Below are positions 1-64,000 of a stretch of 64,000 nucleotides of DNA, in pieces. Numbering within the stretch: position 1 is the stretch's first letter; every line of letters begins with the position of its first letter. The stretch lies in NCBI RefSeq assembly GCF_020103725.1, contig NZ_JAHXBG010000001.1, forward strand, positions 124,001 to 188,000, given 5' to 3'. The notes under the pieces are model-generated. The model saw nothing but the letters and a program-made list of their open reading frames with translations, was not told the origin of the DNA and ran no database searches. A program made the position numbers and the translations under genes. This stretch comes from Hyalangium gracile. Its GTDB lineage: Bacteria; Myxococcota; Myxococcia; Myxococcales; Myxococcaceae.

Positions 1-2
1 CC

Positions 3-989
3 CAGCAGCCCGACGCGCCCGTCACCGAGCCGTCGCCGCCGCCTCCGCCTCCCCTCACTCCGGCTCCGACCGAGCCCGCTCCCCCACCGATGCCGGCCGG
101 CCCCACGGCCACCGGCCCAGCCGAGTCTCCGGGTGAGCGCGCGGTGCGCTACAGCCGCTTCTCCGCGGGCTCGGGCGGGCCGCTGCTCGCCTTCACCGAG
201 GTGATGAGCGGCATCGTCAGCGGCGCCATGCTCGGGCACAGCTATGACGAGGAGCAGGAGGACGACAACGAGAACAACGCGTACACGGGCGCGGTGATTG
301 GCGGCCTCACGCTGGGCACCATCTCCACGCTGTACCAGTACTACGTCCCCGTGCATCGCAACGAGTCGTTCCTGGTGTCGGGCGCGGCGGCCTCGTCCTT
401 CGTGGCGGGCCTGGCCATCGGCCGGGACGCGGACCTGTCCCTGCGCGACACGGCGTGGCTGACGCTGGGCGCCACGCAGCTGGGCATCATCACCGTGCTC
501 GCGGTCACGCACGGCGGGGGCGACGTGAGCACCGGGGATGCGGCGCTCGTGGGCATGGTGTCCCTCTACGCGCTGACCCTCACCGGACTCACCCAGGGCA
601 TCATCGACACCTCGGGCAGCGGCGACATGAGCTACATGCCCACCTTCGTGGCTCCCGCGGTGGGCATGGCCCTGGGCGGCCTGCTCACCATCCCGCTGGA
701 GATGGACCCCGGGCGCGTGGTGAAGCTCACGCTGGTGCCCCTCGGCGTGGGCACGACGATGCTCTGGCTGGGCTCCATCCTCGCCGACGGCACCACGGTG
801 CCGCTGACGTCCCTGGCGGGCGTGGTCACCTCGTTCGCGCTCACCTACCTGCTGACCTCGGATCCGGGCGTTCCGACGGAGAAGGACAGCCTGCGCCGCG
901 CCGACTTCCAGGCCGCGCCCGTGCCGGTGGTGCTGGCCACGAAGGACGGCTCCCTCGCCGGAGGCGCGGGCCTCTTCGTGCGCTTCTAG
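3..989 (+). CDS. Polytopic membrane protein of unknown function (5' partial)
   Basis: The reading frame is open from base 3, so the true start lies left of the window; the first internal ATG is at 90. The visible N-terminal part is Pro/Ala-rich, like a periplasmic or cytoplasmic linker. After it come about seven or eight hydrophobic segments separated by short loops, with an acidic loop rich in D/E/N around residue 60 counted from the internal ATG. It ends with TAG at 987-989. I do not recognise a family. The composition (Gly/Ala/Leu-rich helices, few charged residues) supports an integral inner-membrane protein. It converges on the gene at 1149-2105, and a palindromic intergenic repeat lies between them. 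Confidence 0.6.
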   Translation, partial: QQPDAPVTEPSPPPPPPLTPAPTEPAPPPMPAGPTATGPAESPGERAVRYSRFSAGSGGPLLAFTEVMSGIVSGAMLGHSYDEEQEDDNENNAYTGAVIGGLTLGTISTLYQYYVPVHRNESFLVSGAAASSFVAGLAIGRDADLSLRDTAWLTLGATQLGIITVLAVTHGGGDVSTGDAALVGMVSLYALTLTGLTQGIIDTSGSGDMSYMPTFVAPAVGMALGGLLTIPLEMDPGRVVKLTLVPLGVGTTMLWLGSILADGTTVPLTSLAGVVTSFALTYLLTSDPGVPTEKDSLRRADFQAAPVPVVLATKDGSLAGGAGLFVRF

Positions 990-1050
990 GCAGGTCCGAG
1001 GAAGCACGTGCACTCGGCAGGAAGGCCCCTGTGCCAGGACAACGGCCTGG

Positions 1051-1110
1051 CCAGGGAGGTGCCCTGGGCGCGGACCGGTACCGAACTGGTATGACAAGCA
1101 GACCAGTTCG
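1051..1110 (+). repeat. Palindromic intergenic repeat, copy 1
   Basis: A GC-rich lead-in (starting CCAGGGAGGTGCCC, then GCGGACCGG) is followed by a near-perfect inverted repeat at 1082-1110, with arms CGAACTGGTATG and CAGACCAGTTCG around the spacer ACAAG. The same block recurs inverted at 10421-10477, and a related form lies at 29547-29632. Here it lies between two convergent genes, so it could act as a bidirectional terminator-like hairpin, a repressor-type operator or a dispersed REP-like element. Which of these is unknown. Confidence 0.6.
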
Positions 1111-1148
1111 GCCCGCCTCAACCCGTCCTCCCCACCAGGTGAGCCGCC

Positions 1149-2105
1149 TCAGGCGCGGCGCCACCGCGCGGAGAACAGGGTGAGGGCCACGAGCACGCTG
1201 CCCGCGCCCGCGATGGCCAGCAGCGGTCGTCGCAGCCCCGCCCCGAGCGCCTCCAGCGTGCCGCCCGCGAGCTCCCGGCTCGCCCGCCGCAGCGTCCCGT
1301 CGCGCGCCAGGGTGTCTCGCCAGGAGCGCACCTGCTCCGTCAGCGCTCCGCCCGCGCCTCGGACTGTCGCGGCGGCGGAGCGCTCGGCGAGCGTCTCCAG
1401 GGACTTGCCCAGCGCCTGACCCGAGGCCAGCGGGCTGGAGGCCAGCTCCTCGCGAATGCCCGCGGCCAGGCCCCGCACCAGCCCCCGGCCGGCGCGCTCC
1501 AGCAGGCCCACCAGCACCTCCTCGTCCTCCCGGAGCTTCGACTCGATTCCTTCCACGAGCCCCCGGCCCACCTGCGAGGCAATCCCCGCCCCCAGGGGAG
1601 CCAGCGTCTTCATGTCCTCCGCGAAGGAGGGCACGGCCTCATGGAGCTCCCGCACGGCCGCCCTCACCACGCCCTCGGCCATGGCCTGGGCCCGCTCTCC
1701 GGGCGTGCGAATCTCGTCCGTGCGGGAGTGCGCGTAGTCGATGATTTCGTCGAAGAGCAGATTGATGCGCTCGACGAGGGAGTGGAGGGGCAGCCCGCCG
1801 TCCTGCCACTCCCGCTCCAGCACCTCCAGCACCCCCTTCATCGCCGACGCCGCCAGCGAGTGGGCCGCGGCGCCGGGATCCACCTCCTCGCGCTCGGCCG
1901 CTTCGTGCGCCATGCGCCCCAGCACCGTGAGCGCGTCCCGGAGGAGCGCGCGCAGCTGCCCGTCGATCTCCGGCAGCTCCTGACGCACCCCGTCGGCCGC
2001 GCCGCGCACCACGCTGCTCGCCGCCTCACGCGCCGCCATGCGCTCGAGTGACAGGGCGAGGTTGCGAAGCACCTCCACCGGGCCCGTGCGACGCTCCTTC
2101 GCCAT
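1149..2105 (-). CDS. Conserved hypothetical protein with C-terminal membrane anchor
   Basis: A 318-residue protein. The start at 2105 is chosen because a GGAGAG Shine-Dalgarno lies six bases upstream; the frame extends further 5' without a better signal. It is almost all charged amphipathic helix (many E/R/A/L), followed by a hydrophobic stretch near the C-terminus (LLAIAGAGSVLVALTLF) ending in a short basic tail RWRRA. That layout suggests a tail-anchored or single-pass membrane protein with a long helical soluble domain. No family recognised. It is divergent from the MscS gene, with less than 200 bp between starts, so they may share a promoter region. Confidence 0.6.
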   Translation of the reverse strand: MAKERRTGPVEVLRNLALSLERMAAREAASSVVRGAADGVRQELPEIDGQLRALLRDALTVLGRMAHEAAEREEVDPGAAAHSLAASAMKGVLEVLEREWQDGGLPLHSLVERINLLFDEIIDYAHSRTDEIRTPGERAQAMAEGVVRAAVRELHEAVPSFAEDMKTLAPLGAGIASQVGRGLVEGIESKLREDEEVLVGLLERAGRGLVRGLAAGIREELASSPLASGQALGKSLETLAERSAAATVRGAGGALTEQVRSWRDTLARDGTLRRASRELAGGTLEALGAGLRRPLLAIAGAGSVLVALTLFSARWRRA

Positions 2106-2293
2106 GGCTCTCCACGTCCTTCCTGTCGGCGCGTCTGCCGCGGATGAAGGGCACTCTTCAAGGAGGGTACGAACGTGTCGTTGCGGCAGCAAACGGGGAG
2201 ATAGCCGAGACCAGGGACGCTCGCTCGGTCGCTCGCGGGGCATCAGGTGGCGCGTGCCTTGTGGCTCGCGAGGTGCCAGCACAGCTTCCCGAT

Positions 2294-3262
2294 ATGGAGT
2301 TCTTCGGTGTCCGCATCCTCGGACTCAACCCCGAGACGCTGCGCAAGGTCGTCTTGTCCCTGGCCGTCCTCGTGGTGGTGATGGGCGTGCGGGCGCTGCT
2401 GGGGGTGGTGGTCGGGCTGGGCACCGGCGTGTCGCGCCGCTCCATCTGGGCGCGCAAGTACATCCGGCTCGCCTTTGGCGGGCTCGGGACGCTGCTGCTG
2501 CTGTCCATCTGGTTCGACAACCCCACCCGCCTGGCCACCTTCCTGGGGCTGCTGGCCGGTGGGCTCGCCTTCGCATCACAGAACGCGGTGCTGTCCGTGG
2601 CTGGCTACTTCGTCATCGTCTTCGGCAAGACGTTCGATCTGGGTGACCGCATCCAGATTGGAGACGTCCGGGGGGACGTGCTGGACATCGGCCTGCTCAA
2701 GACAACGGTGATGGAGATGGGCGTGCCGCCGCTGCTGCACCCCGACCCGCACCACTGGGTGGGAGCCCGGCAGTATACGGGGCGCGTCGTCACCATCACC
2801 AACGCGGAAGTCTTCAAGCAGCCAACTTACAACTACACGCGCAACTTCAACTTCCTCTGGGAGGAACTGCGGCTGCCGCTGCGCTACGACACGGATCCGC
2901 GGAAGGCCGAGGCCATCGTGCTGGCCGCCGTGCGCGAGGCCACCGCCGGCATCATCGAGGAAGGCCACCGGCAGCTGGCCAACATGCGCGAGCGCTACCT
3001 CATCCACTCAGGCGAGCTGGAGCCGCGCGCCTATCTGCGGCTGACGGACAACTGGGTGGAGCTGAGCGTGCGCTTCCTCGTGAACACGTACGGCGTGCGA
3101 GAGGTGAAGGACGTCATCGCTCGGCGCATCCTCGAGCGCTTCCGCGAAGAGGACCTCGAGCTGGCCTCCACCACCGTGGAGCTGGTGCACCCGCCTCGCA
3201 CCCGGCCGCATACCTCTACCCCGAGCACATCCCCGCGGGAGGATCCCCATGTTCTTCGATAG
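2294..3262 (+). CDS. MscS-family mechanosensitive ion channel
   Basis: Small-conductance mechanosensitive channels open under membrane tension to release osmolytes. The protein (322 aa from the ATG at 2294) has transmembrane segments near residues 15-35 and 55-75, then the Gly/Ala-rich pore helix (LGLLAGGLAFASQNAVLSV) and the beta domain start (FDLGDRIQIGDVRGDVLDIG), which are typical of MscS TM3 and its following domain. The C-terminal alpha/beta domain is present and followed by a short Pro/Thr tail. The last 14 bases overlap the start of the next gene, so the two are probably translationally coupled. Confidence 0.88.
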   Translation: MEFFGVRILGLNPETLRKVVLSLAVLVVVMGVRALLGVVVGLGTGVSRRSIWARKYIRLAFGGLGTLLLLSIWFDNPTRLATFLGLLAGGLAFASQNAVLSVAGYFVIVFGKTFDLGDRIQIGDVRGDVLDIGLLKTTVMEMGVPPLLHPDPHHWVGARQYTGRVVTITNAEVFKQPTYNYTRNFNFLWEELRLPLRYDTDPRKAEAIVLAAVREATAGIIEEGHRQLANMRERYLIHSGELEPRAYLRLTDNWVELSVRFLVNTYGVREVKDVIARRILERFREEDLELASTTVELVHPPRTRPHTSTPSTSPREDPHVLR

Positions 3263-3779
3263 CTGGCAGGCGCTGGGCCGCGTAGTCCTCGTCGGGGTGT
3301 GCGCCTACGCGGCGCTGGTGCTCATGCTCCGCCTCTCGGGCAACCGGACCCTCTCCAAGCTCAACGCCTTCGATCTCGTGGTGACGGTGTCGCTGGGCTC
3401 GACGCTGGCCACGGTGCTGCTCTCCAAGGACGTGTCGCTGGCCGAGGGGCTGCTGGCCTTCGCCGTCCTGATCGGGCTCCAGTTCCTCGTCACCTGGACC
3501 TCGGTGCGCTGGCCCGGGTTCAGCCGCATGGTGAAGTCCGAGCCCGTGCTGCTGGTCCACCAGGGGCGCTTCCTGCCCTCGGCCATGCGCCGCGCGCGCA
3601 TCGTCGAGGCGGAGGTGCTGTCGGTGCTGCGGGACCAGGGCGTGGCACGGCTCGAAGCCGTCGAGGCCGTCGTGCTCGAGACCGACGGCTCGCTGACCGT
3701 CCTCCAGCAGCGCGATGAGCGCCCCGAGACCCTCTCCAACGTCCAAGCGCCCGAGCCCGAGGAGACCTTCCTTCACTGA
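3249..3779 (+). CDS. DUF421 / YetF-like membrane protein
   Basis: 176 aa. Three hydrophobic helices fill residues 8-90, including the motif RLSGNRTLSKLNAFDLVVTV that is characteristic of the YetF/DUF421 family. The soluble C-terminal domain (PVLLVHQGRFLPSAMRRARI...EVLSVLRDQGV) is also typical. In spore formers relatives are linked to spore membrane functions; elsewhere the role is unknown. The start overlaps the end of the MscS gene, suggesting an operon and a shared envelope-stress role (inference). Confidence 0.85.
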   Translation: MFFDSWQALGRVVLVGVCAYAALVLMLRLSGNRTLSKLNAFDLVVTVSLGSTLATVLLSKDVSLAEGLLAFAVLIGLQFLVTWTSVRWPGFSRMVKSEPVLLVHQGRFLPSAMRRARIVEAEVLSVLRDQGVARLEAVEAVVLETDGSLTVLQQRDERPETLSNVQAPEPEETFLH

Positions 3780-3804
3780 GCCAGACGACTGCTCCGCCCC
3801 ACCC

Positions 3805-3836
3805 TTTTGGTTTGAGCTCAAACTATATAGAGTGGT
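3805..3836 (+). promoter_or_regulatory. Palindrome and AT-rich segment upstream of the DUF389 gene
   Basis: A perfect 14-bp palindrome GTTTGAGCTCAAAC (3810-3823) is followed directly by TATATAG, about 20 bases before the ATG at 3843. This is the only AT-rich patch in this gap between the DUF421 and DUF389 genes. It could be a promoter -10 region overlapping an operator. This is a reading by eye only. Confidence 0.3.
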
Positions 3837-3842
3837 GCAGGC

Positions 3843-5558
3843 ATGTCTACCTCCCTCCCGGTTCCCAGCGACGAAGCGCGCGCCAGCTCCCTCACCCGGC
3901 TCCAGGATCGGCTCGGGGCACTGCTGGAGTGCGGCCCCACGGCCCGGGAGCCCCTGGTCGCGTCGATGATGCGCCGGGATGCGCGCGAGTCGACCTCCTA
4001 CTGGTTCCAGCTCATCGTGGCGGTGGGGATCGCGACGCTGGGGCTGGTGCTCGGCAGCACCGCGGTGGTCATCGGGGCCATGCTCGTCGCCCCGCTCATG
4101 GGGCCCATCGTGCACCTGGGGATGGGGCTGGCGACGGGCTCACCGTACCTGGTGCTCCGCTCGGGGTTCCGCGTGGCCATGAGCGTCGCCTTCGCCACCT
4201 GCAGCTCGGCGGTGCTCACGCTGCTGCTGCCCTTCCATGAGCTGAACGCGGAGATCCTCGCGCGCACCTCGCCCACCGCGTTGGATTTGCTGACCGCGGG
4301 GTTCTGCGCGCTGGCGGGCGTCTACTCCGCGCTCCGCCCCGCCTCGGAAACGGCGACCACGGCCGCGGGCACCTCGATTGGCATCTCGCTCGTGCCGCCG
4401 CTGTGCGCCAGCGGCTACGGCCTGGGCACGAGCGCCTGGCCGGTGGCGGGGGGCGCGGCGATGCTCTTCCTCACCAACATGGTCGCCATCGTCCTGGTCG
4501 CCACGGTGGCGTTCATCGCGGTGGGCTTCAACCGCGTGGACGTCGCCCAGCTCGAGCGGGCGGAGTTCCTCCGGAGCGAGGGGAGCCAGGGCCGCATCAC
4601 CTGGGCCATCTCCCGGCGCCTCGAGCAGCTCTTCGAGGCCCGCTGGGGACACTGGCTGCGGGTGCTCATGCCCTTCATGCTGCTGGCCATCGTCTACGTG
4701 CCCCTGCGCCAGGCCCTGGATGAGGTGGCGTGGCAGATCCGCGTCCGCAACGCCGTGCAGGGGACGGTGGAGGGCCTGCCGCAGCGCGTGGTGGAGAGCC
4801 GTGTCCGCGTCGGACGGCGCGAGGTGGACGTGCTCGTCATCCTCCTGGGGAAGAACGCGGATGCCGAGGCCGCGCGCGCTCGCCTCGATGGGCAGATCCG
4901 ACAGATCTCCGGGGTGACGCCGCGGGTAGACGTCCTGGCCGTGGCGGATGCCTCCGCCCTGGCCGGCATCGAGTCCCTGCTCTACAAGCCCCCGCCGCTG
5001 CCGCCTCCCGCCCCGCCCTCTCCGGCGAAGACGCTCGACAGCTCACGCGCCTTCGTGCGGAAGGCCCTCGAGCGCGCCTGGCCCGCGCGCTCCGCCGGAG
5101 CCCCGCTCGCCATCGACATCGGCTCGAGCGGGGACACGCTGGGGCTGCGGGTGATCCACCTGGGCCAGGGGCTGGATGCCCCCGGGCGCGAGGCGCTCGA
5201 GCGCTCCCTCACTGAGGAGCTGGGACAGCCCGTCTCGCTCTCGAGCGTCGCGCTCCCCACGGCCGAGCTCACCCGCGAGGAGGGGGACGTGCGCTTCATC
5301 GCCGAGCTCGCGCCAGCGCTGCGAGCCTCCGCGGAGCTCGCGCGGGTGTCGGTCTGCGCGGAGCAGCCTCCCGCCGCGACGGGCCGGCGCCGCGCGGAGG
5401 AAGAGACGTTCGCGAGCGCCATTCATGGGCTCCTGGCCGAGCACCCGCGAGTCACCCTGCGCCCAGGCACGGAGTGGCGGGTGCGCTTCTCGCTGGCGCC
5501 GTGTCCTCCCGCCGACGAGAGTGCCCCCGTGAAGGCGGCCACGCCCGCCCCTCCCTGA
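3843..5558 (+). CDS. DUF389 domain membrane protein
   Basis: 571 aa. The hydrophobic core (about residues 50-300) contains the DUF389 hallmarks: SMMRRDARESTSYWFQLIVA, GSTAVVIGAMLVAPLMGPI, and a helix-loop run with GTSIGISLVPPLCASGYG. After a last helix (LRVLMPFMLLAIVYVPL) there is a large soluble domain. A Pro-rich linker (PPPLPPPAPPSP) joins this to a C-terminal domain of about 190 residues, unusual for the basic family, which may be periplasmic or cytoplasmic. Function is unknown. It follows two other small-channel-type genes in the same direction. Confidence 0.82.
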   Translation: MSTSLPVPSDEARASSLTRLQDRLGALLECGPTAREPLVASMMRRDARESTSYWFQLIVAVGIATLGLVLGSTAVVIGAMLVAPLMGPIVHLGMGLATGSPYLVLRSGFRVAMSVAFATCSSAVLTLLLPFHELNAEILARTSPTALDLLTAGFCALAGVYSALRPASETATTAAGTSIGISLVPPLCASGYGLGTSAWPVAGGAAMLFLTNMVAIVLVATVAFIAVGFNRVDVAQLERAEFLRSEGSQGRITWAISRRLEQLFEARWGHWLRVLMPFMLLAIVYVPLRQALDEVAWQIRVRNAVQGTVEGLPQRVVESRVRVGRREVDVLVILLGKNADAEAARARLDGQIRQISGVTPRVDVLAVADASALAGIESLLYKPPPLPPPAPPSPAKTLDSSRAFVRKALERAWPARSAGAPLAIDIGSSGDTLGLRVIHLGQGLDAPGREALERSLTEELGQPVSLSSVALPTAELTREEGDVRFIAELAPALRASAELARVSVCAEQPPAATGRRRAEEETFASAIHGLLAEHPRVTLRPGTEWRVRFSLAPCPPADESAPVKAATPAPP

Positions 5559-5689
5559 GGCCCGCCTGGATCGCTCGCTGGCCGACAGGTGGCCCGCCCC
5601 CGAAGGGTCACCACCGTACATCCCGGAACACCCGCCCTGCCATACCGCCCAGGCAAGGGGCAGCATTCCACCCCTCCAGAGGCCCTCTC

Positions 5690-6985
5690 ATGAAGCCATG
5701 GCTCAGCCGCCTCGTCGGGCGCTTCGAATCCAACTACTGGCTCATCCCCGCGCTGTGCGTCGCGGCGGCGATCGGGCTCTCCTTTGGCTCGCAGGCGCTG
5801 GACGCGCGCCTGTCACACGATGAGCCCGCCTGGTACCTCTTCCGAGGCGGGCCCGAGGGCGCGCGCTCGGTGCTCTCCGCGGTGGTGTCCTCGATGCTGA
5901 CGCTGGCGGGCCTGGTGTTCTCCGTCACCATCCTCGTGCTCCAGCTGGCCAGCAATCAGTTCTCGCCGCGCGTGCTGCGCACCTTCCTCAAGGATCATCC
6001 GAGCCAGCTCGCCCTGGGCATCTTCGTGGGGACGTTCGTCTACGCGCTGCTGGGGCTGCGCATCGTCCGAGGCACCTCGGAGGGCATCGAGCGCCATGTG
6101 CCCTCGCTGTCGGTGTGGCTCGCCGTCGTCCTCTCCGTGCTCAGCGTGGGCGCCTTCATCTACTACATCCACCACGTCGCCCAATCCATCCGCGCCGTGG
6201 TCATCCTCACCCGCATCGGCGAGGAGACGCGCGGCACGCTCGAGCAGATGTATCCGGAGAGCCTCGGCGAGGACGCGGAGGAGGCTGGCGAGGAGCGGCC
6301 CACGGGGATGCCCTCCCTGCTCATCCCCTCGCCCCGCTCCCCCGGAGTGCTCGTCGCCGTGGACCCGGAGCGGCTGATGTCCTGTGCCCGGGAGGCCCGC
6401 GTCACCCTGGCGCTGGTGCCCATGATGGGAGACTTCGTCCCTCATGGAGGCACGCTCTTCGAGGTGTGGGGTGACGCCGCGCGCCTCGACGTGAGCAGGC
6501 TGCTCGGAGCGCTCTCCTTCGGTGCGGAGCGCACGCTCCAGCAGGACACCGCCTTTGGCTTCCGTCAGCTCGTGGACATCGCCGAGCGGGCCCTCTCGCC
6601 CGGCATCAATGATCCCACCACGGCGGTGCAGGCCATCGATCAGCTCCACGATCTGCTGCGGCGCATGGTGCGCCGGCGCTTCCCCTCGGCTGCTCGCAGG
6701 GATGAGACGGGCGCGCTCCGAGTGATCTGCCCACGCCCCGACTGGGACTCCTACGTACGGCTCGCCCTGGATGAGGTGCGCCGGTACGGCGAGGGCTCCA
6801 TCCAGATCACCCGCCGCCTGCGCTTCCTGCTGGAGGATCTCCTGCGAGTGGCTCCCGCCTTGCGGCGCGGCGAGCTGGAGCGGCAGCTGGAGCTGCTGGA
6901 GGCCAGCGTCGAGCGCTCCTTCGCCACCTCGCGAGAAGCCGCGCTGGCCATGCGTGCCAGCCCCCAGGGGCATGGCCCCGCTTGA
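5690..6985 (+). CDS. DUF2254 family membrane protein
   Basis: 431 aa from the ATG at 5690. The N-terminal half has four helices with the family signature around ARSVLSAVVSSMLTLAGLVFSVTILVLQ and FSPRVLRTFLKD. The cytoplasmic C-terminal half contains GFRQLVDIAERALSPGINDPTTA, the most conserved stretch of DUF2254. Function is unknown. It is the last of four consecutive membrane-protein genes on this strand and is followed after 25 bases by the broken sensor-kinase gene. Confidence 0.85.
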   Translation: MKPWLSRLVGRFESNYWLIPALCVAAAIGLSFGSQALDARLSHDEPAWYLFRGGPEGARSVLSAVVSSMLTLAGLVFSVTILVLQLASNQFSPRVLRTFLKDHPSQLALGIFVGTFVYALLGLRIVRGTSEGIERHVPSLSVWLAVVLSVLSVGAFIYYIHHVAQSIRAVVILTRIGEETRGTLEQMYPESLGEDAEEAGEERPTGMPSLLIPSPRSPGVLVAVDPERLMSCAREARVTLALVPMMGDFVPHGGTLFEVWGDAARLDVSRLLGALSFGAERTLQQDTAFGFRQLVDIAERALSPGINDPTTAVQAIDQLHDLLRRMVRRRFPSAARRDETGALRVICPRPDWDSYVRLALDEVRRYGEGSIQITRRLRFLLEDLLRVAPALRRGELERQLELLEASVERSFATSREAALAMRASPQGHGPA

Positions 6986-7010
6986 TCCTCTCGCGCTTTC
7001 GGGAACGCCC

Positions 7011-8025
7011 ATGTCCAGTCGCTCGCACCGCCCTGGCCTCCCCCTCGTCCAGCTCCTGGTCTGGAGCGCGGCGGTGTGCGCTCCGCTCGTCGGGCTGACG
7101 GTCCTGCTGGGGTGGGCGTGGGACTTGCCCTCCGTGAAGTCCATCACGCCCGGCCTGCCCCGGATGGCTCCCAACACCGCGCTCGGCTTGATGCTCGGCG
7201 GTGTCGCCCTGGGGCTGCTCCACCCGGCGGCGCCAGGCCGCCCGCGCCGGGGGGTGGGACTGGTGGCCGCCTGGGGGCTCGTCCTCATTGGCGCCGGCAC
7301 CCTGTTCCAGTACTTCAGCGGTCAGGACCTGGGGTGGGACGAGCTGCTCTTCCGGTGGGCGGAGATCCGGTCGTCACCGTGGACGGCGCCGGCCGCATCA
7401 CCTTCATCAATGCCCAAGCGGAGCGGGTGTTCGGCTACGGGCGCGAGGAGCTGCTCGGCCAGCAGGTGGAGCGGCTCATCCCAGAGCGCCTGCGGGAGGT
7501 CCACCGCCGCCACCGCGAGGAGTACGTGGCGGCCCCCAACGTCCGAAAGATGGCCCAGGGGCTCGCGCTGCGGGGCCTGCGCAAGGACGGCACCGAGCTG
7601 CCGCTGGACATCAGCCTCAGCCCCCTGCTCTCGCCGGAGGGGTTGTCCATCACCACCATCATCCGGGATGTGACGGAGCGCGAGCAGTACCTGGAGCGGC
7701 TCAAGGCGGCCCGCGCCGAGGCGGAGCGGGAGCGGGCCCTGCTCCAGACGGTGGTGGACAGCGCCCCCGTGGGCATCCTCTTCGTGGAGCCCCCGACCAA
7801 CGAGGTGCGCAGGCAGATCCCCGTGCTCGCGTCGGCGGCCCCCGTGCGCGAGGCCAGCGGCGCCGTGCGGGGCGTCGTCGTCTCCGTCAAGGACATCTCA
7901 TCCACGTGGAGAGCATACCGGGGCAGGGCTCCACCTTCGCCTTCACCCTGCCACTTGCCTCCCGAGAGCAGGAGGCCCAGGAGGCCCGGAAGGAAGGCGA
8001 GGGCTCGCCCCTGGAGCCCTCCTGA
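7011..8025 (+). pseudogene. Sensor histidine kinase remnant with two internal deletions
   Basis: Three pieces of one PAS histidine kinase lie in three different frames. Bases 7011 to about 7370 encode an N-terminal membrane sensor with several helices. From about 7365 to 7900 another frame encodes a full PAS domain (GRITFINAQAERVFGYGREELLGQ) and the start of a second. From about 7897 a third frame gives only the last lines of a HATPase domain (IHVESIPGQGSTFAFTLPLA), up to a stop at 8025. The whole dimerisation/phosphoacceptor domain and most of the ATPase domain are missing, so no kinase can be made. The junctions look like out-of-frame deletions. Confidence 0.8.
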
Positions 8026-8054
8026 AACCGCGGCCCCTCATGGACCCGTGGGCG

Positions 8055-8453
8055 CTACGCCGACGCACTCATCCTGCGGCAGGACTCCGCGCACCGGCGG
8101 CACGCCTCGGCGCACGCCTTCATCGCCGCGTCATCCCCCATCTGCTCGCAGCTGGCGGCGCACTTGTCGCAGACCTCGGCGCAGACCCCGCAGGTGCGCG
8201 CGTGCAGCGGCGAGCCGCGCAGCATGAAGTCCGCGCTCGTCTTGCAGATCTGCACGCAGTCCTCCAGCAGCCGGATGTGATCGGCCGCCGCGTGCTTCCC
8301 GCCCTGCTGGAGACAGTACGTCACCGTCTGCAGGCACACCGCGGAGCAGGACATGCAGTTGCTGATGCACGCCTTCAGCTCATCGGTGAGCTGGGCGTTT
8401 CCGGTGGGAAGGAAGGGTTGCAGCGAGGACTTCTGCGTCTCCATCTGTGCCAT
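8055..8453 (-). CDS. Cys-rich four-helix-bundle copper-binding protein (Csp/DUF326-like)
   Basis: 132 aa with 16 cysteines, at positions 29, 33, 36, 40, 47, 66, 70, 88, 91, 95, 98, 102, 114, 118, 121 and 125, spaced to line the inside of helices. This is the pattern of copper storage proteins that bind many Cu(I) ions within a four-helix bundle. There is no signal peptide, so it would act in the cytoplasm. The start at 8453 has a textbook AGGAGG eight bases upstream. It is convergent with the dead sensor kinase. Confidence 0.85.
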   Translation of the reverse strand: MAQMETQKSSLQPFLPTGNAQLTDELKACISNCMSCSAVCLQTVTYCLQQGGKHAAADHIRLLEDCVQICKTSADFMLRGSPLHARTCGVCAEVCDKCAASCEQMGDDAAMKACAEACRRCAESCRRMSASA

Positions 8454-8656
8454 GACTGGCCTCCTGTGACGTTGAGGCGTGCCGTCGCGAACCCACGACG
8501 CTTCCGCCACTGTTGAGGTGGGACGCCGTGGAACGAGCCACAAGGCCTGTCACGCCGCCCGCTCCTCCGGCAGTGCGCCAGAGCCCGTCTTGCTCCCCTG
8601 CCTGGAGAGAGCCGTTGAGGCGCCTCCGCGCGTGAGCAGCCTGGCTCCGCTGCTCC

Positions 8657-8772
8657 TCACGGCCCCTGGAGGGAGGAGTCGTGCCGCGTGTCGAGCTCCT
8701 TGCGCGGGATGCCAGCGGCGGTCAGCGCGGCGACGACGCGCTCCATCTTCCGGGCATGCTCCTCTCCCGCGG
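8657..8772 (-). pseudogene. Fragment resembling a SIMPL-domain (DUF541) protein
   Basis: The reverse strand encodes a short stretch (ARKMERVVAALTAAGIPRKE then LDT) that resembles the conserved helix-strand segment of SIMPL/DUF541 oxidative-stress proteins. It is followed by a stop at 8657-8659. No start, signal peptide or remainder of the domain is visible nearby. It sits in the 440-bp gap between the copper-storage gene and the DUF3943 gene; the rest of that gap shows nothing I can name. Confidence 0.35.
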
Positions 8773-8896
8773 CTCCGCCCGGGGCTCAGGCTCCCTGGCG
8801 AGCACTCCGCAGGGAACCCGGCACATCCCCTGTACCCGGGTGCACTGGGCCCGCCAGCCGGAGTCTCCAGCTTCAACGCTGGCACGGGTCAGCCTG

Positions 8897-10318
8897 ATGA
8901 ACTCTCACTGCCTCTCGATCGTCGCGCCCTGCATGGCGCTCCTGCTGGCGGGCCCGGAGACGGCCTCGGCCGAGGAGCGCCCGCTGCCAGCCGACGCGCC
9001 GCGCGTCCTGGACGAGAAGCCCGATGCCGTGCGAGAGCCCCTCCTGCCCGCCGAGCCCCCCGTCCGCCGGGAGCCCTGGATCGCGCTCGGCGAGCTCACC
9101 GCCTTCAACGTGGGGGTGTGGGCGGTGGACCGCTACCTGCTCGACCGGGAGTGGGCCCGCATCAGCCCGGACTCCATGAAGAGCAACCTGGTCTCGGGCT
9201 TCATCTGGGACACCGACGAGTTCGGCACCAATCAGTTCGCCCACCCCTACCACGGCGGCCTCTATTACAACGCCGCCCGGGACAATGGCTTCGGGTATGT
9301 CGGCGCCAGCCTCTTCACCCTCCTGGGCAGCCTCCAGTGGGAGCTGCTGGCCGAGACGCAGCGGCCCTCCTTCAATGATCTCATCAACACGAGCCTGGGA
9401 GGCATCGCGGTGGGAGAGGTGCTGTACCAGCTCTCGGGGCTCGCGCTGGACGAGCGCGCCACCGGCCTCGAGCGGTTCAGGCGGGAGCTCTCCGCGGCGA
9501 CGCTGAGCCCCGCGCGAGGCCTCAACCGGCTCGTGCGCGGAGCGGCGTGGCGGACCCGCTCCAACCCACCGGCCACCTCCTCGCCTCGCCCCATCGTCCT
9601 GGGACAGTTCGGCTACCTGAAGCTGGCGGACACGCAGGCCCTGACGGAGGGCACCAACCAGCTCTTCGCTCAGCTCCACCTGCGCTCCGGGGATGCGGTG
9701 CACGGAGAGCTCCGCCGCCCGTTCGACGCCTTCTCGGTGGTCGCGCAGTTCGTCACCGGAGAGCGCCGCCTCGTCAGCCATGCCCGCATCCAGGGGCTGC
9801 TGGCCTCCACCTCGCTGCTGCGCACCGAGGACGCGCGGCTCGTGCTGGGGGCGATGCAGCACTTCGACTACACGCACGTCCATGCCTACGAGGTCGGCGG
9901 CCAGTCGCTCGGCGGCAGCCTCCTCTACGCGCGCGTCCTCTCCCCGGCGACGACGCTGCGCGCGGGCCTCCACATGAAGGGGCTGGTGCTCGGCGGCATC
10001 TCCAGCGAGTACGCCCAGGAGCAGGGCCGCACCTACGACTACGGCCCGGGCGTGGACCTCCAGTTCGAGGCCCAGTACCTCCACGAAGACTGGGAGATCG
10101 CCACGGCCTCGCTGGGGACGGCGTGGATCCACACACTCAACGGCTCGAGCGGCAACCACCTGTTCCACGCGGGCTCGGTCCAGGTGGATCTCCCCGTCTA
10201 CCGCTCGCTGGGGATGGGCATGGGCGTCGTCCTCTTCCGGCGGGACAGCCTCTTCCACGACTACCCGGACACCACCCAGCACATCTCGCAGATCCGGGTG
10301 TTCCTCTCGGTGCACTGA
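8897..10318 (+). CDS. DUF3943 domain outer-membrane-type protein
   Basis: 473 aa. A signal peptide ends near SAEERP (about residue 25). The family core is clear: DTDEFGTNQFAHPYHGGLYY, then NAARDNGFGYVGASLFTLLGS and PSFNDLINTSLGGIAVGE. The second half alternates hydrophobic and polar residues in short strands, as expected for a beta-barrel, and ends on an aromatic/hydrophobic strand. Function of the family is unknown; a cell-envelope location is inferred. The ATG at 8897 is chosen because the signal peptide begins there. Confidence 0.82.
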   Translation: MNSHCLSIVAPCMALLLAGPETASAEERPLPADAPRVLDEKPDAVREPLLPAEPPVRREPWIALGELTAFNVGVWAVDRYLLDREWARISPDSMKSNLVSGFIWDTDEFGTNQFAHPYHGGLYYNAARDNGFGYVGASLFTLLGSLQWELLAETQRPSFNDLINTSLGGIAVGEVLYQLSGLALDERATGLERFRRELSAATLSPARGLNRLVRGAAWRTRSNPPATSSPRPIVLGQFGYLKLADTQALTEGTNQLFAQLHLRSGDAVHGELRRPFDAFSVVAQFVTGERRLVSHARIQGLLASTSLLRTEDARLVLGAMQHFDYTHVHAYEVGGQSLGGSLLYARVLSPATTLRAGLHMKGLVLGGISSEYAQEQGRTYDYGPGVDLQFEAQYLHEDWEIATASLGTAWIHTLNGSSGNHLFHAGSVQVDLPVYRSLGMGMGVVLFRRDSLFHDYPDTTQHISQIRVFLSVH

Positions 10319-10420
10319 CGTCCGTCCGCCAGCCAACCGGGCCGGCCTCCGGTTACTTCGCGCTCACGTCGAGCCCACACCCGCGTCCTGTCCGCCCTCT
10401 GTCGGGCGCGCCCCGTGCGT

Positions 10421-10477
10421 ACTGGTCTGCTTGTCATACCAGTTGGGGACCGGTCCGCGCCCAGGGCGCCTCCCTGG
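10421..10477 (-). repeat. Palindromic intergenic repeat, copy 2
   Basis: Reverse complement of copy 1. The inverted repeat is at 10421-10443 (arms ACTGGTCTG and CATACCAGT around CTTGT), followed by the shared GC-rich block CGGTCCGCGCCCAGGGCG and TCCCTGG. It lies between the ends of two convergent genes, as copy 1 does. Identity to copy 1 is nearly complete over about 57 bases by eye. Confidence 0.6.
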
Positions 10478-10536
10478 TCAGGCAGGTGCCTTGGCGCAGG
10501 CGGCTCCCGCCAGGGTGCAAGGACTTCTTCGCCCCC

Positions 10537-11700
10537 TCAGTGGTGCGCGGGCGGGTGGCCCTCCTGGCCGTCAGCCGGCTCTTCCGGTGTTTCCGAGGGC
10601 TCCGTGTCGCGCGTCCGCAGCTTCCGCCCCTCGGCCAGGAAGGCCTGCGTCCCTGCCGTCACCGCGGCCAGCAGGGGCACGGCGACGAACGCTCCGGCGA
10701 TGCTCGCCACCAGGGCCCCCACCGTCACCGCCAGGAGCACCACCGCCGGGTGGAGGGGCAGGACGCGGCCCATGATCATGGGCTGCAGGACGTTGCCCTC
10801 GAGCTGTTGCACCGCGAGCACGATGCCCAGGGTGATGAGCGCGGCCTGGGTGCCGACGGTGGCCCACGCCACCAACACCGCCACCGCGCCGGCCAGCACC
10901 GCCCCGATGACGGGCACGAAGGCGCCCAGGAAGGTGAGCAGCGCCAGCGGCAGGACCAGCGGGACACCGAGGATGAGAAGTCCGATGCCGACACCGGCCC
11001 CGTCCATGAGCGCCACCAGCGCCGTGCCACGCACCCACCCACTCAGTGTCCGCCAGGCCTGACCCGCGGCGGCGCCGGCCAGCGCACGTCGCCGCGGCGA
11101 CAGCAGGCGGAGGATCGCGCGCGCCATCCCGTGCCCATCACGCACGAAGAAGAAGGTGAGGACGAGCACCAGCAGGCCCCCGGTCACCACCGTCGTGAGT
11201 GCCGTCAGCCCGCTGGCCGCGCCCGTGGCCAGGACCTGTGCGTTCTGCCGCCCCCACTGCGTGGCCCGCCGCGCCAGCTCGTCCAGCGAGGCCTCCTGGC
11301 CTGGCAGGATGCGAGTGAGGGACAGCGCCAGGTGCTGCGCCCGCTGCGCCAGCATGTCCGCGTGCGCCGAGAGCTCGGCGACCGTCCTCGGGATGATGAA
11401 GGCGAGCAGCCCACCGACGAACGCGAGCCCGAGCAGCATGGCGGCCAGCGCCGCCAGCGTGGACGGAATGCGGTGCCGCCCGAGCCAGTCCGCCACGGGC
11501 TGGAGCAGGCTGGTCAGCAGCAGCGCGACGAACAGCGACAGGAAGACGAGCGGCAGGCTCCGGACGACGTAACCCACGACATAAAGGAAGGCCGCGATGA
11601 GCAGACACTGCCCACAGAAGCGCGCCATTCCTGCCAACGTGGGTTGGGCCCAGTTCACGCTCTCCTCACGCCCCTCGATAGGACTGCGGGGCACTCCCAT
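10537..11700 (-). CDS. AI-2E family transporter / permease
   Basis: 387 aa from the ATG at 11700. The topology of the AI-2E/PerM family is visible: two N-terminal helices, a long amphipathic region (residues about 85-150, FIIPRTVAELSAHADMLAQR), then five or six helices including VLVLTFFFVRDGHGM and LTFLGAFVPVIGAVLAGAVA. The substrate is not predictable; members export autoinducer-2 or act as Na+/H+ antiporters, and many are uncharacterised. The last 25 residues are polar and His/Pro-rich. Confidence 0.85.
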   Translation of the reverse strand: MGVPRSPIEGREESVNWAQPTLAGMARFCGQCLLIAAFLYVVGYVVRSLPLVFLSLFVALLLTSLLQPVADWLGRHRIPSTLAALAAMLLGLAFVGGLLAFIIPRTVAELSAHADMLAQRAQHLALSLTRILPGQEASLDELARRATQWGRQNAQVLATGAASGLTALTTVVTGGLLVLVLTFFFVRDGHGMARAILRLLSPRRRALAGAAAGQAWRTLSGWVRGTALVALMDGAGVGIGLLILGVPLVLPLALLTFLGAFVPVIGAVLAGAVAVLVAWATVGTQAALITLGIVLAVQQLEGNVLQPMIMGRVLPLHPAVVLLAVTVGALVASIAGAFVAVPLLAAVTAGTQAFLAEGRKLRTRDTEPSETPEEPADGQEGHPPAHH

Positions 11701-12017
11701 GTCCCCGCAGTGATACTGGGCACACCCTCTCCGCGATGCAGGCGGTGTCACTGCCAGGGCATCCCCCGCGAACCTCCCTGGGTTGAAGGGAGCGAATGCG
11801 GCTGCCTGCACGGGGAGCGAGCGGCATGGCCTCCAGACGCGCGAAGCTTCGGGGAATGGGCGCCGCCCACCCTCGGCCCGACCTGCTGAACCTCGCCGAG
11901 CGGATGGAGCAGCTCGACGCGGGCCCTCGAGGTCACGGCGCCGGAGAGGTGCTGCTGCCGACGCGCACGGGGCTGGAGCAGCCCCTGCTCGAGTTCCCCT
12001 GAACGCGGCCGCGGCCC
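11701..12017. other. Gap between transporter and hydrolase genes
   Basis: About 320 bases. The plus frame 11796-12002 could encode 68 residues ending LPTRTGLEQPLLEFP. The last part looks protein-like, but I see no convincing start signal or family, so I do not call a gene. Nothing else is visible apart from the promoter region of the transporter. Confidence 0.3.
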
Positions 12018-12938
12018 TCACACGCGAGGCTGCGAGCGGACGAGTTCCAGCGTCGGCCCCGCCACCCGGGGCCAGGCGTTGCGCGGGCGGCTCTCCGCGA
12101 TGAAGCCCACCGCCTCGGAGAGGACGGCCGGCGTATAGAGGATGCGGTAGTGCCCCAGCCCCTGGGTGCGCACCAGCGTCGCTCCCGGCCAGGCACGGGC
12201 GATGGCCTCGCCCGCCTCCACCCGCACCTCCTCGTCCCGCGCGTCATGGAAGATGCGCACCGGCACCCTCAGCGAGGGCGCGAAGTCCGGCACCACGTAG
12301 TCCTCCAGCGGCCCCACGCGCTCCTCGAGCCGCTCCACCATCGCCTCCACCGCGCGCGCGGGCAGCGCCAGCTCCCGCGAGAAGAAGGCCACCGCCTTGC
12401 GCGGATCCGTGGGGGGCGCCAGGAAGACGGCCCGCTCCACGGCCATCCCCTCCCGCATCGCCAGGGCGCTGGCCGCCGCCCCGAGCGAGTGCGCCACGAT
12501 GGCGTGCGGCCCGCCGGTGGCCTGCGCCACGGCCCGGATGACGCGCGCCATCTCCGGCAGCGACGAGTAGCGCCCGGACGAGACACCATGCGCCGGCGCA
12601 TCGAACGTCACCACCGAGAAGCCCGCCTCCACCAGCGGCGCGACGAACGCCGTGAGCTGTCCGCCATACCCGCTCCAGCCGTGCACCAGCAGCACGCGCG
12701 GGCCCTCGCCCCAGCTCCACACGGCCACCTGCTCGCCGCACAAGTCGACGAAGCGCTGCTGCCCCTGCTCGAGCACCGCGCGCGCCGTGCGCGAGGGCGA
12801 GGTGCGCCGGGGCGTGCGGAACAGTCCCTCCGCCCAGCGACCTGCCTGGCGTGGCGCCACCGTGCCCAGCACCCGGGCCGTGGCGCGCAGCGCCAGCCGC
12901 GTCAATTGTGTCCGAACGTTCGTGCTATTTTTCGCCAT
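12018..12938 (-). CDS. Alpha/beta-fold hydrolase
   Basis: 306 aa. The oxyanion region (VLLVHGWSGYGGQL), the nucleophile elbow AHSLGAAAS (GxSxG replaced by HSLG, as in many hydrolases), an Asp in FHDARDEEV and the catalytic His in GLGHYRIL are in order. The substrate is unknown. A GGAG Shine-Dalgarno precedes the start. It is 40 bp downstream of the TetR gene on the same strand, so it is likely co-transcribed and controlled by that regulator. Confidence 0.83.
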   Translation of the reverse strand: MAKNSTNVRTQLTRLALRATARVLGTVAPRQAGRWAEGLFRTPRRTSPSRTARAVLEQGQQRFVDLCGEQVAVWSWGEGPRVLLVHGWSGYGGQLTAFVAPLVEAGFSVVTFDAPAHGVSSGRYSSLPEMARVIRAVAQATGGPHAIVAHSLGAAASALAMREGMAVERAVFLAPPTDPRKAVAFFSRELALPARAVEAMVERLEERVGPLEDYVVPDFAPSLRVPVRIFHDARDEEVRVEAGEAIARAWPGATLVRTQGLGHYRILYTPAVLSEAVGFIAESRPRNAWPRVAGPTLELVRSQPRV

Positions 12939-12978
12939 GACGAGTCTCCAGGGAGACGACGGGGAAGCAGGGGGAAGC

Positions 12979-13578
12979 TCAGGCAGAGGGGGCGCGGTAC
13001 GCGCTCAGCAGGGACTCGAAGGCGCGGCGGGCGCGCTCCTCGGCCTTCGGGTCTCTCATCAGCCGGGCCGCGTGGTGGTAGGCGAGCATGATGCCGTGCA
13101 GCTCGGTGGCGAACTGCTCGGGGTCCACGTCCGGGCGGAAGTGGCCCTCGTTGATGGCGGTGCGCGCCGTCTGGGCCACGCAGTCCAGCCAGTCCTTCTC
13201 GCTCTGCACCAGCTTGTCGCGAGCGGGGCCCGGCGCATCGTCCAGCTCCGCCGCGGCGGCCACGAAGATGCAGCCGCCCTCCAGCGAGGCGCTGCGAGCC
13301 CAGTCCATCCACCGCTCGAAGATGGCGCGCACGCGCGGCTCACCCCGAGGCCGGGCCAGCGCCGGGCGGATGACCACCTGCGTGAAGAGCGCGGTGGCCG
13401 CCTCCAGCACCTCCACCTCCAGCGAGGACTTGGAGCGGAAGTGCGCGAAGAGGCCACTCTTGGAGAGCTGCAGCTCCTCCGCCAGCCCACCGATGGTCAG
13501 CCCCTGCAGGCCCACGCGGCTGGCCAGGCGCACCGCGCGCTCCAGAATCGCCTGCCGTGTGAGCTCGCCCTTTCGCAT
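12979..13578 (-). CDS. TetR/AcrR family transcriptional regulator
   Basis: 199 aa. The N-terminal DNA-binding domain is clear (residues 5-50: TRQAILERAVRLASRVGLQG, then GGLAEELQLSKSGLFAHFRS). The ligand-binding domain contains SLEGGCIFVAAAAELDD, typical of a TetR subgroup with hydrophobic-compound inducers. It is the first gene of a pair with the hydrolase and probably represses it and itself. Confidence 0.9.
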   Translation of the reverse strand: MRKGELTRQAILERAVRLASRVGLQGLTIGGLAEELQLSKSGLFAHFRSKSSLEVEVLEAATALFTQVVIRPALARPRGEPRVRAIFERWMDWARSASLEGGCIFVAAAAELDDAPGPARDKLVQSEKDWLDCVAQTARTAINEGHFRPDVDPEQFATELHGIMLAYHHAARLMRDPKAEERARRAFESLLSAYRAPSA

Positions 13579-13590
13579 CGTGGACCAACA

Positions 13591-13604
13591 ATAGAACGGC
13601 CGTG
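13591..13604. promoter_or_regulatory. Possible TetR operator
   Basis: A short inverted repeat centred on ACGGCCGT (13596-13603) lies 17 bases upstream of the TetR start, followed by the AT-rich run GCTTTTTA. Position and symmetry fit an autoregulatory operator; the call rests on position only. Confidence 0.3.
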
Positions 13605-13743
13605 CTTTTTACGCAACCCATCCTCGCCAGCGCTGCTCACCTTGGAGTGGAATGCAGCGAACGGACGCACTCCTGTGTGCCTGCCGTCATGAGGGCGCCT
13701 CCGTGCTATTGCCCCATCCGGATACGCGGTATGGGGTCGCCCA

Positions 13744-14538
13744 GTGGCCACTGATCCGAAAAAGCCCGAGGCCGGAGCGGCCCCTCTCGCTTCCGCCCCC
13801 GCTGGCAAGAGCAGCCTCGAAGCCTCGCTCGGGCTGCAGATCCTCTATGTGGAGGATGATCCCGACATCCAGGAGGCGCTCCAGGAGGTGCTGGAGGCGG
13901 CCGGCTACCGGGTGACGGTGGCCTCGACGGCGACGGAGGGCCTGGCCTTCCTGCGCTCGCAGAAGTTCCACCTGGTGATCAGCGACTACAACCTGCCGGA
14001 CCTCAACGGCGGGCGCATGCTCTCGCAGGCGGCCGAGGCGGGCATCCTCAAGTGCGAGTCGCTCATCCTCACCGGCGCCTCGCGGCTGGATGACGTCACC
14101 GCCTACCGGGTCATCCGCAAGCCGGTGGACGTGGACAAGCTGCTGGCGAAGCTGAGCGAGATCCTCGCCCCCGTGCGCGACGAGGAGCTCGCCAAGGCCA
14201 AGGCGCACCTCGAAGTCACCCTCGACCGACACAGCCAGGTGGACAACCCGAAGCGCATCGCCTTCACGCTCTACATCAGCGAGGCGTCCACCGCCTCGCT
14301 CCGAGCCCTCCGCAACCTCCAGAAGCTGCTGGACGGGTATGACGCCTCGCAGATCGACCTGCGCGTCGTGGACCTGTCCAAGGAGCGGCCGGCCTCGTTC
14401 GACGAAGACCGCATCACCTTCACGCCCACGCTCGTGAAGCGCAGCCCCGAGCCGCGCGTGTACCTGCTGGGAACCCTGGAGCACATCCAGTCCGTGGCTG
14501 ACCTGCTCAGCGACGCGAAAGTCGAGCACAAGAAATGA
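13744..14538 (+). CDS. Response regulator receiver fused to a KaiB-like domain
   Basis: 264 aa, GTG start. Residues 30-145 are a receiver domain: acidic pair at 38-39 (VEDD), phospho-acceptor D81 in VISDYNLP, T110 and K126 (RKP). Residues about 172-258 match KaiB: FTLYISEASTASLRALRNL, then IDLRVVDLSKERPASFDEDR and TFTPTLVKRSPEP. KaiB is the thioredoxin-like partner of the clock ATPase KaiC. The stop overlaps the start of a KaiC gene by ATGA, so the two are coupled. Phosphorylation of the receiver could gate KaiB-KaiC binding (inference). No KaiA is seen. Confidence 0.88.
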   Translation: MATDPKKPEAGAAPLASAPAGKSSLEASLGLQILYVEDDPDIQEALQEVLEAAGYRVTVASTATEGLAFLRSQKFHLVISDYNLPDLNGGRMLSQAAEAGILKCESLILTGASRLDDVTAYRVIRKPVDVDKLLAKLSEILAPVRDEELAKAKAHLEVTLDRHSQVDNPKRIAFTLYISEASTASLRALRNLQKLLDGYDASQIDLRVVDLSKERPASFDEDRITFTPTLVKRSPEPRVYLLGTLEHIQSVADLLSDAKVEHKK

Positions 14539-15953
14539 GTCCAGTGGTGAAGGTGCCCACCGGGGTGCCTGGGTTGGATCGAATCACTCACGGAGGGCTG
14601 CCCAAGGGACGCACCACCCTCATCACCGGCAAGAGCGGCGCGGCCAAGAGCATCCTCGCGTTGCAGCTGGCGTGTCACTTCGCCCGCTCGGGCCTCAAGA
14701 CGGTGGTGTTCGCCATCGAGGAGGTGCCCGAGGACCTGATCGACTCGGGAGACAACCTGGGCTTCGGCACGTCGGCGCTGGTGGCCAACGGCTCGCTGAG
14801 GTTCGCGGACCTCACGCGCCTGCCGGACGCGGCGACCATCGTCACGGGTGACTACGACATGGGGGGCATGATCCACCGGGTGGAGATGGCGGCCAGGGAC
14901 TTCGGCGCGCAGGCGCTGGTGCTCGACTCGGCCACCGCGCTGTTCAGCCCTCGCCCGAGCGAGGAGCGGCTGCGCAGCCACTTCTTCCACCTCATCGATG
15001 CGTTCCGCAGGCACGGGCTGACGGCGGTGATGACGGCCGAGGCGCCGGATGACTACGGCCCCCGGACGACGCTGGGCGTGGAGGACTTCGTCTGCGACGC
15101 GGTGCTCGTGCTGCGCAACCTCATCGACAACGAGCGGCGGCGCCGGACGATCGAGGTCCACAAGTACCGGCGCAGCGCGCACCAGAAGGGCGAGTACCCC
15201 TGCACCATCGCCAACAAGGGGCTGATGGTGTTCCCCTTCGGCACGCAGTCCTCCTTCGAGACCTCGGAGCCGAGCCGGTTCTCCAGCGGCTTCGAGGGGC
15301 TGGACTCGATGATGAACGGGGGCTGGCTGCGCGACTCGATCACCATGGCCAGGGGCCCGGCCGGCAGCGGCAAGACGACCATGGCGGGCATGTACGCGCG
15401 CGCCGGAGCGCTGCGCGGCGAGCGGGTGGCCTACTACGGCTTCGAGGAGACGCGGCCCATGCTGCTGCGCAACTTCGCGAGCATGGGCCTGCCGATGGAC
15501 GAGCTGGTGAAGCAGGGCAGGCTCCTGCTGGACTGCCGGTACCCGGAGGCGACCAGCCCGGAGGATCTGCTGGTGGAGCTGCGCCGGAGCCTGGAGGACT
15601 TCAGGCCCTCGCTCATCGTCCTGGACAGCATCTCCTCGGTGGCGCACTCCACCTCGCCCCGCGGCTTCCGCCAGTTCATGGTGGGGTTCGCCTCGCTGGT
15701 GCGCGAGCACAGCCGCAGCGCGCTGCTGACGCAGACCACCAACGACGTGAAGGAGGACGAGCGCACCGCGCCGTTCCTCTCGACGATCGCGGACGCCATC
15801 ATCGCCCTGGACTACCAGCGGCACGGCAAGAGCCTGGTGCGGACCATCAACGTGACGAAGATGCGCGGCTCGGCGCACTCGGACGACGCCTTCCGCCTGC
15901 GCATCCAACCCGGAGGGCTGCGCATCGAGGAGCTGCAGGAGCCCCAGGCCTGA
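14535..15953 (+). CDS. kaiC: KaiC-like double RecA ATPase
   Basis: 472 aa with two KaiC domains. CI (residues 1-235): nucleotide loop 32-39 (GKSGAAKS, lacking the usual Gly before Lys), catalytic E62-E63, Walker B D131. CII (245-472): canonical Walker A 274-281 (GPAGSGKT), E304-E305, Walker B D364. S416-T417 in PFLSTIADAI align with the cyanobacterial autophosphorylation pair S431/T432, and KMRGS (442-446) is conserved. Autokinase activity is therefore plausible. It overlaps the REC-KaiB gene. The role outside cyanobacteria is usually stress or timing related; no rhythmic function can be claimed from sequence. Confidence 0.9.
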   Translation: MSPVVKVPTGVPGLDRITHGGLPKGRTTLITGKSGAAKSILALQLACHFARSGLKTVVFAIEEVPEDLIDSGDNLGFGTSALVANGSLRFADLTRLPDAATIVTGDYDMGGMIHRVEMAARDFGAQALVLDSATALFSPRPSEERLRSHFFHLIDAFRRHGLTAVMTAEAPDDYGPRTTLGVEDFVCDAVLVLRNLIDNERRRRTIEVHKYRRSAHQKGEYPCTIANKGLMVFPFGTQSSFETSEPSRFSSGFEGLDSMMNGGWLRDSITMARGPAGSGKTTMAGMYARAGALRGERVAYYGFEETRPMLLRNFASMGLPMDELVKQGRLLLDCRYPEATSPEDLLVELRRSLEDFRPSLIVLDSISSVAHSTSPRGFRQFMVGFASLVREHSRSALLTQTTNDVKEDERTAPFLSTIADAIIALDYQRHGKSLVRTINVTKMRGSAHSDDAFRLRIQPGGLRIEELQEPQA

Positions 15954-15983
15954 AGGCCCGGCTGAGCCGCGCGTGGAGCGGGC

Positions 15984-16421
15984 TCAGCCCTCGGTGTTGC
16001 GCATGAAGTCGGCGGTCTGGGCGAAGCGCTCCTCGAGGAAGCGCCGCAGGCCGCCGGTGACGCCCCGGGCGTCCATGGCCTTCCGCATGCAGCGCATCCA
16101 CGCATCGCGCATGGCGATGTCCACGGGCACGTGGCCGTGGCGCATGCGCAGGCGGGGGTGGCCGTGGCGCTCGATGTAGTGCTGGGGCCCGCCGAGCCAG
16201 CCGACAAGGAACAGGCCGAAGCGCTCGCGCGTGCCTCGGCTCACCTTGCCGTCCTCCAGCACGTGCAGCCGGGCGAGCGCCGGCTCGGTCGCGTCCATGA
16301 TGTCGTAGAAGGACTCCACGAGCGCGCGCACCGCCTCCTCGCCTCCGATGCGCTGGAAGGGCGTGTCCTCCAGCGAGGGGAGCCAGTCGTCCGAGGCGGG
16401 GGGCTTGAGCTGTGTGGACAT
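15984..16421 (-). CDS. Group II truncated haemoglobin
   Basis: 145 aa from the ATG at 16421. The globin core has FQRIGGEEAVRALVESFYDI, the proximal His in LRMRHG (H95) and Trp in RDAWMRCM (W108), the G8 Trp typical of group II. These small haem proteins bind O2/NO and often protect against oxidative or nitrosative stress. A frame extension to 16454 exists but adds no conserved residues. It lies 37 bases downstream of the exonuclease gene on the same strand. Confidence 0.86.
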   Translation of the reverse strand: MSTQLKPPASDDWLPSLEDTPFQRIGGEEAVRALVESFYDIMDATEPALARLHVLEDGKVSRGTRERFGLFLVGWLGGPQHYIERHGHPRLRMRHGHVPVDIAMRDAWMRCMRKAMDARGVTGGLRRFLEERFAQTADFMRNTEG

Positions 16422-16458
16422 AGCGGTGTTCAACCCGAGGTGGGCGGGCGGCATTCTC

Positions 16459-17349
16459 TCAGATTGCCTGGGCGCCGGCCCATCTCTTGGGGCGGGACTT
16501 GAGGGTCGTCACGCCCAGCCTGTCACAGAAGGCCTCGAAGGCGGCACGAGGGACACCGGCCCACTCGAGGTCCTTCAGGGACTCCGTGAGCGGCGCATCC
16601 GTCGCGACGGTGGCGAGCTTGCGGTAGAGGAGGGCCTCCTCGCGGTGCTCGCGCAGGGTGGCGGCCAGCTTGTCGGCGCCGCGCGGGCGCACGGTCCACT
16701 TGGAGGGGTCCTCGGGGATGGCCTCCAGGTGAGCGTAGGCGGTGAGCAGCGCGGAGGCGCCCTTCTCGCCGAAGCCGGGCAGGCCGGGGATGCCGTCCGC
16801 CGTGTCTCCCACGAGCGCGAGCAGGTCCGGGATGCTGGCGGGAGGAACACCGAGCTTGGCGCGAACGGCGTCTTCGTCCAGCTCCTTCTCCTGGCGACGG
16901 TCCACCTGGACCACCTTCTTGCCGCGCACGCACTGGCCCAGGTCCTTGTCCGGGGTGAGCAGACGGACCTGCTCCACCTTGCCGGCCCAGCGCGCCGCGG
17001 CGGTGGCGAGCGCGTCGTCGGCCTCATGGTCCTTCATGGACCAGACGGTGACGCCGAGGGCGCGCACGGCCTCCTCGACCAGGTCGAACTGCGCATGCAG
17101 CTCGGGGGGGACGCCCTCGTCGGACTTGTAGCCGGCGAACAGGTCGTTGCGGAACGAGCGGATGGGGTTGTCGAAGGCGACGGCCAGGTGGGTGACGGCC
17201 TCGGCCTTGTCGTGCAGCAGCGCGAGCACCGAGGACATGACGCCCACGGTGGCCTTCACGTCCTGCCCGTCCGGAGCGGAGTGGCCCGGACGAGGCGAGA
17301 AGTGGGCGCGGTACAGCTCATAGGTCCCGTCGACGAGGTGCAGGCGCAT
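16459..17349 (-). CDS. 5'-3' exonuclease (FEN/PolI-exo family)
   Basis: 296 aa. Acidic metal ligands of the FEN fold are in place: LVDGTYE (D7), AFDN (D59), DHEADDALAT, LLTPDKDLGQ, then the helix-hairpin-helix segment GDTADGIPGLPGFGEKGASAL. It removes RNA primers or flaps and is a stand-alone version of the PolI N-terminal domain. The C-terminal end is basic (KSRPKRW). Confidence 0.9.
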   Translation of the reverse strand: MRLHLVDGTYELYRAHFSPRPGHSAPDGQDVKATVGVMSSVLALLHDKAEAVTHLAVAFDNPIRSFRNDLFAGYKSDEGVPPELHAQFDLVEEAVRALGVTVWSMKDHEADDALATAAARWAGKVEQVRLLTPDKDLGQCVRGKKVVQVDRRQEKELDEDAVRAKLGVPPASIPDLLALVGDTADGIPGLPGFGEKGASALLTAYAHLEAIPEDPSKWTVRPRGADKLAATLREHREEALLYRKLATVATDAPLTESLKDLEWAGVPRAAFEAFCDRLGVTTLKSRPKRWAGAQAI

Positions 17350-17408
17350 GGGCGAGGTCTACCACGCGCGCCGCCGCCTGCTCAGCGCTGACTCACGTCA
17401 GGACGGCC

Positions 17409-17942
17409 TCAGGCCGGGGAGCTTCCGGGACCCGCCGTTCCCGGGTGCTCTCCAGGGTCCTTCTCTCTACGCGCGGCCAGCAGCATCAGTCCCACGCCGA
17501 CCATGATGGCCACATCCGCCACGTTGAAGACGCCCGTGCGCACCGGGCCGATGCCCAGGATGATGAAGTCCACGACGCGCCCGTCGTTCACCACGCGGTC
17601 GAACCAGTTGCTCGCTCCACCGCCCACGACGAGCGCCAGCGCCACGACGGAGAGACGCCCGACCCGGCGGCTCGTCAGCAGGTAGACCAGGGTCGCCAGG
17701 AGCACCAGCCCCACCACCACCGTGAACAGCCAGAAGCGCACCGGGCGGGGGAAGCTGCCGCCGAGGCTCAGGAACGCGCCGACATTCTCGGCGAAGACGA
17801 GCCGCAGGACTCCTCCCAGGAAGGACTGGGCGGGCTCATCGCGCAGTTGCGAGATGGCCAGCTGCTTGGTGGCCTGATCGCACCCCACCGTGCCCGCGAG
17901 GACCAGCGACACCAGCATCAGTCGATACCAACGTGGATTCAT
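17409..17942 (-). CDS. lspA: Lipoprotein signal peptidase (signal peptidase II)
   Basis: 177 aa from the ATG at 17942. Four hydrophobic helices and the two catalytic Asp motifs are visible: GGGASNWFDRVVNDGRVVDF and FNVADVAIMVGVG. It cleaves prolipoproteins in the inner membrane after lipidation. A longer frame reaches 17993 but would overlap the preceding lipoprotein gene, so the shorter start is preferred. It is the last gene of a three-gene run behind two lipoproteins, which are its own kind of substrate. Confidence 0.9.
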   Translation of the reverse strand: MNPRWYRLMLVSLVLAGTVGCDQATKQLAISQLRDEPAQSFLGGVLRLVFAENVGAFLSLGGSFPRPVRFWLFTVVVGLVLLATLVYLLTSRRVGRLSVVALALVVGGGASNWFDRVVNDGRVVDFIILGIGPVRTGVFNVADVAIMVGVGLMLLAARREKDPGEHPGTAGPGSSPA

Positions 17943-17964
17943 ACCTCGAAGATGCCACAACAGC

Positions 17965-18720
17965 TCACCTGGGTACTCCTCCATCCCCGTCATTCAAGGG
18001 CAGGCTGGTAGGTTGGGGCACGGCCATGAGGCCTCCGTCCAGGTACTCCCACCGGACCCCGGCATCCGCTGGCAACATCGTCAGCCCGGGAATGACTCCA
18101 GGCTCCGCTTCCCGTGCCTCACCCACCCCCTCGGGGCGCTCGAGGATGACCACTCCTGGCATATCCACCGGCTCCGTCACGATCCTCACGATTCCACTGT
18201 CAGGCGTCTGCAATGCGCTCGGGCCAGGGACGACTCCCGGCTCCGTGATGACGATGACCGTCCCTCCCTCGGGCGTCTTCAGGCGCCAGACGCCATGGTC
18301 AGGCTCGGAGCCAATGACACGCCGGAGGATGCGTCCGTCCACGCTGATGGCATACTTCGCGCCCGAATCCATCGCCGGAGCCTGGCGGTGGCAGTAGGCG
18401 AGATCTTCCTCGACGTAGACAAAGATGATGTCGCCCTGGCGGGTGAACCGGTACGTGTGCGCTTCCGGCCTGGCCCAACACGGCCGCTCGGAGGCTCCCG
18501 CGGGAAAGAGATCCTGCTCGACGATCCTCAGGGCGCGAAGCACTTCGCCATCCAGCTGATACGTCTTCCCCTGCCCCCCCACCGTGACCAGGCCTTGCCC
18601 GGTGGAGACCGGGAAGATGATCGACGGGTCATTCTCCACGGGCGTTGGAGACAGCCCAGGGGCGCGGGCACAGCCCGAGAGGGCGATGAACACTGCAAGT
18701 ATCCACTCTCTCACGGTCAT
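17965..18720 (-). CDS. Hypothetical lipoprotein
   Basis: 251 aa. A lipoprotein signal with lipobox LSGC (Cys17) is clear. The mature part has an N-terminal domain containing YRFTRQGDIIFVYVEEDLAY and a C-terminal half rich in Val, Gly, Pro and Glu with short repeated phrases (VIVITEPGVVPGP, VRIVTEPVDMPGV), suggestive of an all-beta repeat. No family recognised. It sits 22 bp before lspA and 24 bp after another lipoprotein gene. Confidence 0.65.
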   Translation of the reverse strand: MTVREWILAVFIALSGCARAPGLSPTPVENDPSIIFPVSTGQGLVTVGGQGKTYQLDGEVLRALRIVEQDLFPAGASERPCWARPEAHTYRFTRQGDIIFVYVEEDLAYCHRQAPAMDSGAKYAISVDGRILRRVIGSEPDHGVWRLKTPEGGTVIVITEPGVVPGPSALQTPDSGIVRIVTEPVDMPGVVILERPEGVGEAREAEPGVIPGLTMLPADAGVRWEYLDGGLMAVPQPTSLPLNDGDGGVPR

Positions 18721-18744
18721 GACGGGCTCGCGAGTGCTCCTGCG

Positions 18745-19449
18745 CTACCGAGCAAGGGCGATGATCTCCTGTTTCCACTTCCCTCCCAGCCGGGTCCACC
18801 TCACCATCGCGCGCGTTGCAGGGATGTACTGATAGAAGCCATCGCAGGTGGGCGCCCCAGGATCCTTCGAGTTCGAGAAGAACGCGACGATGGAAAGCAG
18901 AACCTGACCGTGATCCCTGGTCGTGATGACCCATGAGTGAACGCTGGCCATCGCTTCGATGAAGCGCATATCCCGCTCGGAGACTTGTGTCCCAAACGGG
19001 TGATTGTGGAGCGCGATGATGTACTTCAGGTCAGCTGACTCGTAACGCGTGTCGTTGACGAAGGCTGGAAGGACACAGCTCTTTCTGCCAGTCACCACAT
19101 CGTCGGGCGCTGATCGATCCGTCAGCATGCTCAACTCGTACATGTGTGCCGGGGTGTAGTACAGCCAGGCGCAATACTCGGTCGCGGTCCGCCGGGCCAA
19201 CTCTGGATTGGCGCCTTGAAGGTAGCCCACGACAGCGTTGGGCTTGGAGAGGATCATCGGGCAGGCTGCTTCCAGCGCGTCCGCGTACGAGGGAAACGGG
19301 CCGAAGTTCTTCATGGGGCCCGGAATCCGCGCTGCATCCTCCATGGGACCTGGCCGCCAGACTCCTTCAGGGGCTTGTGGCGCTGAGCATCCCAGCCAGA
19401 GACAGCTCGCGATCAGAAGAAGCTTACGGACCCACCCCTGAGCTGCCAT
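18745..19449 (-). CDS. Lipoprotein with a JAB/MPN-like metalloprotease motif
   Basis: 234 aa; signal peptide and lipobox ending at Cys21. Residues 146-160 read IALHNHPFGTQVSERD, matching the JAMM metal-binding pattern HxHP...SxxD (H148, H150, S157, D160), and E105 is a possible catalytic Glu upstream. JAMM proteins cleave isopeptide or peptide bonds or serve as non-catalytic scaffolds. A lipid-anchored version in the envelope is unusual. First gene of the run leading to lspA. Confidence 0.6.
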   Translation of the reverse strand: MAAQGWVRKLLLIASCLWLGCSAPQAPEGVWRPGPMEDAARIPGPMKNFGPFPSYADALEAACPMILSKPNAVVGYLQGANPELARRTATEYCAWLYYTPAHMYELSMLTDRSAPDDVVTGRKSCVLPAFVNDTRYESADLKYIIALHNHPFGTQVSERDMRFIEAMASVHSWVITTRDHGQVLLSIVAFFSNSKDPGAPTCDGFYQYIPATRAMVRWTRLGGKWKQEIIALAR

Positions 19450-19677
19450 GGAGAAAGCCTACTACTCACACCTGGAGTGGAACAATTTGAGGGCTGCTTC
19501 CGGCTACGCCCCCCCTGGCAACCTCGAGAAGTGCCTCTCCGCACTCTCCAGGTCTCGCCTGGAGAGCAGGCAGCCTCGCGCGAGGCGGATTGCCGGCCTG
19601 CCCTCGCGTACACACCTCTGTGCCCGAGGTGGTGGGCGCCCTGCGTGTCCCTCCACCGCAAGGTTCGGAGGTGGACG

Positions 19678-20043
19678 ATGCGGAAGATGATCCTCGCCGC
19701 GGCCCTGGCGCTGGTGGCCACCGGGTGCGGCGCGAAGCGAATCACCGCGGATCCGCCCACGGAGCGGCTGGCTGAGTCCCAGACCACCATCCGCGCCGCG
19801 GAGCAGGTCGGCGCCGCGCGCGTCCCCGAGGCCGCGACGTACCTGGGCTTCGCCCAGCAGCAGGTGGCGGCGGCACAGCAGCTGATGTCCGAGGGCCGGT
19901 ACGAAGCCGCCGACCTCCAGCTCCAGCAGGCGGCGGCGGACGCGCAGCTCGCGTTCGCCCTGGCTCGCGCGGTGCCCCTGGAGAACGAGGCGCGGCGGCT
20001 GTTGGAGCAGGTGGAGGCGCTGCGCAGCAGCAACCCTCGGTAG
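19678..20043 (+). CDS. DUF4398 lipoprotein
   Basis: 121 aa. Lipobox VATGC gives a lipidated Cys at about residue 17. The mature protein is helical with the DUF4398 pattern (TERLAESQTTIRAAEQVGAA then AATYLGFAQQQVAAAQQL). Start at 19678 has GGAGG just upstream. It is followed after 19 bp by an OmpA lipoprotein that begins with a similar domain, so the two are probably an operon and may work together at the peptidoglycan/outer membrane. Confidence 0.8.
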   Translation: MRKMILAAALALVATGCGAKRITADPPTERLAESQTTIRAAEQVGAARVPEAATYLGFAQQQVAAAQQLMSEGRYEAADLQLQQAAADAQLAFALARAVPLENEARRLLEQVEALRSSNPR

Positions 20044-20062
20044 GCCAGACAGGAGACGCGCC

Positions 20063-21217
20063 ATGCACCGGTGGAAGCAACGCGTGTGGAGCTGGGCGGG
20101 GATCGCCGCCCTGATGACAGGGTGTGTCGTGCATGCCCCGCCGCCCAGGGAGCTCATCGATGCCCGTGCCGCGTACGAGCACGCCTCGACGAACCCCACG
20201 GTGCAGCAGGAGAGCTCGCGGGACTTGAAGGAGGCCTGGCAGGCCCTGCTCGAGGCCGAGCGCGAGTACGACCGGGACAACAAGTCGGCCCGCGCGCGCT
20301 CGCTGGCGTACGTGGCGCTGCGCAAGGCGCAGATCGCCGAGGCGCACGCGAGCCTCGTGGTGGCCGAGCGGCAGCGGGCCGTGGCCGCCCAGGCGCTGGC
20401 CGAGACGCGCGAGGCCCAGCGGCGGCAGGCGATGGCGGAGCTGAACGCGGCGCAGCAGCAGCTCGCCGAGGCCCGGCGCATGAGGGACGAGGCGGCGCGG
20501 CTGGCTGAAGCGCGGCGGCTCCAGGCGGAGACAGCCCAGCTCCAGGCCGAGGCCCGCCGCCAGCAGGAGCAGATGGAGCAGCTGTCGCTGCAGGAGCAGC
20601 AGCGGCGCGAGGCGGAGGCCCAGGCCCAGCGGCTGGCCGAGGCGCAGGCCCAGGCCGAGGCGGAGCGCCTGGCGCGCGAGGAGGCCGAGCGTCGAGCCGC
20701 CGAGCAGCTCGAGGCGGAGCGGCAGGCCCGCGCGGAGGCGGAGCGCCGGGCCAGCGAGGCCCTCGCCGGGCTGGAGCGGGCCGGAGAGGTGGGCGTGCGA
20801 GAGGACGCGCGAGGCACGGTGCTGACGCTCTCGGGCAGCGTGCTCTTCGCCTCCGGGCAGGCGGACCTGCTGCCCTCCGCGCGCAACCGGCTCACCGAGG
20901 TGGCCCAGGCGCTGAAGCAGGCCGACAACCGGCTCACCATCGAGGGCCACACGGACGCGCAGGGGCCGGACCACTACAACGAGGAGCTCTCGCTGCGGCG
21001 GGCGGAGCAGGTGCGTGACTTCCTCATCTCCCAAGGCGTCTCGCCGGACCGCGTCACGGTGCGCGGCCTGGGTGAGTACCGCCCCGTGGCCAGCAACGCC
21101 ACGGCCGAGGGCCGCGCGAACAACCGCCGCGTGGAGATCGTCCTCCAGCGCACGCCCACGGGCGAGGACGACCGCACGGGAGTCGGCGGCAGCGGCCAGA
21201 GGAACGAAGTCCGCTGA
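20063..21217 (+). CDS. OmpA-family lipoprotein with DUF4398-like and coiled-coil regions
   Basis: 384 aa. Lipobox MTGC (Cys21); residues 25-110 resemble DUF4398; residues about 110-255 form a long Ala/Glu/Gln/Arg coiled coil with many RRQAEAQ-like heptads; residues about 262-372 are an OmpA peptidoglycan-binding domain (LTIEGHTDAQGPDHYN, LSLRRAEQVRDFL, ANNRRVEIV). It probably tethers the outer membrane to the cell wall. It lies directly behind the small DUF4398 lipoprotein. Confidence 0.88.
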   Translation: MHRWKQRVWSWAGIAALMTGCVVHAPPPRELIDARAAYEHASTNPTVQQESSRDLKEAWQALLEAEREYDRDNKSARARSLAYVALRKAQIAEAHASLVVAERQRAVAAQALAETREAQRRQAMAELNAAQQQLAEARRMRDEAARLAEARRLQAETAQLQAEARRQQEQMEQLSLQEQQRREAEAQAQRLAEAQAQAEAERLAREEAERRAAEQLEAERQARAEAERRASEALAGLERAGEVGVREDARGTVLTLSGSVLFASGQADLLPSARNRLTEVAQALKQADNRLTIEGHTDAQGPDHYNEELSLRRAEQVRDFLISQGVSPDRVTVRGLGEYRPVASNATAEGRANNRRVEIVLQRTPTGEDDRTGVGGSGQRNEVR

Positions 21218-21326
21218 GCCCTACCCTCCCGGTAGGAGCCGTGAAGGTGGCACAGGCGGACGAGGGCGCCGCGACGGGAAGAACAGGCCACGTGCCGCTT
21301 CCCGCGCTACGCTCCACTCCCTGGCC

Positions 21327-21923
21327 ATGTCGTCCGACCCTACTCCCGTCCTGTTGACCACAGACCGGCTACATCTGGCGATGCTGCCCCCGGATGCCGC
21401 CGGGCGCGTGCTCGCCTACCACCAGGTCAACGAGGAGCACCTCGGCCCCGTGTCCCCGGCGCGCCCACCCACCTTCTTCACGCTGATGTACTGGAGGACG
21501 CGGCTGGCGCAGGACCGGGAGGACTTCCGGCATGACCTGGGGCTGCGCCTCTTCGTGCTGCCGCGCGAGCAGCCGCTGGTCACCGCGCCGGTGATCGGCA
21601 CGGTGAGCTTCACCAACATCCGCCGAGGCCCGCTGCAGGCGTGCGAGCTGGGCTACGGGCTGGACTTCCGCCACCAGGGCAAGGGGCTGATGACCGAGGC
21701 GCTGCGAACGGCCTGCATCTACGCCTTCAGCGCCATGGGGCTGCACCGCATCCAGGCCAACCACCTGCCGGAGAACCTGCGCAGCGCGGCGGTGCTGCGC
21801 CGGCTGGGCTTCGTGGTGGAGGGCTACGCGCGCGACTTCCTGCTCATCAACGGGCAGTGGAGGGACCATGTCCTCACCTCGCTCGTCGCGCCCAGGGAGC
21901 CCGCCGAGCCCGTGAAGCCCTGA
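21327..21923 (+). CDS. GNAT family acetyltransferase (RimJ-like)
   Basis: 198 aa. RimJ/RimL-type acetyltransferase: LLTTDRLHLAMLPPDAAGRV at the N-terminus, acetyl-CoA loop in the stretch LGYGLDFRHQGKGLMTEAL, and the C-terminal motif NLRSAAVLRRLGFVVEGYAR. These transfer acetyl groups to the N-terminus of ribosomal proteins or to small amines. No operon partner; the next gene starts 256 bp further on. Confidence 0.88.
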   Translation: MSSDPTPVLLTTDRLHLAMLPPDAAGRVLAYHQVNEEHLGPVSPARPPTFFTLMYWRTRLAQDREDFRHDLGLRLFVLPREQPLVTAPVIGTVSFTNIRRGPLQACELGYGLDFRHQGKGLMTEALRTACIYAFSAMGLHRIQANHLPENLRSAAVLRRLGFVVEGYARDFLLINGQWRDHVLTSLVAPREPAEPVKP

Positions 21924-22179
21924 GCAGGGGCCAGCCCGCTTGACGCCGTGCGTCTCCCCCCCACCGAGCCTACCTGGGAAAGCGGGTCCGGAGGCCCTGC
22001 CCGGGAAACCCCAGGGGGTGCCACTCACCCGGCAGGAGGTCCGCCAGGTCGGCGGGCACCCGCCGTCGCGGCACACCGGAATGTTTCTTCCCTGGAGTTT
22101 CACTCCGTGTGATCAAAGCGCCAGTGCACTGAAAAAAGGGTACTTGAGCTAAGTTTCGGGCCTACGTCGGGACTCCCCC

Positions 22180-24771
22180 ATGCCTCTCCAACCATCCCAG
22201 GCGGATGCTCAGGCGCGAGATTCATCCTCTTCACGCCCGACCTCGTCTGGCCCGGTGATGACAGTCCAGGAGCAGCTGGAGGCCAGCCGACGTCTGTTGC
22301 ACGCGCTCTCGCAGGTGCACGCCGACTTCATCACCCATGGAGACCACCGGCCCATCTTCGAGCAGCTGCTGGTGCTCATGGTCGAGCTGACGCGCAGCGA
22401 GCGCGGCGTCATCGCGGAGGTCCAGCGCAGTCCGGACGGCGCCCCGGCGCTCCAGCTCCACGCCGTCTGCGCCTGGCCCGACGCGCTGGCGGACCTGCGG
22501 ACCCTGGCCGGCGGCGCGCTCGCCTCGGGTGAGCCCGTGATGCTCCCGGCCCCGGCGCTCCCAGGCGAAGCACTGGACGGGGCGCACCCGCCCGCCTTCC
22601 TCGGGATGCCCTTCAAGCTCCAGGGCGACGTGGTGGGGGTGGTGGGCCTGGGCCTGCGGCCCGGGGGCTACGACGCGTTCCACGTCTCGTTCCTGCAGCC
22701 CGTCCTCACCACCTGCGGCACCCTGATCCACGCCCGGCGAGAGGCCGAGCGGCGCCATCAGGGCGAGCTGGCGCTCACGGCCCAGCAGGCGCTGATGAAG
22801 AAGCTGGCCCTGGTGGCCGCGCGGACGGACAACGCGGTCATCATCACCGACTCCACGGGGCGCACCGAGTGGGTGAACGAGGGCTTCACCCGCATCACCG
22901 GCTACACGCTCGAGGAGACCGTGGGGCGCAAGCCGGGCGAGCTCCTGCAGGGACCGGACACGGACCGCAAGAGCATCGTGGCCATGAGCGAGGCCCTGCA
23001 CCGGGGCGAGGGCATCACCGTCGAGCTGCTCAACTACGGCAAGTCCGGCCGGCCCTACTGGAACCTCATCGAGGTGCAGCCGGTGCACGACGCGGACGGC
23101 AAGATCGTCCAGTTCGTGGCCATCGAGAGCGATGTCACCGCGCGCAAGCAGCTCCAGCAGCAGGTGTCCGAGAGCGCCGAGCGGCTCCGGCTGGCGCTGG
23201 ACAGCGCCGAGGACGGCCTGTGGGACTGGAATGTGCGCACCCACGAGCTCACCGTCAGCCCCCGGTGGCTGCTCATGCTGGGCTATGAGCCCACCCTCAA
23301 GACGAGCTTCGAGTTCTGGAGCCAGCACCTCTGCCACCCGGAGGATCTCCCCGAGGCCCACCGACGGCTGACCGAGCACATGGAGGGGCGCACCCCCATG
23401 TACGAGTTCGAGCACCGCCTGCGCCACAAGGATGGGAGCTGGGTCTGGGTGCTGGGCCGGGCCAAGGTGGTGGAGCGGGACGAGCAGGGCCGCGCCGTGC
23501 GCGTCGTGGGCATCAACTCGGACATCACCTCGCGCCGGCGCGCCCAGGAGCACCTGCAGGCCTTCATCCAGGCCATCCCGGACATGATCCTCCGGGTGCG
23601 CGCGGATGGCCTGTGCCTGGGCTTCAAGCCGTCCGCGCTCGAGCCGACGTTCATGTCCCCCGACGCGTTCCTCGGCAGGAACATCTACGAGACGTCCCTG
23701 CCGGAGCAGCTGCTGACGCACCTGCGGGCCGCGCTCCAGCGCGTCACCCACGACAGCTCGCTGGAGATCTTCGAGTTCCCCATGGAGATGCCCTTCGGCA
23801 TCCACCAGTACGAGGCGCGCGTGGTGCCCAGCGGCCCGGACGAGGGCACCTGCATCGTGCGCAACATCACCGCGCGCAAGCTCGTGGAGGAGCAGCGACG
23901 CCGCCAGCAGGAGCAGCTGGAGGAGCGGGTGCGCCACGCGACGCGCGAGCTGGAGTCGCGCCAGGCCCAGCTCATCCAGTCCGAGAAGCTGGCCTCGCTC
24001 GGGCAGATGGCGGCCAGCATCGCCCACGAGATCAACAACCCGGTGGGCTACGTCTCCAGCAACGTCTCCACGCTGGGCGGCTACATCTCGGTGCTGCGCC
24101 GGCTGCTCGAGCTGCACATGCGGATGGAGGAGGCGCTGCCCCCGGAGGCCCGCGAGGCGGTGGCCGAGCTGCTGGAGCAGATCCGCACCGTGCGCGAGCA
24201 GGAGCACCTGGACGAGCTGCTGCAGGACATGGACGACCTGCTGTCGGACACGAAGGAGGGCACCGCGCGCATCCGCGAGTTCATCCAGGACCTCAAGACG
24301 TTCGTGCGCGAGGAGTCCGGCACCACGCAGCAGGCGGACCTCAACAAGCTGCTGCAGGTGACGCTGCGCATGCTCCGCCACGAGCTGAAGCACAAGGTGC
24401 AGGTGCGCCTGGACTTCGGGCCCATGCCGCTGGTGCGCTGCTACCCCACGCAGCTCAACCAGGTGTTCATGAACCTGCTGCTCAACGCGGCGCAGGCCAT
24501 CGAGCCGCGCGGCGACATCCACATCACCACCCGCCGCGAGGGCAGCGAGGCGGTGGTGTGGATCCGGGACACGGGCCGGGGGATGAGCCAGGAGACGCTG
24601 GAGCGGCTGTTCACGCCCTTCTTCACCACCAAGCCCGCGGGCCAGGGCACAGGCCTGGGCCTGTCCATCTGCTACGCCATCATCAGCCGCCACAAGGGCC
24701 GCATCCAGGTGGACAGCGAGCTGGGCAAGGGCACCACCTTCCTGGTGCGCCTGCCCCTCAGCGAGGAGTGA
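22180..24771 (+). CDS. GAF/multi-PAS sensor histidine kinase
   Basis: 863 aa, no transmembrane helix, so cytoplasmic. Order: GAF (about 30-190), PAS1 (205-325, VIITDSTGRTEWVNEGFTRI; LOV-like but without the flavin-binding Cys), PAS2 (330-450, with a PAC-type WDWNVRTHELTVSP), PAS3 (455-575), coiled coil, HisKA with phospho-acceptor H616 (MAASIAHEINNPVGYVSSN), and HATPase (QVFMNLLLNAAQAI, DTGRGM, GTGLGLSI). No receiver partner lies next to it, so it is an orphan kinase. Confidence 0.9.
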   Translation: MPLQPSQADAQARDSSSSRPTSSGPVMTVQEQLEASRRLLHALSQVHADFITHGDHRPIFEQLLVLMVELTRSERGVIAEVQRSPDGAPALQLHAVCAWPDALADLRTLAGGALASGEPVMLPAPALPGEALDGAHPPAFLGMPFKLQGDVVGVVGLGLRPGGYDAFHVSFLQPVLTTCGTLIHARREAERRHQGELALTAQQALMKKLALVAARTDNAVIITDSTGRTEWVNEGFTRITGYTLEETVGRKPGELLQGPDTDRKSIVAMSEALHRGEGITVELLNYGKSGRPYWNLIEVQPVHDADGKIVQFVAIESDVTARKQLQQQVSESAERLRLALDSAEDGLWDWNVRTHELTVSPRWLLMLGYEPTLKTSFEFWSQHLCHPEDLPEAHRRLTEHMEGRTPMYEFEHRLRHKDGSWVWVLGRAKVVERDEQGRAVRVVGINSDITSRRRAQEHLQAFIQAIPDMILRVRADGLCLGFKPSALEPTFMSPDAFLGRNIYETSLPEQLLTHLRAALQRVTHDSSLEIFEFPMEMPFGIHQYEARVVPSGPDEGTCIVRNITARKLVEEQRRRQQEQLEERVRHATRELESRQAQLIQSEKLASLGQMAASIAHEINNPVGYVSSNVSTLGGYISVLRRLLELHMRMEEALPPEAREAVAELLEQIRTVREQEHLDELLQDMDDLLSDTKEGTARIREFIQDLKTFVREESGTTQQADLNKLLQVTLRMLRHELKHKVQVRLDFGPMPLVRCYPTQLNQVFMNLLLNAAQAIEPRGDIHITTRREGSEAVVWIRDTGRGMSQETLERLFTPFFTTKPAGQGTGLGLSICYAIISRHKGRIQVDSELGKGTTFLVRLPLSEE

Positions 24772-24783
24772 GCTCCCCGCGCC

Positions 24784-25278
24784 TCACTTGTGGCTGGCGA
24801 GCAAGTCCTCCCGCAGACGCGTGAGCACCTTGCCCAGCAGGTTCTGCCCTCGCCACTGCGAGGGGTTCTGGATGCGGGGATCCTCCTGGGACAGGCCCAC
24901 GCCCCAGATTCGATCCGTGGGGCTGGCCTCCACCAGCTCCGTGCCCGCCGTGGCCAGCAGCAGCTCCAGCAGCTCGGGGTTCTGGGTGAACTTGGCGTGG
25001 TTGCCCTCGTACACGATGCGCTCGCGCTCACGCTGCCACACGCGCTCGTCGAAGCGGCCCACCTTGCGGCCCAGCGCCTTCTGCGTCTTGGGCGAGCTGG
25101 AGGACAGGATGCGCGAGGCCACCTCCATGTCTCCGAACAGCTCCGCCTTGCCGTACATCATGTACTGCTCGGCGCAGGTGAAGCGCTTGCCCTTCACCAC
25201 GAACTTCGCGGGGTGCCACTGCGAGAAGGGAGACTCCTGCTGCCAGAAGAAGGTGAACCGACGCTGCTCGACAGTCAT
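24784..25278 (-). CDS. NADAR family protein (YbiA-like N-glycosidase)
   Basis: 164 aa from the ATG at 25278. Family motifs: FTFFWQQESPFSQWHPAKF, FTCAEQYMMYGKAELFGD and DRIWGVGLSQEDPR. NADAR proteins hydrolyse N-glycosidic bonds, of reactive riboflavin intermediates in some bacteria or of ADP-ribose adducts in others. Convergent with the PAS kinase and 85 bp downstream of lanM on the same strand. Confidence 0.88.
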   Translation of the reverse strand: MTVEQRRFTFFWQQESPFSQWHPAKFVVKGKRFTCAEQYMMYGKAELFGDMEVASRILSSSSPKTQKALGRKVGRFDERVWQRERERIVYEGNHAKFTQNPELLELLLATAGTELVEASPTDRIWGVGLSQEDPRIQNPSQWRGQNLLGKVLTRLREDLLASHK

Positions 25279-25362
25279 GGTCCTGCTCCCAGGTTGGTGT
25301 AAAAAGCACACCAACGACGGGGACTGTATCCGGACCTGACGGAGGAATGCACCCTGCCCCTC

Positions 25363-28300
25363 TCAGCGGGGCGCGTCCAGGGAGAGGATGCCAGGCACCT
25401 GCTCGGGCGCGGAGAGCCGGAGCAGGCCGTAGCCGATGCCGGCGAGGCCCATGAGCAGTCCGGGGCTCTCGCTGCCTCGGGGCAGCCCGCAGCGCCAGCC
25501 TCCCTCGCGGCCCTGGCGGAGGACGACGGCCGCGCGCTGGAGCGCCGCCTGCGTCCAGCCAGGCTCGCCCAGCACCGAGCCCGCCAGGTGCAGCACCTCC
25601 AGGTTGCCCACGTCCCCGTGGCACAGGCAGTGGTTGCCGCCGAAGCCTCCGCGCAGCGTCGTCGCGAGCGCCGTCGCCAGCTCCTCGCGCACCCGCGGCC
25701 CGTCCAGGTGCCGGAGCGACAGCAACCGCCCGAGCGCGATGCCCGCCGCGCCGTGGCACCACATGGCCATGGAGTGGGTGTCCGTGGTGCCGGGGACGCG
25801 CAGGTCCTTCCAGTTCCCCCGCTCCGGGACGAAGAGCGAGCGCTCGTAGGTGAGCCCCTGGAGCGCCAGCTCCCGGTAGCGTGCGTCTCCCGTCGCCTCG
25901 GCCAGCTCCAGCAGCGCCCAGCAGATGCCCGCCGCGCCATGGGAGAAGCCGGACAGCGGCACCACGCCCACCTCGCCCTTCCAGCCGACCGCACCCTCCG
26001 AGACGGGCACCGCCGTGGCCACGAGCCGCTCCCCACACCGCCGCGCCATCTCCAGCAGACGGGCGTCTGCCGTCCGCCGGTGCAGGCCGATCAACGTCAC
26101 CGCGAGCCCGGCCGCGCCGCTCAGCAGATCCAGCCGCGCGTCGCTGTCCACGAGCGCCTCCAGCGCGGGCAGCCCGGCCAGCAGCTCCTCCATCAACACG
26201 GGCTCGCTCCAGAGCGCGGCCAGGTGGCCGAGCACGTACACGGCGGCGCCGCGTCCGACGAACACCCCCACTCCCGTGCCGCCGCCTCGGCCCGGCTTGC
26301 GCCAGTCCTCCCGTATCGGCTCCAGGGTGGCACGCGCGAGCGCCTCGAAGTCGGCGCGCCCCGTCCTCCGCGCCAGGTAGCCGAAGAAGAGGGCCAGCCC
26401 TCCCAGCCCCTCGTAGAGGTCCATGCCGATGGGAGACAGGCTCCAGCGCCACTGCTGCAGGTCCTCCAGGTTCAGGCCGATCCAGCACGCATCCGTGCTC
26501 CCACGGATGGCCTTGGCCGCGAGGTCCTCGCCGATGGCGACGGCCGCGGCCAGACACTCCTCGGGTGTAGCGGCGGGAAGGAGCGCCTCGTCGTCCGAGG
26601 CGGGAGCCACCCGGGCGGAGGTCCGGCCCTTGTCGAGCGACACCATCGCCTTGCGGATGAACGACACCTGCAGGGCGCAGTCGCGCTGCTCCATCCGCTC
26701 GAGCCGCTGGAGCACGTCTCCCAGGCTGTCCTGCGCGAAGTAGTCCGGGATGCACTCGCCGGTGCTGCTCCACAGGTGGCGCTGGCCCGGGCGCGCCGTG
26801 AAGAAGGGGATGTCTCCCAGGCGCAGGTCCGCGTGCTCGAACGGGAGGAGCCTGCGCAGGGCGGGCAGCTGCGTCACCTCGGCCCACAGGTGATCGAGCA
26901 CCTTGTCCCGCTCCAGTCCATCGCGGAGGAAGTCCGGATGGTGGCTCTCCTGGAGAAGCATCGCGTAGCGCTGGGTGGCGCGGGCGATGTACCGGACCTC
27001 CACGTCCGCGAAGGCGCGCAGCCGGGGCGCCAGGGCCTCGCGCTCGCGCGACAGCAGGGCGTACGTCTCCTCGAAGCCCTGGACGAGCTCCTCGGTGAAC
27101 TCGGAGGCGTCCGCCGGCGCGTCTCCCAGCATCGGGCGGTTGTTCGAGCCCGCCATCACTCCCTGGCGGCGGACCACCCGCATGGTGTCGCTGCCGGACG
27201 CCTCCACCATGGGCACGCGTTGCGGCGTGAGCTGTCCGGCCTCGCCTCCGAGCCCGCTCATGTCGAGCCCGGCCCTGCCCTCGCGCCCGAAGAGGAACAG
27301 CGGCAGCATGCCCACGGAGACGATGGACTGATTCAGCAGCCCCCACGCGCGCGAGCGCGCCCGCTCTCCCGCCTCCAAGGGAGCGCGGTGGTGGAAGAGC
27401 GCCTCCAGGTCCACCAGCACCGGGAACTCGCCCGAGGCGATCAGGTTCTCCAGGTGGAAGTCCACGGCGGACAGCAGGTGGAGCAGCGCCAGGAAGCTGC
27501 CCTGTCTCCAATAGAAGCGCTGGAGCGCCTGGCGCGAGTCACAGCCGGTGGGGCGCACGAACTCGACCCAGCCATAGGTGCCTCGGTCCAGCACGGTGAG
27601 CACGCGGTGCGGATGGCGCAGCCCTCGCGGGTTGAGCCAGTCGAGCAGCTGCTGGAAGCGCACGTCCACCGCCAGGGACTTCGGCTTGTAGACGAGCCGC
27701 AGCCCCGAGCTGAACCGCAGCAGGAAGACGCCGCGGCCCTGCCGGTGCACATCCGAGATGCCGCCCTGCAGGGCCTCGAGCGTGCCGAGCGCGCCGCCCC
27801 CGAGGAACGTCCGCTCCAGCAGCTCGCGATCCGCTGCGAGGTGCCCCAGCAGCTCCAGGCTGGTCTCCCGCCAGCGCTCCAGGGTGGTGACCATCAGCCG
27901 GGCCAGCACGGGGTACTCCTCCAGGAGCGCGGCGCGGACGCGCGGCTGCTGGAGCCGGACCGTGGCGAAATCGTGGAACCGCTCCTGCGGGGTGCTCCCC
28001 GAGAGCTGGTCCATCATCCGAGCCACATTGAGCTCCAGGATGAGGACACGAGAGGCCAGCTCGTGCAGCCGCACGGCCAGCGCCTCCAGCAGAGTGGCTT
28101 CGACACCGGGGCTCGCGAGCGGCACCTCCGAAGGGTGGCGCGCCCTCAGCTCCACCAGGCCCGCTCGCAGCCGCGCCGCCCCGAGCCGAAGGAACGGGTG
28201 GAGGATGCCGGAGAACGGCAGCCCCGGCTTGCCAGGGCCCGAGGGCGCGGCGAACACCGCGGGCAGCGGCTCCTCCGAGGCGCCGTCAGAGAGCACCTCC

Positions 28301-28581
28301 TGGAGGAGCTCCTCCCAGGACTGGTCGGCGGAGCCGTGGGGGTCGGTCTCCGCCTGGGCCAGCACGTGAAGGAAACCCTCCCGGTCGAGCCCGACGCTCC
28401 TCAGGCGCTCCTCGAGCGTCCCCTCGTCGACGGACATCACCTGACGCCAGGCGCTCGCGCGGTGCTCGGCCCGCCGGAGCGAGTCCTCGCTTCCTGGAGG
28501 TGAGGCCAAGGCCTCCACCGGGGTCCGCTCGTGGAGGAACGTCGCCTTCTTCCAGGGGAATGCGGGTGAGCGCGCGTGCAT
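25363..28581 (-). CDS. lanM: Class II lanthipeptide synthetase LanM
   Basis: 1072 aa, the normal LanM size. The N-terminal dehydratase (DUF4135) covers about residues 130-650 (RFSSGLRLVYKPKSLAVDVR, FHLENLIASGEFPVLVDLEA, KDK-type acidic clusters). The C-terminal cyclase (about 720-1072) has the LanC zinc motifs: SHGAAGICWALLELA, MAMWCHGAAGIALGRL and NHCLCHGDVGNLEVL, giving two Cys and one His ligand. It dehydrates Ser/Thr and forms thioether rings in the two precursors just upstream. GAGG lies before the start. No LanT, protease or immunity gene is in this window. Confidence 0.92.
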   Translation of the reverse strand: MHARSPAFPWKKATFLHERTPVEALASPPGSEDSLRRAEHRASAWRQVMSVDEGTLEERLRSVGLDREGFLHVLAQAETDPHGSADQSWEELLQEVLSDGASEEPLPAVFAAPSGPGKPGLPFSGILHPFLRLGAARLRAGLVELRARHPSEVPLASPGVEATLLEALAVRLHELASRVLILELNVARMMDQLSGSTPQERFHDFATVRLQQPRVRAALLEEYPVLARLMVTTLERWRETSLELLGHLAADRELLERTFLGGGALGTLEALQGGISDVHRQGRGVFLLRFSSGLRLVYKPKSLAVDVRFQQLLDWLNPRGLRHPHRVLTVLDRGTYGWVEFVRPTGCDSRQALQRFYWRQGSFLALLHLLSAVDFHLENLIASGEFPVLVDLEALFHHRAPLEAGERARSRAWGLLNQSIVSVGMLPLFLFGREGRAGLDMSGLGGEAGQLTPQRVPMVEASGSDTMRVVRRQGVMAGSNNRPMLGDAPADASEFTEELVQGFEETYALLSREREALAPRLRAFADVEVRYIARATQRYAMLLQESHHPDFLRDGLERDKVLDHLWAEVTQLPALRRLLPFEHADLRLGDIPFFTARPGQRHLWSSTGECIPDYFAQDSLGDVLQRLERMEQRDCALQVSFIRKAMVSLDKGRTSARVAPASDDEALLPAATPEECLAAAVAIGEDLAAKAIRGSTDACWIGLNLEDLQQWRWSLSPIGMDLYEGLGGLALFFGYLARRTGRADFEALARATLEPIREDWRKPGRGGGTGVGVFVGRGAAVYVLGHLAALWSEPVLMEELLAGLPALEALVDSDARLDLLSGAAGLAVTLIGLHRRTADARLLEMARRCGERLVATAVPVSEGAVGWKGEVGVVPLSGFSHGAAGICWALLELAEATGDARYRELALQGLTYERSLFVPERGNWKDLRVPGTTDTHSMAMWCHGAAGIALGRLLSLRHLDGPRVREELATALATTLRGGFGGNHCLCHGDVGNLEVLHLAGSVLGEPGWTQAALQRAAVVLRQGREGGWRCGLPRGSESPGLLMGLAGIGYGLLRLSAPEQVPGILSLDAPR

Positions 28582-28634
28582 GCGTGCCTCGTCGATGAGG
28601 GGAGAGGTGCTTCAGGAGCGAAGGGAGGAGCCGC

Positions 28635-28886
28635 TCACATCTCCAGCGGGCGGATGGGACACATGACGATGCCGCACGTGGGCTCGACAGGTCCGGTGCA
28701 GCCCGTGTTGCCGCCCATCACGTCCTTGACGCTCCTGCCGCCGATGATGTCGTGCAGCTCCTCCTCGTTGAGCTCGGTCATCGACCGGCCCGACGGGCTG
28801 TCGGGGAGCGCGGCCCGCTCCTCGGGAGAGAGGCGGGCACGGAACTCCGGGTCCTTCCAGGCTCGGATGATCAGATCGGTCTTCAT
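28635..28886 (-). CDS. lanA1: Mersacidin-type lanthipeptide precursor A
   Basis: 83 aa, with AGGAG before the ATG at 28886. The leader (MKTDLIIRAWKDPEFRARLS, then acidic LNEEELHDIIGG) is the mersacidin/lichenicidin type. Two Gly-Gly sites exist, at 49-50 and 58-59; cleavage at the second leaves a 24-residue core with three Thr and three Cys (NTGCTGPVEPTC ... MCPIRPLEM). It lies 53 bp before lanM on the same strand. Confidence 0.88.
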   Translation of the reverse strand: MKTDLIIRAWKDPEFRARLSPEERAALPDSPSGRSMTELNEEELHDIIGGRSVKDVMGGNTGCTGPVEPTCGIVMCPIRPLEM

Positions 28887-29020
28887 CGGTGGCTCCTGTA
28901 TGAGCCCGCGGTGTGTATGGGGGCGGGCATCCAGAAGGAGTCGCCCACCAGCGATTGTGATGTCGGCCGGACGTGGGCGGCTCTCACGCCCTGGAGAGCG
29001 CCCACGCGAACGAGCCAGGC

Positions 29021-29314
29021 TCAGAACCGCACGACGTCGAACGCCTCGAGGACGACCAGGTCTCGCTGGTTGATGACGAAGTCGCGAGTGGTGGTGGGGA
29101 ACGTCCTGGTGCCCGTGTACTTCGAGCAGATGCACCCCTCATCGAACTCGTAGAAGGCGGCGCCACCGCCGACGGCCTCCTCCAGCGCGCTCTCCTCCAG
29201 CTCGGTGAACGCCGGGCCGGCCGGGCACTCGGGCAGCGCGGCGCGCTCCTCCGAGGTGAGGCTGGCGCGGAACTGCGGGTCCTTCCAGGCGCGGATGATG
29301 GTCTCTCGCTTCAT
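29021..29314 (-). CDS. lanA2: Lanthipeptide precursor B with an unusually long core
   Basis: 97 aa with AAGGAG before the start. The first 50 residues align with precursor A (MKRETIIRAWKDPQFRASLT, ERAALPECPAG, AVGG at 47-50). The predicted core has 47 residues: GCICSKYTGTRTFPTTTRD in the middle gives two Cys and many Thr, then a hydrophobic/acidic end (QRDLVVLEAFDVVRF). The sparse Cys and long tail differ from precursor A, so ring topology should differ, or much of the tail stays linear. Confidence 0.82.
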   Translation of the reverse strand: MKRETIIRAWKDPQFRASLTSEERAALPECPAGPAFTELEESALEEAVGGGAAFYEFDEGCICSKYTGTRTFPTTTRDFVINQRDLVVLEAFDVVRF

Positions 29315-29393
29315 GATGCGGCTCCTTGCAGGTGCCCGGGGGTGGGCACCCGGATGGAGTGGCCGCGGGAGAGATGTGACGAGGAAGCTGCCG

Positions 29394-29594
29394 GTGGCCC
29401 GCCAGGACCATCACAACGAGCAATGGCGGCACTCCCTCCGGACCCGGCCCTCGGCCGAGGGGCGCGCGGCGCTGCCTGAGTGCCCCGCCGGCAGGCCGCT
29501 CGACGAGTTGGACGAAGCCAGCCTCGCCGACGTCGTGGGCGGCTTCCCCGGGCCGGACCAGCACAGGTGCCGGACTCGTTGCGAACTGGTATGA
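29394..29594 (+). CDS. Possible third, degenerate lanthipeptide precursor on the opposite strand
   Basis: The plus frame from a GTG at 29394 gives 66 aa whose residues 11-50 align with the leaders of precursors A and B: WRHSLRTRPSAEGRAALPEC, then PAGRPLDELDEASLADVVGG. The expected MKxxxIIRAWKDP start is lost or very diverged. After GG the core is only FPGPDQHRCRTRCELV (two Cys, one Thr), and its stop codon TGA (29592-29594) lies inside the palindromic repeat. It may be a pseudogene truncated by that repeat. It is divergent from precursor B. Confidence 0.45.
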   Translation: MARQDHHNEQWRHSLRTRPSAEGRAALPECPAGRPLDELDEASLADVVGGFPGPDQHRCRTRCELV

Positions 29595-29632
29595 CAAGCA
29601 TACCAGTCGGCGGCGCTCTGGTCCGACCCGGG
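29547..29632 (+). repeat. Palindromic intergenic repeat, copy 3 (long hairpin)
   Basis: The central inverted repeat at 29585-29607 is perfect: arms ACTGGTATG and CATACCAGT around ACAAG. Outer arms CCCGGGCCGGACCAG (29547-29561) and CTGGTCCGACCCGGG (29618-29632) are complementary except for one base, so the whole can fold as a large hairpin. The core matches copies 1 and 2. It overlaps the end of the third precursor frame. Confidence 0.6.
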
Positions 29633-29675
29633 CACCTCCCCGGGAGGCAGTGGGGCTCGGGGCGGTGTGAGCCTC

Positions 29676-30431
29676 TTACTGGATATCGCGCTTCGTCATG
29701 TCGAAGAGGGCGCGGGCCTGCGGGCCGAGGAAGCCGTCGAAGCCGGGGGCGCGCTGGGCGATCTCGAAGTAGGCGTAGGGCCACGGGCGCGTGCCGCCAC
29801 CGTGCAACGTGACGGGGAGCGGCGCCGCGTGCGTGGCCGTCTGCCGCAGGTGTGTCCCCGGTGCGCCCTCGATGTCCGCCTTCATGGGCACGCCGGCCTC
29901 GCGCATCCGCCGCTGCCACACCTCCACGTCGTCCACCGCGCCCGTGAAGTGGTTCACCTTGCGGCCGAACGCGAGCAGCCACGCTCCGTACTGAGACTCC
30001 TTCTCCAGCTCCAGCAGCGCGGACTCCTGGGGCGGCGGCGGCGCGGAGAACCAGCTGGCCAGCGCCTCGATGGACTCGGGGGGCGGTGGATCCTCGGGCA
30101 GCGTGGCCAGCAGCTGCCGGGCCCTGGGCGAGAGCTCCTGGGCCTTCAGCTCGGAGATGAAGACGCGCGGCAGCCCGTCCGGATGGGACATGTAGATGGC
30201 GGCCAGGTGCGTGTCCGGGAAGGTGTACTCGCCCGCGCGCCGCCAGCCCAGGCGCTCGAAGACGCGCTCGAACATCGCGATGCCGCTCCCGGGCCGGGCC
30301 AGCGTGCGCAGCGCGACGTGGTCATTGCGGAAGGAGCCACCGGACAGCTGCACGAACGTCCGCGCATAGGGCACTTCGGCGGCATAACGGTCCCACAGCA
30401 GGTCCAGCAGGCGGGTGGCGGGAGAGCTCAT
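29676..30431 (-). CDS. DUF1338 domain protein (2-oxoadipate dioxygenase/decarboxylase-like)
   Basis: 251 aa. The start of the metal-binding core is visible as GSFRNDHVALRTL, with the later ESQYGAWLLAFGRKVNHFTG and the C-terminal Glu region YAYFEIAQRAPGFDGFLGPQ; together they match DUF1338 proteins, which are Fe(II) hydroxyglutarate-synthase-like enzymes. The ligand set appears to be His at HVAL, His at NHFTG and Glu at YFE. Substrate unproven. Confidence 0.75.
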   Translation of the reverse strand: MSSPATRLLDLLWDRYAAEVPYARTFVQLSGGSFRNDHVALRTLARPGSGIAMFERVFERLGWRRAGEYTFPDTHLAAIYMSHPDGLPRVFISELKAQELSPRARQLLATLPEDPPPPESIEALASWFSAPPPPQESALLELEKESQYGAWLLAFGRKVNHFTGAVDDVEVWQRRMREAGVPMKADIEGAPGTHLRQTATHAAPLPVTLHGGGTRPWPYAYFEIAQRAPGFDGFLGPQARALFDMTKRDIQ

Positions 30432-30478
30432 GCCCGCGAGTCATAGTCGGCCTGCGTGCCGGAGACGAGTCGCTCGTC

Positions 30479-30943
30479 TCACCGGCGGCGGAAGCGCACC
30501 ACCGTCACGTCGAGCTCCCCCGCTCCGGCCTCCAAGGCAACGCGCATCACCTCGAGCGCCCGCGCCTCGTCGAAGCTGCCACTGCCCGCACCGATGATGG
30601 GGAACGCCAGCGAGCGGAACCCGTACTCCCGCGCCTTCGCGAGCGCGTTGGCCACCGAGTCCCGGATGGACCGCTCGGAGGCTCGCCAGAGCATGTTGAT
30701 GCCCGCCACGTGGATGATGCCCTGATACGGCAGGCGGCCCGCGGAGGTCACGACGGCCGAGCCCAGGGGCATGGGGCCCACGCGGGCCAGCTCACGGAAG
30801 GGCTGGAGGCCCGCGCGCCGCTTGATGGCTCCGGACACGCCCTGCGGCAGCAGCAGCCACCAGGGGATGATGTTCCGGTTCCACGCGTTGACGATGGCGT
30901 CCACGCGCTGGTCCAGCAGGTCTCCCTCGACGACGCGCACCAT
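30479..30943 (-). CDS. Macro domain protein
   Basis: 154 aa, essentially one macro domain. Motifs: VEGDLLDQRVDAIVNAWN at the N-terminus, GVSGAIKRRAGL (phosphate-binding loop), and HVAGIN, PIIGAGSGSFDEARAL in the second half. Macro domains bind or hydrolyse ADP-ribose and its derivatives. The catalytic subclass cannot be fixed by eye. It is divergent from the SDR gene at 31032. Confidence 0.88.
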   Translation of the reverse strand: MVRVVEGDLLDQRVDAIVNAWNRNIIPWWLLLPQGVSGAIKRRAGLQPFRELARVGPMPLGSAVVTSAGRLPYQGIIHVAGINMLWRASERSIRDSVANALAKAREYGFRSLAFPIIGAGSGSFDEARALEVMRVALEAGAGELDVTVVRFRRR

Positions 30944-31031
30944 CCCTTTCCTCCCAGCTCATCGCTCACTTCCTTATATCCGCTCAACGGGCGCTGGCGC
31001 GCGGCTCCACCTCGCGTTACCCCTGCGCGCC

Positions 31032-31748
31032 ATGACGACGACCAAGGTGGCAGCCGTGTTCGGGGTGGGGCCGGGCCTGGGCGCTTCGGTGGCGCGACGC
31101 TTCGCGAAGGAAGGCTATGCGGTGGCGCTGCTCGCGCGAGGCGAGGCCGGGCTGCGCGAGGTGCACGGGGACATCACTCGGGACGGCGGCCGGGCGGCGG
31201 TGTTCCCCGCGGACGCGGGAGAGGCCAGCTCCATCTCGGCCGCGTTCGCCCGGCTGCGAGCGGAGCTGGGGCCGCCAGAGGTGCTCGTCTACAACGCGGG
31301 CGCCTTCCAGATGGGAGGCATCCTGGAGCTCGACCCGGAGGCCTTCGAGTCCGCCTGGCGGGCGAACTGTCTCGGCGGCTTCCTGTGTGCCCGCGAGGTG
31401 CTCCCCGCGATGCTCGAGCGCGGTCGCGGCACCCTGCTCTTCACCGGGGCCACCGCCTCTCTGCGAGGGGGTGCCCGCTTCGCGGGGCTGGCCGTGGGCA
31501 AGTTCGGGCTGCGAGCGCTCGCGCAGTCCATGGCGCGCGAGTTCGGGCCGCGCGGCATCCACGTGGCCCACGTCGTCATCGACGGGCAGATCGACACCCC
31601 GCGCGTGCGCGGAATGATGCCAGGCCGAGACACCTCGACGATGCTCTCGCCGGACGCCATCGCGGAGACCTACTGGCAGCTCCACCAGCAGCACCCCTCC
31701 GCGTGGACCCAGGAGCTGGACGTGCGCCCCGCTCCGGAGAAGTTCTAG
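31032..31748 (+). CDS. SDR-fold oxidoreductase, atypical active site
   Basis: 238 aa. The Rossmann start is AAVFGVGPGLGASVARRF, and NAGAFQMGGI marks the NAG loop. The region that should hold the catalytic Tyr-x-x-x-Lys reads FAGLAVGKFGLRALAQ: the Lys is present but the Tyr position is Leu. Such family members are common and may be weak reductases or non-enzymatic. Start at 31032 follows a short AT-rich gap. Confidence 0.82.
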   Translation: MTTTKVAAVFGVGPGLGASVARRFAKEGYAVALLARGEAGLREVHGDITRDGGRAAVFPADAGEASSISAAFARLRAELGPPEVLVYNAGAFQMGGILELDPEAFESAWRANCLGGFLCAREVLPAMLERGRGTLLFTGATASLRGGARFAGLAVGKFGLRALAQSMAREFGPRGIHVAHVVIDGQIDTPRVRGMMPGRDTSTMLSPDAIAETYWQLHQQHPSAWTQELDVRPAPEKF

Positions 31749-31760
31749 GTCCCCATCCGC

Positions 31761-32258
31761 TCACGGCCTGGCCGGGGCGCTCTCTCCGATGCGCACGAGC
31801 TCTGGCGGCGCGGGCGGCAGTTCCTCGAGCCGAGGCCCGATGAAGTACTCGGCCGACGGGTGCCACCATGACGTGGACGGAGGCAGGCCGCGCTTGCACC
31901 TGGCCCTGTCGGTATGGGTGTCCATGAGGCGCATCGGCCCCTGAGGCGGGACGACGAGCAGCCAGCAGAAGGTCGCCACATCCGGTACGTGCCGGAAGAC
32001 GAGCGTCTCATCCGGAGCCACCATCAGGGTGCCCCGAGAATCGGAGCCCTCGAGGGGGAGTGGCACCGGGCCGTCTGGTGACATCCCGATGGGGACGATG
32101 CGCAGGGACTGGTCGGTCACGTTCCGGACGGAAGCACTCCTCGCCAGATTGCCGGCGACCCGGGAGAAGTTCCAGACCATCACGGCCCCCAGCAGGAGGA
32201 GGCCCACGGTGACGGCAGCCCAGCGGCGCCTGTCGGACAGGGGAGGAGCGGTGTCCAT
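31761..32258 (-). CDS. Hypothetical membrane-anchored protein
   Basis: 165 aa. One transmembrane helix (residues 13-32, WAAVTVGLLLLGAVMVWNF) is followed by a soluble domain with RNVTDQSLRIVPIGMSPDG and WHPSAEYFIGP. The topology suggests a short cytoplasmic N-terminus and a periplasmic domain. No family recognised. Convergent with the SDR gene and divergent from the serine hydrolase. Confidence 0.55.
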   Translation of the reverse strand: MDTAPPLSDRRRWAAVTVGLLLLGAVMVWNFSRVAGNLARSASVRNVTDQSLRIVPIGMSPDGPVPLPLEGSDSRGTLMVAPDETLVFRHVPDVATFCWLLVVPPQGPMRLMDTHTDRARCKRGLPPSTSWWHPSAEYFIGPRLEELPPAPPELVRIGESAPARP

Positions 32259-32317
32259 GGAGGTTCGGCTATCTTCTCACCTTCCCGGATCCCCGCGATT
32301 CCCTCAGGAGCTCTTGC

Positions 32318-33727
32318 GTGCATCTCCCCTCTCACCTCGTCGCGAAGTTCGCGGTCCTCCTGCTGCTGGGGCTCGCCGTCTCCCGCCCCGCCGCCGCCCA
32401 GGGCCCCGTCCGAGCGCGGATCGACACGTTCGTGCGCGAGGAGATGGCGCGCCAGAAGGTGCCCGGCGTCGCCATTGGCATCGTCAAGCAGGGCAAGGTG
32501 TTCCTGGCCAAGGGCTATGGCTTCGCCAACCTCGAGCACAAGGTCCCCGTCCTCCCGGAGACCATCTTCCAGTCCGGCTCCATCGGCAAGCAGTTCACCG
32601 CCGCGGCCGTGATGCTCCAGGTGGAGGCCGGCAAGCTGGCGCTGTCCGATCCCCTGACGAAGTTCTTTCCCGATGCTCCCGCCTCCTGGCAGGGCATCAC
32701 CGTGCGCCACCTGCTCACGCACACCTCGGGCATCCCGGATCTCGAAGGCACGCTCGACTACCGCAAGGACTACACCGATGAGGAGCTGGCGCGCTTCTGC
32801 TACGCGCTGCCGCTCGACTTCCCTCCCGGCTCGCGCTGGAGCTACAGCAACAGCGGCTACGTGCTGCTGGGCATCATCGTCAACCGAACCGCGGGCGTCT
32901 TCTACGGGCAGGTCCTCGCCCAGCAGGTCTTCAAGCCCGCGGGCATGACGACGGCGAGGATGATCAGCGAGGCGGACATCGTCCCGCACCGCGCGGCCGG
33001 CTACCGCCTGGACAAGGGCGAGGTGAAGAACCAGGAGTGGGTCTCGCCGTCGCTCAACTCCACGGGGGACGGCTCGCTCTACTTCTCCCTGCGGGACATG
33101 ATCGCCTGGGATGCCGCCGTCCAGGCCCGCGCCGTGCTCACCCCGGCGAGCTGGCAGGAGATCCTCACCCCGGTGCGGCTCAACAGCGGGGCCACCTATC
33201 CATACGGCTTCGGGTGGATGCTCGACGAGCGCGGCGGCAAGCCGCTGCACCAGCACGGAGGCGCCTGGCAGGGCTTCACGACCCACTACGCCCGCTTCCT
33301 CGGGGACTCGCTCTCCATCATCGTGCTGACCAACTCCAGCGACGCGAACCCCGGCCGCTTCACCGACGGCATCGCCGCGCTCCTCAACCCCGCGCTGGGC
33401 CTTCTGGCCCTCAAGCCGATCCCGGACGCGGAGCCCCAGGTCACCACGAAGCTCGCGACGTTTCTCGAGCAGGCCCGGGCCGGGACGCTCACCGCCGCCA
33501 ACTTCGCCTACATGCGTGGAGGGTTCACCCCGGAGCGTGCGAAGGCATATCAGGAGCATCTGCAAACCCTGGGGCCCGCCGGACCGCTGGTGCTGCTCGA
33601 GCGCGCCACGATGGGGGATGACCGGGTCTACAAGTACAAGGTGCCGTTCGGCGCCAAGAGCTTCCTCTTGACCATCGGGCTCACACCGGACGATCGGGTG
33701 ACGATCTTCCGGCTGCGCGAGCAGTGA
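32318..33727 (+). CDS. Serine beta-lactamase-like hydrolase (class C / penicillin-binding fold)
   Basis: 469 aa, GTG start with CAGGAG nine bases upstream. A signal peptide ends near AAAQG (residue 29). Catalytic SxxK is SIGK in QSGSIGKQFTAAAV; the YxN motif is YSNSGY; the KTG-equivalent is HGG in LHQHGGAWQG. It is a periplasmic or exported esterase/D-Ala-D-Ala peptidase-like enzyme. A C-terminal domain of about 120 residues lies after the fold; its role is unclear. Confidence 0.88.
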   Translation: MHLPSHLVAKFAVLLLLGLAVSRPAAAQGPVRARIDTFVREEMARQKVPGVAIGIVKQGKVFLAKGYGFANLEHKVPVLPETIFQSGSIGKQFTAAAVMLQVEAGKLALSDPLTKFFPDAPASWQGITVRHLLTHTSGIPDLEGTLDYRKDYTDEELARFCYALPLDFPPGSRWSYSNSGYVLLGIIVNRTAGVFYGQVLAQQVFKPAGMTTARMISEADIVPHRAAGYRLDKGEVKNQEWVSPSLNSTGDGSLYFSLRDMIAWDAAVQARAVLTPASWQEILTPVRLNSGATYPYGFGWMLDERGGKPLHQHGGAWQGFTTHYARFLGDSLSIIVLTNSSDANPGRFTDGIAALLNPALGLLALKPIPDAEPQVTTKLATFLEQARAGTLTAANFAYMRGGFTPERAKAYQEHLQTLGPAGPLVLLERATMGDDRVYKYKVPFGAKSFLLTIGLTPDDRVTIFRLREQ

Positions 33728-33789
33728 GCCCATCCCATAAGGGTGGACACGAACTGCCTGCCCGGCGGGCGTTCCATTAGAGTCACCCC

Positions 33790-34809
33790 ATGGACCCTTT
33801 CGACACCTTCCTCCTCGAAGTCCTCGGCGGCGTGCCGCTAGGCGTGCTCGCCTACCTGCTCCTGCGCTGCGTGGTGGGCGGCCTGTTCACCGTGGACCAG
33901 AACGAGCGCGCCGTGAAGGTGCGCCTGGGCCGCGCCGAGCGTCTGGCGGAGGGGCTCACCAACCGCACCGGGCCGCTGTCCGAGGGCCTCGCGCGCACGG
34001 ACGAGGACCGCTACGTCTACCCGCAGCTGCTCGTCATCCGCCCCGGTGGCCCCTACTTCAAGTGGCCCTGGGAGCAGGTGCGCAAGGTGTCGGTGGCCAC
34101 GCAGACGCTCAACATGGCCTATGACCCGGACAACCCGGAGGCCAACCAGAACGGCACCGTCATCGAGGCCGTCACCAAGGATCAGCTCAACACCGGGCTG
34201 ACCGGCCAGCTGCGCTACCGCGTCTCCGAGAACAACCTCTACGCCTTCCTCTTCGGCGTGAAGCAGCCCATCTCGCACGTCATGGGCTTCTTCGTCTCCG
34301 TGCTGCGCCAGCGCATCGCCAACTTCGAGGCGCCCCCCGCCCCGCCGGACCCCTCCGTCTCCCGCATCGAGGCGAGCATCGTGTCGGGCGTCTCCATCAA
34401 TGACCTGCGCAAGAACCTGAGGGACCTCAACGAGCACATGGACCACGAGTGCAAGGGCAGCGAGTCCCGCTACGGCGTAGTGCTCGAGGCCTCGCTCATC
34501 ACCGGCATCGATCCACCGGAGGAGGTGGAGAGCGCCCTGGCCGCCATCAACACGGCGCACAACCACGTCTCCAGCGACATCAGCCTGGCCCAGGCCTCCG
34601 CGGACCAGAAGATCGTCCAGAGCCGGCGCGCGGTGGAGATCGAGACGCTCCGGGCCCAGGCCGAGGTGGAGCCGCTCCTGGCCCTGTCCAACCAGTTGTC
34701 ACTGCTCAAGCGCAGCGGCCCGGGCGTGCTCCAGGCCTACCTGCGCAACATCCGCCTGGGGCTGTACCAGAAGGCGCAGTCGGTGTTCATGGGGGTGAAG
34801 CATGATTAG
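33790..34809 (+). CDS. SPFH/band-7 domain protein
   Basis: 339 aa. One N-terminal membrane helix (LGGVPLGVLAYLLLRCVVGG) is followed by a SPFH domain (NERAVKVRLGRAE; GQLRYRVSEN). The C-terminal part is a helical coiled coil. SPFH proteins form membrane cages or scaffolds. The last 8 bases overlap the next gene, a second SPFH protein, so the two are coupled and probably hetero-oligomerise. Confidence 0.85.
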   Translation: MDPFDTFLLEVLGGVPLGVLAYLLLRCVVGGLFTVDQNERAVKVRLGRAERLAEGLTNRTGPLSEGLARTDEDRYVYPQLLVIRPGGPYFKWPWEQVRKVSVATQTLNMAYDPDNPEANQNGTVIEAVTKDQLNTGLTGQLRYRVSENNLYAFLFGVKQPISHVMGFFVSVLRQRIANFEAPPAPPDPSVSRIEASIVSGVSINDLRKNLRDLNEHMDHECKGSESRYGVVLEASLITGIDPPEEVESALAAINTAHNHVSSDISLAQASADQKIVQSRRAVEIETLRAQAEVEPLLALSNQLSLLKRSGPGVLQAYLRNIRLGLYQKAQSVFMGVKHD

Positions 34810-35731
34810 CACCCTGATCGGCGCGGCCATCGGCTTCATCGGGATGGCCGTGGCGCTGCCCATCTTCTTCGGGCTGCTGCGGCTGTTCGGCTTCTACACC
34901 ATCGTGCAGGAGCGCTCGTGCCACGTGTACGTGCTCTTCGGCTCGGTGGTGCTCACGCTGGACGAGCCCGGGCTCCACCTGCTGTGGCCCAAGCTCGGCT
35001 GGAAGGGGCTCTTCATCCGCCTGCTGGGCACCTGCCACGTGGTGGATCTGCGGCTGGATCAGCAGTACCTGCGCAGCCAGGCGGTGAACTCCGAGGAGGG
35101 CGCGCCCATGGGCATCGGCATCTGGTACGAGATGTACGTCTCGGACCCCAAGCGCTTCCTCTTCGAGAACGCGGACCCGCGCGGCAGCCTGGCGGCCAAC
35201 GTGAGCAACGCGGTGGTGCGCTGCCTGTCCAACATGAAGCTGGCCGCCATGCTGGAGACGCGGCACGAGATGAGCCGCGCGGTGCGCGCCGAGGTGAGCC
35301 CCAAGAGCCACGAGTGGGGCTACAAGCTGGGCAGCGTGTACGTGCGCAAGGTGCACTTCCGCGACGCGCAGATGATTCGCCAGATCGAGGAGAAGGTCGT
35401 CAACCGGCTGCGCCAGGTGACCAGCGCCATCCGCCAGGACGGCGCCAACCAGGTCAGCATCATCACCAGCACCGCCGAGCGACAAAGCGCGGTGGAGTTC
35501 GCCCGCGCCGCGGCGCTGCGGCCGCAGATCGTCGGCGCGGCGCTCCAGAAGATTGGCGAGGACCCCGAGGTGCTGCAGGGGACGTTCGAGCTGCTGGAGA
35601 CCCAGCGGCTGCTGGAGAGCGGGGCGCTGCTCACGCTGGTGCCGGACGGGGCCCGCGTCGAGCTGCTGAACCAGCTGCCCGCGCAGACTCCGGAGCCCGA
35701 GCGCCGCCGCAAGGGCGATCGGGAGCGGTGA
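34802..35731 (+). CDS. SPFH/band-7 domain protein, second subunit
   Basis: 309 aa. N-terminal helix (AAIGFIGMAVALPIFFGLLR), then IVQERSCHVYVLFGSVVLT and LDEPGLHLLWPKLG, and the band-7 core with YVRKVHFRDAQMIRQIEEKV. Its start lies inside the stop of the previous SPFH gene. A paired, same-direction SPFH couple resembles the HflK/HflC arrangement, although no sequence-specific link to FtsH is visible. Confidence 0.85.
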   Translation: MISTLIGAAIGFIGMAVALPIFFGLLRLFGFYTIVQERSCHVYVLFGSVVLTLDEPGLHLLWPKLGWKGLFIRLLGTCHVVDLRLDQQYLRSQAVNSEEGAPMGIGIWYEMYVSDPKRFLFENADPRGSLAANVSNAVVRCLSNMKLAAMLETRHEMSRAVRAEVSPKSHEWGYKLGSVYVRKVHFRDAQMIRQIEEKVVNRLRQVTSAIRQDGANQVSIITSTAERQSAVEFARAAALRPQIVGAALQKIGEDPEVLQGTFELLETQRLLESGALLTLVPDGARVELLNQLPAQTPEPERRRKGDRER

Positions 35732-35803
35732 GGGCTCGCCATGCCCGCGACGGCTGACGCTCGGGTTGTGGCGCATGAACCACTCACCCGAGCGAGTCCA
35801 CCC

Positions 35804-35963
35804 ATGAAACAGTTCGTCATCCTCGCTGCTCTTCCTCGAGGCCCGAGACTTCCCCCAGGCGGTGGAGGTGGCGCGGGCGCACCCGGCCCTCCGCTACGGC
35901 TCCAGCATCGAGGTCCGCCCGTGGGCGCCGCCGCCGACTCCGCCTCCGGCCCCTCAGCCCTGA
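35804..35963 (+). pseudogene. YCII-family remnant
   Basis: The ATG at 35804 opens MKQFVIL, the usual YCII start, then after a few codons the homology moves to another frame: FLEARDFPQAVEVARAHPAL, RYGSSIEVRPW, the end of a YCII/DGPF protein, up to TGA at 35961. About 70-80 codons of the middle, including the VTDGPFAE region, are missing. It therefore looks like an internally deleted gene. Confidence 0.6.
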
Positions 35964-36127
35964 CCGCGCGTCGCGGCGCGGCAAAGGTGCTGGCGCAAGG
36001 ACTGCGGCTCCGGTGCAGGGTTCCGACTACACCGGAATGACATCTGTTACTGGTTAACCTGTGCTGACGGGCTCCAGGTCGGCGCTAGGATGCCGAGCGT
36101 CTCACCCCCCTCTCCCAGGAGACGAAC

Positions 36128-36652
36128 ATGATGAAGCGTTGGCTGAGTGCAGCGGTCCTCGCGGTGGCATTCGCTGTGAGCGCCTGTGGCGGCACGATCG
36201 AGGCGGACGAGTCCGAGCTGTCGTCGACGCCCGAGAACGTGGTGGCGCAGCCAGGAGAGGTGGAGCAGATGCTCCCGCAGTGTGACGAAGAGGGCCAGTG
36301 CCCCGCGGGGTTCTACTGTGTGGGCGGCCCGTTCGGCCTGTGCCGCCGCGGCGTCGTCGAGGCGCTGCTCCCGCAGTGTGACGAGGAGGGCCGGTGTCCG
36401 ACGGGGTTCTACTGCGTGGGCGGCCCGTTCGGCCTGTGCCGCCGTGGCAACGTGGAGGCGCTGCTCCCGCAGTGTGACACCGAGGGCCGTTGCCCGACCG
36501 GCTACTACTGCGTGGGCGGTCCGGGCGGCGTCTGCCGCCGCGGCATCATCGACGTGATGGTCACGCCGTGTGACGCCGCGGGCCAGTGCCCGACGGGCTA
36601 CTACTGCCTGGGTGGCCCGGGCGGCTCCTGCCGCAAGGGCGTCATCCACTAG
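36128..36652 (+). CDS. Lipoprotein with four tandem Cys-rich repeats
   Basis: 174 aa. Signal peptide with lipobox VSAC (Cys20), then a short linker and four copies of a 32-residue unit. Each unit has four Cys in the order C-x5-C-x6-C-x8-C, with the phrases LLPQCDEEG, CPTGFYCVGGP and LCRRG. DNA identity between units is high, so this is a recent duplication. Two disulfides per repeat are likely. RBS AGGAG lies upstream. Function unknown; it could bind metals or ligands on the cell surface. Confidence 0.75.
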   Translation: MMKRWLSAAVLAVAFAVSACGGTIEADESELSSTPENVVAQPGEVEQMLPQCDEEGQCPAGFYCVGGPFGLCRRGVVEALLPQCDEEGRCPTGFYCVGGPFGLCRRGNVEALLPQCDTEGRCPTGYYCVGGPGGVCRRGIIDVMVTPCDAAGQCPTGYYCLGGPGGSCRKGVIH

Positions 36653-36714
36653 CAGCCATCACAAGCTGGGCTCCGGCTGGAGCTGGCTCGGGGAAACACC
36701 CGGGCCAGCCTCCC

Positions 36715-37602
36715 TCAAGCCTCCACGGGCGGAGGCACCCGGCGCGCGGTGAGCGCGGTCCCGGCGGACGCGGCGCTCACCAACACCAGCGCCAGCCACT
36801 GCGTCACGGTGAGCTGCTCCCGCAGGAACACCAGGCCCGAGAGGGCCGCGGCCGCGGGCTCCAGGCTCATCAGGATGCCGAAGGTGCGGCTCGGCAGCAC
36901 CCGCAGCGCCATCATCTCCAGGGTGAAGGGCACCGCACTGGAGAGGAGCGCGACGGCCAGCCCTCCCGCGAACAACGGAAGCGTCAGGCGCGACGCCAGT
37001 CCCTCCGCGAACGAGAAGGGCAGGACCGTCAGGGACGCGAACAGCATCCCCGTCGCGACGCTCTGCCCTCCCGGCAGCACCCGGGACACGCGCCCGCCGA
37101 GCACGATGTACGCCGCCCAGCATCCCCCCGCGACGAGCGCCAGCACCACACCCAACAGGTCGAGCGCGCTGGCCTCCCCCTGCCACGGAGCGATGAGGGA
37201 GATGCCCGCCGCCGCGAGCACCGCCCACAGGAAGTCCAGGGCGCGCCGCGAACCGGACACCGCGAGCGCCAGGGGCCCCACGAACTCCAGCGTGACGGCC
37301 AGCCCCAGGGGGATGCGCTGGAGCGCCATGTAGAAGGTCAGGTTCATCGCGCCGAGCACCACCCCATACGGGATGACGGCGCGCCACTGCGCGCCCGTGA
37401 ACCGCCCGAGCGATGGCCGGAACACCGCGAGCAGCAGGAGCGCGGACAGCCCGATGCGCATGCCCGCCGTGCCCGCCGCGCCGAGCGCCGGGAACAAGTC
37501 CTTGGCGAAGGCGGCGCCCCCTTGCACGCTCACGACCGCCAGGACCACGGCGGGGATGGGGGGCAGGGTCCAGGGAGGACGGACCGAGGGTGCTTCACTC
37601 AT
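36715..37602 (-). CDS. EamA/RhtA-type drug-metabolite transporter
   Basis: 295 aa with ten hydrophobic segments in two EamA halves. RhtA-like phrases include AGMRIGLSALLLLAVFRP, MNLTFYMALQRIPLGLAVTL, EFVGPLALAV and PSRTFGILMSLEPAAAALSG. Members export threonine, homoserine or other metabolites. Divergent from the metallo-beta-lactamase-fold gene. Confidence 0.87.
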   Translation of the reverse strand: MSEAPSVRPPWTLPPIPAVVLAVVSVQGGAAFAKDLFPALGAAGTAGMRIGLSALLLLAVFRPSLGRFTGAQWRAVIPYGVVLGAMNLTFYMALQRIPLGLAVTLEFVGPLALAVSGSRRALDFLWAVLAAAGISLIAPWQGEASALDLLGVVLALVAGGCWAAYIVLGGRVSRVLPGGQSVATGMLFASLTVLPFSFAEGLASRLTLPLFAGGLAVALLSSAVPFTLEMMALRVLPSRTFGILMSLEPAAAALSGLVFLREQLTVTQWLALVLVSAASAGTALTARRVPPPVEA

Positions 37603-37726
37603 GGCTTCTGCTATATGGTGCCGCCGGACGTACGGCCACCCAAGACGGCGACGCTCGCGTGGCGGCCACGGCTCCTGGCCAACCCGGCGGAGCGCGTCGA
37701 GCCTCCGTCAGCCCAGGACACACCCC

Positions 37727-38680
37727 GTGGAAAGACCTCGCTTGCAGCGGCACCCCGACGGCATCACGGCCATCGACACGGAGTACATGCGCCCCGGCAT
37801 GGCGGCGGCTCACGTCATCGCGCACGAAGGCCGCGCCGCATTCGTCGACACGGGCACGACGCACTCGGTGCCGTATCTGCTCGCCGCGCTCGACGAGCTC
37901 GGCCTCGCGCGCGAGGCGGTCGACTACGTGCTCCTGACCCACGTGCACCTCGATCACGCCGGCGGCGCGGGGCGGCTCATGCAGGCGCTGCCCAACGCTC
38001 GCGCCGTCCTCCATCCGCGCGGCGCCCCGCATATGGTCGATCCGACGAAGCTCATCGCCGGCTCCATCGCGGTGTACGGCGAGGACGTGTACCGCGAGCT
38101 CTATGGCGAGCTGGTGCCGATTCCCGCCGAGCGCGTCATGACGACCCACGACGGGCAGCGCCTGAGCCTTGCGGGCCGCGAGCTCGAGCTCCTGCACACG
38201 CCGGGGCATGCGCTGCATCACCACACGATCGTCGATCTGTCGCACCGGAACCTCTTCACCGGTGACACGTTCGGGCTGTCCTATCGCGAGCTCGACACGG
38301 AGAGCGGCGCGTTCATCGTCCCCACGACGACGCCGACGCAGTTCGACCCGGAGCAGCTCATCGCCTCGGTGGATCGGCTGCTCGGCTACGCGCCGCGGGC
38401 GCTGTACCTCACGCACTACAGCCGCGTCACCGACGTGCCCCGGCTCGGGGAGCTGCTGAAGCTGCAGATCCGCGAGTTCGTAGCCATCGCGCTCCGTCAC
38501 CGCGACGCCGCGGACCGCCATGAGGCCATCTCCGCCGACATGCGCGCGCTGTGGCTCGGGCTGCTGCGCCGTCACGGCTGCATGCTGTCCGAGGAGCAGC
38601 TCGACGAGGTGCTCGGCGGGGACCTCCAGCTCAACACGCAGGGGCTGATCGCCTGGCTCGACCGCCAGCGCAAGAGCTGA
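37727..38680 (+). CDS. Metallo-beta-lactamase-fold hydrolase
   Basis: 317 aa from a GTG at 37727. The metal site is intact: LTHVHLDHAGGAGRL (HxHxDH), HTPGHALHHH, and FTGDTFGLSY, with a final His in LTHYSRV. The C-terminal 80 residues are a helical extension. Related enzymes include lactonases, glyoxalases and RNases; the substrate is not clear. The frame extends upstream, but the earlier part overlaps the transporter's promoter region. Confidence 0.85.
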   Translation: MERPRLQRHPDGITAIDTEYMRPGMAAAHVIAHEGRAAFVDTGTTHSVPYLLAALDELGLAREAVDYVLLTHVHLDHAGGAGRLMQALPNARAVLHPRGAPHMVDPTKLIAGSIAVYGEDVYRELYGELVPIPAERVMTTHDGQRLSLAGRELELLHTPGHALHHHTIVDLSHRNLFTGDTFGLSYRELDTESGAFIVPTTTPTQFDPEQLIASVDRLLGYAPRALYLTHYSRVTDVPRLGELLKLQIREFVAIALRHRDAADRHEAISADMRALWLGLLRRHGCMLSEEQLDEVLGGDLQLNTQGLIAWLDRQRKS

Positions 38681-38899
38681 GGCCGGTGTCCACGCGGCGA
38701 CGGGCTCGAGGCGAGCCAGCGCGCCCTCGGCATCCCCTCGATGCGACGGTTCGGCATGACACGTGTCTCCTCGGTGCTGCTGAAGACGAGGGACCGCCTC
38801 CACCCGGTGGATCGGTGGGAGGAGCCCTCACTCCCACCCTGGCGTGGGAGTGTGTCGTAGAGCCGAGTCACCATGAGTGAAGCTTTGTCGAGAGGGAAC

Positions 38900-40111
38900 A
38901 TGGACACACAGTCGAGGGCGGTTCAGTGGACCCGGTGGGCGCTTCTGGGAGCCCTGGCCTGGTCGTCGGCGGGTTGCTCCGCCGTGCTGGGGGCGCTGGC
39001 CGCGAAGGACGCGCAGGAGGCACGCGACCGCCAGGCCGCGGCCCAGGCGTCCGCCGAGGCGCAGCAGCTGAGCGCCAAGGACGTCGAGGCCATCGAGCTG
39101 GCCACCACGGACGGGAGCACGACGTACTGCCAGGGAGGAAAGCCACCCGCGTTGCGGCTGGTCCTCACGGGCAAGGGGAACCGACACGAGGGCGCCCAGG
39201 ACGGCAAGGGCCTGCAGTACTTCAAGATGGTTCAGTGGAGCGCCAGCCTCGGCACCATCTCCGAGGGGGGCGAGTGGAGCTTCGTGGCCGACACGGCGAA
39301 GGCCGCGCAGCAGCCGGTGGTGATCACCGCCACGGCCGTGGACAAGCCCACGGTGACGGCGCAGCTCACGCTCACTCCGGACTTCAAGTGCGAGCGCGTC
39401 GCCAACTTCCAGGGAGAGGAGGGCCAGCAGGGCAAGCAGGGGCAGCAGGGTGCCTTCGCGCAGATCAGCTCCTCCACCCAGCGCAACGGCGGCAACGGGG
39501 GGATGGGCGGCCCCGGAGGTCCTGGGGGGCCCGGCAAGGATGCGCTGCCCGTCGAGGTGGCGCTGACGTACGTGAAGCACCCGGAGCAGGGCCAGCTGGT
39601 GCTCGTGCGGGTGAAGCAGGTGGGCGGCTCCAGGAAGGCCTACTACGTGCTGGATCCGGCGGGGCCTCCGCTGACGGTGGACGTGTCGGGAGGACGGGGG
39701 GGACAGGGAGGCTTTGGAGGGTCGGGCAACATGGGCTACCAGGGCTACAGCGAGAGCACCTCGGGCGAGTGCTGCAACGGCAACGGAGGGGATGGCGGTG
39801 ACGGAGGCAGCGGGGGGCCTGGCGGCACTGGAGGCAAGGGCGGCGCCGTCACGGTGAAGTTCGACGGCAAGCAGGCTGCGCTCAAGGAGCGTGTCCGCAT
39901 CGTGAATGGGCCGGGGGCCGCGGGGCCGGGAGGTTATGGAGGTGGCGCGGGCCACCCCGGCTCTGGAGGCAATGGCGCGCAGGGAGCACGTGGACAGGAT
40001 GGCCGCTTCGGCAACAGCGGGCCCAGCGGATCCGAGGGCCATCCTGGCGTCGCCGGGCCGCCGCCACAGTTCGTGAAGGCCTCCCAGCTCTTCGCCAAGG
40101 ACGAGCTCTAG
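38900..40111 (+). CDS. Lipoprotein with Gly-rich collagen-like segments
   Basis: 403 aa from the ATG at 38900, which has GAGAGG upstream; an alternative ATG lies at 38873. Lipobox SSAGC gives a lipidated Cys. Residues about 35-175 are a soluble domain with two Cys. From about residue 178 come Gly-rich stretches: GGNGGMGGPGGPGGPGK, then GGRGGQGGFGGSGN, GNGGDGGDGGSGGPGGTGG and a last stretch of Gly-rich tripeptides near the C-terminus. These approximate collagen-like or PE_PGRS-like Gly repeats, so a surface-exposed fibre is likely. Confidence 0.65.
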   Translation: MDTQSRAVQWTRWALLGALAWSSAGCSAVLGALAAKDAQEARDRQAAAQASAEAQQLSAKDVEAIELATTDGSTTYCQGGKPPALRLVLTGKGNRHEGAQDGKGLQYFKMVQWSASLGTISEGGEWSFVADTAKAAQQPVVITATAVDKPTVTAQLTLTPDFKCERVANFQGEEGQQGKQGQQGAFAQISSSTQRNGGNGGMGGPGGPGGPGKDALPVEVALTYVKHPEQGQLVLVRVKQVGGSRKAYYVLDPAGPPLTVDVSGGRGGQGGFGGSGNMGYQGYSESTSGECCNGNGGDGGDGGSGGPGGTGGKGGAVTVKFDGKQAALKERVRIVNGPGAAGPGGYGGGAGHPGSGGNGAQGARGQDGRFGNSGPSGSEGHPGVAGPPPQFVKASQLFAKDEL

Positions 40112-40142
40112 AAGAGCGGGAAGTCTGGATTTCACTGCTCGT

Positions 40143-40177
40143 CAGAGTCTACAAGTATACCAGTACATGTAGCTCTG
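40143..40177 (+). promoter_or_regulatory. Stem-loop in the leader of the protease gene
   Basis: A ten-base-pair stem (CAGAG-CTACA with TGTAG-CTCTG, one bulged T on the left arm) encloses a 14-base loop, about 30 bases upstream of the protease start. It lacks a T tract, so it is not a typical terminator for the preceding gene. It could be a leader RNA or operator. Confidence 0.4.
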
Positions 40178-40207
40178 GCTGTGTTTCCCCATCCCCCAGG
40201 AGTCGTG

Positions 40208-42139
40208 ATGAACCGAATCCGACTGGCCTGCCTGCTCGCGGTGCTCCCGCTGGCGGCCCAGGCCTCCCCCAATCCCTCCTCGAATGTCTGCGAGGCCTCC
40301 CAGCCCTCCGCTTCGTCCCAGCGCCTCACGAAGGTAGGCGAGGATGTCTACCAGCGCTTCGAGTCCGCTCACCCCTACGCCTCGCGCGACGTGAGCGCCC
40401 GCGGCCTCGTCCGGACGGACGTGCTCCACCACCCCGGCGCCGCGTACATCGCCCCGCACTTCGAGCGCCTGGAGTTGGAGGAGGGAGACTTCGTCGTCGT
40501 CCGCGCTCCGGACAACTCGCGCTCGTGGCGCTACGACAACTCGCACCCGGGCGCCCGGGATGGCTTCTGGGCCATCCACATCGCCGGTGACACGGCCATC
40601 GTCGAGCTGCACAGCCAGGACCACTCCGGCCGCCGCGGCATCCTCAACAAGCACGGCTACACCATCGACCGGTTCGCCCGTGGCTACACGAACACGGAGA
40701 TGGGCATCGAGCCGAGGGCGCTCTGCGGCGCGGACGACTCGCAGTGGGCGCCCTGCTACGCCAGCAGCGATCCGGCCATCTACGGTCGCGCCCGTCCCGT
40801 GGCGCGCCTGCTCATCAACGGCAGCGGTGCGTGCACGGGCTGGCTGGTGGGCAGCCAGGGTCACCTGATGACCAACAACCACTGCATCGACACGGCCGCG
40901 ACCGCGCAGAACACCAGCTACGAGTTCATGGCCGAGGGCTCGAGCTGTTCGACGAGCTGCGCGAGCTGGTTCGGCTGTCCCGGCACCATCATCGCCACCT
41001 CCGCGACGCTGGTGAAGACGGACGCCCCGCGCGACTACACCCTGGTCCAGCTGCCGACCAACCCCATCAACACCTATGGCTACCTGCAGCTGCGCGGCAC
41101 GGGCGCGGTGGTCAACGAGCGCATCTTCATCCCCCAGCACCCGGCGGGCTACGGCAAGAAGATCGCCGTGCGGTCCACGCACGCGAATGATCAGTCCGGC
41201 TTCGCGGAGATCTACAGCCTCAACGAGGCGGCGTGCCAGTCGGGTGGGCCCAGCGACGTGGGCTACTTCGCGGACACGCAGGGAGGCTCGTCCGGCTCTC
41301 CGGTGCTGGGGCACAGCGACAACCTGGTCGTCGCGCTGCACCACTGCGCCAACTGCGCCAACCGCGGCGTGCCCATCCAGTCGGTGATCAGCCACCTGGG
41401 CAGCAGCCTGCCCACGTGCGCCCTGCCCGGCGCGAACTGCCCGGACTCCAACGGCGATGGCTCTCCGCCGCCGCCGCCTCCTCCGCCCCCGCCCAACTCC
41501 TATAGCTACAACGCGACCAACACCAACAGCGCTCAGCAGAGCACCGTGAACAAGGTGGTCGCCCTCACCGCGGGCCAGAAGATTACGGTGGGCACGTGCG
41601 GCCTGACGGGCGCCACGGTCTCGGGTGACTCGTACCTGCGGCTGTTCGGGCCGAGCGCCACCCAGGTGGCCGCCAACGACGACGCGTGCGGCGGCAGCGG
41701 CTCCAGCCTCACCTTCACCGCGGCCACGGCCGGCAACTACGAGATCCGCGCCGGCTGCTACAACAACACCAGCTGCGGCGGCACAGTGGTGTGGGACATC
41801 GTCGACGGCCAGCCCCCTCCCACGGGCAACACGTACACCTACAGCGCGACCAACACCAACAGCGCCCAGCAGAGCACCGTGAACCAGAGCGTCACGCTGG
41901 CCGCCGGACAGAAGATCACCCTGGGCACCTGCGGGCTGGCGGGGGCGACCTTCACCGGTGACACCTACCTGCGCCTCTACAGCCCGGCGAACGCGCAGGT
42001 GGCCTCCAACGATGACGCCTGCAGCGGCCGGGGCTCGAGCCTGAGCTTCACCGCCACCACGGCGGGCACGTATCAGATTCGTGCCGGCTGCTACTCGAAC
42101 ACGAGCTGCACGGGCACGGTGGCCTGGACCATCCAGTAG
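40208..42139 (+). CDS. Secreted trypsin-like serine protease with two C-terminal repeats
   Basis: 643 aa; RBS AGGAG before the ATG. A signal peptide ends near residue 20. The catalytic triad is H225 (TNNHCID), D276 (RDYTLVQL) and S362 (GGSSGSPV). A Pro run (420-429) links to two C-terminal domains of about 105 residues (430-535 and 541-643) sharing SYNATNTNSAQQSTV-type starts, GTCGLTGAT, YLRLFGPSATQVA and AGCYNNTSC. These resemble PPC-type secretion domains. It is probably an exported lytic or predatory enzyme. Confidence 0.88.
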   Translation: MNRIRLACLLAVLPLAAQASPNPSSNVCEASQPSASSQRLTKVGEDVYQRFESAHPYASRDVSARGLVRTDVLHHPGAAYIAPHFERLELEEGDFVVVRAPDNSRSWRYDNSHPGARDGFWAIHIAGDTAIVELHSQDHSGRRGILNKHGYTIDRFARGYTNTEMGIEPRALCGADDSQWAPCYASSDPAIYGRARPVARLLINGSGACTGWLVGSQGHLMTNNHCIDTAATAQNTSYEFMAEGSSCSTSCASWFGCPGTIIATSATLVKTDAPRDYTLVQLPTNPINTYGYLQLRGTGAVVNERIFIPQHPAGYGKKIAVRSTHANDQSGFAEIYSLNEAACQSGGPSDVGYFADTQGGSSGSPVLGHSDNLVVALHHCANCANRGVPIQSVISHLGSSLPTCALPGANCPDSNGDGSPPPPPPPPPPNSYSYNATNTNSAQQSTVNKVVALTAGQKITVGTCGLTGATVSGDSYLRLFGPSATQVAANDDACGGSGSSLTFTAATAGNYEIRAGCYNNTSCGGTVVWDIVDGQPPPTGNTYTYSATNTNSAQQSTVNQSVTLAAGQKITLGTCGLAGATFTGDTYLRLYSPANAQVASNDDACSGRGSSLSFTATTAGTYQIRAGCYSNTSCTGTVAWTIQ

Positions 42140-42152
42140 TCACGTGAGCCCT

Positions 42153-42172
42153 CGCCCCTCTCCCGAGGGGCG
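42153..42172 (+). terminator. Hairpin downstream of the protease gene
   Basis: A perfect 8-bp stem (CGCCCCTC/GAGGGGCG) with a TCCC loop, 14 bases after the protease stop. There is no T tract, as is often the case in high-GC genomes. Confidence 0.45.
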
Positions 42173-42201
42173 GGGGTGCGGGGCACCGCCAATCCCCGCG
42201 C

Positions 42202-42384
42202 TCAGCTCCTCCGCACCTGCGTGGAGGAGCCCGTGAAGACCGCCAGTTGAGCCTCGAAAGCACGCTTGAAGGCGGGCCGGGCTTCGCCGCGAGCGACATA
42301 GGCGGAAAGGTTCGGATATCCCTCCAGGATTCCCGTTCCGTCCAGCCTGCGCAGCACCATCACCATCAGCACATCACCAGCGCT
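42202..42384 (-). pseudogene. Glutathione S-transferase, C-terminal piece (inverted)
   Basis: The reverse strand encodes the end of a GST-like protein: SAGDVLMVMVLRRLDGTGIL then EGYPNLSAYVARGEARPAFK and AQLAVFTGSS, up to a stop at 42202. The piece before it is missing on this strand. The N-terminal/central part of what looks like the same gene lies on the opposite strand a few bases away. Confidence 0.6.
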
Positions 42385-42393
42385 GGTGAGATG

Positions 42394-42573
42394 AAGGAGC
42401 CCGCGCATCGGGCACCCCATCCTTTCGGGCAAATCCAGACCTATGAGGAAGGCGAGCTCGTCCTGCTCGAGTCAGGAGCGCTCGTGTTCCATATCGCCGA
42501 GCGCCACGGGGGCCTGCTGCCGGACGCTCCCCATGTAAGGGCGCGCGCGATCGCATGGATGTTTGCCGCGCTG
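42394..42573 (+). pseudogene. Glutathione S-transferase, N-terminal/central piece
   Basis: The plus strand encodes a thioredoxin-fold GST segment: HPFGQIQTYEEGELVLLESG, then ALVFHIAERHGGLLPD and RARAIAWMFAAL, after which homology ends. It faces the C-terminal piece head to head, with the palindrome CACCAGCGCTGGTG (42375-42388) at the junction. The region from here to 42800 holds no recognisable gene. Confidence 0.6.
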
Positions 42574-42801
42574 TGGTGTTGGAGCTCGCCACGAGGCCCG
42601 CGTCCGACGCGTCGTAACAGTTCACCCTCCCCCATCACGAGGGAGGCGGCGAACTGTTACGACGGAACCGGCACGAGACCATGCAGACGCGGGCCTTGTG
42701 ACGAGCGTCCATGACGAACATGGGGCGTGGGTGAGCGTCCAGGAAGGCTGATTCTTGTGTGTTACTCTTCCCGCAGCGCGTGCTGCGAAAGGGGCAGATC
42801 C

Positions 42802-43911
42802 ATGCCGACCAAGGACAAGAAACCGCAGCCTGAGCGTGCCAGCACCGATGAAAGCCTGCGCGCGGAGCGCGAGAAGTCTGACCGTGAGTACGCCACCGTG
42901 CAAACCGCGATTGAAGACCAGGCGGATGCCGCCACCCGACAGGCACGGGCAGGGACGGATGAATTCTTACGAGCGACCCGCGAAAAGGCGGATGTGCGGC
43001 TGTCGCGAAGTGAGACGCCCGCGGAAACTCGTGAGAGCGTTGCCAGGGAGCGGGTACACGAGGATGCAGCCTTGCGGGGCGAGCGTACGACGGCTGACGC
43101 TGAACGACGAGACGAGCGCGCCGAGCGCAGACGCGCCCTGGATGCCCTCCTTCACCTGGAACGCGAGGAAACGGACCTGCGGTTGCTGATGGAGCGCACG
43201 CGCGCCGATGAGGGGTTATCGACGCGGGATCAGTTCATGGGGATGGTCAGCCACGACCTGCGCACGCTGCTCGGGGGCATTGCCTTGCAGGCGGCCTTGC
43301 TCAAGCGGGATGCAGCCGAGGACGAGGTGGGCAGGAAGACCGTACAAGCCGCCGAGAAGATCCAGCGCTTCACGGCGCGGATGAACCGGCTGATCGGAGA
43401 CCTGGTGGATGTGGCCAGCATCGAAGAGGGACGGCTCCGTGTAGCCCCCGCCCTGCAGGACGCGACCGCGCTCGTGCGGGAGTCAGTTGAGGCGTTCCAA
43501 CCTCTGGCCTCCTCCCAGTCCCTCTCGTTCGACGTGGAGATACGCGGGAACACGCTGATGGCGAAGTTTGACCATGAGCGCATCTTGCAGGTGCTCGCCA
43601 ACCTGTTGAGCAATGCCCTCAAGTTCACTCCGCCAGGAGGCAGGATTTCGCTGCAAGTTGAGCCGGTAGGCCAGGACGTCCGCTTCTCCGTGACGGACAC
43701 CGGTTCCGGAATCCCGAGCCATCAACTGGACGCTGTGTTCGAGCGCTTCTGGCAAGCGCGCGGCGAAGACCGGAGAGGGCTGGGGCTCGGCCTCTACATC
43801 TCCAAGGGCATCGTGGAGGCCCACGGCGGGCGGATTTGGGTCGAGAGTCAGCCCGACGTGGGCAGCACTTTCGCGTTCACGCTCCCGGGGGCTCCTTCCT
43901 CAGCGACATAA
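42802..43911 (+). CDS. Cytoplasmic sensor histidine kinase
   Basis: 369 aa from the ATG at 42802. The N-terminal 140 residues are very charged (repeated REKxD, RxxERT patterns), probably a helical coiled coil and not a known sensor domain. HisKA has H151 in MGMVSHDLRTLLGGI; HATPase has QVLANLLSNALKFTP, DTGSGI and GLGLYISKGIVEAHGGRIW. It lacks membrane helices. No response regulator is adjacent. Confidence 0.85.
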   Translation: MPTKDKKPQPERASTDESLRAEREKSDREYATVQTAIEDQADAATRQARAGTDEFLRATREKADVRLSRSETPAETRESVARERVHEDAALRGERTTADAERRDERAERRRALDALLHLEREETDLRLLMERTRADEGLSTRDQFMGMVSHDLRTLLGGIALQAALLKRDAAEDEVGRKTVQAAEKIQRFTARMNRLIGDLVDVASIEEGRLRVAPALQDATALVRESVEAFQPLASSQSLSFDVEIRGNTLMAKFDHERILQVLANLLSNALKFTPPGGRISLQVEPVGQDVRFSVTDTGSGIPSHQLDAVFERFWQARGEDRRGLGLGLYISKGIVEAHGGRIWVESQPDVGSTFAFTLPGAPSSAT

Positions 43912-44114
43912 ACGGGGCAAGTCGGCTCACTGACCTCTATCCGCCCCGCAGGGTGAGGTGGAACAACTGCGGAGGGTGAGGCGCAAAAGGCCCTGATTTC
44001 GGTCGGTTACGCCCACCGGAAGGACCCGGAACGGGCGATGTCGATTTTGCCCGGCCCCAGTCGACGTCCCGTTGAACCCGGGGGATTTGGCCCTCGGAGA
44101 CACCGGAGACGTCC

Positions 44115-44567
44115 ATGGAAGCCCTCTCGCAGCGTGACCTTCTCGATGTGAACTCCCTGCCTGGCGCCGGGGCCGTGACCGGCTCACGGAAGGCGCGGTG
44201 GACCGGGCGCCTGATGAGCGGCCTGGCGATCCTGTTCCTGGCCTTCGACTCGCTGGGCAAGGTGCTCCAGCTGGCGCCTTTCGTCCAAGGCACGACCGAG
44301 CTGGGGTTCTCGGCGGGTGCCGTCTTCTGGCTGGGGCTCATCCAGCTCGCGTGCGTCGTGCTCTATGTCCTCCCACGCACCGGGGGGCTGGGAGCCATCC
44401 TGCTGACGGGCTGGTTCGGCGGCGCGATCGCGACCCACGTGCGGATGGGGAGCCCTCTCTTCAGCCACACGCTGTTTCCCCTCTACGTGGCGGTGCTGGT
44501 CTGGGGTGGCCTCTATCTGCGCAGCCACCAGGTGCGCGCCCTCCTCTCGCCGCGAGTTCGTGAGTGA
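44115..44567 (+). CDS. DoxX-like family membrane protein
   Basis: 150 aa with four hydrophobic helices. Family signs are LAILFLAFDSLGKVLQL, TTELGFSAGAVFWLGLIQLA, VVLYVLPRTGGLGAILLTGW and LFSHTLFPLYVAVLVWGGLY. DoxX-like proteins are small quinone-linked or unknown membrane proteins. It precedes a hydrolase gene by about 50 bases, so a three-gene operon with the YCII gene is likely. Confidence 0.83.
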   Translation: MEALSQRDLLDVNSLPGAGAVTGSRKARWTGRLMSGLAILFLAFDSLGKVLQLAPFVQGTTELGFSAGAVFWLGLIQLACVVLYVLPRTGGLGAILLTGWFGGAIATHVRMGSPLFSHTLFPLYVAVLVWGGLYLRSHQVRALLSPRVRE

Positions 44568-44617
44568 CCACCTGGGCGAGCCGGCTTATGACGCCGCTCG
44601 AAGCCATTGGAGAAACC

Positions 44618-45406
44618 ATGAACAAGGTCATCTCGAAGGACGGCACTCCCATCGCCTACGAAAAGTCGGGCTCGGGCCCTGCCCTCATCCTCGTGGACGG
44701 CGCCCTGTGCAGCCGACAGTTCGGTCCCATGCCGAAGCTCGCTCCGCTCCTCGCGAAGCGCTTCACGGTGTTCACCTACGACCGCCGGGGCCGCGGAGAC
44801 AGCGGCGACACCCAGCCGTACGCGAAGGAGCGCGAGCTCGAGGATCTCGACGCGCTCCTCCAGGCGGCGGGGGGCTCGGCGTTCGTGGTGGGGCTGTCCT
44901 CCGGGGGCGGGCTCGCGCTCGAGGCGGCGGCGAGCGGGCTGAACATCCCGAAGCTCGTGGCCTACGAGCCTCCGTACGTCGCGGCGCACGACGCGCGGCA
45001 TGCGAAGGCCAACCATGAAGCCCAGCTCCAGCGGCTCCTCGCCGAGGGCCGCCGTGGCGATGCCGTGAAGTACTTCATGCGGGACATGGTCGGCGCGCCG
45101 GGCTTCGTCGTCTTCATGATGCGGCTGATGCCGGGCACCTGGAAGAAGCTCACGGCTGTCGCGCACACGCTTGCCTACGACGCCAACATCATGGGGGACT
45201 TCAGCGTCCCGGCGGAGCGCCTGGCGTCGGTCCGGGTTCCGTCGCTCATCCTGTACGGCGGCAAGACGGATGCGAAGCTGAAGAAGGCGGCGGAGACCGT
45301 CGCGGACGCCGTGCCTGGGGCGCGGCGGGGCACGCTGGACGGCCAGATGCACAACGTCGACCCGAAGGTGCTCACACCGGCCGTGGTCGAATACCTCACC
45401 GCCTGA
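44618..45406 (+). CDS. Alpha/beta-fold hydrolase
   Basis: 262 aa from the ATG at 44618, with GGAG upstream. Oxyanion/strand region LILVDGALCSRQFGPM, turn DRRGRGDSGD, nucleophile in VGLSSGGGLALEAA (GLSSG), and the last His in GQMHNVDPKVL. It lacks a clear specificity marker. It stands between DoxX and YCII genes in the same direction. Confidence 0.85.
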   Translation: MNKVISKDGTPIAYEKSGSGPALILVDGALCSRQFGPMPKLAPLLAKRFTVFTYDRRGRGDSGDTQPYAKERELEDLDALLQAAGGSAFVVGLSSGGGLALEAAASGLNIPKLVAYEPPYVAAHDARHAKANHEAQLQRLLAEGRRGDAVKYFMRDMVGAPGFVVFMMRLMPGTWKKLTAVAHTLAYDANIMGDFSVPAERLASVRVPSLILYGGKTDAKLKKAAETVADAVPGARRGTLDGQMHNVDPKVLTPAVVEYLTA

Positions 45407-45435
45407 GCTCCACCGAAGGAAAGGAACTTCACTCG

Positions 45436-46191
45436 ATGCGATTCATCGTGATGCACAAGACAGAGCCTCGCTGGGAGGCGGGCGCCATTCCGGATGCGGA
45501 GTTGATCGCCCGTGTCGGGAAGCTCATGGGCGACTTCGCGAAGGCCGGCGTGTTGCTGGGCGGAGAGGGGCTCCGCGCGAGCTCGCTCGGGGAGCGGCTG
45601 CGGAGCTCCGGTGGAAGACACACCGTCACGAAGGGGCCGTTCACGCCGGGCAACGAGCTGCCCGCGGGATTCATCCTGGTCCGTACGGCGTCCCTCCAGG
45701 ACGCCAGCGCCTGGGCTGCGCGGCTGGCGAACATCCTCGGTGAAGCCGAGATCGACATCCGCCCGCTCACCGAGGCCTGGGACATTGGAATGGTGCCGGT
45801 GCCCCCCAAGCTCACGACGCACCGCTACATGCTGCTGTACAAGGCCGACGCCGAGTCCGAGTCCGGCCGCCCGCGCTCCGCGGAGCAGCGCGCGCAGCTC
45901 GCGGGCCTGCTCGAGGAGCTGTCGAAGGCGGGCGTCCTGCTCGCGCACATCGGGCTCCAGCCCAGCCAGCAGGGCAGGCGCTACACCTTCCGAGGCGGCA
46001 AGCACACGGTGATGGATGGACCGTTCGCCGAGTCGAAGGAGCTCATCGCCGGGTACGCGATGTTCCAGGCGGAGTCGATCGAGGAGGCCTCGGAGTGGGC
46101 GCTGCGCTACGGCGAGGCCGTGGGGCCGCCCGAGGTGGATCTGCGGGTGGTGGAGGAAACGCTGCGAGCTTCAAACCCGAATCGGAGCTAG
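45436..46191 (+). CDS. Two-domain YCII-related protein
   Basis: 251 aa with two YCII (DGPF) domains. Domain 1 (1-115): MRFIVMHKTEPRWEAG, and KGPFTPGNELPAGFILV, where the usual D of DGPF is K. Domain 2 (130-245): YMLLYKADAESESG, VMDGPFAESKELIAGYAMF and EVDLRVVEE. YCII proteins are ferredoxin-like enzymes or binding proteins of unclear role, often near sigma factors. Last in the DoxX-hydrolase-YCII set. Confidence 0.82.
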   Translation: MRFIVMHKTEPRWEAGAIPDAELIARVGKLMGDFAKAGVLLGGEGLRASSLGERLRSSGGRHTVTKGPFTPGNELPAGFILVRTASLQDASAWAARLANILGEAEIDIRPLTEAWDIGMVPVPPKLTTHRYMLLYKADAESESGRPRSAEQRAQLAGLLEELSKAGVLLAHIGLQPSQQGRRYTFRGGKHTVMDGPFAESKELIAGYAMFQAESIEEASEWALRYGEAVGPPEVDLRVVEETLRASNPNRS

Positions 46192-46194
46192 GCG

Positions 46195-46578
46195 GAGGCG
46201 AGCTGCAGCTCTGCCCCACATCATCCTTGGCAAGCTCGTCCGCGTCGCTGCTCGAGGCAAAGAGGGCGGGCCCTCGGCTGGCGAAGTAGCGGCGAGTGAG
46301 CTCGGCCAGGGCTTCGTCACGAGAGAGGGGCTTCATTGGCGGCACGCGCTCGTCGAGCTGGGCATACGTGAACTGCCGGCCCTCGCGCGGTCCACTGCAG
46401 ATGAGCCCCTCGAGCTCCGCCTCCATGAGGAGGTAGGCGAGCCGATGGCCCATTTGGCCATCGCGTATTCCTGCGCCTGCATCGCGCCGAGCCAGGCCAC
46501 GACTTCATGTGGCCGGCGAAACCGGCGGCTGCCGAGGTGCTGGTTGGCCAGGCGGCGACGAATGAGGTCAGCGGTCAT
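46195..46578 (-). pseudogene. Winged-helix (AlkZ-like) DNA-binding protein remnant
   Basis: One frame starts MTADLIRRRLANQHLGSRRF, then RRPHEVVAWLGAMQAQEYAM and AKWAIG; another continues MEAELEGLICSGPREGRQFT, YAQLDERVPPMKPLSRDEAL and RRYFASRGPALF. These are the first 40 residues and a late segment of a winged-helix protein of the AlkZ/YcaQ type, with a large internal part and the C-terminus missing. The 3' end runs into the convergent YCII gene. Bases 46579-46789 hold no visible gene. Confidence 0.6.
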
Positions 46579-46789
46579 CATGAGGAAGGAGAAGCCCTCC
46601 GAGAGGGGCTCGTCTATCACTGTCAACCTGGAAGCCAACCCGACAGGGACAGTAGCTCGTAGCGGGCGCGAGCCTGCCGGGGCGCCTGGCTGGAGGGGCG
46701 TGGAGTTCAAGCTCCGGGCCCTCCCAGAGCGAAGTCACAAACCGCAACGTCGGCATCTACCTGCATGAGGCCTATGAACTGGGTGCGTC

Positions 46790-47338
46790 ATGCGGATGGC
46801 ATGGGTGTGGAGCGCGTTGATCCTTGCAGCAACACCGGCACTCGCCGTCGATGGCGTCGACCTGCCCGGCCGTGACTATGCGCGCTTCGCGGCACCCTCG
46901 GCGAAATCCTGCCGACTGAGCTGCGGCGGCGACAGCGCCTGCCAGGCCTATACCTGGGTCAAGCCCGGCTTCCAGGGACCGACCGGTATCTGTTACCTGA
47001 AGAATGCCGAGCCGGCGATCGTCAAGAACCCCTGCTGCGATTCCGCTCCGCGCCGGTTCATCACGCCGCGCGACATGACGCTCGAATCGCGGATCAACCG
47101 CCCGGGTTCGGACTATTTGAACTTCGCCACCATCGGCGGTTCGCACGATTGGGACCAGTGCAAGCAGGCCTGCGCCGACGACGACGCCTGCGGCTCCTGG
47201 ACCTATGTCCGTCGCGGCGTGCAGGGGCCGCAGGGCCGCTGCTGGCTGAAGCGTGGGGTCGCCCGGCCGGTCCCCGATGAAAATACCGTCTCGGGCGTCA
47301 AATACCGGCCCCCGTCGCAGCGGATCGACCCAGGGTGA
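46790..47338 (+). CDS. Secreted protein with two PAN/Apple domains
   Basis: 182 aa, signal peptide ending near ALAVDG (residue 20). Two PAN-like domains: residues 24-85 (PGRDYARFAAPSAKSCRLSC, CQAYTWVKPGFQGPTGICYL) and 100-165 (PGSDYLNFATIGGSHDWDQC, CGSWTYVRRGVQGPQGRCWL), each with the paired Cys expected for disulfides. PAN domains bind proteins or carbohydrates. Base use looks somewhat different from neighbours, and similar proteins are common in alphaproteobacteria, so transfer is possible. It ends just before the tmRNA fragment. Confidence 0.75.
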   Translation: MRMAWVWSALILAATPALAVDGVDLPGRDYARFAAPSAKSCRLSCGGDSACQAYTWVKPGFQGPTGICYLKNAEPAIVKNPCCDSAPRRFITPRDMTLESRINRPGSDYLNFATIGGSHDWDQCKQACADDDACGSWTYVRRGVQGPQGRCWLKRGVARPVPDENTVSGVKYRPPSQRIDPG

Positions 47339-47539
47339 CCGAGACACGCCCTCAGCCGCAGGCGAACACGTCGAGCGCGAAAGCCCGGCGCACCAGCCCG
47401 GCACAATCCAGCCGCAGTGTGCGCTCCTGGGTTGGCTCCAGCCTCGTCGCTGCCTCAGGGGGCTCACTGGCCTTTTCCGGCTTCGGCGCTGCCCCCGCTT
47501 GAGGGAACAGGCTCGGAGTATCCCGTCCGTGGGAGCCTT

Positions 47540-47624
47540 CGGGACGTAGCAAAGCGCGGACTACACACGTAGGGTCGAAGGGCCGAAGGCTTTCGGACGC
47601 GGGTTCGATTCCCGCCGCCTCCAC
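47540..47624 (+). ncRNA. ssrA: tmRNA (ssrA) 3' portion
   Basis: The end matches tmRNA: ACACGTAGGGTCGAAGGG, then TTTCGGACGCGGGTTCGATT and the acceptor-stem end CGCCTCCAC, as in other ssrA genes (T arm and acceptor). The preceding 100-200 bases could contain pseudoknots, but I cannot find the usual 5' end (GGATTCGACGGGG-like) or a normal tag reading frame between the PAN gene and here. CCA is not encoded (CAC-ATA). It is likely only the 3' part, i.e. an attachment-site remnant. Bases 47339-47540 are otherwise without a visible gene. Confidence 0.6.
47601..47624 (+). repeat. Left attachment repeat (att) of the integrated element
   Basis: The 20 bases GGTTCGATTCCCGCCGCCTC with one G before and CAC after recur at 63125-63148, where a single base differs (C to T). 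This is the tRNA-like T arm/acceptor end of ssrA, a common target of P4-type integrases. Confidence 0.75.
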
Positions 47625-47659
47625 ATAACGGACGTTCGATTACGTCCGGCAGCATCCGA

Positions 47660-47689
47660 CGGCATCCGCAAGGGTGCCGTTTTCTTTTT
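47660..47689 (+). terminator. Rho-independent terminator after the ssrA 3' end
   Basis: Stem CGGCATCC/GGGTGCCG (one G-T pair) with a GCAA loop, followed by TTTTCTTTTT. It stands 35 bases beyond the tmRNA end and would stop a tmRNA transcript before the integrase gene. Confidence 0.75.
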
Positions 47690-47796
47690 ATTTCGGGCGT
47701 TTATGCGTCCGGGGTCATCTTGTCCTGTCCGGCTGCATCCGGCTACGGTGGGGGTACTGGTGGGGTACTCCACCGAACCGAACCGGGAGCGTTGCC

Positions 47797-49062
47797 ATGG
47801 CTGGGGGTATCGACAAGCTGAGCGTCAAGGAGGTCGACGCGCACGTCAAGGAGGCGCGCGGCTGGCTCGCGGCCGACGTGAGGCCGCCCGAGGGGAAGAG
47901 CTGGAAGCTCTCCGACGGCGGGGGGCTGTTCCTCACGGTCACTCCGGCCGGTACTCCCGTCTGGCGCGTGAAGTACCGCTTTGGGGGGAAGGAACGACTG
48001 TTCGCCGCAGGCACGTACCCCCAGATTGGGCTTCAAGCGGCGCGCCTCGCGCGAGCGCGTGTGAAAGACGACCTCGGGAAAGGAAGGGACCCCGTCCAGG
48101 CCCGGCGTGTGAGCCGCGCCGCTGCGGTCACCTCCGCTGGCACCACGTTCGAGTCCGTCGCTGCGGCTTGGCTCGAGAAGAGTCGGCCCGGCTGGAGCCA
48201 GGCCCACTTCGACACGACCGCCGAGACGCTTGAGCGCTACGCGAAGTCGCTCAGGGGCTTTCCGGTCGCTGAGATCACCGATCCCATGGTGGGCACGCTG
48301 ATCGAGCGCGTCGTTGTTGAGCGCGAGAGCATCGACACCGCACGGAAGTTGCGGCAGAGCCTCGCGGGCATCTTCCGCTACGCGATGGCGCGCGGGTTCT
48401 GTACCCGCAACCCGGCGGAGTCCTCCCGAGAGCTGATCCCCCGGCAGCGTAAGAAGGGCCGACGGCCTGCGCTTGAGGAGTTCGCCGCGCTCGGGGACAT
48501 CCTGCGGAAGGCGAGCGCGGCGAATCTGTCCAGCGCCGTCCGCATGGCACACCGACTCTGCGCCTTCACCGCAGCGCGCGTCGGAAACGTCATCGCAGCC
48601 GAGTGGGCCGAGTTCGCAGAGCTGGACGCGGAGGTGCCAACCTGGGTCATCCCGCGCGCGAAGATGAAGGCCCAGGATCGCCACCACGACCACCGGGTCA
48701 TCCTCGGGCCCGCGATCGCGGATGAACTCAGAGCGTGGCGCAGGGTGAACGGCTCAGGGCGCTGGCTGTTCCCGTCCCTCACGGACCCCAGCGAGCACAT
48801 CGTGTCCGAGTCGCTCAGCAAGCTGTATCGGGTGACGCTCGGCCTCAAGGACAAGCACACGCCCCACGGCTGGCGCGCGGCGTTCGCCACGCTGGCCAAG
48901 GAGAACAAGTTCGATCCGGATGCCGTCGAAATGGCGCTCGACCACGTCCACGCGAGCGAGATTGTCCGGGCGTATGACCGTGGCGCACGACTGCCCGAAC
49001 GGGTCCGCTTGGCGCACTGGTGGTGTGAACAGCTCGTGCGTGCTGAACGGGGTGCAGCGTGA
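47797..49062 (+). CDS. int: P4-type tyrosine integrase
   Basis: 421 aa from the ATG at 47797. The arm-binding N-terminal domain (DUF4102) reads WKLSDGGGLFLTVTPAGTPV then VWRVKYRFGGKERLFAAGTY. The catalytic domain shows Arg in TAARVGNVIAAEW, HGWR in PHGWRAAFATLAKE, His in ALDHVHASEIVRAYDR and the nucleophile Tyr in AYDR. It should recombine at the ssrA 3' end. The first gene inside the left repeat, reading inward, as in other P4-like elements. The stop overlaps the next start (GTGA). Confidence 0.93.
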   Translation: MAGGIDKLSVKEVDAHVKEARGWLAADVRPPEGKSWKLSDGGGLFLTVTPAGTPVWRVKYRFGGKERLFAAGTYPQIGLQAARLARARVKDDLGKGRDPVQARRVSRAAAVTSAGTTFESVAAAWLEKSRPGWSQAHFDTTAETLERYAKSLRGFPVAEITDPMVGTLIERVVVERESIDTARKLRQSLAGIFRYAMARGFCTRNPAESSRELIPRQRKKGRRPALEEFAALGDILRKASAANLSSAVRMAHRLCAFTAARVGNVIAAEWAEFAELDAEVPTWVIPRAKMKAQDRHHDHRVILGPAIADELRAWRRVNGSGRWLFPSLTDPSEHIVSESLSKLYRVTLGLKDKHTPHGWRAAFATLAKENKFDPDAVEMALDHVHASEIVRAYDRGARLPERVRLAHWWCEQLVRAERGAA

Positions 49063-49631
49063 GGGCAACGCGGCCGGTCGGGACGGGTCCCCTTACGCGG
49101 GATCAGGAGGAGGAGCTATCCCGCTGGTTGGCTACTGCGGGGGTGTTCACCGCTGATGAGATCGCGGACTTGGTTTGGGCCGTCCAGCATTGGATCCCTG
49201 TGGCCCGCTCATCATCGCGGGACGAAGAGCGCGAGCGTCGATACAGCCACTTTTCAGGGATGGTAGTGCATGCGCGAGCGCTACAGATGGCTCTCGCTTC
49301 TGAGCGGCCCCTCTGGGCAACCAAGGACATCAGTTGGACGACCTTTGAGGCAGACCTCGCTCGACTGATTGGCTCAGCAGAGGCTGAAGCTCAAGCGGCA
49401 CGCCCAAGGATGACGCGCGGCCGACGGCCGGAAACTTGGCGTGATGAGCTGATTGCGCTCGTTCGCAGTCGCTACCCCGAGACGTTTAAGCGTGGCCTTC
49501 GAGCGCATTTCGAGGAAACGATTGCCCGGCTGCTCGGGTTCATCGGCGCTGACCCTGGTGACATCAAGGCTACGGTCCGTGACGTGCTGAAGCGCAATCC
49601 CCAGCCTCCATTTACGTTCCGCAGGGATTGA
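49059..49631 (+). CDS. Hypothetical protein coupled to the integrase
   Basis: 190 aa, GTG start overlapping the integrase stop. It is largely helical and polar, with an acidic beginning (LTRDQEEELSRWLATAGVFT) and a basic later part (RPRMTRGRRPETWRDELIAL). No family recognised. Translational coupling to the integrase suggests an element-maintenance function. Confidence 0.65.
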   Translation: MRATRPVGTGPLTRDQEEELSRWLATAGVFTADEIADLVWAVQHWIPVARSSSRDEERERRYSHFSGMVVHARALQMALASERPLWATKDISWTTFEADLARLIGSAEAEAQAARPRMTRGRRPETWRDELIALVRSRYPETFKRGLRAHFEETIARLLGFIGADPGDIKATVRDVLKRNPQPPFTFRRD

Positions 49632-49723
49632 GGGGGAAAGAGGGGCGGAAATCGAGCTTTCCCCCGCGATTGAAGGCGTCCGAGTCCGTACAACGGTGGG
49701 TGTCAACGCTTGGAGACGCCCAC

Positions 49724-49912
49724 ATGAAAGACCGACTCCCCGAACCAGCCCGCTACTCGATCTCCGCAGCCTGCAACACCCTCGGGTACAGCCGATCGAC
49801 CTTTTACGATCGCGTCCAGAAGAAGCTGATCAAGCTCACGAAAGACGGTCGCCGCTCCTTCGTCTCCCGTGAGGAACTCGAGCGCTACCTCAAGTCCTGC
49901 GAGCAGGCGTGA
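49724..49912 (+). CDS. Small HTH protein, AlpA/excisionase-like
   Basis: 62 aa from the ATG at 49724 with GGAG upstream. A MerR-type winged HTH is visible: YSISAACNTLGYSRSTFYDR, then LIKLTKDGRRSFVSREELERY. Such proteins act as excisionases or regulators of integrase genes in P4-like elements. It lies between the integrase operon and the replication gene, one base before the next start. Confidence 0.75.
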   Translation: MKDRLPEPARYSISAACNTLGYSRSTFYDRVQKKLIKLTKDGRRSFVSREELERYLKSCEQA

Positions 49913-49913
49913 C

Positions 49914-52385
49914 ATGGGCGCCCCCTCCCGCCCCGAGCCGCTCCCCGAGCCTTCCAAAGACGACTTCAAGAACGACGCGCGCCGGCTTACAGAGCAAGGC
50001 TTGAAAGTCATCGCGGGGAATGGTCTGCGCCGCGGCTCCTGCACGTGCTCGCTCGGGCCCGAGTGCAAATCCCCGGGGAAGCATCCATGGTTCACGGAGT
50101 GGACGACGCGGATGCGAGACCTGGACGACCAGTGCGCGTTCATCGATCGCAGGCCCCCGGGGGAGGTCAATATCGGCGTGCTTGCCGGCGCGGCGTCGGG
50201 GGTCATCGTCCTCGACGTGGACCCGCGCAACGGTGGGAACGAGTCTCTTGCTGCGCTCGAAAAGAAACACGGGCAGCTCCCGCTGACGGTCGAGTCGCGC
50301 ACGGGCGGAGGGGGCAAACACTACTACTTCCGGGTTTCCGGTCGCCCGGTGCCGGTGGGCTCCAACGGGAAGATCGCTCCAGGGATCGATATCAAAGGGG
50401 ACCGTGGCTATGTCGTGGCGCCACCCTCGGTCAGCGGGAGCGGGCCCTATACCTGGATTCATGCTCCATGGGACGTGCCGGTAGCAGACGCCCCCGCGTG
50501 GCTCCTGGCGGAGATTGACCGGGTGTCACCGCCCAAGGTCGCGAATGATGACGCGCCCGAGCGGGGGCACTTCCCGCCAGCACGGGAAGAGGAAATCGAG
50601 GCCGCGCGAGAGGACCTCCGGCGACACGGGCCCGCCATCGAGGGGCAGGGAGGGGACAAGCACACCTTCGTTGCCTGCGCCATCCTGCTGAACGACCATG
50701 CTTTGCCTGTGGATCAGGCGGAACCGCTGATCCTGGAATGGAACAAGACGTGCCAGCCACCATGGGAAGAGCATGAGCTCCTCCGGAAGCTGCCCGGGGG
50801 GCTCAAGTACGCACAGCACCCCCGCGGGTACAAGCGCAAGCCTGTTATTCAGCTCGTAGCCGGCAAGCTCTCGGAGATCACCACGCAGGCAGAGCAGGCG
50901 CTTCTCAACGCAGGCGTCCAGGTATTCTCTCGGGGGGGAGCGCTCGTGCGGCCAGTGGTGGAGGAAGTGGAAGCGGCTCACGGGCGGCGCACCAAGGTTG
51001 CGCGGCTGACTCAGGTCACCCCGACGTATGCGCGTGATCTGATGTCGCATTACGCGACCTTTCAGCGCCGCAACGTTAAGAAGGATGGATGGGTCACCGC
51101 CGATCCCCCGGCCGAGGTCGCGCAAACATGGGTAGCGCGCGCCGGGGACTGGAAGGTCCACGCGATCGCGGGACTCATCACCACGCCGACGATGCGGCCG
51201 GACGGGACGATCCTCGACCGGCCGGGATTCGACCCTGCAACGCGCCTGGTGCTCATGGCTCCGCCGTCGATGCCCCCCATCCCCGACGCACCCACGCGCA
51301 GTGACGCGGCGCAAGCTCTCGGACTCTATTCGGATCTCCTGATTGAGTTCCCCTTCGCGGACGATGCGAGTCGGAGCGTTGGCCTCAGTGGGCTGATCAC
51401 GCCAGTAGTGCGTGGAGCGTTCTCCGTTGCTCCCGCTCATGCGGCGACCGCCAGCACGCCTGGCACCGGGAAGTCCTTCCTATGGGACACATCTGCGGCC
51501 ATCTGCATCGGCCAGCCCATGCCCGTCATGGCGGCCGGGCAGACCGAGGAAGAATCCGAGAAACGACTCGGCGCAGCGGTGATTACAGGTCAGCCTGTGA
51601 TCGCCCTGGACAACGTGAACGGCGGGATCGGAGGGGATGCCTTCTGCCAGATCATCGAGCGGCCCGTGGTGGACGTGAGGATCCTCGGACGCTCCGAACT
51701 CGCCCGCGTGGAGTCGCGTTCCACGGTGTTCTTGACCGGGAACAACCTGCAGATCCTCGGGGATGCGACTCGGCGCGTCCTGCTGGCCCGGCTTGAAGCG
51801 AACATGGAGCGGCCAGAGCTACGTCAGTTCAAAAGCAACCCGGTTGAAAAGGTGCTGGCCGATCGTGGTCGGTACGTGGCAGCCGCGCTCACCATCGTTC
51901 GCGCCTACGTCGCAGCGGGTAAACTGGGGCTCGCGCCGCGGCTCGGCAGCTTCGAGGGGTGGAGCGACACCGTGCGGGGAGCGTTGATCTGGCTCGGGTG
52001 TGCTGATCCAGCGGCGACGATGGAGACGGCCAGGGCCGAGGATCCCTTGATGGTCCTGCTCCGAGCGACGCTGAGCAGTTGGGCGGCGCACATCGGTACG
52101 GGACGCTCTACGGCCAGGACTGCGGCGGAAGTGCTGCGCATCGCTGAAGGGCTCGAGACCGTGGAACAGTTCCGGAGGCCCGAGACAGCGGAACCGTTCC
52201 AGGCGCTCAGAGAGGCGGTCCTCGGAGTGGCCAGCAACCGGGGCCGGCCAGACGCGCGCACGTTCGGCAAGTGGCTGGCCCGTAACAAGGGACGGATCGT
52301 CGCCGGACTGCGCCTACAGGGGGAGGCAGATTCACATGGCCATGCCTCTAAGTGGTGGGTCGAGCCCCACGGGAACTGCGGTTGA
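49914..52385 (+). CDS. Bifunctional primase-polymerase with C-terminal AAA helicase
   Basis: 823 aa. The N-terminal Prim-Pol (archaeo-eukaryotic primase) domain, residues about 25-215, has VIVLDVDPRNGG (catalytic DxD) and SRTGGGGKHYYFR, with a small CxC/GKHPW segment before it. A linker leads to an AAA-type NTPase: Walker A STPGTGKS near residues 513-520, a probable Walker B in PVIALDNVNGG, and a sensor-like TGNNLQILGD. It would start and unwind replication of the excised element, as the alpha protein does in P4 (by analogy). Confidence 0.82.
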   Translation: MGAPSRPEPLPEPSKDDFKNDARRLTEQGLKVIAGNGLRRGSCTCSLGPECKSPGKHPWFTEWTTRMRDLDDQCAFIDRRPPGEVNIGVLAGAASGVIVLDVDPRNGGNESLAALEKKHGQLPLTVESRTGGGGKHYYFRVSGRPVPVGSNGKIAPGIDIKGDRGYVVAPPSVSGSGPYTWIHAPWDVPVADAPAWLLAEIDRVSPPKVANDDAPERGHFPPAREEEIEAAREDLRRHGPAIEGQGGDKHTFVACAILLNDHALPVDQAEPLILEWNKTCQPPWEEHELLRKLPGGLKYAQHPRGYKRKPVIQLVAGKLSEITTQAEQALLNAGVQVFSRGGALVRPVVEEVEAAHGRRTKVARLTQVTPTYARDLMSHYATFQRRNVKKDGWVTADPPAEVAQTWVARAGDWKVHAIAGLITTPTMRPDGTILDRPGFDPATRLVLMAPPSMPPIPDAPTRSDAAQALGLYSDLLIEFPFADDASRSVGLSGLITPVVRGAFSVAPAHAATASTPGTGKSFLWDTSAAICIGQPMPVMAAGQTEEESEKRLGAAVITGQPVIALDNVNGGIGGDAFCQIIERPVVDVRILGRSELARVESRSTVFLTGNNLQILGDATRRVLLARLEANMERPELRQFKSNPVEKVLADRGRYVAAALTIVRAYVAAGKLGLAPRLGSFEGWSDTVRGALIWLGCADPAATMETARAEDPLMVLLRATLSSWAAHIGTGRSTARTAAEVLRIAEGLETVEQFRRPETAEPFQALREAVLGVASNRGRPDARTFGKWLARNKGRIVAGLRLQGEADSHGHASKWWVEPHGNCG

Positions 52386-52640
52386 AGCGGTTATCGCGGT
52401 TGGTTTTGAACGCAGATTGCTAACGATGAAACTAACACACATCACGATCTTAGGAATCACGGGCTGAAAACAACCGCAGATACCGCAGTAACCGCAAACG
52501 GTCTGCCTACCTCCCCCCACGCCTTAGGTTCTTTCCGGCCCCTGGGGACCTGCGGGTGCGTAGACGCGTGTTAATGGCCTTGGTGGAGGGTGACACACGT
52601 GTTGTCAAATTCGATGGCCTAGGTGACACTCCCCCGTGTC
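52386..52640. other. Gap between replication and small-terminase genes
   Basis: 255 bases, more AT-rich in its first half (around TTAGGAATCACGGGCTGAAA), with repeated short words (ACCGCAG, CGGTTATCGCGGTTG). Repeated words beside a primase-helicase gene could mark a replication origin, but no clear iterons were found. No gene seen. Confidence 0.3.
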
Positions 52641-53225
52641 ATGGGTCTTTCGCTGCGCGCCTACGCTCGACACCGCGCGGATCTCGGGCTCCCTGGGGGC
52701 TCGCTCCAGGCCGTTCAACGGGCGCGCGACCGGGGCCGGATCACCCTGGAGCCTGACGGCAGCGTGGATCCGGTCCGAGCTGACCGGGAGTGGGCCGAGA
52801 ACACGGACTTGTCCGAGGCACCGGTGGCCGTGGTGGAAGCGCACGCGCGGGCGATCCCGGCGGAGACGCCGCCCCGGGCCGAGGGATCTTCACGGCATTT
52901 GCAGGCGCCCTCTACCACGCCGCCGCCGGAACCCGCGCCCCCGGTGGCGAGACTGACCAGCACTCTCACCGAGAACAACGCGGTCAAGGTTTACTGGCAG
53001 GCGAGGAAGGCGGAGCTGGAGTTTCGCGAGGCCGCGGGAGAGCTGGTGCCGGCGGCAGGCGTGCGCGCGGAGCTGGAAGACGTCTTCAGGAAGTGCCGGA
53101 CGAAGCTCTTAGGTGTCCCGTCGCGAGCCAAGCAGGCGATGCCAGAGCTGACGACGGCGCAGATCGCGAAGTTCGAGGGCCTGATCCGCGAGTCGCTCGA
53201 GGACCTAGCCGCCGGTCAGTTCTGA
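52641..53225 (+). CDS. Nu1-like small terminase subunit (packaging protein)
   Basis: 194 aa from the ATG at 52641; a GTG at 52623 is an alternative. The N-terminal part has an HTH-like run (LSLRAYARHRADLGLPGGSL, QAVQRARDRGRITLE), then a Pro-rich linker. The C-terminal helices (KVYWQARKAELEFREAAGEL, VPAAGVRAELEDVFRKCRTK, LLGVPSRAKQAMPELT) are typical of phage Nu1/terminase small subunits. In satellites such a protein redirects helper-phage packaging; that use here is inference. No large terminase is present. Confidence 0.65.
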   Translation: MGLSLRAYARHRADLGLPGGSLQAVQRARDRGRITLEPDGSVDPVRADREWAENTDLSEAPVAVVEAHARAIPAETPPRAEGSSRHLQAPSTTPPPEPAPPVARLTSTLTENNAVKVYWQARKAELEFREAAGELVPAAGVRAELEDVFRKCRTKLLGVPSRAKQAMPELTTAQIAKFEGLIRESLEDLAAGQF

Positions 53226-53269
53226 ACGCACGAATCAGCCCCGGCGCCCGGTGCCCCACCGGAACGGCG

Positions 53270-53560
53270 GAGCACATGGCAGCTCGGCCCGGTGCTGCGA
53301 GGCGGACAGATCGAGCTCGGCCCGTGGCGCGCGGCTGATGGCGCCAGCGCGGCACTGGCGGTGCGCGCGGCGGATAGCGCCAGCTTGACCCGGGGCACGC
53401 GCGCCGGACAGCGCCAGCTCGGCCCGGTGGTGCGTGCCTCGTGTCCAGGCCGCCCGCTGGCCCCGTGGCGCGCGCGTCCGCGTCGGACAGCTCCAACTCG
53501 GCCCCAGAGGTGCGCGCGTCCAGCCGCCCCAGCGCGGCCCGGTGGGGCGCTCCCGCGTCG
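53270..53560 (+). repeat. Degenerate tandem repeat array, unit about 34 bp, about eight units
   Basis: Units begin near GGACAG (53304) and have the approximate pattern GGACAGcgCCAGCTCGGCCC then GGTGGcGCGCGCG. They follow one another with substitutions and small indels. Related single or paired units lie at 56456-56545 and 57465-57535 in the same element. No fixed unit/spacer alternation, so not a CRISPR array. Function unknown. The rest of the 435-bp gap to the next gene shows nothing else. Confidence 0.6.
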
Positions 53561-53660
53561 AGGCAGGGGCGGCGGCGCGGATGGTCTGGGGCGCGGAACT
53601 TCGACGCGGGCGCCCTTGTTCGCCTGCTAGGCTGTGGGCCTACCTGGGAGGTTCCTCGCC

Positions 53661-54563
53661 TTGCTTCAAACGCGCTCCGCGCCTTTCGCGTTGGCCTCCC
53701 TGCTGGTGGGCCTTGCCGCTACGGCACTGGCCGCGCCCGCAGGGCGCTCTGTCGTGCTCACGGGGAAGGCTGGCGAGTCTCCGGTGATCTACCTGGCACC
53801 TGATGCCCCGACGCTCATCCTCCTGGATGCGCCGATCGTGCGTGAGTCAGTCCAGGTGGAGGGTCGCGCCCGTTTCGCTGTGGTGGACGTGGGGGATCGC
53901 ACCGTCACGCTCTCGCCCGCAGCGGCGCTCGGGACTGGCGAACGGCTCGCACTGCGAGTCACCTACCGCGAGGGGTTCCCCTCTAGCGTTGTGTTCCTGC
54001 TCACAGGGGAGCCGGGCAAGGCGGATACCGTGGTCAACGTGCGCCGCCCGCAGCAGACCGTGGAGGCGTGCCGCGTGGAACTGTCCGCCACGCGCGAGCG
54101 GTGCGAGGCGCAAGCCAAGGAACTGGAGGAGTTGAAAGCCCGGCCTCCAGCGGTGAGCCCGGCAGCGGTAGTGCTCGCGGGGGTCGTGGACTTGAAGGGC
54201 ATGAGGGGGGAGGACTTCGGGCGCGCGTGCTTCGATGTGCGCGGCGAACTTCGCCCCGTAGAGTGCAGGGGGCTCGGAGCGTCAACGTGGACCGTGGTTG
54301 TGCTCGAGGTGAGCAACACCGGAGCGGAACCATGGGCGCCCGCGTGGGCCGAGGTGACTCCCGCAGCGGGAGGGGAGCCGCGCCGCGCTCGCGCGGTGCT
54401 CTCTAGGCAAGCAAGCATCCCCCCAGGGGGCGCGGTGAGCGTGGCCGTTGAGGTGGAAATGCCCGCGCGAGAGCCGGGGGAATGGCTGCGCGCGGTGCAC
54501 GCGCTGCGCGTGTGCAACGGTGACGGGAGCCGCTGTCTATCCGTTCCCCAGGTGACGCTGTAG
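53661..54563 (+). CDS. DUF2381 family protein (myxobacterial)
   Basis: About 300 aa. The TTG at 53661 has GGGAGG nine bases upstream and begins a clean signal peptide (LQTRSAPFALASLLVGLAAT then ALAAP); the frame extends to a GTG at 53634. DUF2381 signs: ILLDAPIVRESVQVEGRARF, FAVVDVGDRTVTLSPAAALG, an ERL-rich helix with Cys pairs, and GVVDLKGMRGEDFGRAC. The family is restricted to myxobacteria and usually adjoins a Ser/Thr kinase, as here (22 bp before the kinase). Role unknown; exported. Confidence 0.8.
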   Translation: MLQTRSAPFALASLLVGLAATALAAPAGRSVVLTGKAGESPVIYLAPDAPTLILLDAPIVRESVQVEGRARFAVVDVGDRTVTLSPAAALGTGERLALRVTYREGFPSSVVFLLTGEPGKADTVVNVRRPQQTVEACRVELSATRERCEAQAKELEELKARPPAVSPAAVVLAGVVDLKGMRGEDFGRACFDVRGELRPVECRGLGASTWTVVVLEVSNTGAEPWAPAWAEVTPAAGGEPRRARAVLSRQASIPPGGAVSVAVEVEMPAREPGEWLRAVHALRVCNGDGSRCLSVPQVTL

Positions 54564-54585
54564 CAACGGGCGAGAGGTGCTCGGC

Positions 54586-56433
54586 ATGGTGGCTCAAGTG
54601 GATCCAAGGGACCTCAGACCCGGCCAGATGGTGGACGGCTGGCGCATCGTCCGGAAGATCGGGGCGGGGACCTATGGCGTTGTCTACGAGGTGGAGAAGG
54701 ACGGCCAGCGCTTCGCGCTCAAGGTGGCCTGCAACCGGGAGCAGAGCGGAGATCCACGGCAGACGGATGCACGCGCGAAACGTGAGGCGGCCTGTCTCCA
54801 GCAGCTCAACCACCGCTACATCATCCGCATGTGGGCGCAGGGCCGTTGGCCGGATCCTCGCTCGGGCTTTCTCTACATCGTCCTGGATTTCGTGGACGGC
54901 TACACGCTGGGCCAGTGGGTAGCGCGGACCTACCCGACGCCACATGAAGTAGCCGTTCTGTTCCGCAAGCTGTTTGAGGCCCTGGAGCACATGCACGAGC
55001 GGGACGTGTTCCATCGGGATCTGAGCCTGCGAAACATCATGGTCACCAAGGGCGGCGAGCCGGTGATCATCGACTTTGGCGCGGCGGATTACGCGGCAGC
55101 CGAGGAGTTGACGGATGCCCCGTTGCCCCCGGGAACACCGCGCAACCGCAGCCCGGAGGCTCAGCGCTTCTGGAATGAAAACCGGCTCAACCCGGAGGCC
55201 CGTTACCCCTTCAATGCGACCGATGACATTTTTGCGCTCGGAGCCGACCTCTACGACGTGCTGACGGACCCCACGCCTGAGCGCAGCAAGGTGCGCCCCC
55301 CGCTCGGTGACGCGGTGCCACCTCCTTCCCCGTTCAAGGTAACCCAGGGGCGCGTTCCAGAAGTGCTGAGCAGCTATGCGCTGATGCTGATCCACGGCAA
55401 GCCAGAGGAGCGGCCCGCGACGGCGAAGGATGCGCGGAGCCCGCTGGAGGAGTTCGCGCAATTCGAGGGCCCGGAGTGGCACAGCACCCGCGTTCACCCG
55501 GTAGCTGCGCAGCTTCCGCCAGCACCCGCCGAAATTGCACCTGGGCAGGTCGAGGCCCCGCCAGTGCCCATCCCCTCCCATCCGTCCGCCGTGCCGGTCG
55601 CGGGGGCGGGTGCGCTGAACCGTCTGCGCAAGGGGTGGCTCCGTCCGGCATTCGTCGCGCCGCTGGCGCTTGTAGTGCTCGTGGCAGCCGTCGCCGCCTT
55701 CGTGCTGCACAGGCCCGCGCACCCGGAGCCGCCCCCCGTGGCCATGGGCGCCCCAGCGGATCAACCCCGACCCTCGAGCCCGCTGGCCGAAAAGCCGACA
55801 AGCCGCCCCGCTCAGTTAGCCTCGCCGCTCCCTACCCAAGAGGAGGCGACCCCTTCCGTGAAACAACCCGACAACTCCCCAACGCTTACCAGCGGGGTAC
55901 CAAACCCGCCGAAGGCTAGCCCCCGGCGTGTGCTCTCGAAGGCTGAGAGGTGCGCGCTACTCCTGGCCTCCGTCGCGTGGTTTCAAGCGGGCTGCCCCGG
56001 TGTGCAGACGCGCCCCGATCCCGAGGATTGCCCCGAGGAAGCCATTAAGGCGATGAAGGAGCTGGGTTGGTCCACCTATCCCGGCCATGGGTCACAGCTC
56101 TTCATCCTCGTTGACGTGACCAAGGGGAGCGTTGAAGAGGCGCGCGAGCAGCCCTTGACCGTCTGGAAGGATGGCCCCGTGACGGGTGCGCTGATCAGGG
56201 CAGAAGAAAGGGCGCCTGCGGGGACGCGACTGGATGGGCACCTGTGGACGACAGGAGATCGCATCTATGGCCGCTATCTCCGCGCCCACCTCTCAGGCGG
56301 GCGCACCGTGCCGATCTGCGTCGAGTTGAAAGACGGGGGCAATCTGGGAGTGGACAAGCGTGAGGGCTCGAAGCCCGGCGCCCCTGTGGGCTCTAAGGTG
56401 GCCGACGGTGTTGCAGTTGAGCGGTGGCGGTGA
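54586..56433 (+). CDS. Transmembrane Ser/Thr protein kinase
   Basis: 615 aa from the ATG at 54586. Kinase domain: Gly loop GAGTYG (26-31), ATP-binding K46 (FALKVAC), catalytic loop HRDLSLRN (143-150; D145 and N150 kept, the usual Lys replaced by Ser), DFG at 163-165. A Pro-rich linker precedes one transmembrane helix (about residue 365-390), then a C-terminal domain of about 150 residues with four Cys. Eukaryotic-like kinases of this type are abundant in myxobacteria. Operon with DUF2381. Confidence 0.87.
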   Translation: MVAQVDPRDLRPGQMVDGWRIVRKIGAGTYGVVYEVEKDGQRFALKVACNREQSGDPRQTDARAKREAACLQQLNHRYIIRMWAQGRWPDPRSGFLYIVLDFVDGYTLGQWVARTYPTPHEVAVLFRKLFEALEHMHERDVFHRDLSLRNIMVTKGGEPVIIDFGAADYAAAEELTDAPLPPGTPRNRSPEAQRFWNENRLNPEARYPFNATDDIFALGADLYDVLTDPTPERSKVRPPLGDAVPPPSPFKVTQGRVPEVLSSYALMLIHGKPEERPATAKDARSPLEEFAQFEGPEWHSTRVHPVAAQLPPAPAEIAPGQVEAPPVPIPSHPSAVPVAGAGALNRLRKGWLRPAFVAPLALVVLVAAVAAFVLHRPAHPEPPPVAMGAPADQPRPSSPLAEKPTSRPAQLASPLPTQEEATPSVKQPDNSPTLTSGVPNPPKASPRRVLSKAERCALLLASVAWFQAGCPGVQTRPDPEDCPEEAIKAMKELGWSTYPGHGSQLFILVDVTKGSVEEAREQPLTVWKDGPVTGALIRAEERAPAGTRLDGHLWTTGDRIYGRYLRAHLSGGRTVPICVELKDGGNLGVDKREGSKPGAPVGSKVADGVAVERWR

Positions 56434-56455
56434 GCCGCGCCCGGTGGAGCTATCG

Positions 56456-56545
56456 CACGTCGGACAGGTGAAGAGGGGCCCGTGGAGCCTCCCGCGTCCA
56501 GGCTCACCTGCCGGGCCCGCCTCGCGCGTCCAGGCTCACCGGACC
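56456..56545 (+). repeat. Repeat family member (three partial units)
   Basis: Two units of about 33-35 bp plus a partial one: GGACAGGTGAAGAGGGGCCC, then CGCGTCCAGGCTCACCtG repeated as CGCGTCCAGGCTCACCgG. It overlaps the 3' end of the minus-strand gene at 56504-57352, whose last residues are encoded by it. Confidence 0.5.
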
Positions 56546-57352
56546 GGCGCCCGAATTGGCTCCGGCTGGCGCAAGGTCGAGGTCTTCACGGCCGATGATG
56601 GTCAGGACGCGCTCACACGTCTCTACCGCAAGCTCCAGGCGGTTGGCAAAGGCGAGGTCCGCACCATAGTCTTGAAATCCGGGGGCGAGCCCATGTCGTT
56701 CGATGAGGTCGAGGACACGCAGAGCGTCATCGGGGGCAACACAGGCTAGGGCCGCCTGCCGATCCTCCGGGTCGGCAAGGTGCAGTTCTTGGCGACCATC
56801 GGCGTTCTTCCAGGGGGTCACTTCTATTGTCTGGGCACCACCGCGCCGGGTTGCCGTGGTGCTGATCGCCGACATGATCTGCCTAAGTGCCTTGAACTCG
56901 CCCCCAGCCAGATCTTGGAGAACTTGCCCCAGGCTCTTGAAGAAGCCATCCGGGCGCTGGTTGCGGTACGCGAACGTTAGCTGTCCAAGAGCGGGAATGA
57001 CCGCAGGGTCCAGGGCGTCCATCGCCCGTCTGTAGTTCTGGAAGATGACTTCGGCGAATCGTTCGTCGCCCTCAAGGCGCGCGAGCGCCTCCGGGTCGCC
57101 TGATTCGAGCTGTGTGGCCACCTCCTCCTCGAATTTGGATGTCCTGCGCTGGGCGCGACTCGCGGCAGCGCTACGCACCGCCGCGACCCCGGTCTTGACC
57201 GCAATCCCAAGGGCTGCCCCTGCGGCGCCAAGGAGCGGACTTGCTGCCAGGGCACCGACTACGACACCAGGGGCCGCCGCAGCCGCCTCCTCAGCCATGG
57301 TGGCCACCCACCCGGGTACCGTCTTCTTGGTTGGATCGCTGGGCTCGCTCAT
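56504..57352 (-). CDS. Hypothetical protein with a hydrophobic Ala/Gly segment
   Basis: 282 aa from the ATG at 57352. Residues about 24-60 are a hydrophobic Ala/Gly/Val-rich stretch (GVVVGALAASPLLGAAGAAL) that could be a membrane or glycine-zipper segment, followed by a helical acidic/basic domain (LESGDPEALARLEGDERFAE, DGFFKSLGQVLQDLAGGEFK) and ALACVAPDDALRVLDLIERH. No family recognised. It is the only cargo gene on the minus strand. The C-terminal 15 residues come from the repeat element. Confidence 0.6.
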   Translation of the reverse strand: MSEPSDPTKKTVPGWVATMAEEAAAAAPGVVVGALAASPLLGAAGAALGIAVKTGVAAVRSAAASRAQRRTSKFEEEVATQLESGDPEALARLEGDERFAEVIFQNYRRAMDALDPAVIPALGQLTFAYRNQRPDGFFKSLGQVLQDLAGGEFKALRQIMSAISTTATRRGGAQTIEVTPWKNADGRQELHLADPEDRQAALACVAPDDALRVLDLIERHGLAPGFQDYGADLAFANRLELAVETCERVLTIIGREDLDLAPAGANSGAGPVSLDARGGPGR

Positions 57353-57464
57353 GAGCGGACGGTAACGGACATGGGATCTCATTCCAATGGTCGTTCCCCG
57401 TGCTGGTGACGGGTGCTCTTGTAAAGGAACTTTTGCTTGCCTATCTAGGCCCCTGGAGCCCTGC

Positions 57465-57535
57465 GCGTCGGACAGGTGAACCTGGGCCGGTGCAGGGCCA
57501 CACGTCCAGGCGGCCTACTGGGGCGTTCCGCTGAT
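57465..57535 (+). repeat. Repeat family member (one to two units)
   Basis: GCGCGTCGGACAGGTGAACC, GGGCCGGTGCAGGG, then ACGTCCAGGCGGCC and a partial further unit. Same family as 53270-53560 and 56456-56545. It lies in the gap before the pseudokinase gene, which otherwise shows no gene. Confidence 0.45.
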
Positions 57536-57656
57536 GCTGTAGCTCAGGCTCGCGCCGCTCCCAACCCCCGGCGTCGTTCATCCTGCTAGCACATGCCGGG
57601 TAGTGTTTCGCTCCGTTGCGCGGCGCCCTCTTGCGCGCTGCGAGGAGTTGATCCGC

Positions 57657-58856
57657 ATGGCCACTGCAAGGCTCCCCTGGAGCGTCCCGGGCGTGATTCT
57701 CTTCTCCCAGGGCGAGTTCTCGTATGAGGTCGATCTGTCGAGGGGGTTGGTCGAGGACTTGGCACACTCGAAGTTGGGGGAGCGGACCTTCCTTGCGTGG
57801 GAGCGCACGACCGCGCAGCGCATCCGGCCGGTCATCGTCCGCAGCTTGCCCCCTACGTCATCAGGGGATCTGGAAGCGCTCGACAGGGTGCGCTTACGGC
57901 TCCGCGAGGAAGCACGTCTGGCCACCTACCTGCAACACCCGAGGATCGCCCGAATCTTCGGGATCCATGAGGTCCAGGGCGTTCTCTACGTGGTGTCCGA
58001 GGTTGTCGAGGGCACTTCGATCAACACCCTGATCAGCTATTCGAGCATGCGCGAAGCACCCTTTTCCCCCGCGTTCTGCATGTACGTGGGTGCCGAGATT
58101 GCCAACGCCCTGCATTACGCGCACACCTGCAAGGACGAGAGCGGCGCCCCGCTGGGCATCGTTCATCGAGACGTGAACCCCGTTCGCCTCTACCTGGGGC
58201 CGGAGGGTGAAGTCGTGCTGACGGACTTCGCCCGTGCACGTTCCCTGCTCCCGGGGCGGGTGGAAACGACGCTCCCGCGCCCTCAAGGTGACGTCGCCTA
58301 CTGCTCACCAGAGGCGCTTCTCGGCGAAGAGACGGATCCACGCTCGGATCTGTTCGCGCTCGGGCTGGTGCTGCTGGAACTGGCCACCTTGCGCCACCTC
58401 TACAGCACGGGCAATGCACGATCCGAAGACTTGGAGGCGGCCCTAACACCAGCGGTCAAGGATCAGGTTCTCGACGCCGCAATTACGGCAGCGGAGGCAG
58501 ACCTTCCGGCCCATGCGGAGGACTGCATCCTGCGGGCTGCCACGTTCGCCCCGCAGGACGTGGAGGAACTCACCGAGCCGCTCCAGCCCCCGCTGCGCTC
58601 CATCATCCGCAGGTTGATCCAGCGCAAGCCGGAAGATCGCTATCCGTCGGCGGCTGCGCTGGAGGCGGATTTGCGGGCGGGCCTCGCCACACTCGGCGCT
58701 CCCTACGGAGCCAAGGAGGCGCTAGAGGAGGGCCGCAATTCACGCGACGGGGCGAGCATGAATCGGCGCGTGATCGGGCCCACGAGCGAGGATCAGTTGC
58801 CCCCCGTCATCGTGGCGGAGGAGGACAGCATCACCAGGCGGGGCAGGACCGACTAG
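57657..58856 (+). CDS. Ser/Thr pseudokinase-like protein
   Basis: 399 aa from the ATG at 57657, with GAGGAG upstream. The kinase fold is recognisable (EEARLATYLQHPRIARIFGI, VLYVVSEVVEGTSINTL, QGDVAYCSPEALLGEETDPR, SDLFALGLVLLELATLRHLY), but key residues deviate. The ATP Lys position is R62 (VIVRSL), the catalytic loop is HRDVNPVRLYL (N177 replaced by R), and DFG is DFA (190-192). No Gly loop is clear. It is therefore likely non-catalytic or much weakened. A C-terminal tail carries RNSRDGASMNRRV; this tail is duplicated at 62125. Confidence 0.8.
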   Translation: MATARLPWSVPGVILFSQGEFSYEVDLSRGLVEDLAHSKLGERTFLAWERTTAQRIRPVIVRSLPPTSSGDLEALDRVRLRLREEARLATYLQHPRIARIFGIHEVQGVLYVVSEVVEGTSINTLISYSSMREAPFSPAFCMYVGAEIANALHYAHTCKDESGAPLGIVHRDVNPVRLYLGPEGEVVLTDFARARSLLPGRVETTLPRPQGDVAYCSPEALLGEETDPRSDLFALGLVLLELATLRHLYSTGNARSEDLEAALTPAVKDQVLDAAITAAEADLPAHAEDCILRAATFAPQDVEELTEPLQPPLRSIIRRLIQRKPEDRYPSAAALEADLRAGLATLGAPYGAKEALEEGRNSRDGASMNRRVIGPTSEDQLPPVIVAEEDSITRRGRTD

Positions 58857-59437
58857 CCCCCGTTTTGGCTGTAGCTGTCCATCGCTGGCCCCTTGCGGCC
58901 TCAACCCATCCGGCGGGACACCGCCCGAAGGTCCATCCTTATGCCAAGAGCCCCCGCGAAGACCCCCGCCGCTGCACGCACCCGGCGCCCTCCCGCGCGC
59001 GCCCGCAAGCCGTCCCCTCTGCCTCGACACATCGAGATCCGACAGCGCCAATTACAGGCCACCCTCAGTGCAGCCTTGAAGCAGGCCCGCAAGCGAGCGG
59101 GAATGACTCAGGCAGAAGTCGCTGAATCCATCGCCACTCACCCGGAGGTGTACGGGCGGATAGAGCGGGGGGGGATGATGCCGAGCGTTCCCACGCTGCT
59201 GCGCCTCTGCCTGATTCTTGGATGCGGGCCGCATGAACTCATGGGGTTCTCGGAGCTGGAGCCGTCGCAGAGCGTCCCCGGAGCAAGCATGGTGCCTCCC
59301 GGCCTCAAGGACACGCCGGAGAAGCGGCGCCTGTTGCGCCGCCTCGCTCGCCTGGACCGTCCGAGGATTAGGGCTCTGGCGCGCTTGGCGGCCTTACTTC
59401 TCCCGGGACAGTGAGGCGCAGCGGAAGCGGGCCCGCA
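58659..59437 (+). repeat. Left copy of the 780-bp direct duplication
   Basis: From CTGGAGGCGGAT inside the pseudokinase through the whole XRE gene to about 23 bases after its stop. The same order recurs at 62125-62901 with roughly 80 percent identity by eye. Both copies have the same orientation and bracket the low-GC cassette. Confidence 0.75.
58941..59414 (+). CDS. XRE-family HTH regulator (copy 1)
   Basis: 157 aa from the ATG at 58941. Basic N-terminal arm (rich in A/R/P/K), then a Cro/C1-type HTH (ALKQARKRAGMTQAEVAESI, HPEVYGRIERGGMMPSVPTL, LRLCLILGCGPHELMGF). The C-terminal part (TPEKRRLLRRLARLDRPRIR, ALARLAALLLPG) is a helical dimer-like tail. It is nearly the same as the protein at 62405-62878. 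It may regulate the neighbouring defence genes, as small regulators do in satellites (inference). Confidence 0.85.
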   Translation: MPRAPAKTPAAARTRRPPARARKPSPLPRHIEIRQRQLQATLSAALKQARKRAGMTQAEVAESIATHPEVYGRIERGGMMPSVPTLLRLCLILGCGPHELMGFSELEPSQSVPGASMVPPGLKDTPEKRRLLRRLARLDRPRIRALARLAALLLPGQ

Positions 59438-59823
59438 TGCACGAGGTAGCCGGTGGATGGGGCTGGGCAGCATGTGCCCCCGCCAGGTATCACTTCGGTA
59501 TCTTTCGGCGCCCGCGGGCCCCCCGCGTGGGCATGTGGTGAGCGGCGCCTCCCAATGCCCGAACTGCGGGCGGCGTCATGCCGTGGGCCGTGTGGCGAGC
59601 ATCTTCCATGCCCGGTCCAATGCCGCAGGAATGGTGCGCGCGAAGTGGAACTGAACCGCAGACTTTGAGATACTTCGATTTTTAGCCGAGACCTGCGAGA
59701 CTTGAGGTCGCGAATGAAGCCATGCAGCACGACAGATTGCTTAACCATGTGTCCGACAGGCCCTGTAGGCGCATCGGTCACCATAACTATTAACCCCATG
59801 TTGCAGCAGTGGCGGTGTAAATA
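59415..59823. other. Gap before the ATPase gene: composition change point
   Basis: The first 220 bases are GC-rich; a plus frame 59472-59654 could encode about 60 residues with a single SQCPNCGRRH Cys pair, without a good start signal. From about 59650 the DNA becomes clearly more AT-rich (GATACTTCGATTTTTAGCCG), and this continues to about 62030. The promoter of the ATPase gene is presumably here; no clear -35/-10 pair or Shine-Dalgarno is seen before 59824. Confidence 0.35.
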
Positions 59824-61134
59824 ATGAGACGACTCAAATCAATATCGATCACGGGTTTGTTTGGGAAACTCAATCATGCCATCACATTGAATCAGGAGCG
59901 CGGCATCACCATCATACACGGAGCTAATGGGACGGGTAAAACCACTGTTCTCAAAATTGTGAGCCAAATCTCGCGCACCATTCCCTCCTTCTTGGCGCGC
60001 CTTAATTTCAAGCAAATTAAGCTTGGTTTTCAGGACTCTCACGCGCTCACAATCCACAAGGATGGTGAGCGTCATCTTCATTTTGAGCTAACGCAGGGTA
60101 AAGCTAAGTTGGGTGATTTCAATACCAAGCGACTTGCCTCCATCCGCCCAGAATTCATCGCTTACGCAGTTGAGACTGGTGAAGAATCAATTCGCCCTCT
60201 CGGTTCCAACCGCTGGCTCGTTGCCAACGATCAGGTCGTTGCCACTGAGGATCTCTGGGAGCATATCCCTTTTGAACGACTGCTCCGAACGGGGAAGCAG
60301 CGAAGGGCATCTCTCGCAGAACTCCCTTCATGGCTTACAGATTTCTGGAAAGACTTTGATTGCACTCTGATAGAGGAGCAGCGACTACTGAGGGTCGAGG
60401 AGGATAGAAAACGAGGGAGGCCGCTTTTTAAACGAGTCGTGGAGGATTACGCCGACAAATTGCGGTCGCAGATCAAAGACGTGCTTGGCGGTTATGCGGA
60501 GCACTCGCAACAACTAGATCGCACATTCCCGCGAAGAGTCGTGGATGCGCTTGAATCACCATCGCCCGATTTCGCCGAACTATCACAGCATCTCGACAAA
60601 ATAGAGAAGCGACGCGAGGAACTTCATCGAGCTGGCTTGATCGAAAAAGAGCCGGCTCTTGTTCAAATTGACCCCCAGAAATTAAAGAGGGAAGAAGTAG
60701 CTCAGATTCTCTCGGTCTATACTAAGGACACCCAGACAAAACTTGAGAAGTTTGACGACATTTACAGGCGCGTTACTCTGTTTGAGGAGCTAATCAACTC
60801 GCACTTTACGCGCAAATTCGTCAAGGTGTCCAAGGACAGGGGCCTCCATCTCGTTACTGACAACAACGAGCATCTTGATCCTGCCTCGTTGTCATCGGGG
60901 GAGCAGCATATACTTGTGTTGGTGTATGAGTTGATCTTTGGTGACATCCGACAGAACCACTTGGTGCTGATTGACGAGCCGGAACTTTCGTTGCATCCAC
61001 TGTGGCAATTGCGCTTTATAGATGACTTGGAAAAGATCCGAAGCATCAATAGAATGGACTTCGTGTTGGCAACCCATTCGCCACAGATTATTGGCGACAA
61101 ATGGCCCCTTACTCAGGAATTGTCGGTGTCATGA
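59824..61134 (+). CDS. ariA: AAA/ABC-type ATPase, AriA-like (PARIS defence)
   Basis: 436 aa. Walker A GANGTGKT at 33-40 close to the N-terminus; a long central coiled or helical insert (about 150-330, with KIEKRREELHRAG); ABC-type signature LSSGEQ (356-361); Walker B LVLIDEPELSLHP (about 380-392); switch His in LATHSPQII (about 418). This layout is the AAA_15/AAA_21 form of AriA. In known PARIS systems AriA senses anti-restriction phage proteins and activates AriB. GC is visibly lower than the flanks. It overlaps the next gene by ATGA. Confidence 0.78.
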   Translation: MRRLKSISITGLFGKLNHAITLNQERGITIIHGANGTGKTTVLKIVSQISRTIPSFLARLNFKQIKLGFQDSHALTIHKDGERHLHFELTQGKAKLGDFNTKRLASIRPEFIAYAVETGEESIRPLGSNRWLVANDQVVATEDLWEHIPFERLLRTGKQRRASLAELPSWLTDFWKDFDCTLIEEQRLLRVEEDRKRGRPLFKRVVEDYADKLRSQIKDVLGGYAEHSQQLDRTFPRRVVDALESPSPDFAELSQHLDKIEKRREELHRAGLIEKEPALVQIDPQKLKREEVAQILSVYTKDTQTKLEKFDDIYRRVTLFEELINSHFTRKFVKVSKDRGLHLVTDNNEHLDPASLSSGEQHILVLVYELIFGDIRQNHLVLIDEPELSLHPLWQLRFIDDLEKIRSINRMDFVLATHSPQIIGDKWPLTQELSVS

Positions 61135-62030
61135 TTCAAAACGGACATACCGTTGCTAATACAGTCATGATGGTAAGGGCTGCACAGGTCAAGAAGAAAC
61201 CCATCGTGCTTGTCGAGGGCAGTAAAGATCACAAAGCGCTTGAGCATTGTCTTGGGGAGCGCGTTGAGTTGATCCCGGCGTATGGTAAAGACCTCGTCAT
61301 TGCTGGCGCAAAGGTACTCCACGACGAATTAAACCAGTTCGGTTGGTACATTGCGGTAGTTGACGCGGACTTTGATCGAATACTTGGCATCGAGAATGCG
61401 CATGCAGTCGTCCTCGTGTCGGATGCGCACGACATGGAGTGCGAGTACGTCAAGAGTTATGCCATGGAGAAGGTGCTTCGCGAATATGGCTCGCGCAGTA
61501 AAATCAAGCGCCACTTCAATGTCGAGGATGTGTCAAATACGAGCGTTACGGCAGAGCATGTCCGTCAAGCCATTTTCGGTCCGGCCTCTGTCTTCGGCGC
61601 GGCGCGCCTCGTCAACGCAAGACACAAGCTTAATCTCGACTTCAAGGAGATTCGGCACGACAAGGCGCTAGAGCCTAAAACGATCAACGTCAAAGTAGAT
61701 CGTCTCGTTGAGCTTGTTGTTATCAAAAATGCAGACAGGATTGTTGATAGGTCGTGGCTTATCAGTGAGGTCGAGCTTGTTCTTGGGGAGAAACACGAGC
61801 CGTGGCAGCTTTGTCAGGGACATGATGTCGTCAAGATTGTGGCATTGGGATTGCGCCGATTATGGAGTTCTCAATCTCCAGATGAGGATACTATCGAGAA
61901 GGCGCTAAGGCTTGCTTTTGATGTTGAGTGTCTGAGGGGCAGTGCATGTGGCAGCGCCATACTCAAGTTTATCGAAGCGTTCGAGACTCGCGGCGCTACG
62001 GTCACAACAAGCGGAAGCGCCTCGGCGTAG
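61131..62030 (+). CDS. ariB: DUF4435/TOPRIM effector, AriB-like (PARIS defence)
   Basis: 299 aa from the ATG at 61131 (ATGA overlap with the ATPase); an in-frame ATG at 61101 is the longer option. TOPRIM acidic residues: E29 in VLVEGSKD, then VVDADFD (D78, D80, D82). The following segment SDAHDMECEYVKSYAMEKVL is conserved in DUF4435 proteins. In PARIS, AriB is a nuclease (tRNA-cleaving) released by AriA. The C-terminal half is helical. Codon use is low-GC like its partner, so the two moved together. Confidence 0.78.
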   Translation: MIQNGHTVANTVMMVRAAQVKKKPIVLVEGSKDHKALEHCLGERVELIPAYGKDLVIAGAKVLHDELNQFGWYIAVVDADFDRILGIENAHAVVLVSDAHDMECEYVKSYAMEKVLREYGSRSKIKRHFNVEDVSNTSVTAEHVRQAIFGPASVFGAARLVNARHKLNLDFKEIRHDKALEPKTINVKVDRLVELVVIKNADRIVDRSWLISEVELVLGEKHEPWQLCQGHDVVKIVALGLRRLWSSQSPDEDTIEKALRLAFDVECLRGSACGSAILKFIEAFETRGATVTTSGSASA

Positions 62031-62124
62031 AGCATGCTCTCCTCTGATAGCCCGGCTCACAGATCTCGTCGCTGCGTTGGTGATAGTCTTGTCCACCTGT
62101 ACCGAGGGCTGATGCAGCCCGTAA

Positions 62125-62322
62125 CTGGAGGCGGATCTGCGCGCGGGCCTCGCGTCGCTCGCGACAGCCTACAGAGCCGCTGAGGTGCTGGAAGAGGGCC
62201 GCAACTCACGGGACGGGGCCAGCATGAATCGGCGCGTCGCCGGGCCTACGAACGGGAACGGGTTACCCCCAGCCATAGAGGAGGAAGAGGACATCATCAC
62301 CGCGCCGGGCGGGGGCAACTAG
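62125..62322 (+). pseudogene. Duplicated tail of the pseudokinase gene
   Basis: 66 codons in one frame from CTGGAG: LEADLRAGLASLATAYRAAE, VLEEGRNSRDGASMNRRV and an acidic end, then TAG. This aligns with the last 65 codons of the pseudokinase (58659-58856). It has no start or kinase fold, so it is a fragment left by duplication. Confidence 0.75.
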
Positions 62323-62404
62323 CCGCCCTCGCTGACCGTAAGCGTTTGTCGCTGGCTCCCACGGGGCCTCAACTCGTCCGACAGGGCAAAGCCGCAGGTT
62401 CCAC

Positions 62405-62878
62405 ATGGAGAAGACCCCCGTGAACACTCCTGCCGCTGCACACTCCGGCCGCCTCACGGCGCAACGCCGCAAGCGATCCTTTCTTCCTCGCCACGTCGAG
62501 ATCCGACAGGACAGGCTACCGGCCACCCTTGGCGCGGCGTTGAAACAGGCACGCCAGCGCGCGGGAATGACTCAGGCAGAAGTCGCCCAAGGTATCGGCA
62601 GCGCCGCCGAGGTGTACGGGCGCATGGAGCGGGGGGGCGCGCTCCCGAGCGTTTCCACTCTCCTGCGGCTATGCCTGATTCTCGGAAGCGGGCCCCATGA
62701 GCTGATGGGGTTCTCTCCGGTGGCTCCGTGGCAGGAGGCATCCGGGGCAGTCACGGTGCCGCCCGGCCTGAACGACACGCCCGAGAAACGGCGCCTGCTG
62801 CGCCGCCTCGCTCGCCTCGACAGTCCGAGGATCAAGGTCCTGTCGCGCCTGGTCGCCTTGCTTCTCCCGGGACACTGA
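62405..62878 (+). CDS. XRE-family HTH regulator (copy 2)
   Basis: 157 aa from the ATG at 62405. Very similar to the protein at 58941-59414 across the HTH (ALKQARQRAGMTQAEVAQGI, GRMERGGALPSVSTLLRLCL) and the C-terminus (TPEKRRLLRRLARLDSPRIK). Changes cluster in the N-terminal arm and around the recognition helix (SIATHPEV versus GIGSAAEV), so DNA specificity may differ. Confidence 0.83.
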   Translation: MEKTPVNTPAAAHSGRLTAQRRKRSFLPRHVEIRQDRLPATLGAALKQARQRAGMTQAEVAQGIGSAAEVYGRMERGGALPSVSTLLRLCLILGSGPHELMGFSPVAPWQEASGAVTVPPGLNDTPEKRRLLRRLARLDSPRIKVLSRLVALLLPGH

Positions 62879-62901
62879 AGCCCATCGGGAGCGGGCCTGC
62901 T

Positions 62902-63124
62902 GGGTCGCGCGGGAACGGGGCCGCGTCGTGCGCTGGGGCACGCGGAGTGAGGCAGGGATGAGGCGGACTCGAGAGCGCGGAGGTTCACGCGGCTATGAGC
63001 GCGGCTCGCCCCCGGATTCGACTGCGAAACGCAGCGAAACGCGGTGGGGGTACGGAAGGGGTATCTAGCCAGGTTCGGACCAGAAATGCCGCCTAACTAT
63101 CTGTAACAACAGTTGATTCTTTCC
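62902..63124. other. Gap between XRE copy 2 and the right attachment repeat
   Basis: 223 bases without a gene. At 63042-63066 there is a block CGGTGGGGGTAC then GGGGTA that closely matches 47746-47769 near the left end, a candidate integrase arm-binding site. Confidence 0.5.
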
Positions 63125-63148
63125 GGGTTCGATTCCCGCCGCCTCTAC
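63125..63148 (+). repeat. Right attachment repeat (att)
   Basis: Direct repeat of 47601-47624 with one changed base, in the same orientation. Only the T-arm/acceptor end of ssrA is present here; the bases before it do not continue the tmRNA sequence, as expected for the distal att copy. Confidence 0.75.
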
Positions 63149-63352
63149 ACTTTTACGGCGTGATGACGGGTGGTTGGGCGGTCGCGAGGGGAACTGCCGG
63201 GCGATCGCGGTCGGCGCGGGCCGCACGCTGGATCCCGCAAGGTGTACCGCTGACTCTGGTGCTCCAAGGCGGGGGCTGCGAGACTCGTGAGCGCTCCGAG
63301 CGCACTCGCTGTCGAGCGTGGCCGACAGTCCCCCTTCCATAAGGTCAGCATC

Positions 63353-64000
63353 ATGCTTCACCGCACATGCATCGCGCTCCTGATCGTTCTCTCGGCTTGC
63401 GCAACGACGAATCCGAGCCCGGCGGAGCGGGAGGACCCGAATCTGAGATTCGCCAACCTTCAGCGGGCGGCGCAGTACCCCTGGACAGATGGTGGGCATT
63501 GCGTGCTGCGAGAAGCCTCCAACGAATGGCCTGTCCTGGCGGAGAGGTGCTTTAGCGCGCTCGATCACGACAGAGTCAGGTTTCAGGATATCACGGGGAG
63601 ATGCGCAGTAGCCTCTGCGCCTGCGGCTGCCGCGACTCTGGGAGGCGTCGGGCTTTGCCTGTTTGCGTCGCCAGTCGTTGTCACTGGAGCAGTAATTGTA
63701 ATTGGCACCGTAGTGGTGGCGGTTGTTATCCAAGAGGGGATCAATGCTTATGAACGGAACGCATCCCGTGAGCGTGCAAAGCCCAAGGCTCAGCCACAAC
63801 CATCCAATGAGCAGGAACCCGTGGCGAACAGAGAGCCCAAGCCGGAAGGGTTGGGCAGGGACTGGCTCCCACCCGTATCCTCCGCTCCCTCGGAGCGCTC
63901 TGAGTGCAGGCCTATCCCAGGACCTCCTCGTGGAGGAAACGAGCCGCATAACGAGTGTGCCAACAAGGTTCCAGGCAACGACTTCCCCGGTCTGAATGTG
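63353..64000 (+). CDS. SitA-like polymorphic toxin lipoprotein (3' partial)
   Basis: 216 codons to the window edge, no stop. Lipoprotein signal MLHRTCIALLIVLSACATTN (Cys16). Then a domain with DITGRCAVASAPAAAATLGG and a hydrophobic hairpin (about 90-125, GAVIVIGTVVVAVVIQEGIN), a Pro/Glu linker, and the start of another domain with Cys/His (GNEPHNECANKVPGNDFPGL). The layout resembles SitA toxins of myxobacteria, which spread by outer-membrane exchange; the C-terminal start looks like a DUF6310-type nuclease domain. The cognate immunity gene would lie beyond the window. Confidence 0.55.
   Translation, partial: MLHRTCIALLIVLSACATTNPSPAEREDPNLRFANLQRAAQYPWTDGGHCVLREASNEWPVLAERCFSALDHDRVRFQDITGRCAVASAPAAAATLGGVGLCLFASPVVVTGAVIVIGTVVVAVVIQEGINAYERNASRERAKPKAQPQPSNEQEPVANREPKPEGLGRDWLPPVSSAPSERSECRPIPGPPRGGNEPHNECANKVPGNDFPGLNV

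Follow-up and report, generated by a model that had tools for sequence, protein, structure and literature searches.

The window analysed here is a 64,000-nucleotide stretch, with a window G+C content of about 0.69, of the 11.7 Mb genome of the presumably heterotrophic myxobacterium Hyalangium gracile, and on its plus strand a gene encoding a receiver domain fused to a KaiB domain (REC-KaiB) runs directly into a kaiC gene. The features of this pair and of its two flanks are as follows.

12979-13578, minus strand: TetR-type regulator gene, divergent, upstream of the pair (flank)
13744-14538, plus strand: REC-KaiB fusion gene, 264 aa, GTG start (open reading frame, Pfam and alignment)
13840-14154, plus strand: receiver domain, residues 33-137 (Pfam Response_reg PF00072, E 7.9e-17)
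13984-13986, plus strand: Asp81 codon, expected phospho-acceptor, invariant in 8/8 fusions and across 25 receiver rows
14155-14268, plus strand: linker, into which receiver alpha-5 continues as a helix to residue 164 in the predicted model
14269-14499, plus strand: KaiB domain, residues 176-252 (PF07689, E 3.1e-14)
14535-15953, plus strand: KaiC gene, 472 aa, ATG start, CI and CII ATPase domains
14535-14538, plus strand: stop/start overlap ATGA, the same 4-nt overlap in 7/7 module loci (those with the REC-KaiB/KaiC pair)
14718-14723, plus strand: E62-E63, the CI EE pair, invariant in 7/7 module KaiCs
14826-14861, plus strand: B-loop region, residues 98-109, where KaiB is expected to dock, kept in 14/14 KaiB-neighbour KaiCs
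15444-15449, plus strand: E304-E305, the CII EE pair, invariant in 7/7 module KaiCs
15780-15785, plus strand: S416-T417, at the alignment position of the clock-KaiC S-T phosphosite pair, 7/7
15984-16454, minus strand: truncated-globin gene, downstream of the pair (flank)

An earlier note on this DNA had proposed a receiver fused to a KaiB-like domain, and Pfam bears this out, as both families are recognised within one open reading frame. The KaiB domain scores 52.9 bits against a PF07689 cut-off of 27, also matches solved KaiB chains in a PDB search, and is the only PF07689 match in the genome; our domain search of the protein recognised nothing beyond REC and KaiB. Evaluating the receiver for its expected residues, we found the acidic pair E37-D38, D81, which we take from family knowledge to be the phospho-acceptor, T110 and K126, with D38, D81, T110 and K126 invariant in all eight single-frame fusions aligned. 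The protein is not a SasA-type kinase, its KaiB domain being joined to a receiver without a histidine kinase, and our profile of the REC-KaiB subfamily (profile A1) lies nearer KaiB (E 1e-13) than SasA (E 5.1e-4 for the SasA domain 1t4y).

Structure prediction for the full-length protein, with the window protein and 24 receiver rows as input, resolved the receiver well (most blocks at pLDDT >90) and gave it a last helix spanning residues 130-164; the KaiB part of this model stayed mostly at pLDDT <60 because the supplied alignment covered the receiver alone. Modelled by itself, the KaiB part showed strand-helix-strand and then strand-helix, a thioredoxin-like order, at a mean pLDDT of 54 that is too weak for use, and a fold search with the full REC-KaiB model returned chiefly receivers and response regulators among the best 50 matches listed. 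Comparing a profile of nine KaiB domains of the subfamily with cyanobacterial KaiB revealed a three-residue deletion at I88-G89-L90, seen in all the printed alignments that reach that far (four of five) and lying at a short end where an ungapped placement is possible. The Asp aligned with KaiB D91 is invariant in the nine domains, and the double change G89A and D91R has served to lock KaiB in its fold-switched state (PMC6378743).

The partner gene likewise agreed with the earlier note, which had described a kaiC overlapping the fusion gene and retaining S416-T417, the EE motifs and KMRGS: the two genes share four nucleotides, and the S-T pair, both EE pairs and K442-M-R-G-S446 are invariant in the seven module KaiCs aligned. 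Of the features of a clock-type KaiC, the protein has two ATPase domains with Walker A motifs and EE pairs and an S-T pair in CII; its best solved chain is 8zn5 (E 3.3e-107), and it passes PRK09302 (428 bits against a cut-off of 408) and fails TIGR02655 circ_KaiC (338 bits against 546). The CI Walker A motif reads GKSGAAKS, with Ala for the last Gly, in five of the seven and ends in AGKS in two. Module KaiCs have 8-20 residues past position 460, versus 35-113 in seven other KaiCs encoded beside KaiB, and their profile aligns to S. elongatus KaiC up to about residue 480 of 519; they stop before the A-loop, the KaiA site, which in S. elongatus comprises residues 488-497 (PMC6378743). KaiA itself, absent according to the earlier note, was not found as Pfam PF07688 at E<=0.1 in any of 12 genomes (12/12), in a search that could miss KaiA3-like proteins and whose control, S. 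elongatus, the only cyanobacterial genome searched, was positive.

Docking of KaiB takes place at the B-loop, KaiC residues 116-123 (PMC12084410), and we compared this segment in 20 KaiCs comprising the seven module proteins, seven others encoded beside KaiB and six paralogues from the window's genome. All 14 KaiB-neighbour KaiCs possess the B-loop segment, two residues shorter in two of them, together with the CI EE pair, versus a B-loop gap, just one CI Glu and a missing S-T pair in all six paralogues. The module KaiC is the sole keeper of the B-loop among the seven double-domain KaiC-like proteins of this genome, and it is the gene of this one B-loop KaiC that overlaps the gene of the genome's only KaiB domain. 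Keepers and gapped proteins belong to different KaiC subfamilies, so the contrast shows KaiC type and not independent events.

Relatives of the fusion are few. KaiB matches occur in 16 of 147 genomes of the class, and profile A1 matches 19 of 195 genomes of the phylum, nine of them at 127 bits or above (the window's genome, G083, G043, G045, G046, G047, G048, G137 and G007) and the other ten at 58.4 bits or below. Receiver and KaiB share one frame in eight of these nine high scorers; in the draft genome G007 they occupy two overlapping frames, and this genome was excluded from alignments A2 and A3. In seven of the nine (the window's genome and six others of its family) kaiC follows REC-KaiB directly with the 4-nt overlap, whereas G137, a draft given as 96% complete, has a REC-KaiB relative but yielded no KaiC at E<=1e-20. 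In G007 a KaiC relative in two frames (553 and 92 bits) lies on a separate short contig. Module-type KaiC, sought in 15 chosen genomes, scores 918-970 bits in the six other pair-bearing ones, and in six other genomes of the window's genus KaiB was not matched and KaiC reached at most 155 bits against the module profile. We also observed in G007 (L276:2-2254, minus strand) a PAS-GGDEF-EAL gene that follows the module-type kaiC on the same strand and runs off the contig, which makes c-di-GMP one candidate output in that genome.

The genes surrounding the seven pairs form three sets (window/G083; G043/G046; G045/G048, with G047 sharing one neighbour), and across these three neighbourhoods the REC-KaiB/KaiC pair is the only feature common to all seven loci; among the six other loci, G083 alone has both the TetR-type and the truncated-globin flank. 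A KaiB tree, which has few columns and many unresolved forks, places the nine domains in one group (support 100/99). Estimates of dN/dS (Nei-Gojobori) for the four closest pairs were 0.02-0.44 for REC, 0.23-0.37 for KaiB and 0.24-0.35 for KaiC, and two wider pairs gave 0.21 and 0.77 for REC, 0.36 and 0.53 for KaiB and 0.31 and 0.45 for KaiC. The linker diverges between branches, with 0.82-0.88 in these wider comparisons (window's genome with G043 and with G045), and the REC value climbs to 0.77 at the larger distance to G043. From these wider pairs we read a receiver that has strongly diverged towards the G043/G046 branch, where the residues of its phosphorylation site are nevertheless kept.

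Two trivial origins of the fusion could be set aside. Chance is ruled out by the E-values, the recurrence of the pair in six other genomes and the dN/dS of the four closest pairs, which also speak against a pseudogene, and an assembly artefact that fused two genes was rejected in view of the single frame in eight genomes, three of them single-contig (G043, G047 and G048). Wider scans of the sequence added little: viral contigs held no KaiB or KaiC relatives, plasmids held one distant KaiB, and a scan of genome contigs gave 58 loci with receiver matches, none spanning the whole KaiB part. An Rfam search gave no match, a promoter scan was without a hit, and the single terminator-like site, which is on the minus strand, is as expected by chance.

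Separately from the pair, the right end of the window, where G+C drops to 0.58, carries a PARIS-like pair comprising an AriA-type ATPase gene (59824-61134, plus strand; PADLOC 3.6e-26, with PtuA models close behind) and, as its second gene, AriB (61101-62030, plus strand; 4e-13). The same stretch has a phage-type integrase gene (47674-49062, plus strand) and a Ser/Thr-kinase-like gene (57603-58856); we take it for a probable mobile defence island.

Beyond the phylum we searched 1433 genomes, taken from the phyla of five loci; KaiB was matched in 110 of them, with scores no higher than 62.1 bits. Fusions were sought there in extracted loci, leaving out several long-frame matches without a locus (G574, G750, G1512, G1554 and others), and this revealed one further REC-KaiB (L272:1615-4490) in G1012, a genome sampled from the same phylum as an Anaerolineae locus. 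Its KaiB domain sits apart from the nine in the KaiB tree and has a long branch, a placement from which it is probably a separate fusion event. The G1012 gene shares 4 nt with the gene upstream of it, which encodes a histidine kinase with 7TM, PAS, HisKA and HATPase parts. This arrangement hints at the partner kinases of KaiB-fused receivers more directly than any other feature we found, and this 1.4 Mb genome, which may be incomplete, has no KaiC at E<=1e-20.

Other Kai arrangements came up as well. In G1120 (L184:1495-3195, minus strand) PAS domains are fused to KaiB (KaiB E 1.7e-23, two PAS_3 stretches), which is another sensor-KaiB architecture, and in G051 (L104:4672-8413) kaiC, a free kaiB and a PAS-HisKA-HATPase-REC gene follow one another with overlaps; in the tree, no KaiB lies nearer to the REC-KaiB clade than this free one (99/83). 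Two tandem kaiB genes lie a few hundred bases apart in many non-cyanobacterial genomes (e.g., G271, G461, G1331, G1355 and G1559). In G128 (L102:4794-8001) and G109 (L103:4573-7856) a REC-REC protein precedes a free kaiB and a tail-bearing kaiC, a gene order that matches kaiA3-kaiB3-kaiC3. The C-terminal domain of these REC-REC proteins is unclassified; we rejected its assignment to KaiA, as Pfam gave no match and the PDB searches returned no KaiA chain, with a diverged KaiA3-type domain being possible. We likewise rejected the idea that a KaiA3-like gene gave rise to REC-KaiB when it lost its last domain: the window's receiver is 30% and 29% identical to the first receivers of G128 and G109, unrelated receivers are equally close (25-35%), and the KaiB domains do not group.

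To interpret the pair, we start from what is encoded, an intact REC-KaiB together with a KaiC that has its EE pairs, S-T pair and B-loop and a tail short of the A-loop. We consider the chances about even that this pair works as a KaiA-less KaiBC switch or hourglass-like timer with the KaiB-fused receiver as its input port. A histidine kinase encoded elsewhere would phosphorylate Asp81, and this could alter receiver dimerisation, or the packing of the receiver on KaiB, through the long alpha-5/linker helix, which would free or hide the face with which KaiB docks on the CI B-loop. Docking would then alter the CI ATPase and shift CII from autokinase activity towards dephosphorylation. The KaiC, having no A-loop, may autophosphorylate constitutively, like R. 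sphaeroides KaiC with its exposed A-loop, in which case REC-KaiB would be the regulated step; the direction of control between REC-KaiB and KaiC, and any rhythm, are what we infer here. Precedents exist for parts of this scheme, as R. sphaeroides KaiBC works without KaiA, with KaiB binding raising the KaiC ATPase (PMC10076222), and as the CikA pseudo-receiver binds KaiB in trans (PMC12632262).

This proposal builds on the earlier note, which had cast KaiB as the output of a working response regulator acting on KaiC, and that idea survives in part. The intact receiver site, the B-loop copy, the paired genes and the second REC-KaiB overlapping a kinase gene give it indirect support, and G137 and G1012, which encode REC-KaiB and yielded no KaiC, speak against an obligate link to KaiC. 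The co-occurrence with module-type KaiC, the short KaiC tail, the lack of a Pfam KaiA and the kinase gene in the G051 row count for the proposal as well. Against the proposal are also the REC dN/dS towards G043 and the lack of a kinase gene adjoining the pair, the nearest full kinase seen lying at 22180-24771, about 6 kb downstream. A bolder version, which we advance tentatively and regard as somewhat doubtful, is that the receiver, instead of slow fold-switching or KaiA, sets the time of KaiB docking on KaiC; if true, the paired losses of the KaiC A-loop and the KaiB G89 segment would mark self-timed clock steps replaced by two-component control.

The deletion at the fold-switch site can be read another way, as it is what one might expect of a domain locked, like that of SasA, into a single fold. 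The main rival, which we judge unlikely, is a SasA-like output whose KaiB domain would tether the receiver to KaiC depending on the state of KaiC, so that KaiC would control the amount of free receiver available to a two-component pathway. The B-loop site is one for which SasA competes with fold-switched KaiB (PMC6378743), and REC and KaiB are the only domains recognised in the fusion, which suits this reading; however, the fusion carries a receiver and no kinase, and the gene of its G1012 counterpart adjoins a kinase gene, as one would expect for the target of a kinase, in a genome without a KaiC match.

The missing adjoining kinase and the strong divergence of the receiver between branches are also what one would see if the receiver were a dimerisation or scaffold part that does not switch, with KaiB acting constitutively and the ATP/ADP ratio, which KaiBC of R. 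sphaeroides follows without KaiA (PMC10076222), serving as the cue. Four phosphorylation-site residues invariant in 8/8 fusions, and the REC dN/dS of 0.02-0.44 in the four closest pairs, make this improbable. Least probable of all, and to our minds very much so, is that the main target of REC-KaiB is some protein other than KaiC, with KaiB as a thioredoxin-like docking fold: G137 and G1012 would fit this, but one is a draft and the other may be incomplete, and the overlapping pair in 7/7 module loci, the joint presence with module KaiC and the kept B-loop argue against it.

The pair can be placed among known Kai systems. One comparison is with the myxobacterial KaiC homologues, for which 1-7 copies per genome, no kaiA, few kaiB and nine KaiCs with both phosphosites are described (PMC11832031), features that the window's genome resembles; that study states that myxobacterial KaiCs have no B-loop sequence, whereas the module KaiC subfamily keeps it, and the available part of its account does not include a REC-KaiB fusion. 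Nor did the available part of PMC5520375 mention a KaiB fusion, and a receiver-KaiB fusion was not found among the literature matches listed (open-licence papers, mostly as titles and abstract starts). Heterotroph kaiBC and kaiC operons resemble the pair in linking KaiC genes to two-component genes, adjoining kinases, GGDEF/EAL proteins or single receivers (PMC3164672), but these are separate neighbour genes, in contrast to a receiver fused to KaiB.

With the R. sphaeroides KaiBC timer (PMC10076222) the pair shares KaiB and KaiC, two phosphosites, EE pairs and the lack of KaiA; there, however, KaiB is free and KaiC has a C-terminal extension of about 50 residues with a coiled coil, whereas the window's KaiB carries a receiver and its KaiC is truncated before the A-loop. 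In Synechocystis KaiA3-KaiB3-KaiC3 (PMC11372060) a Kai protein likewise includes a receiver that has its Asp; the receiver is joined to a KaiA-like domain in KaiA3 and to KaiB in the window, where no KaiA was found. SasA (PMC6378743) joins a KaiB-type domain to a two-component part as well, pairing a KaiB-like domain with a histidine kinase, as opposed to a receiver and a domain closer to KaiB in the window. KaiA3 (REC-KaiA) and SasA (KaiB-like domain and kinase) are the nearest known designs. The role and input of KaiBC in non-photosynthetic bacteria are largely open, and in this case the KaiB protein itself contains what may be an input port, making REC-KaiB a natural KaiB whose docking on KaiC may be switched by phosphorylation. 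KaiBC without KaiA was already known, and our comparison suggests that what is new here is a KaiBC system with an input domain on KaiB.
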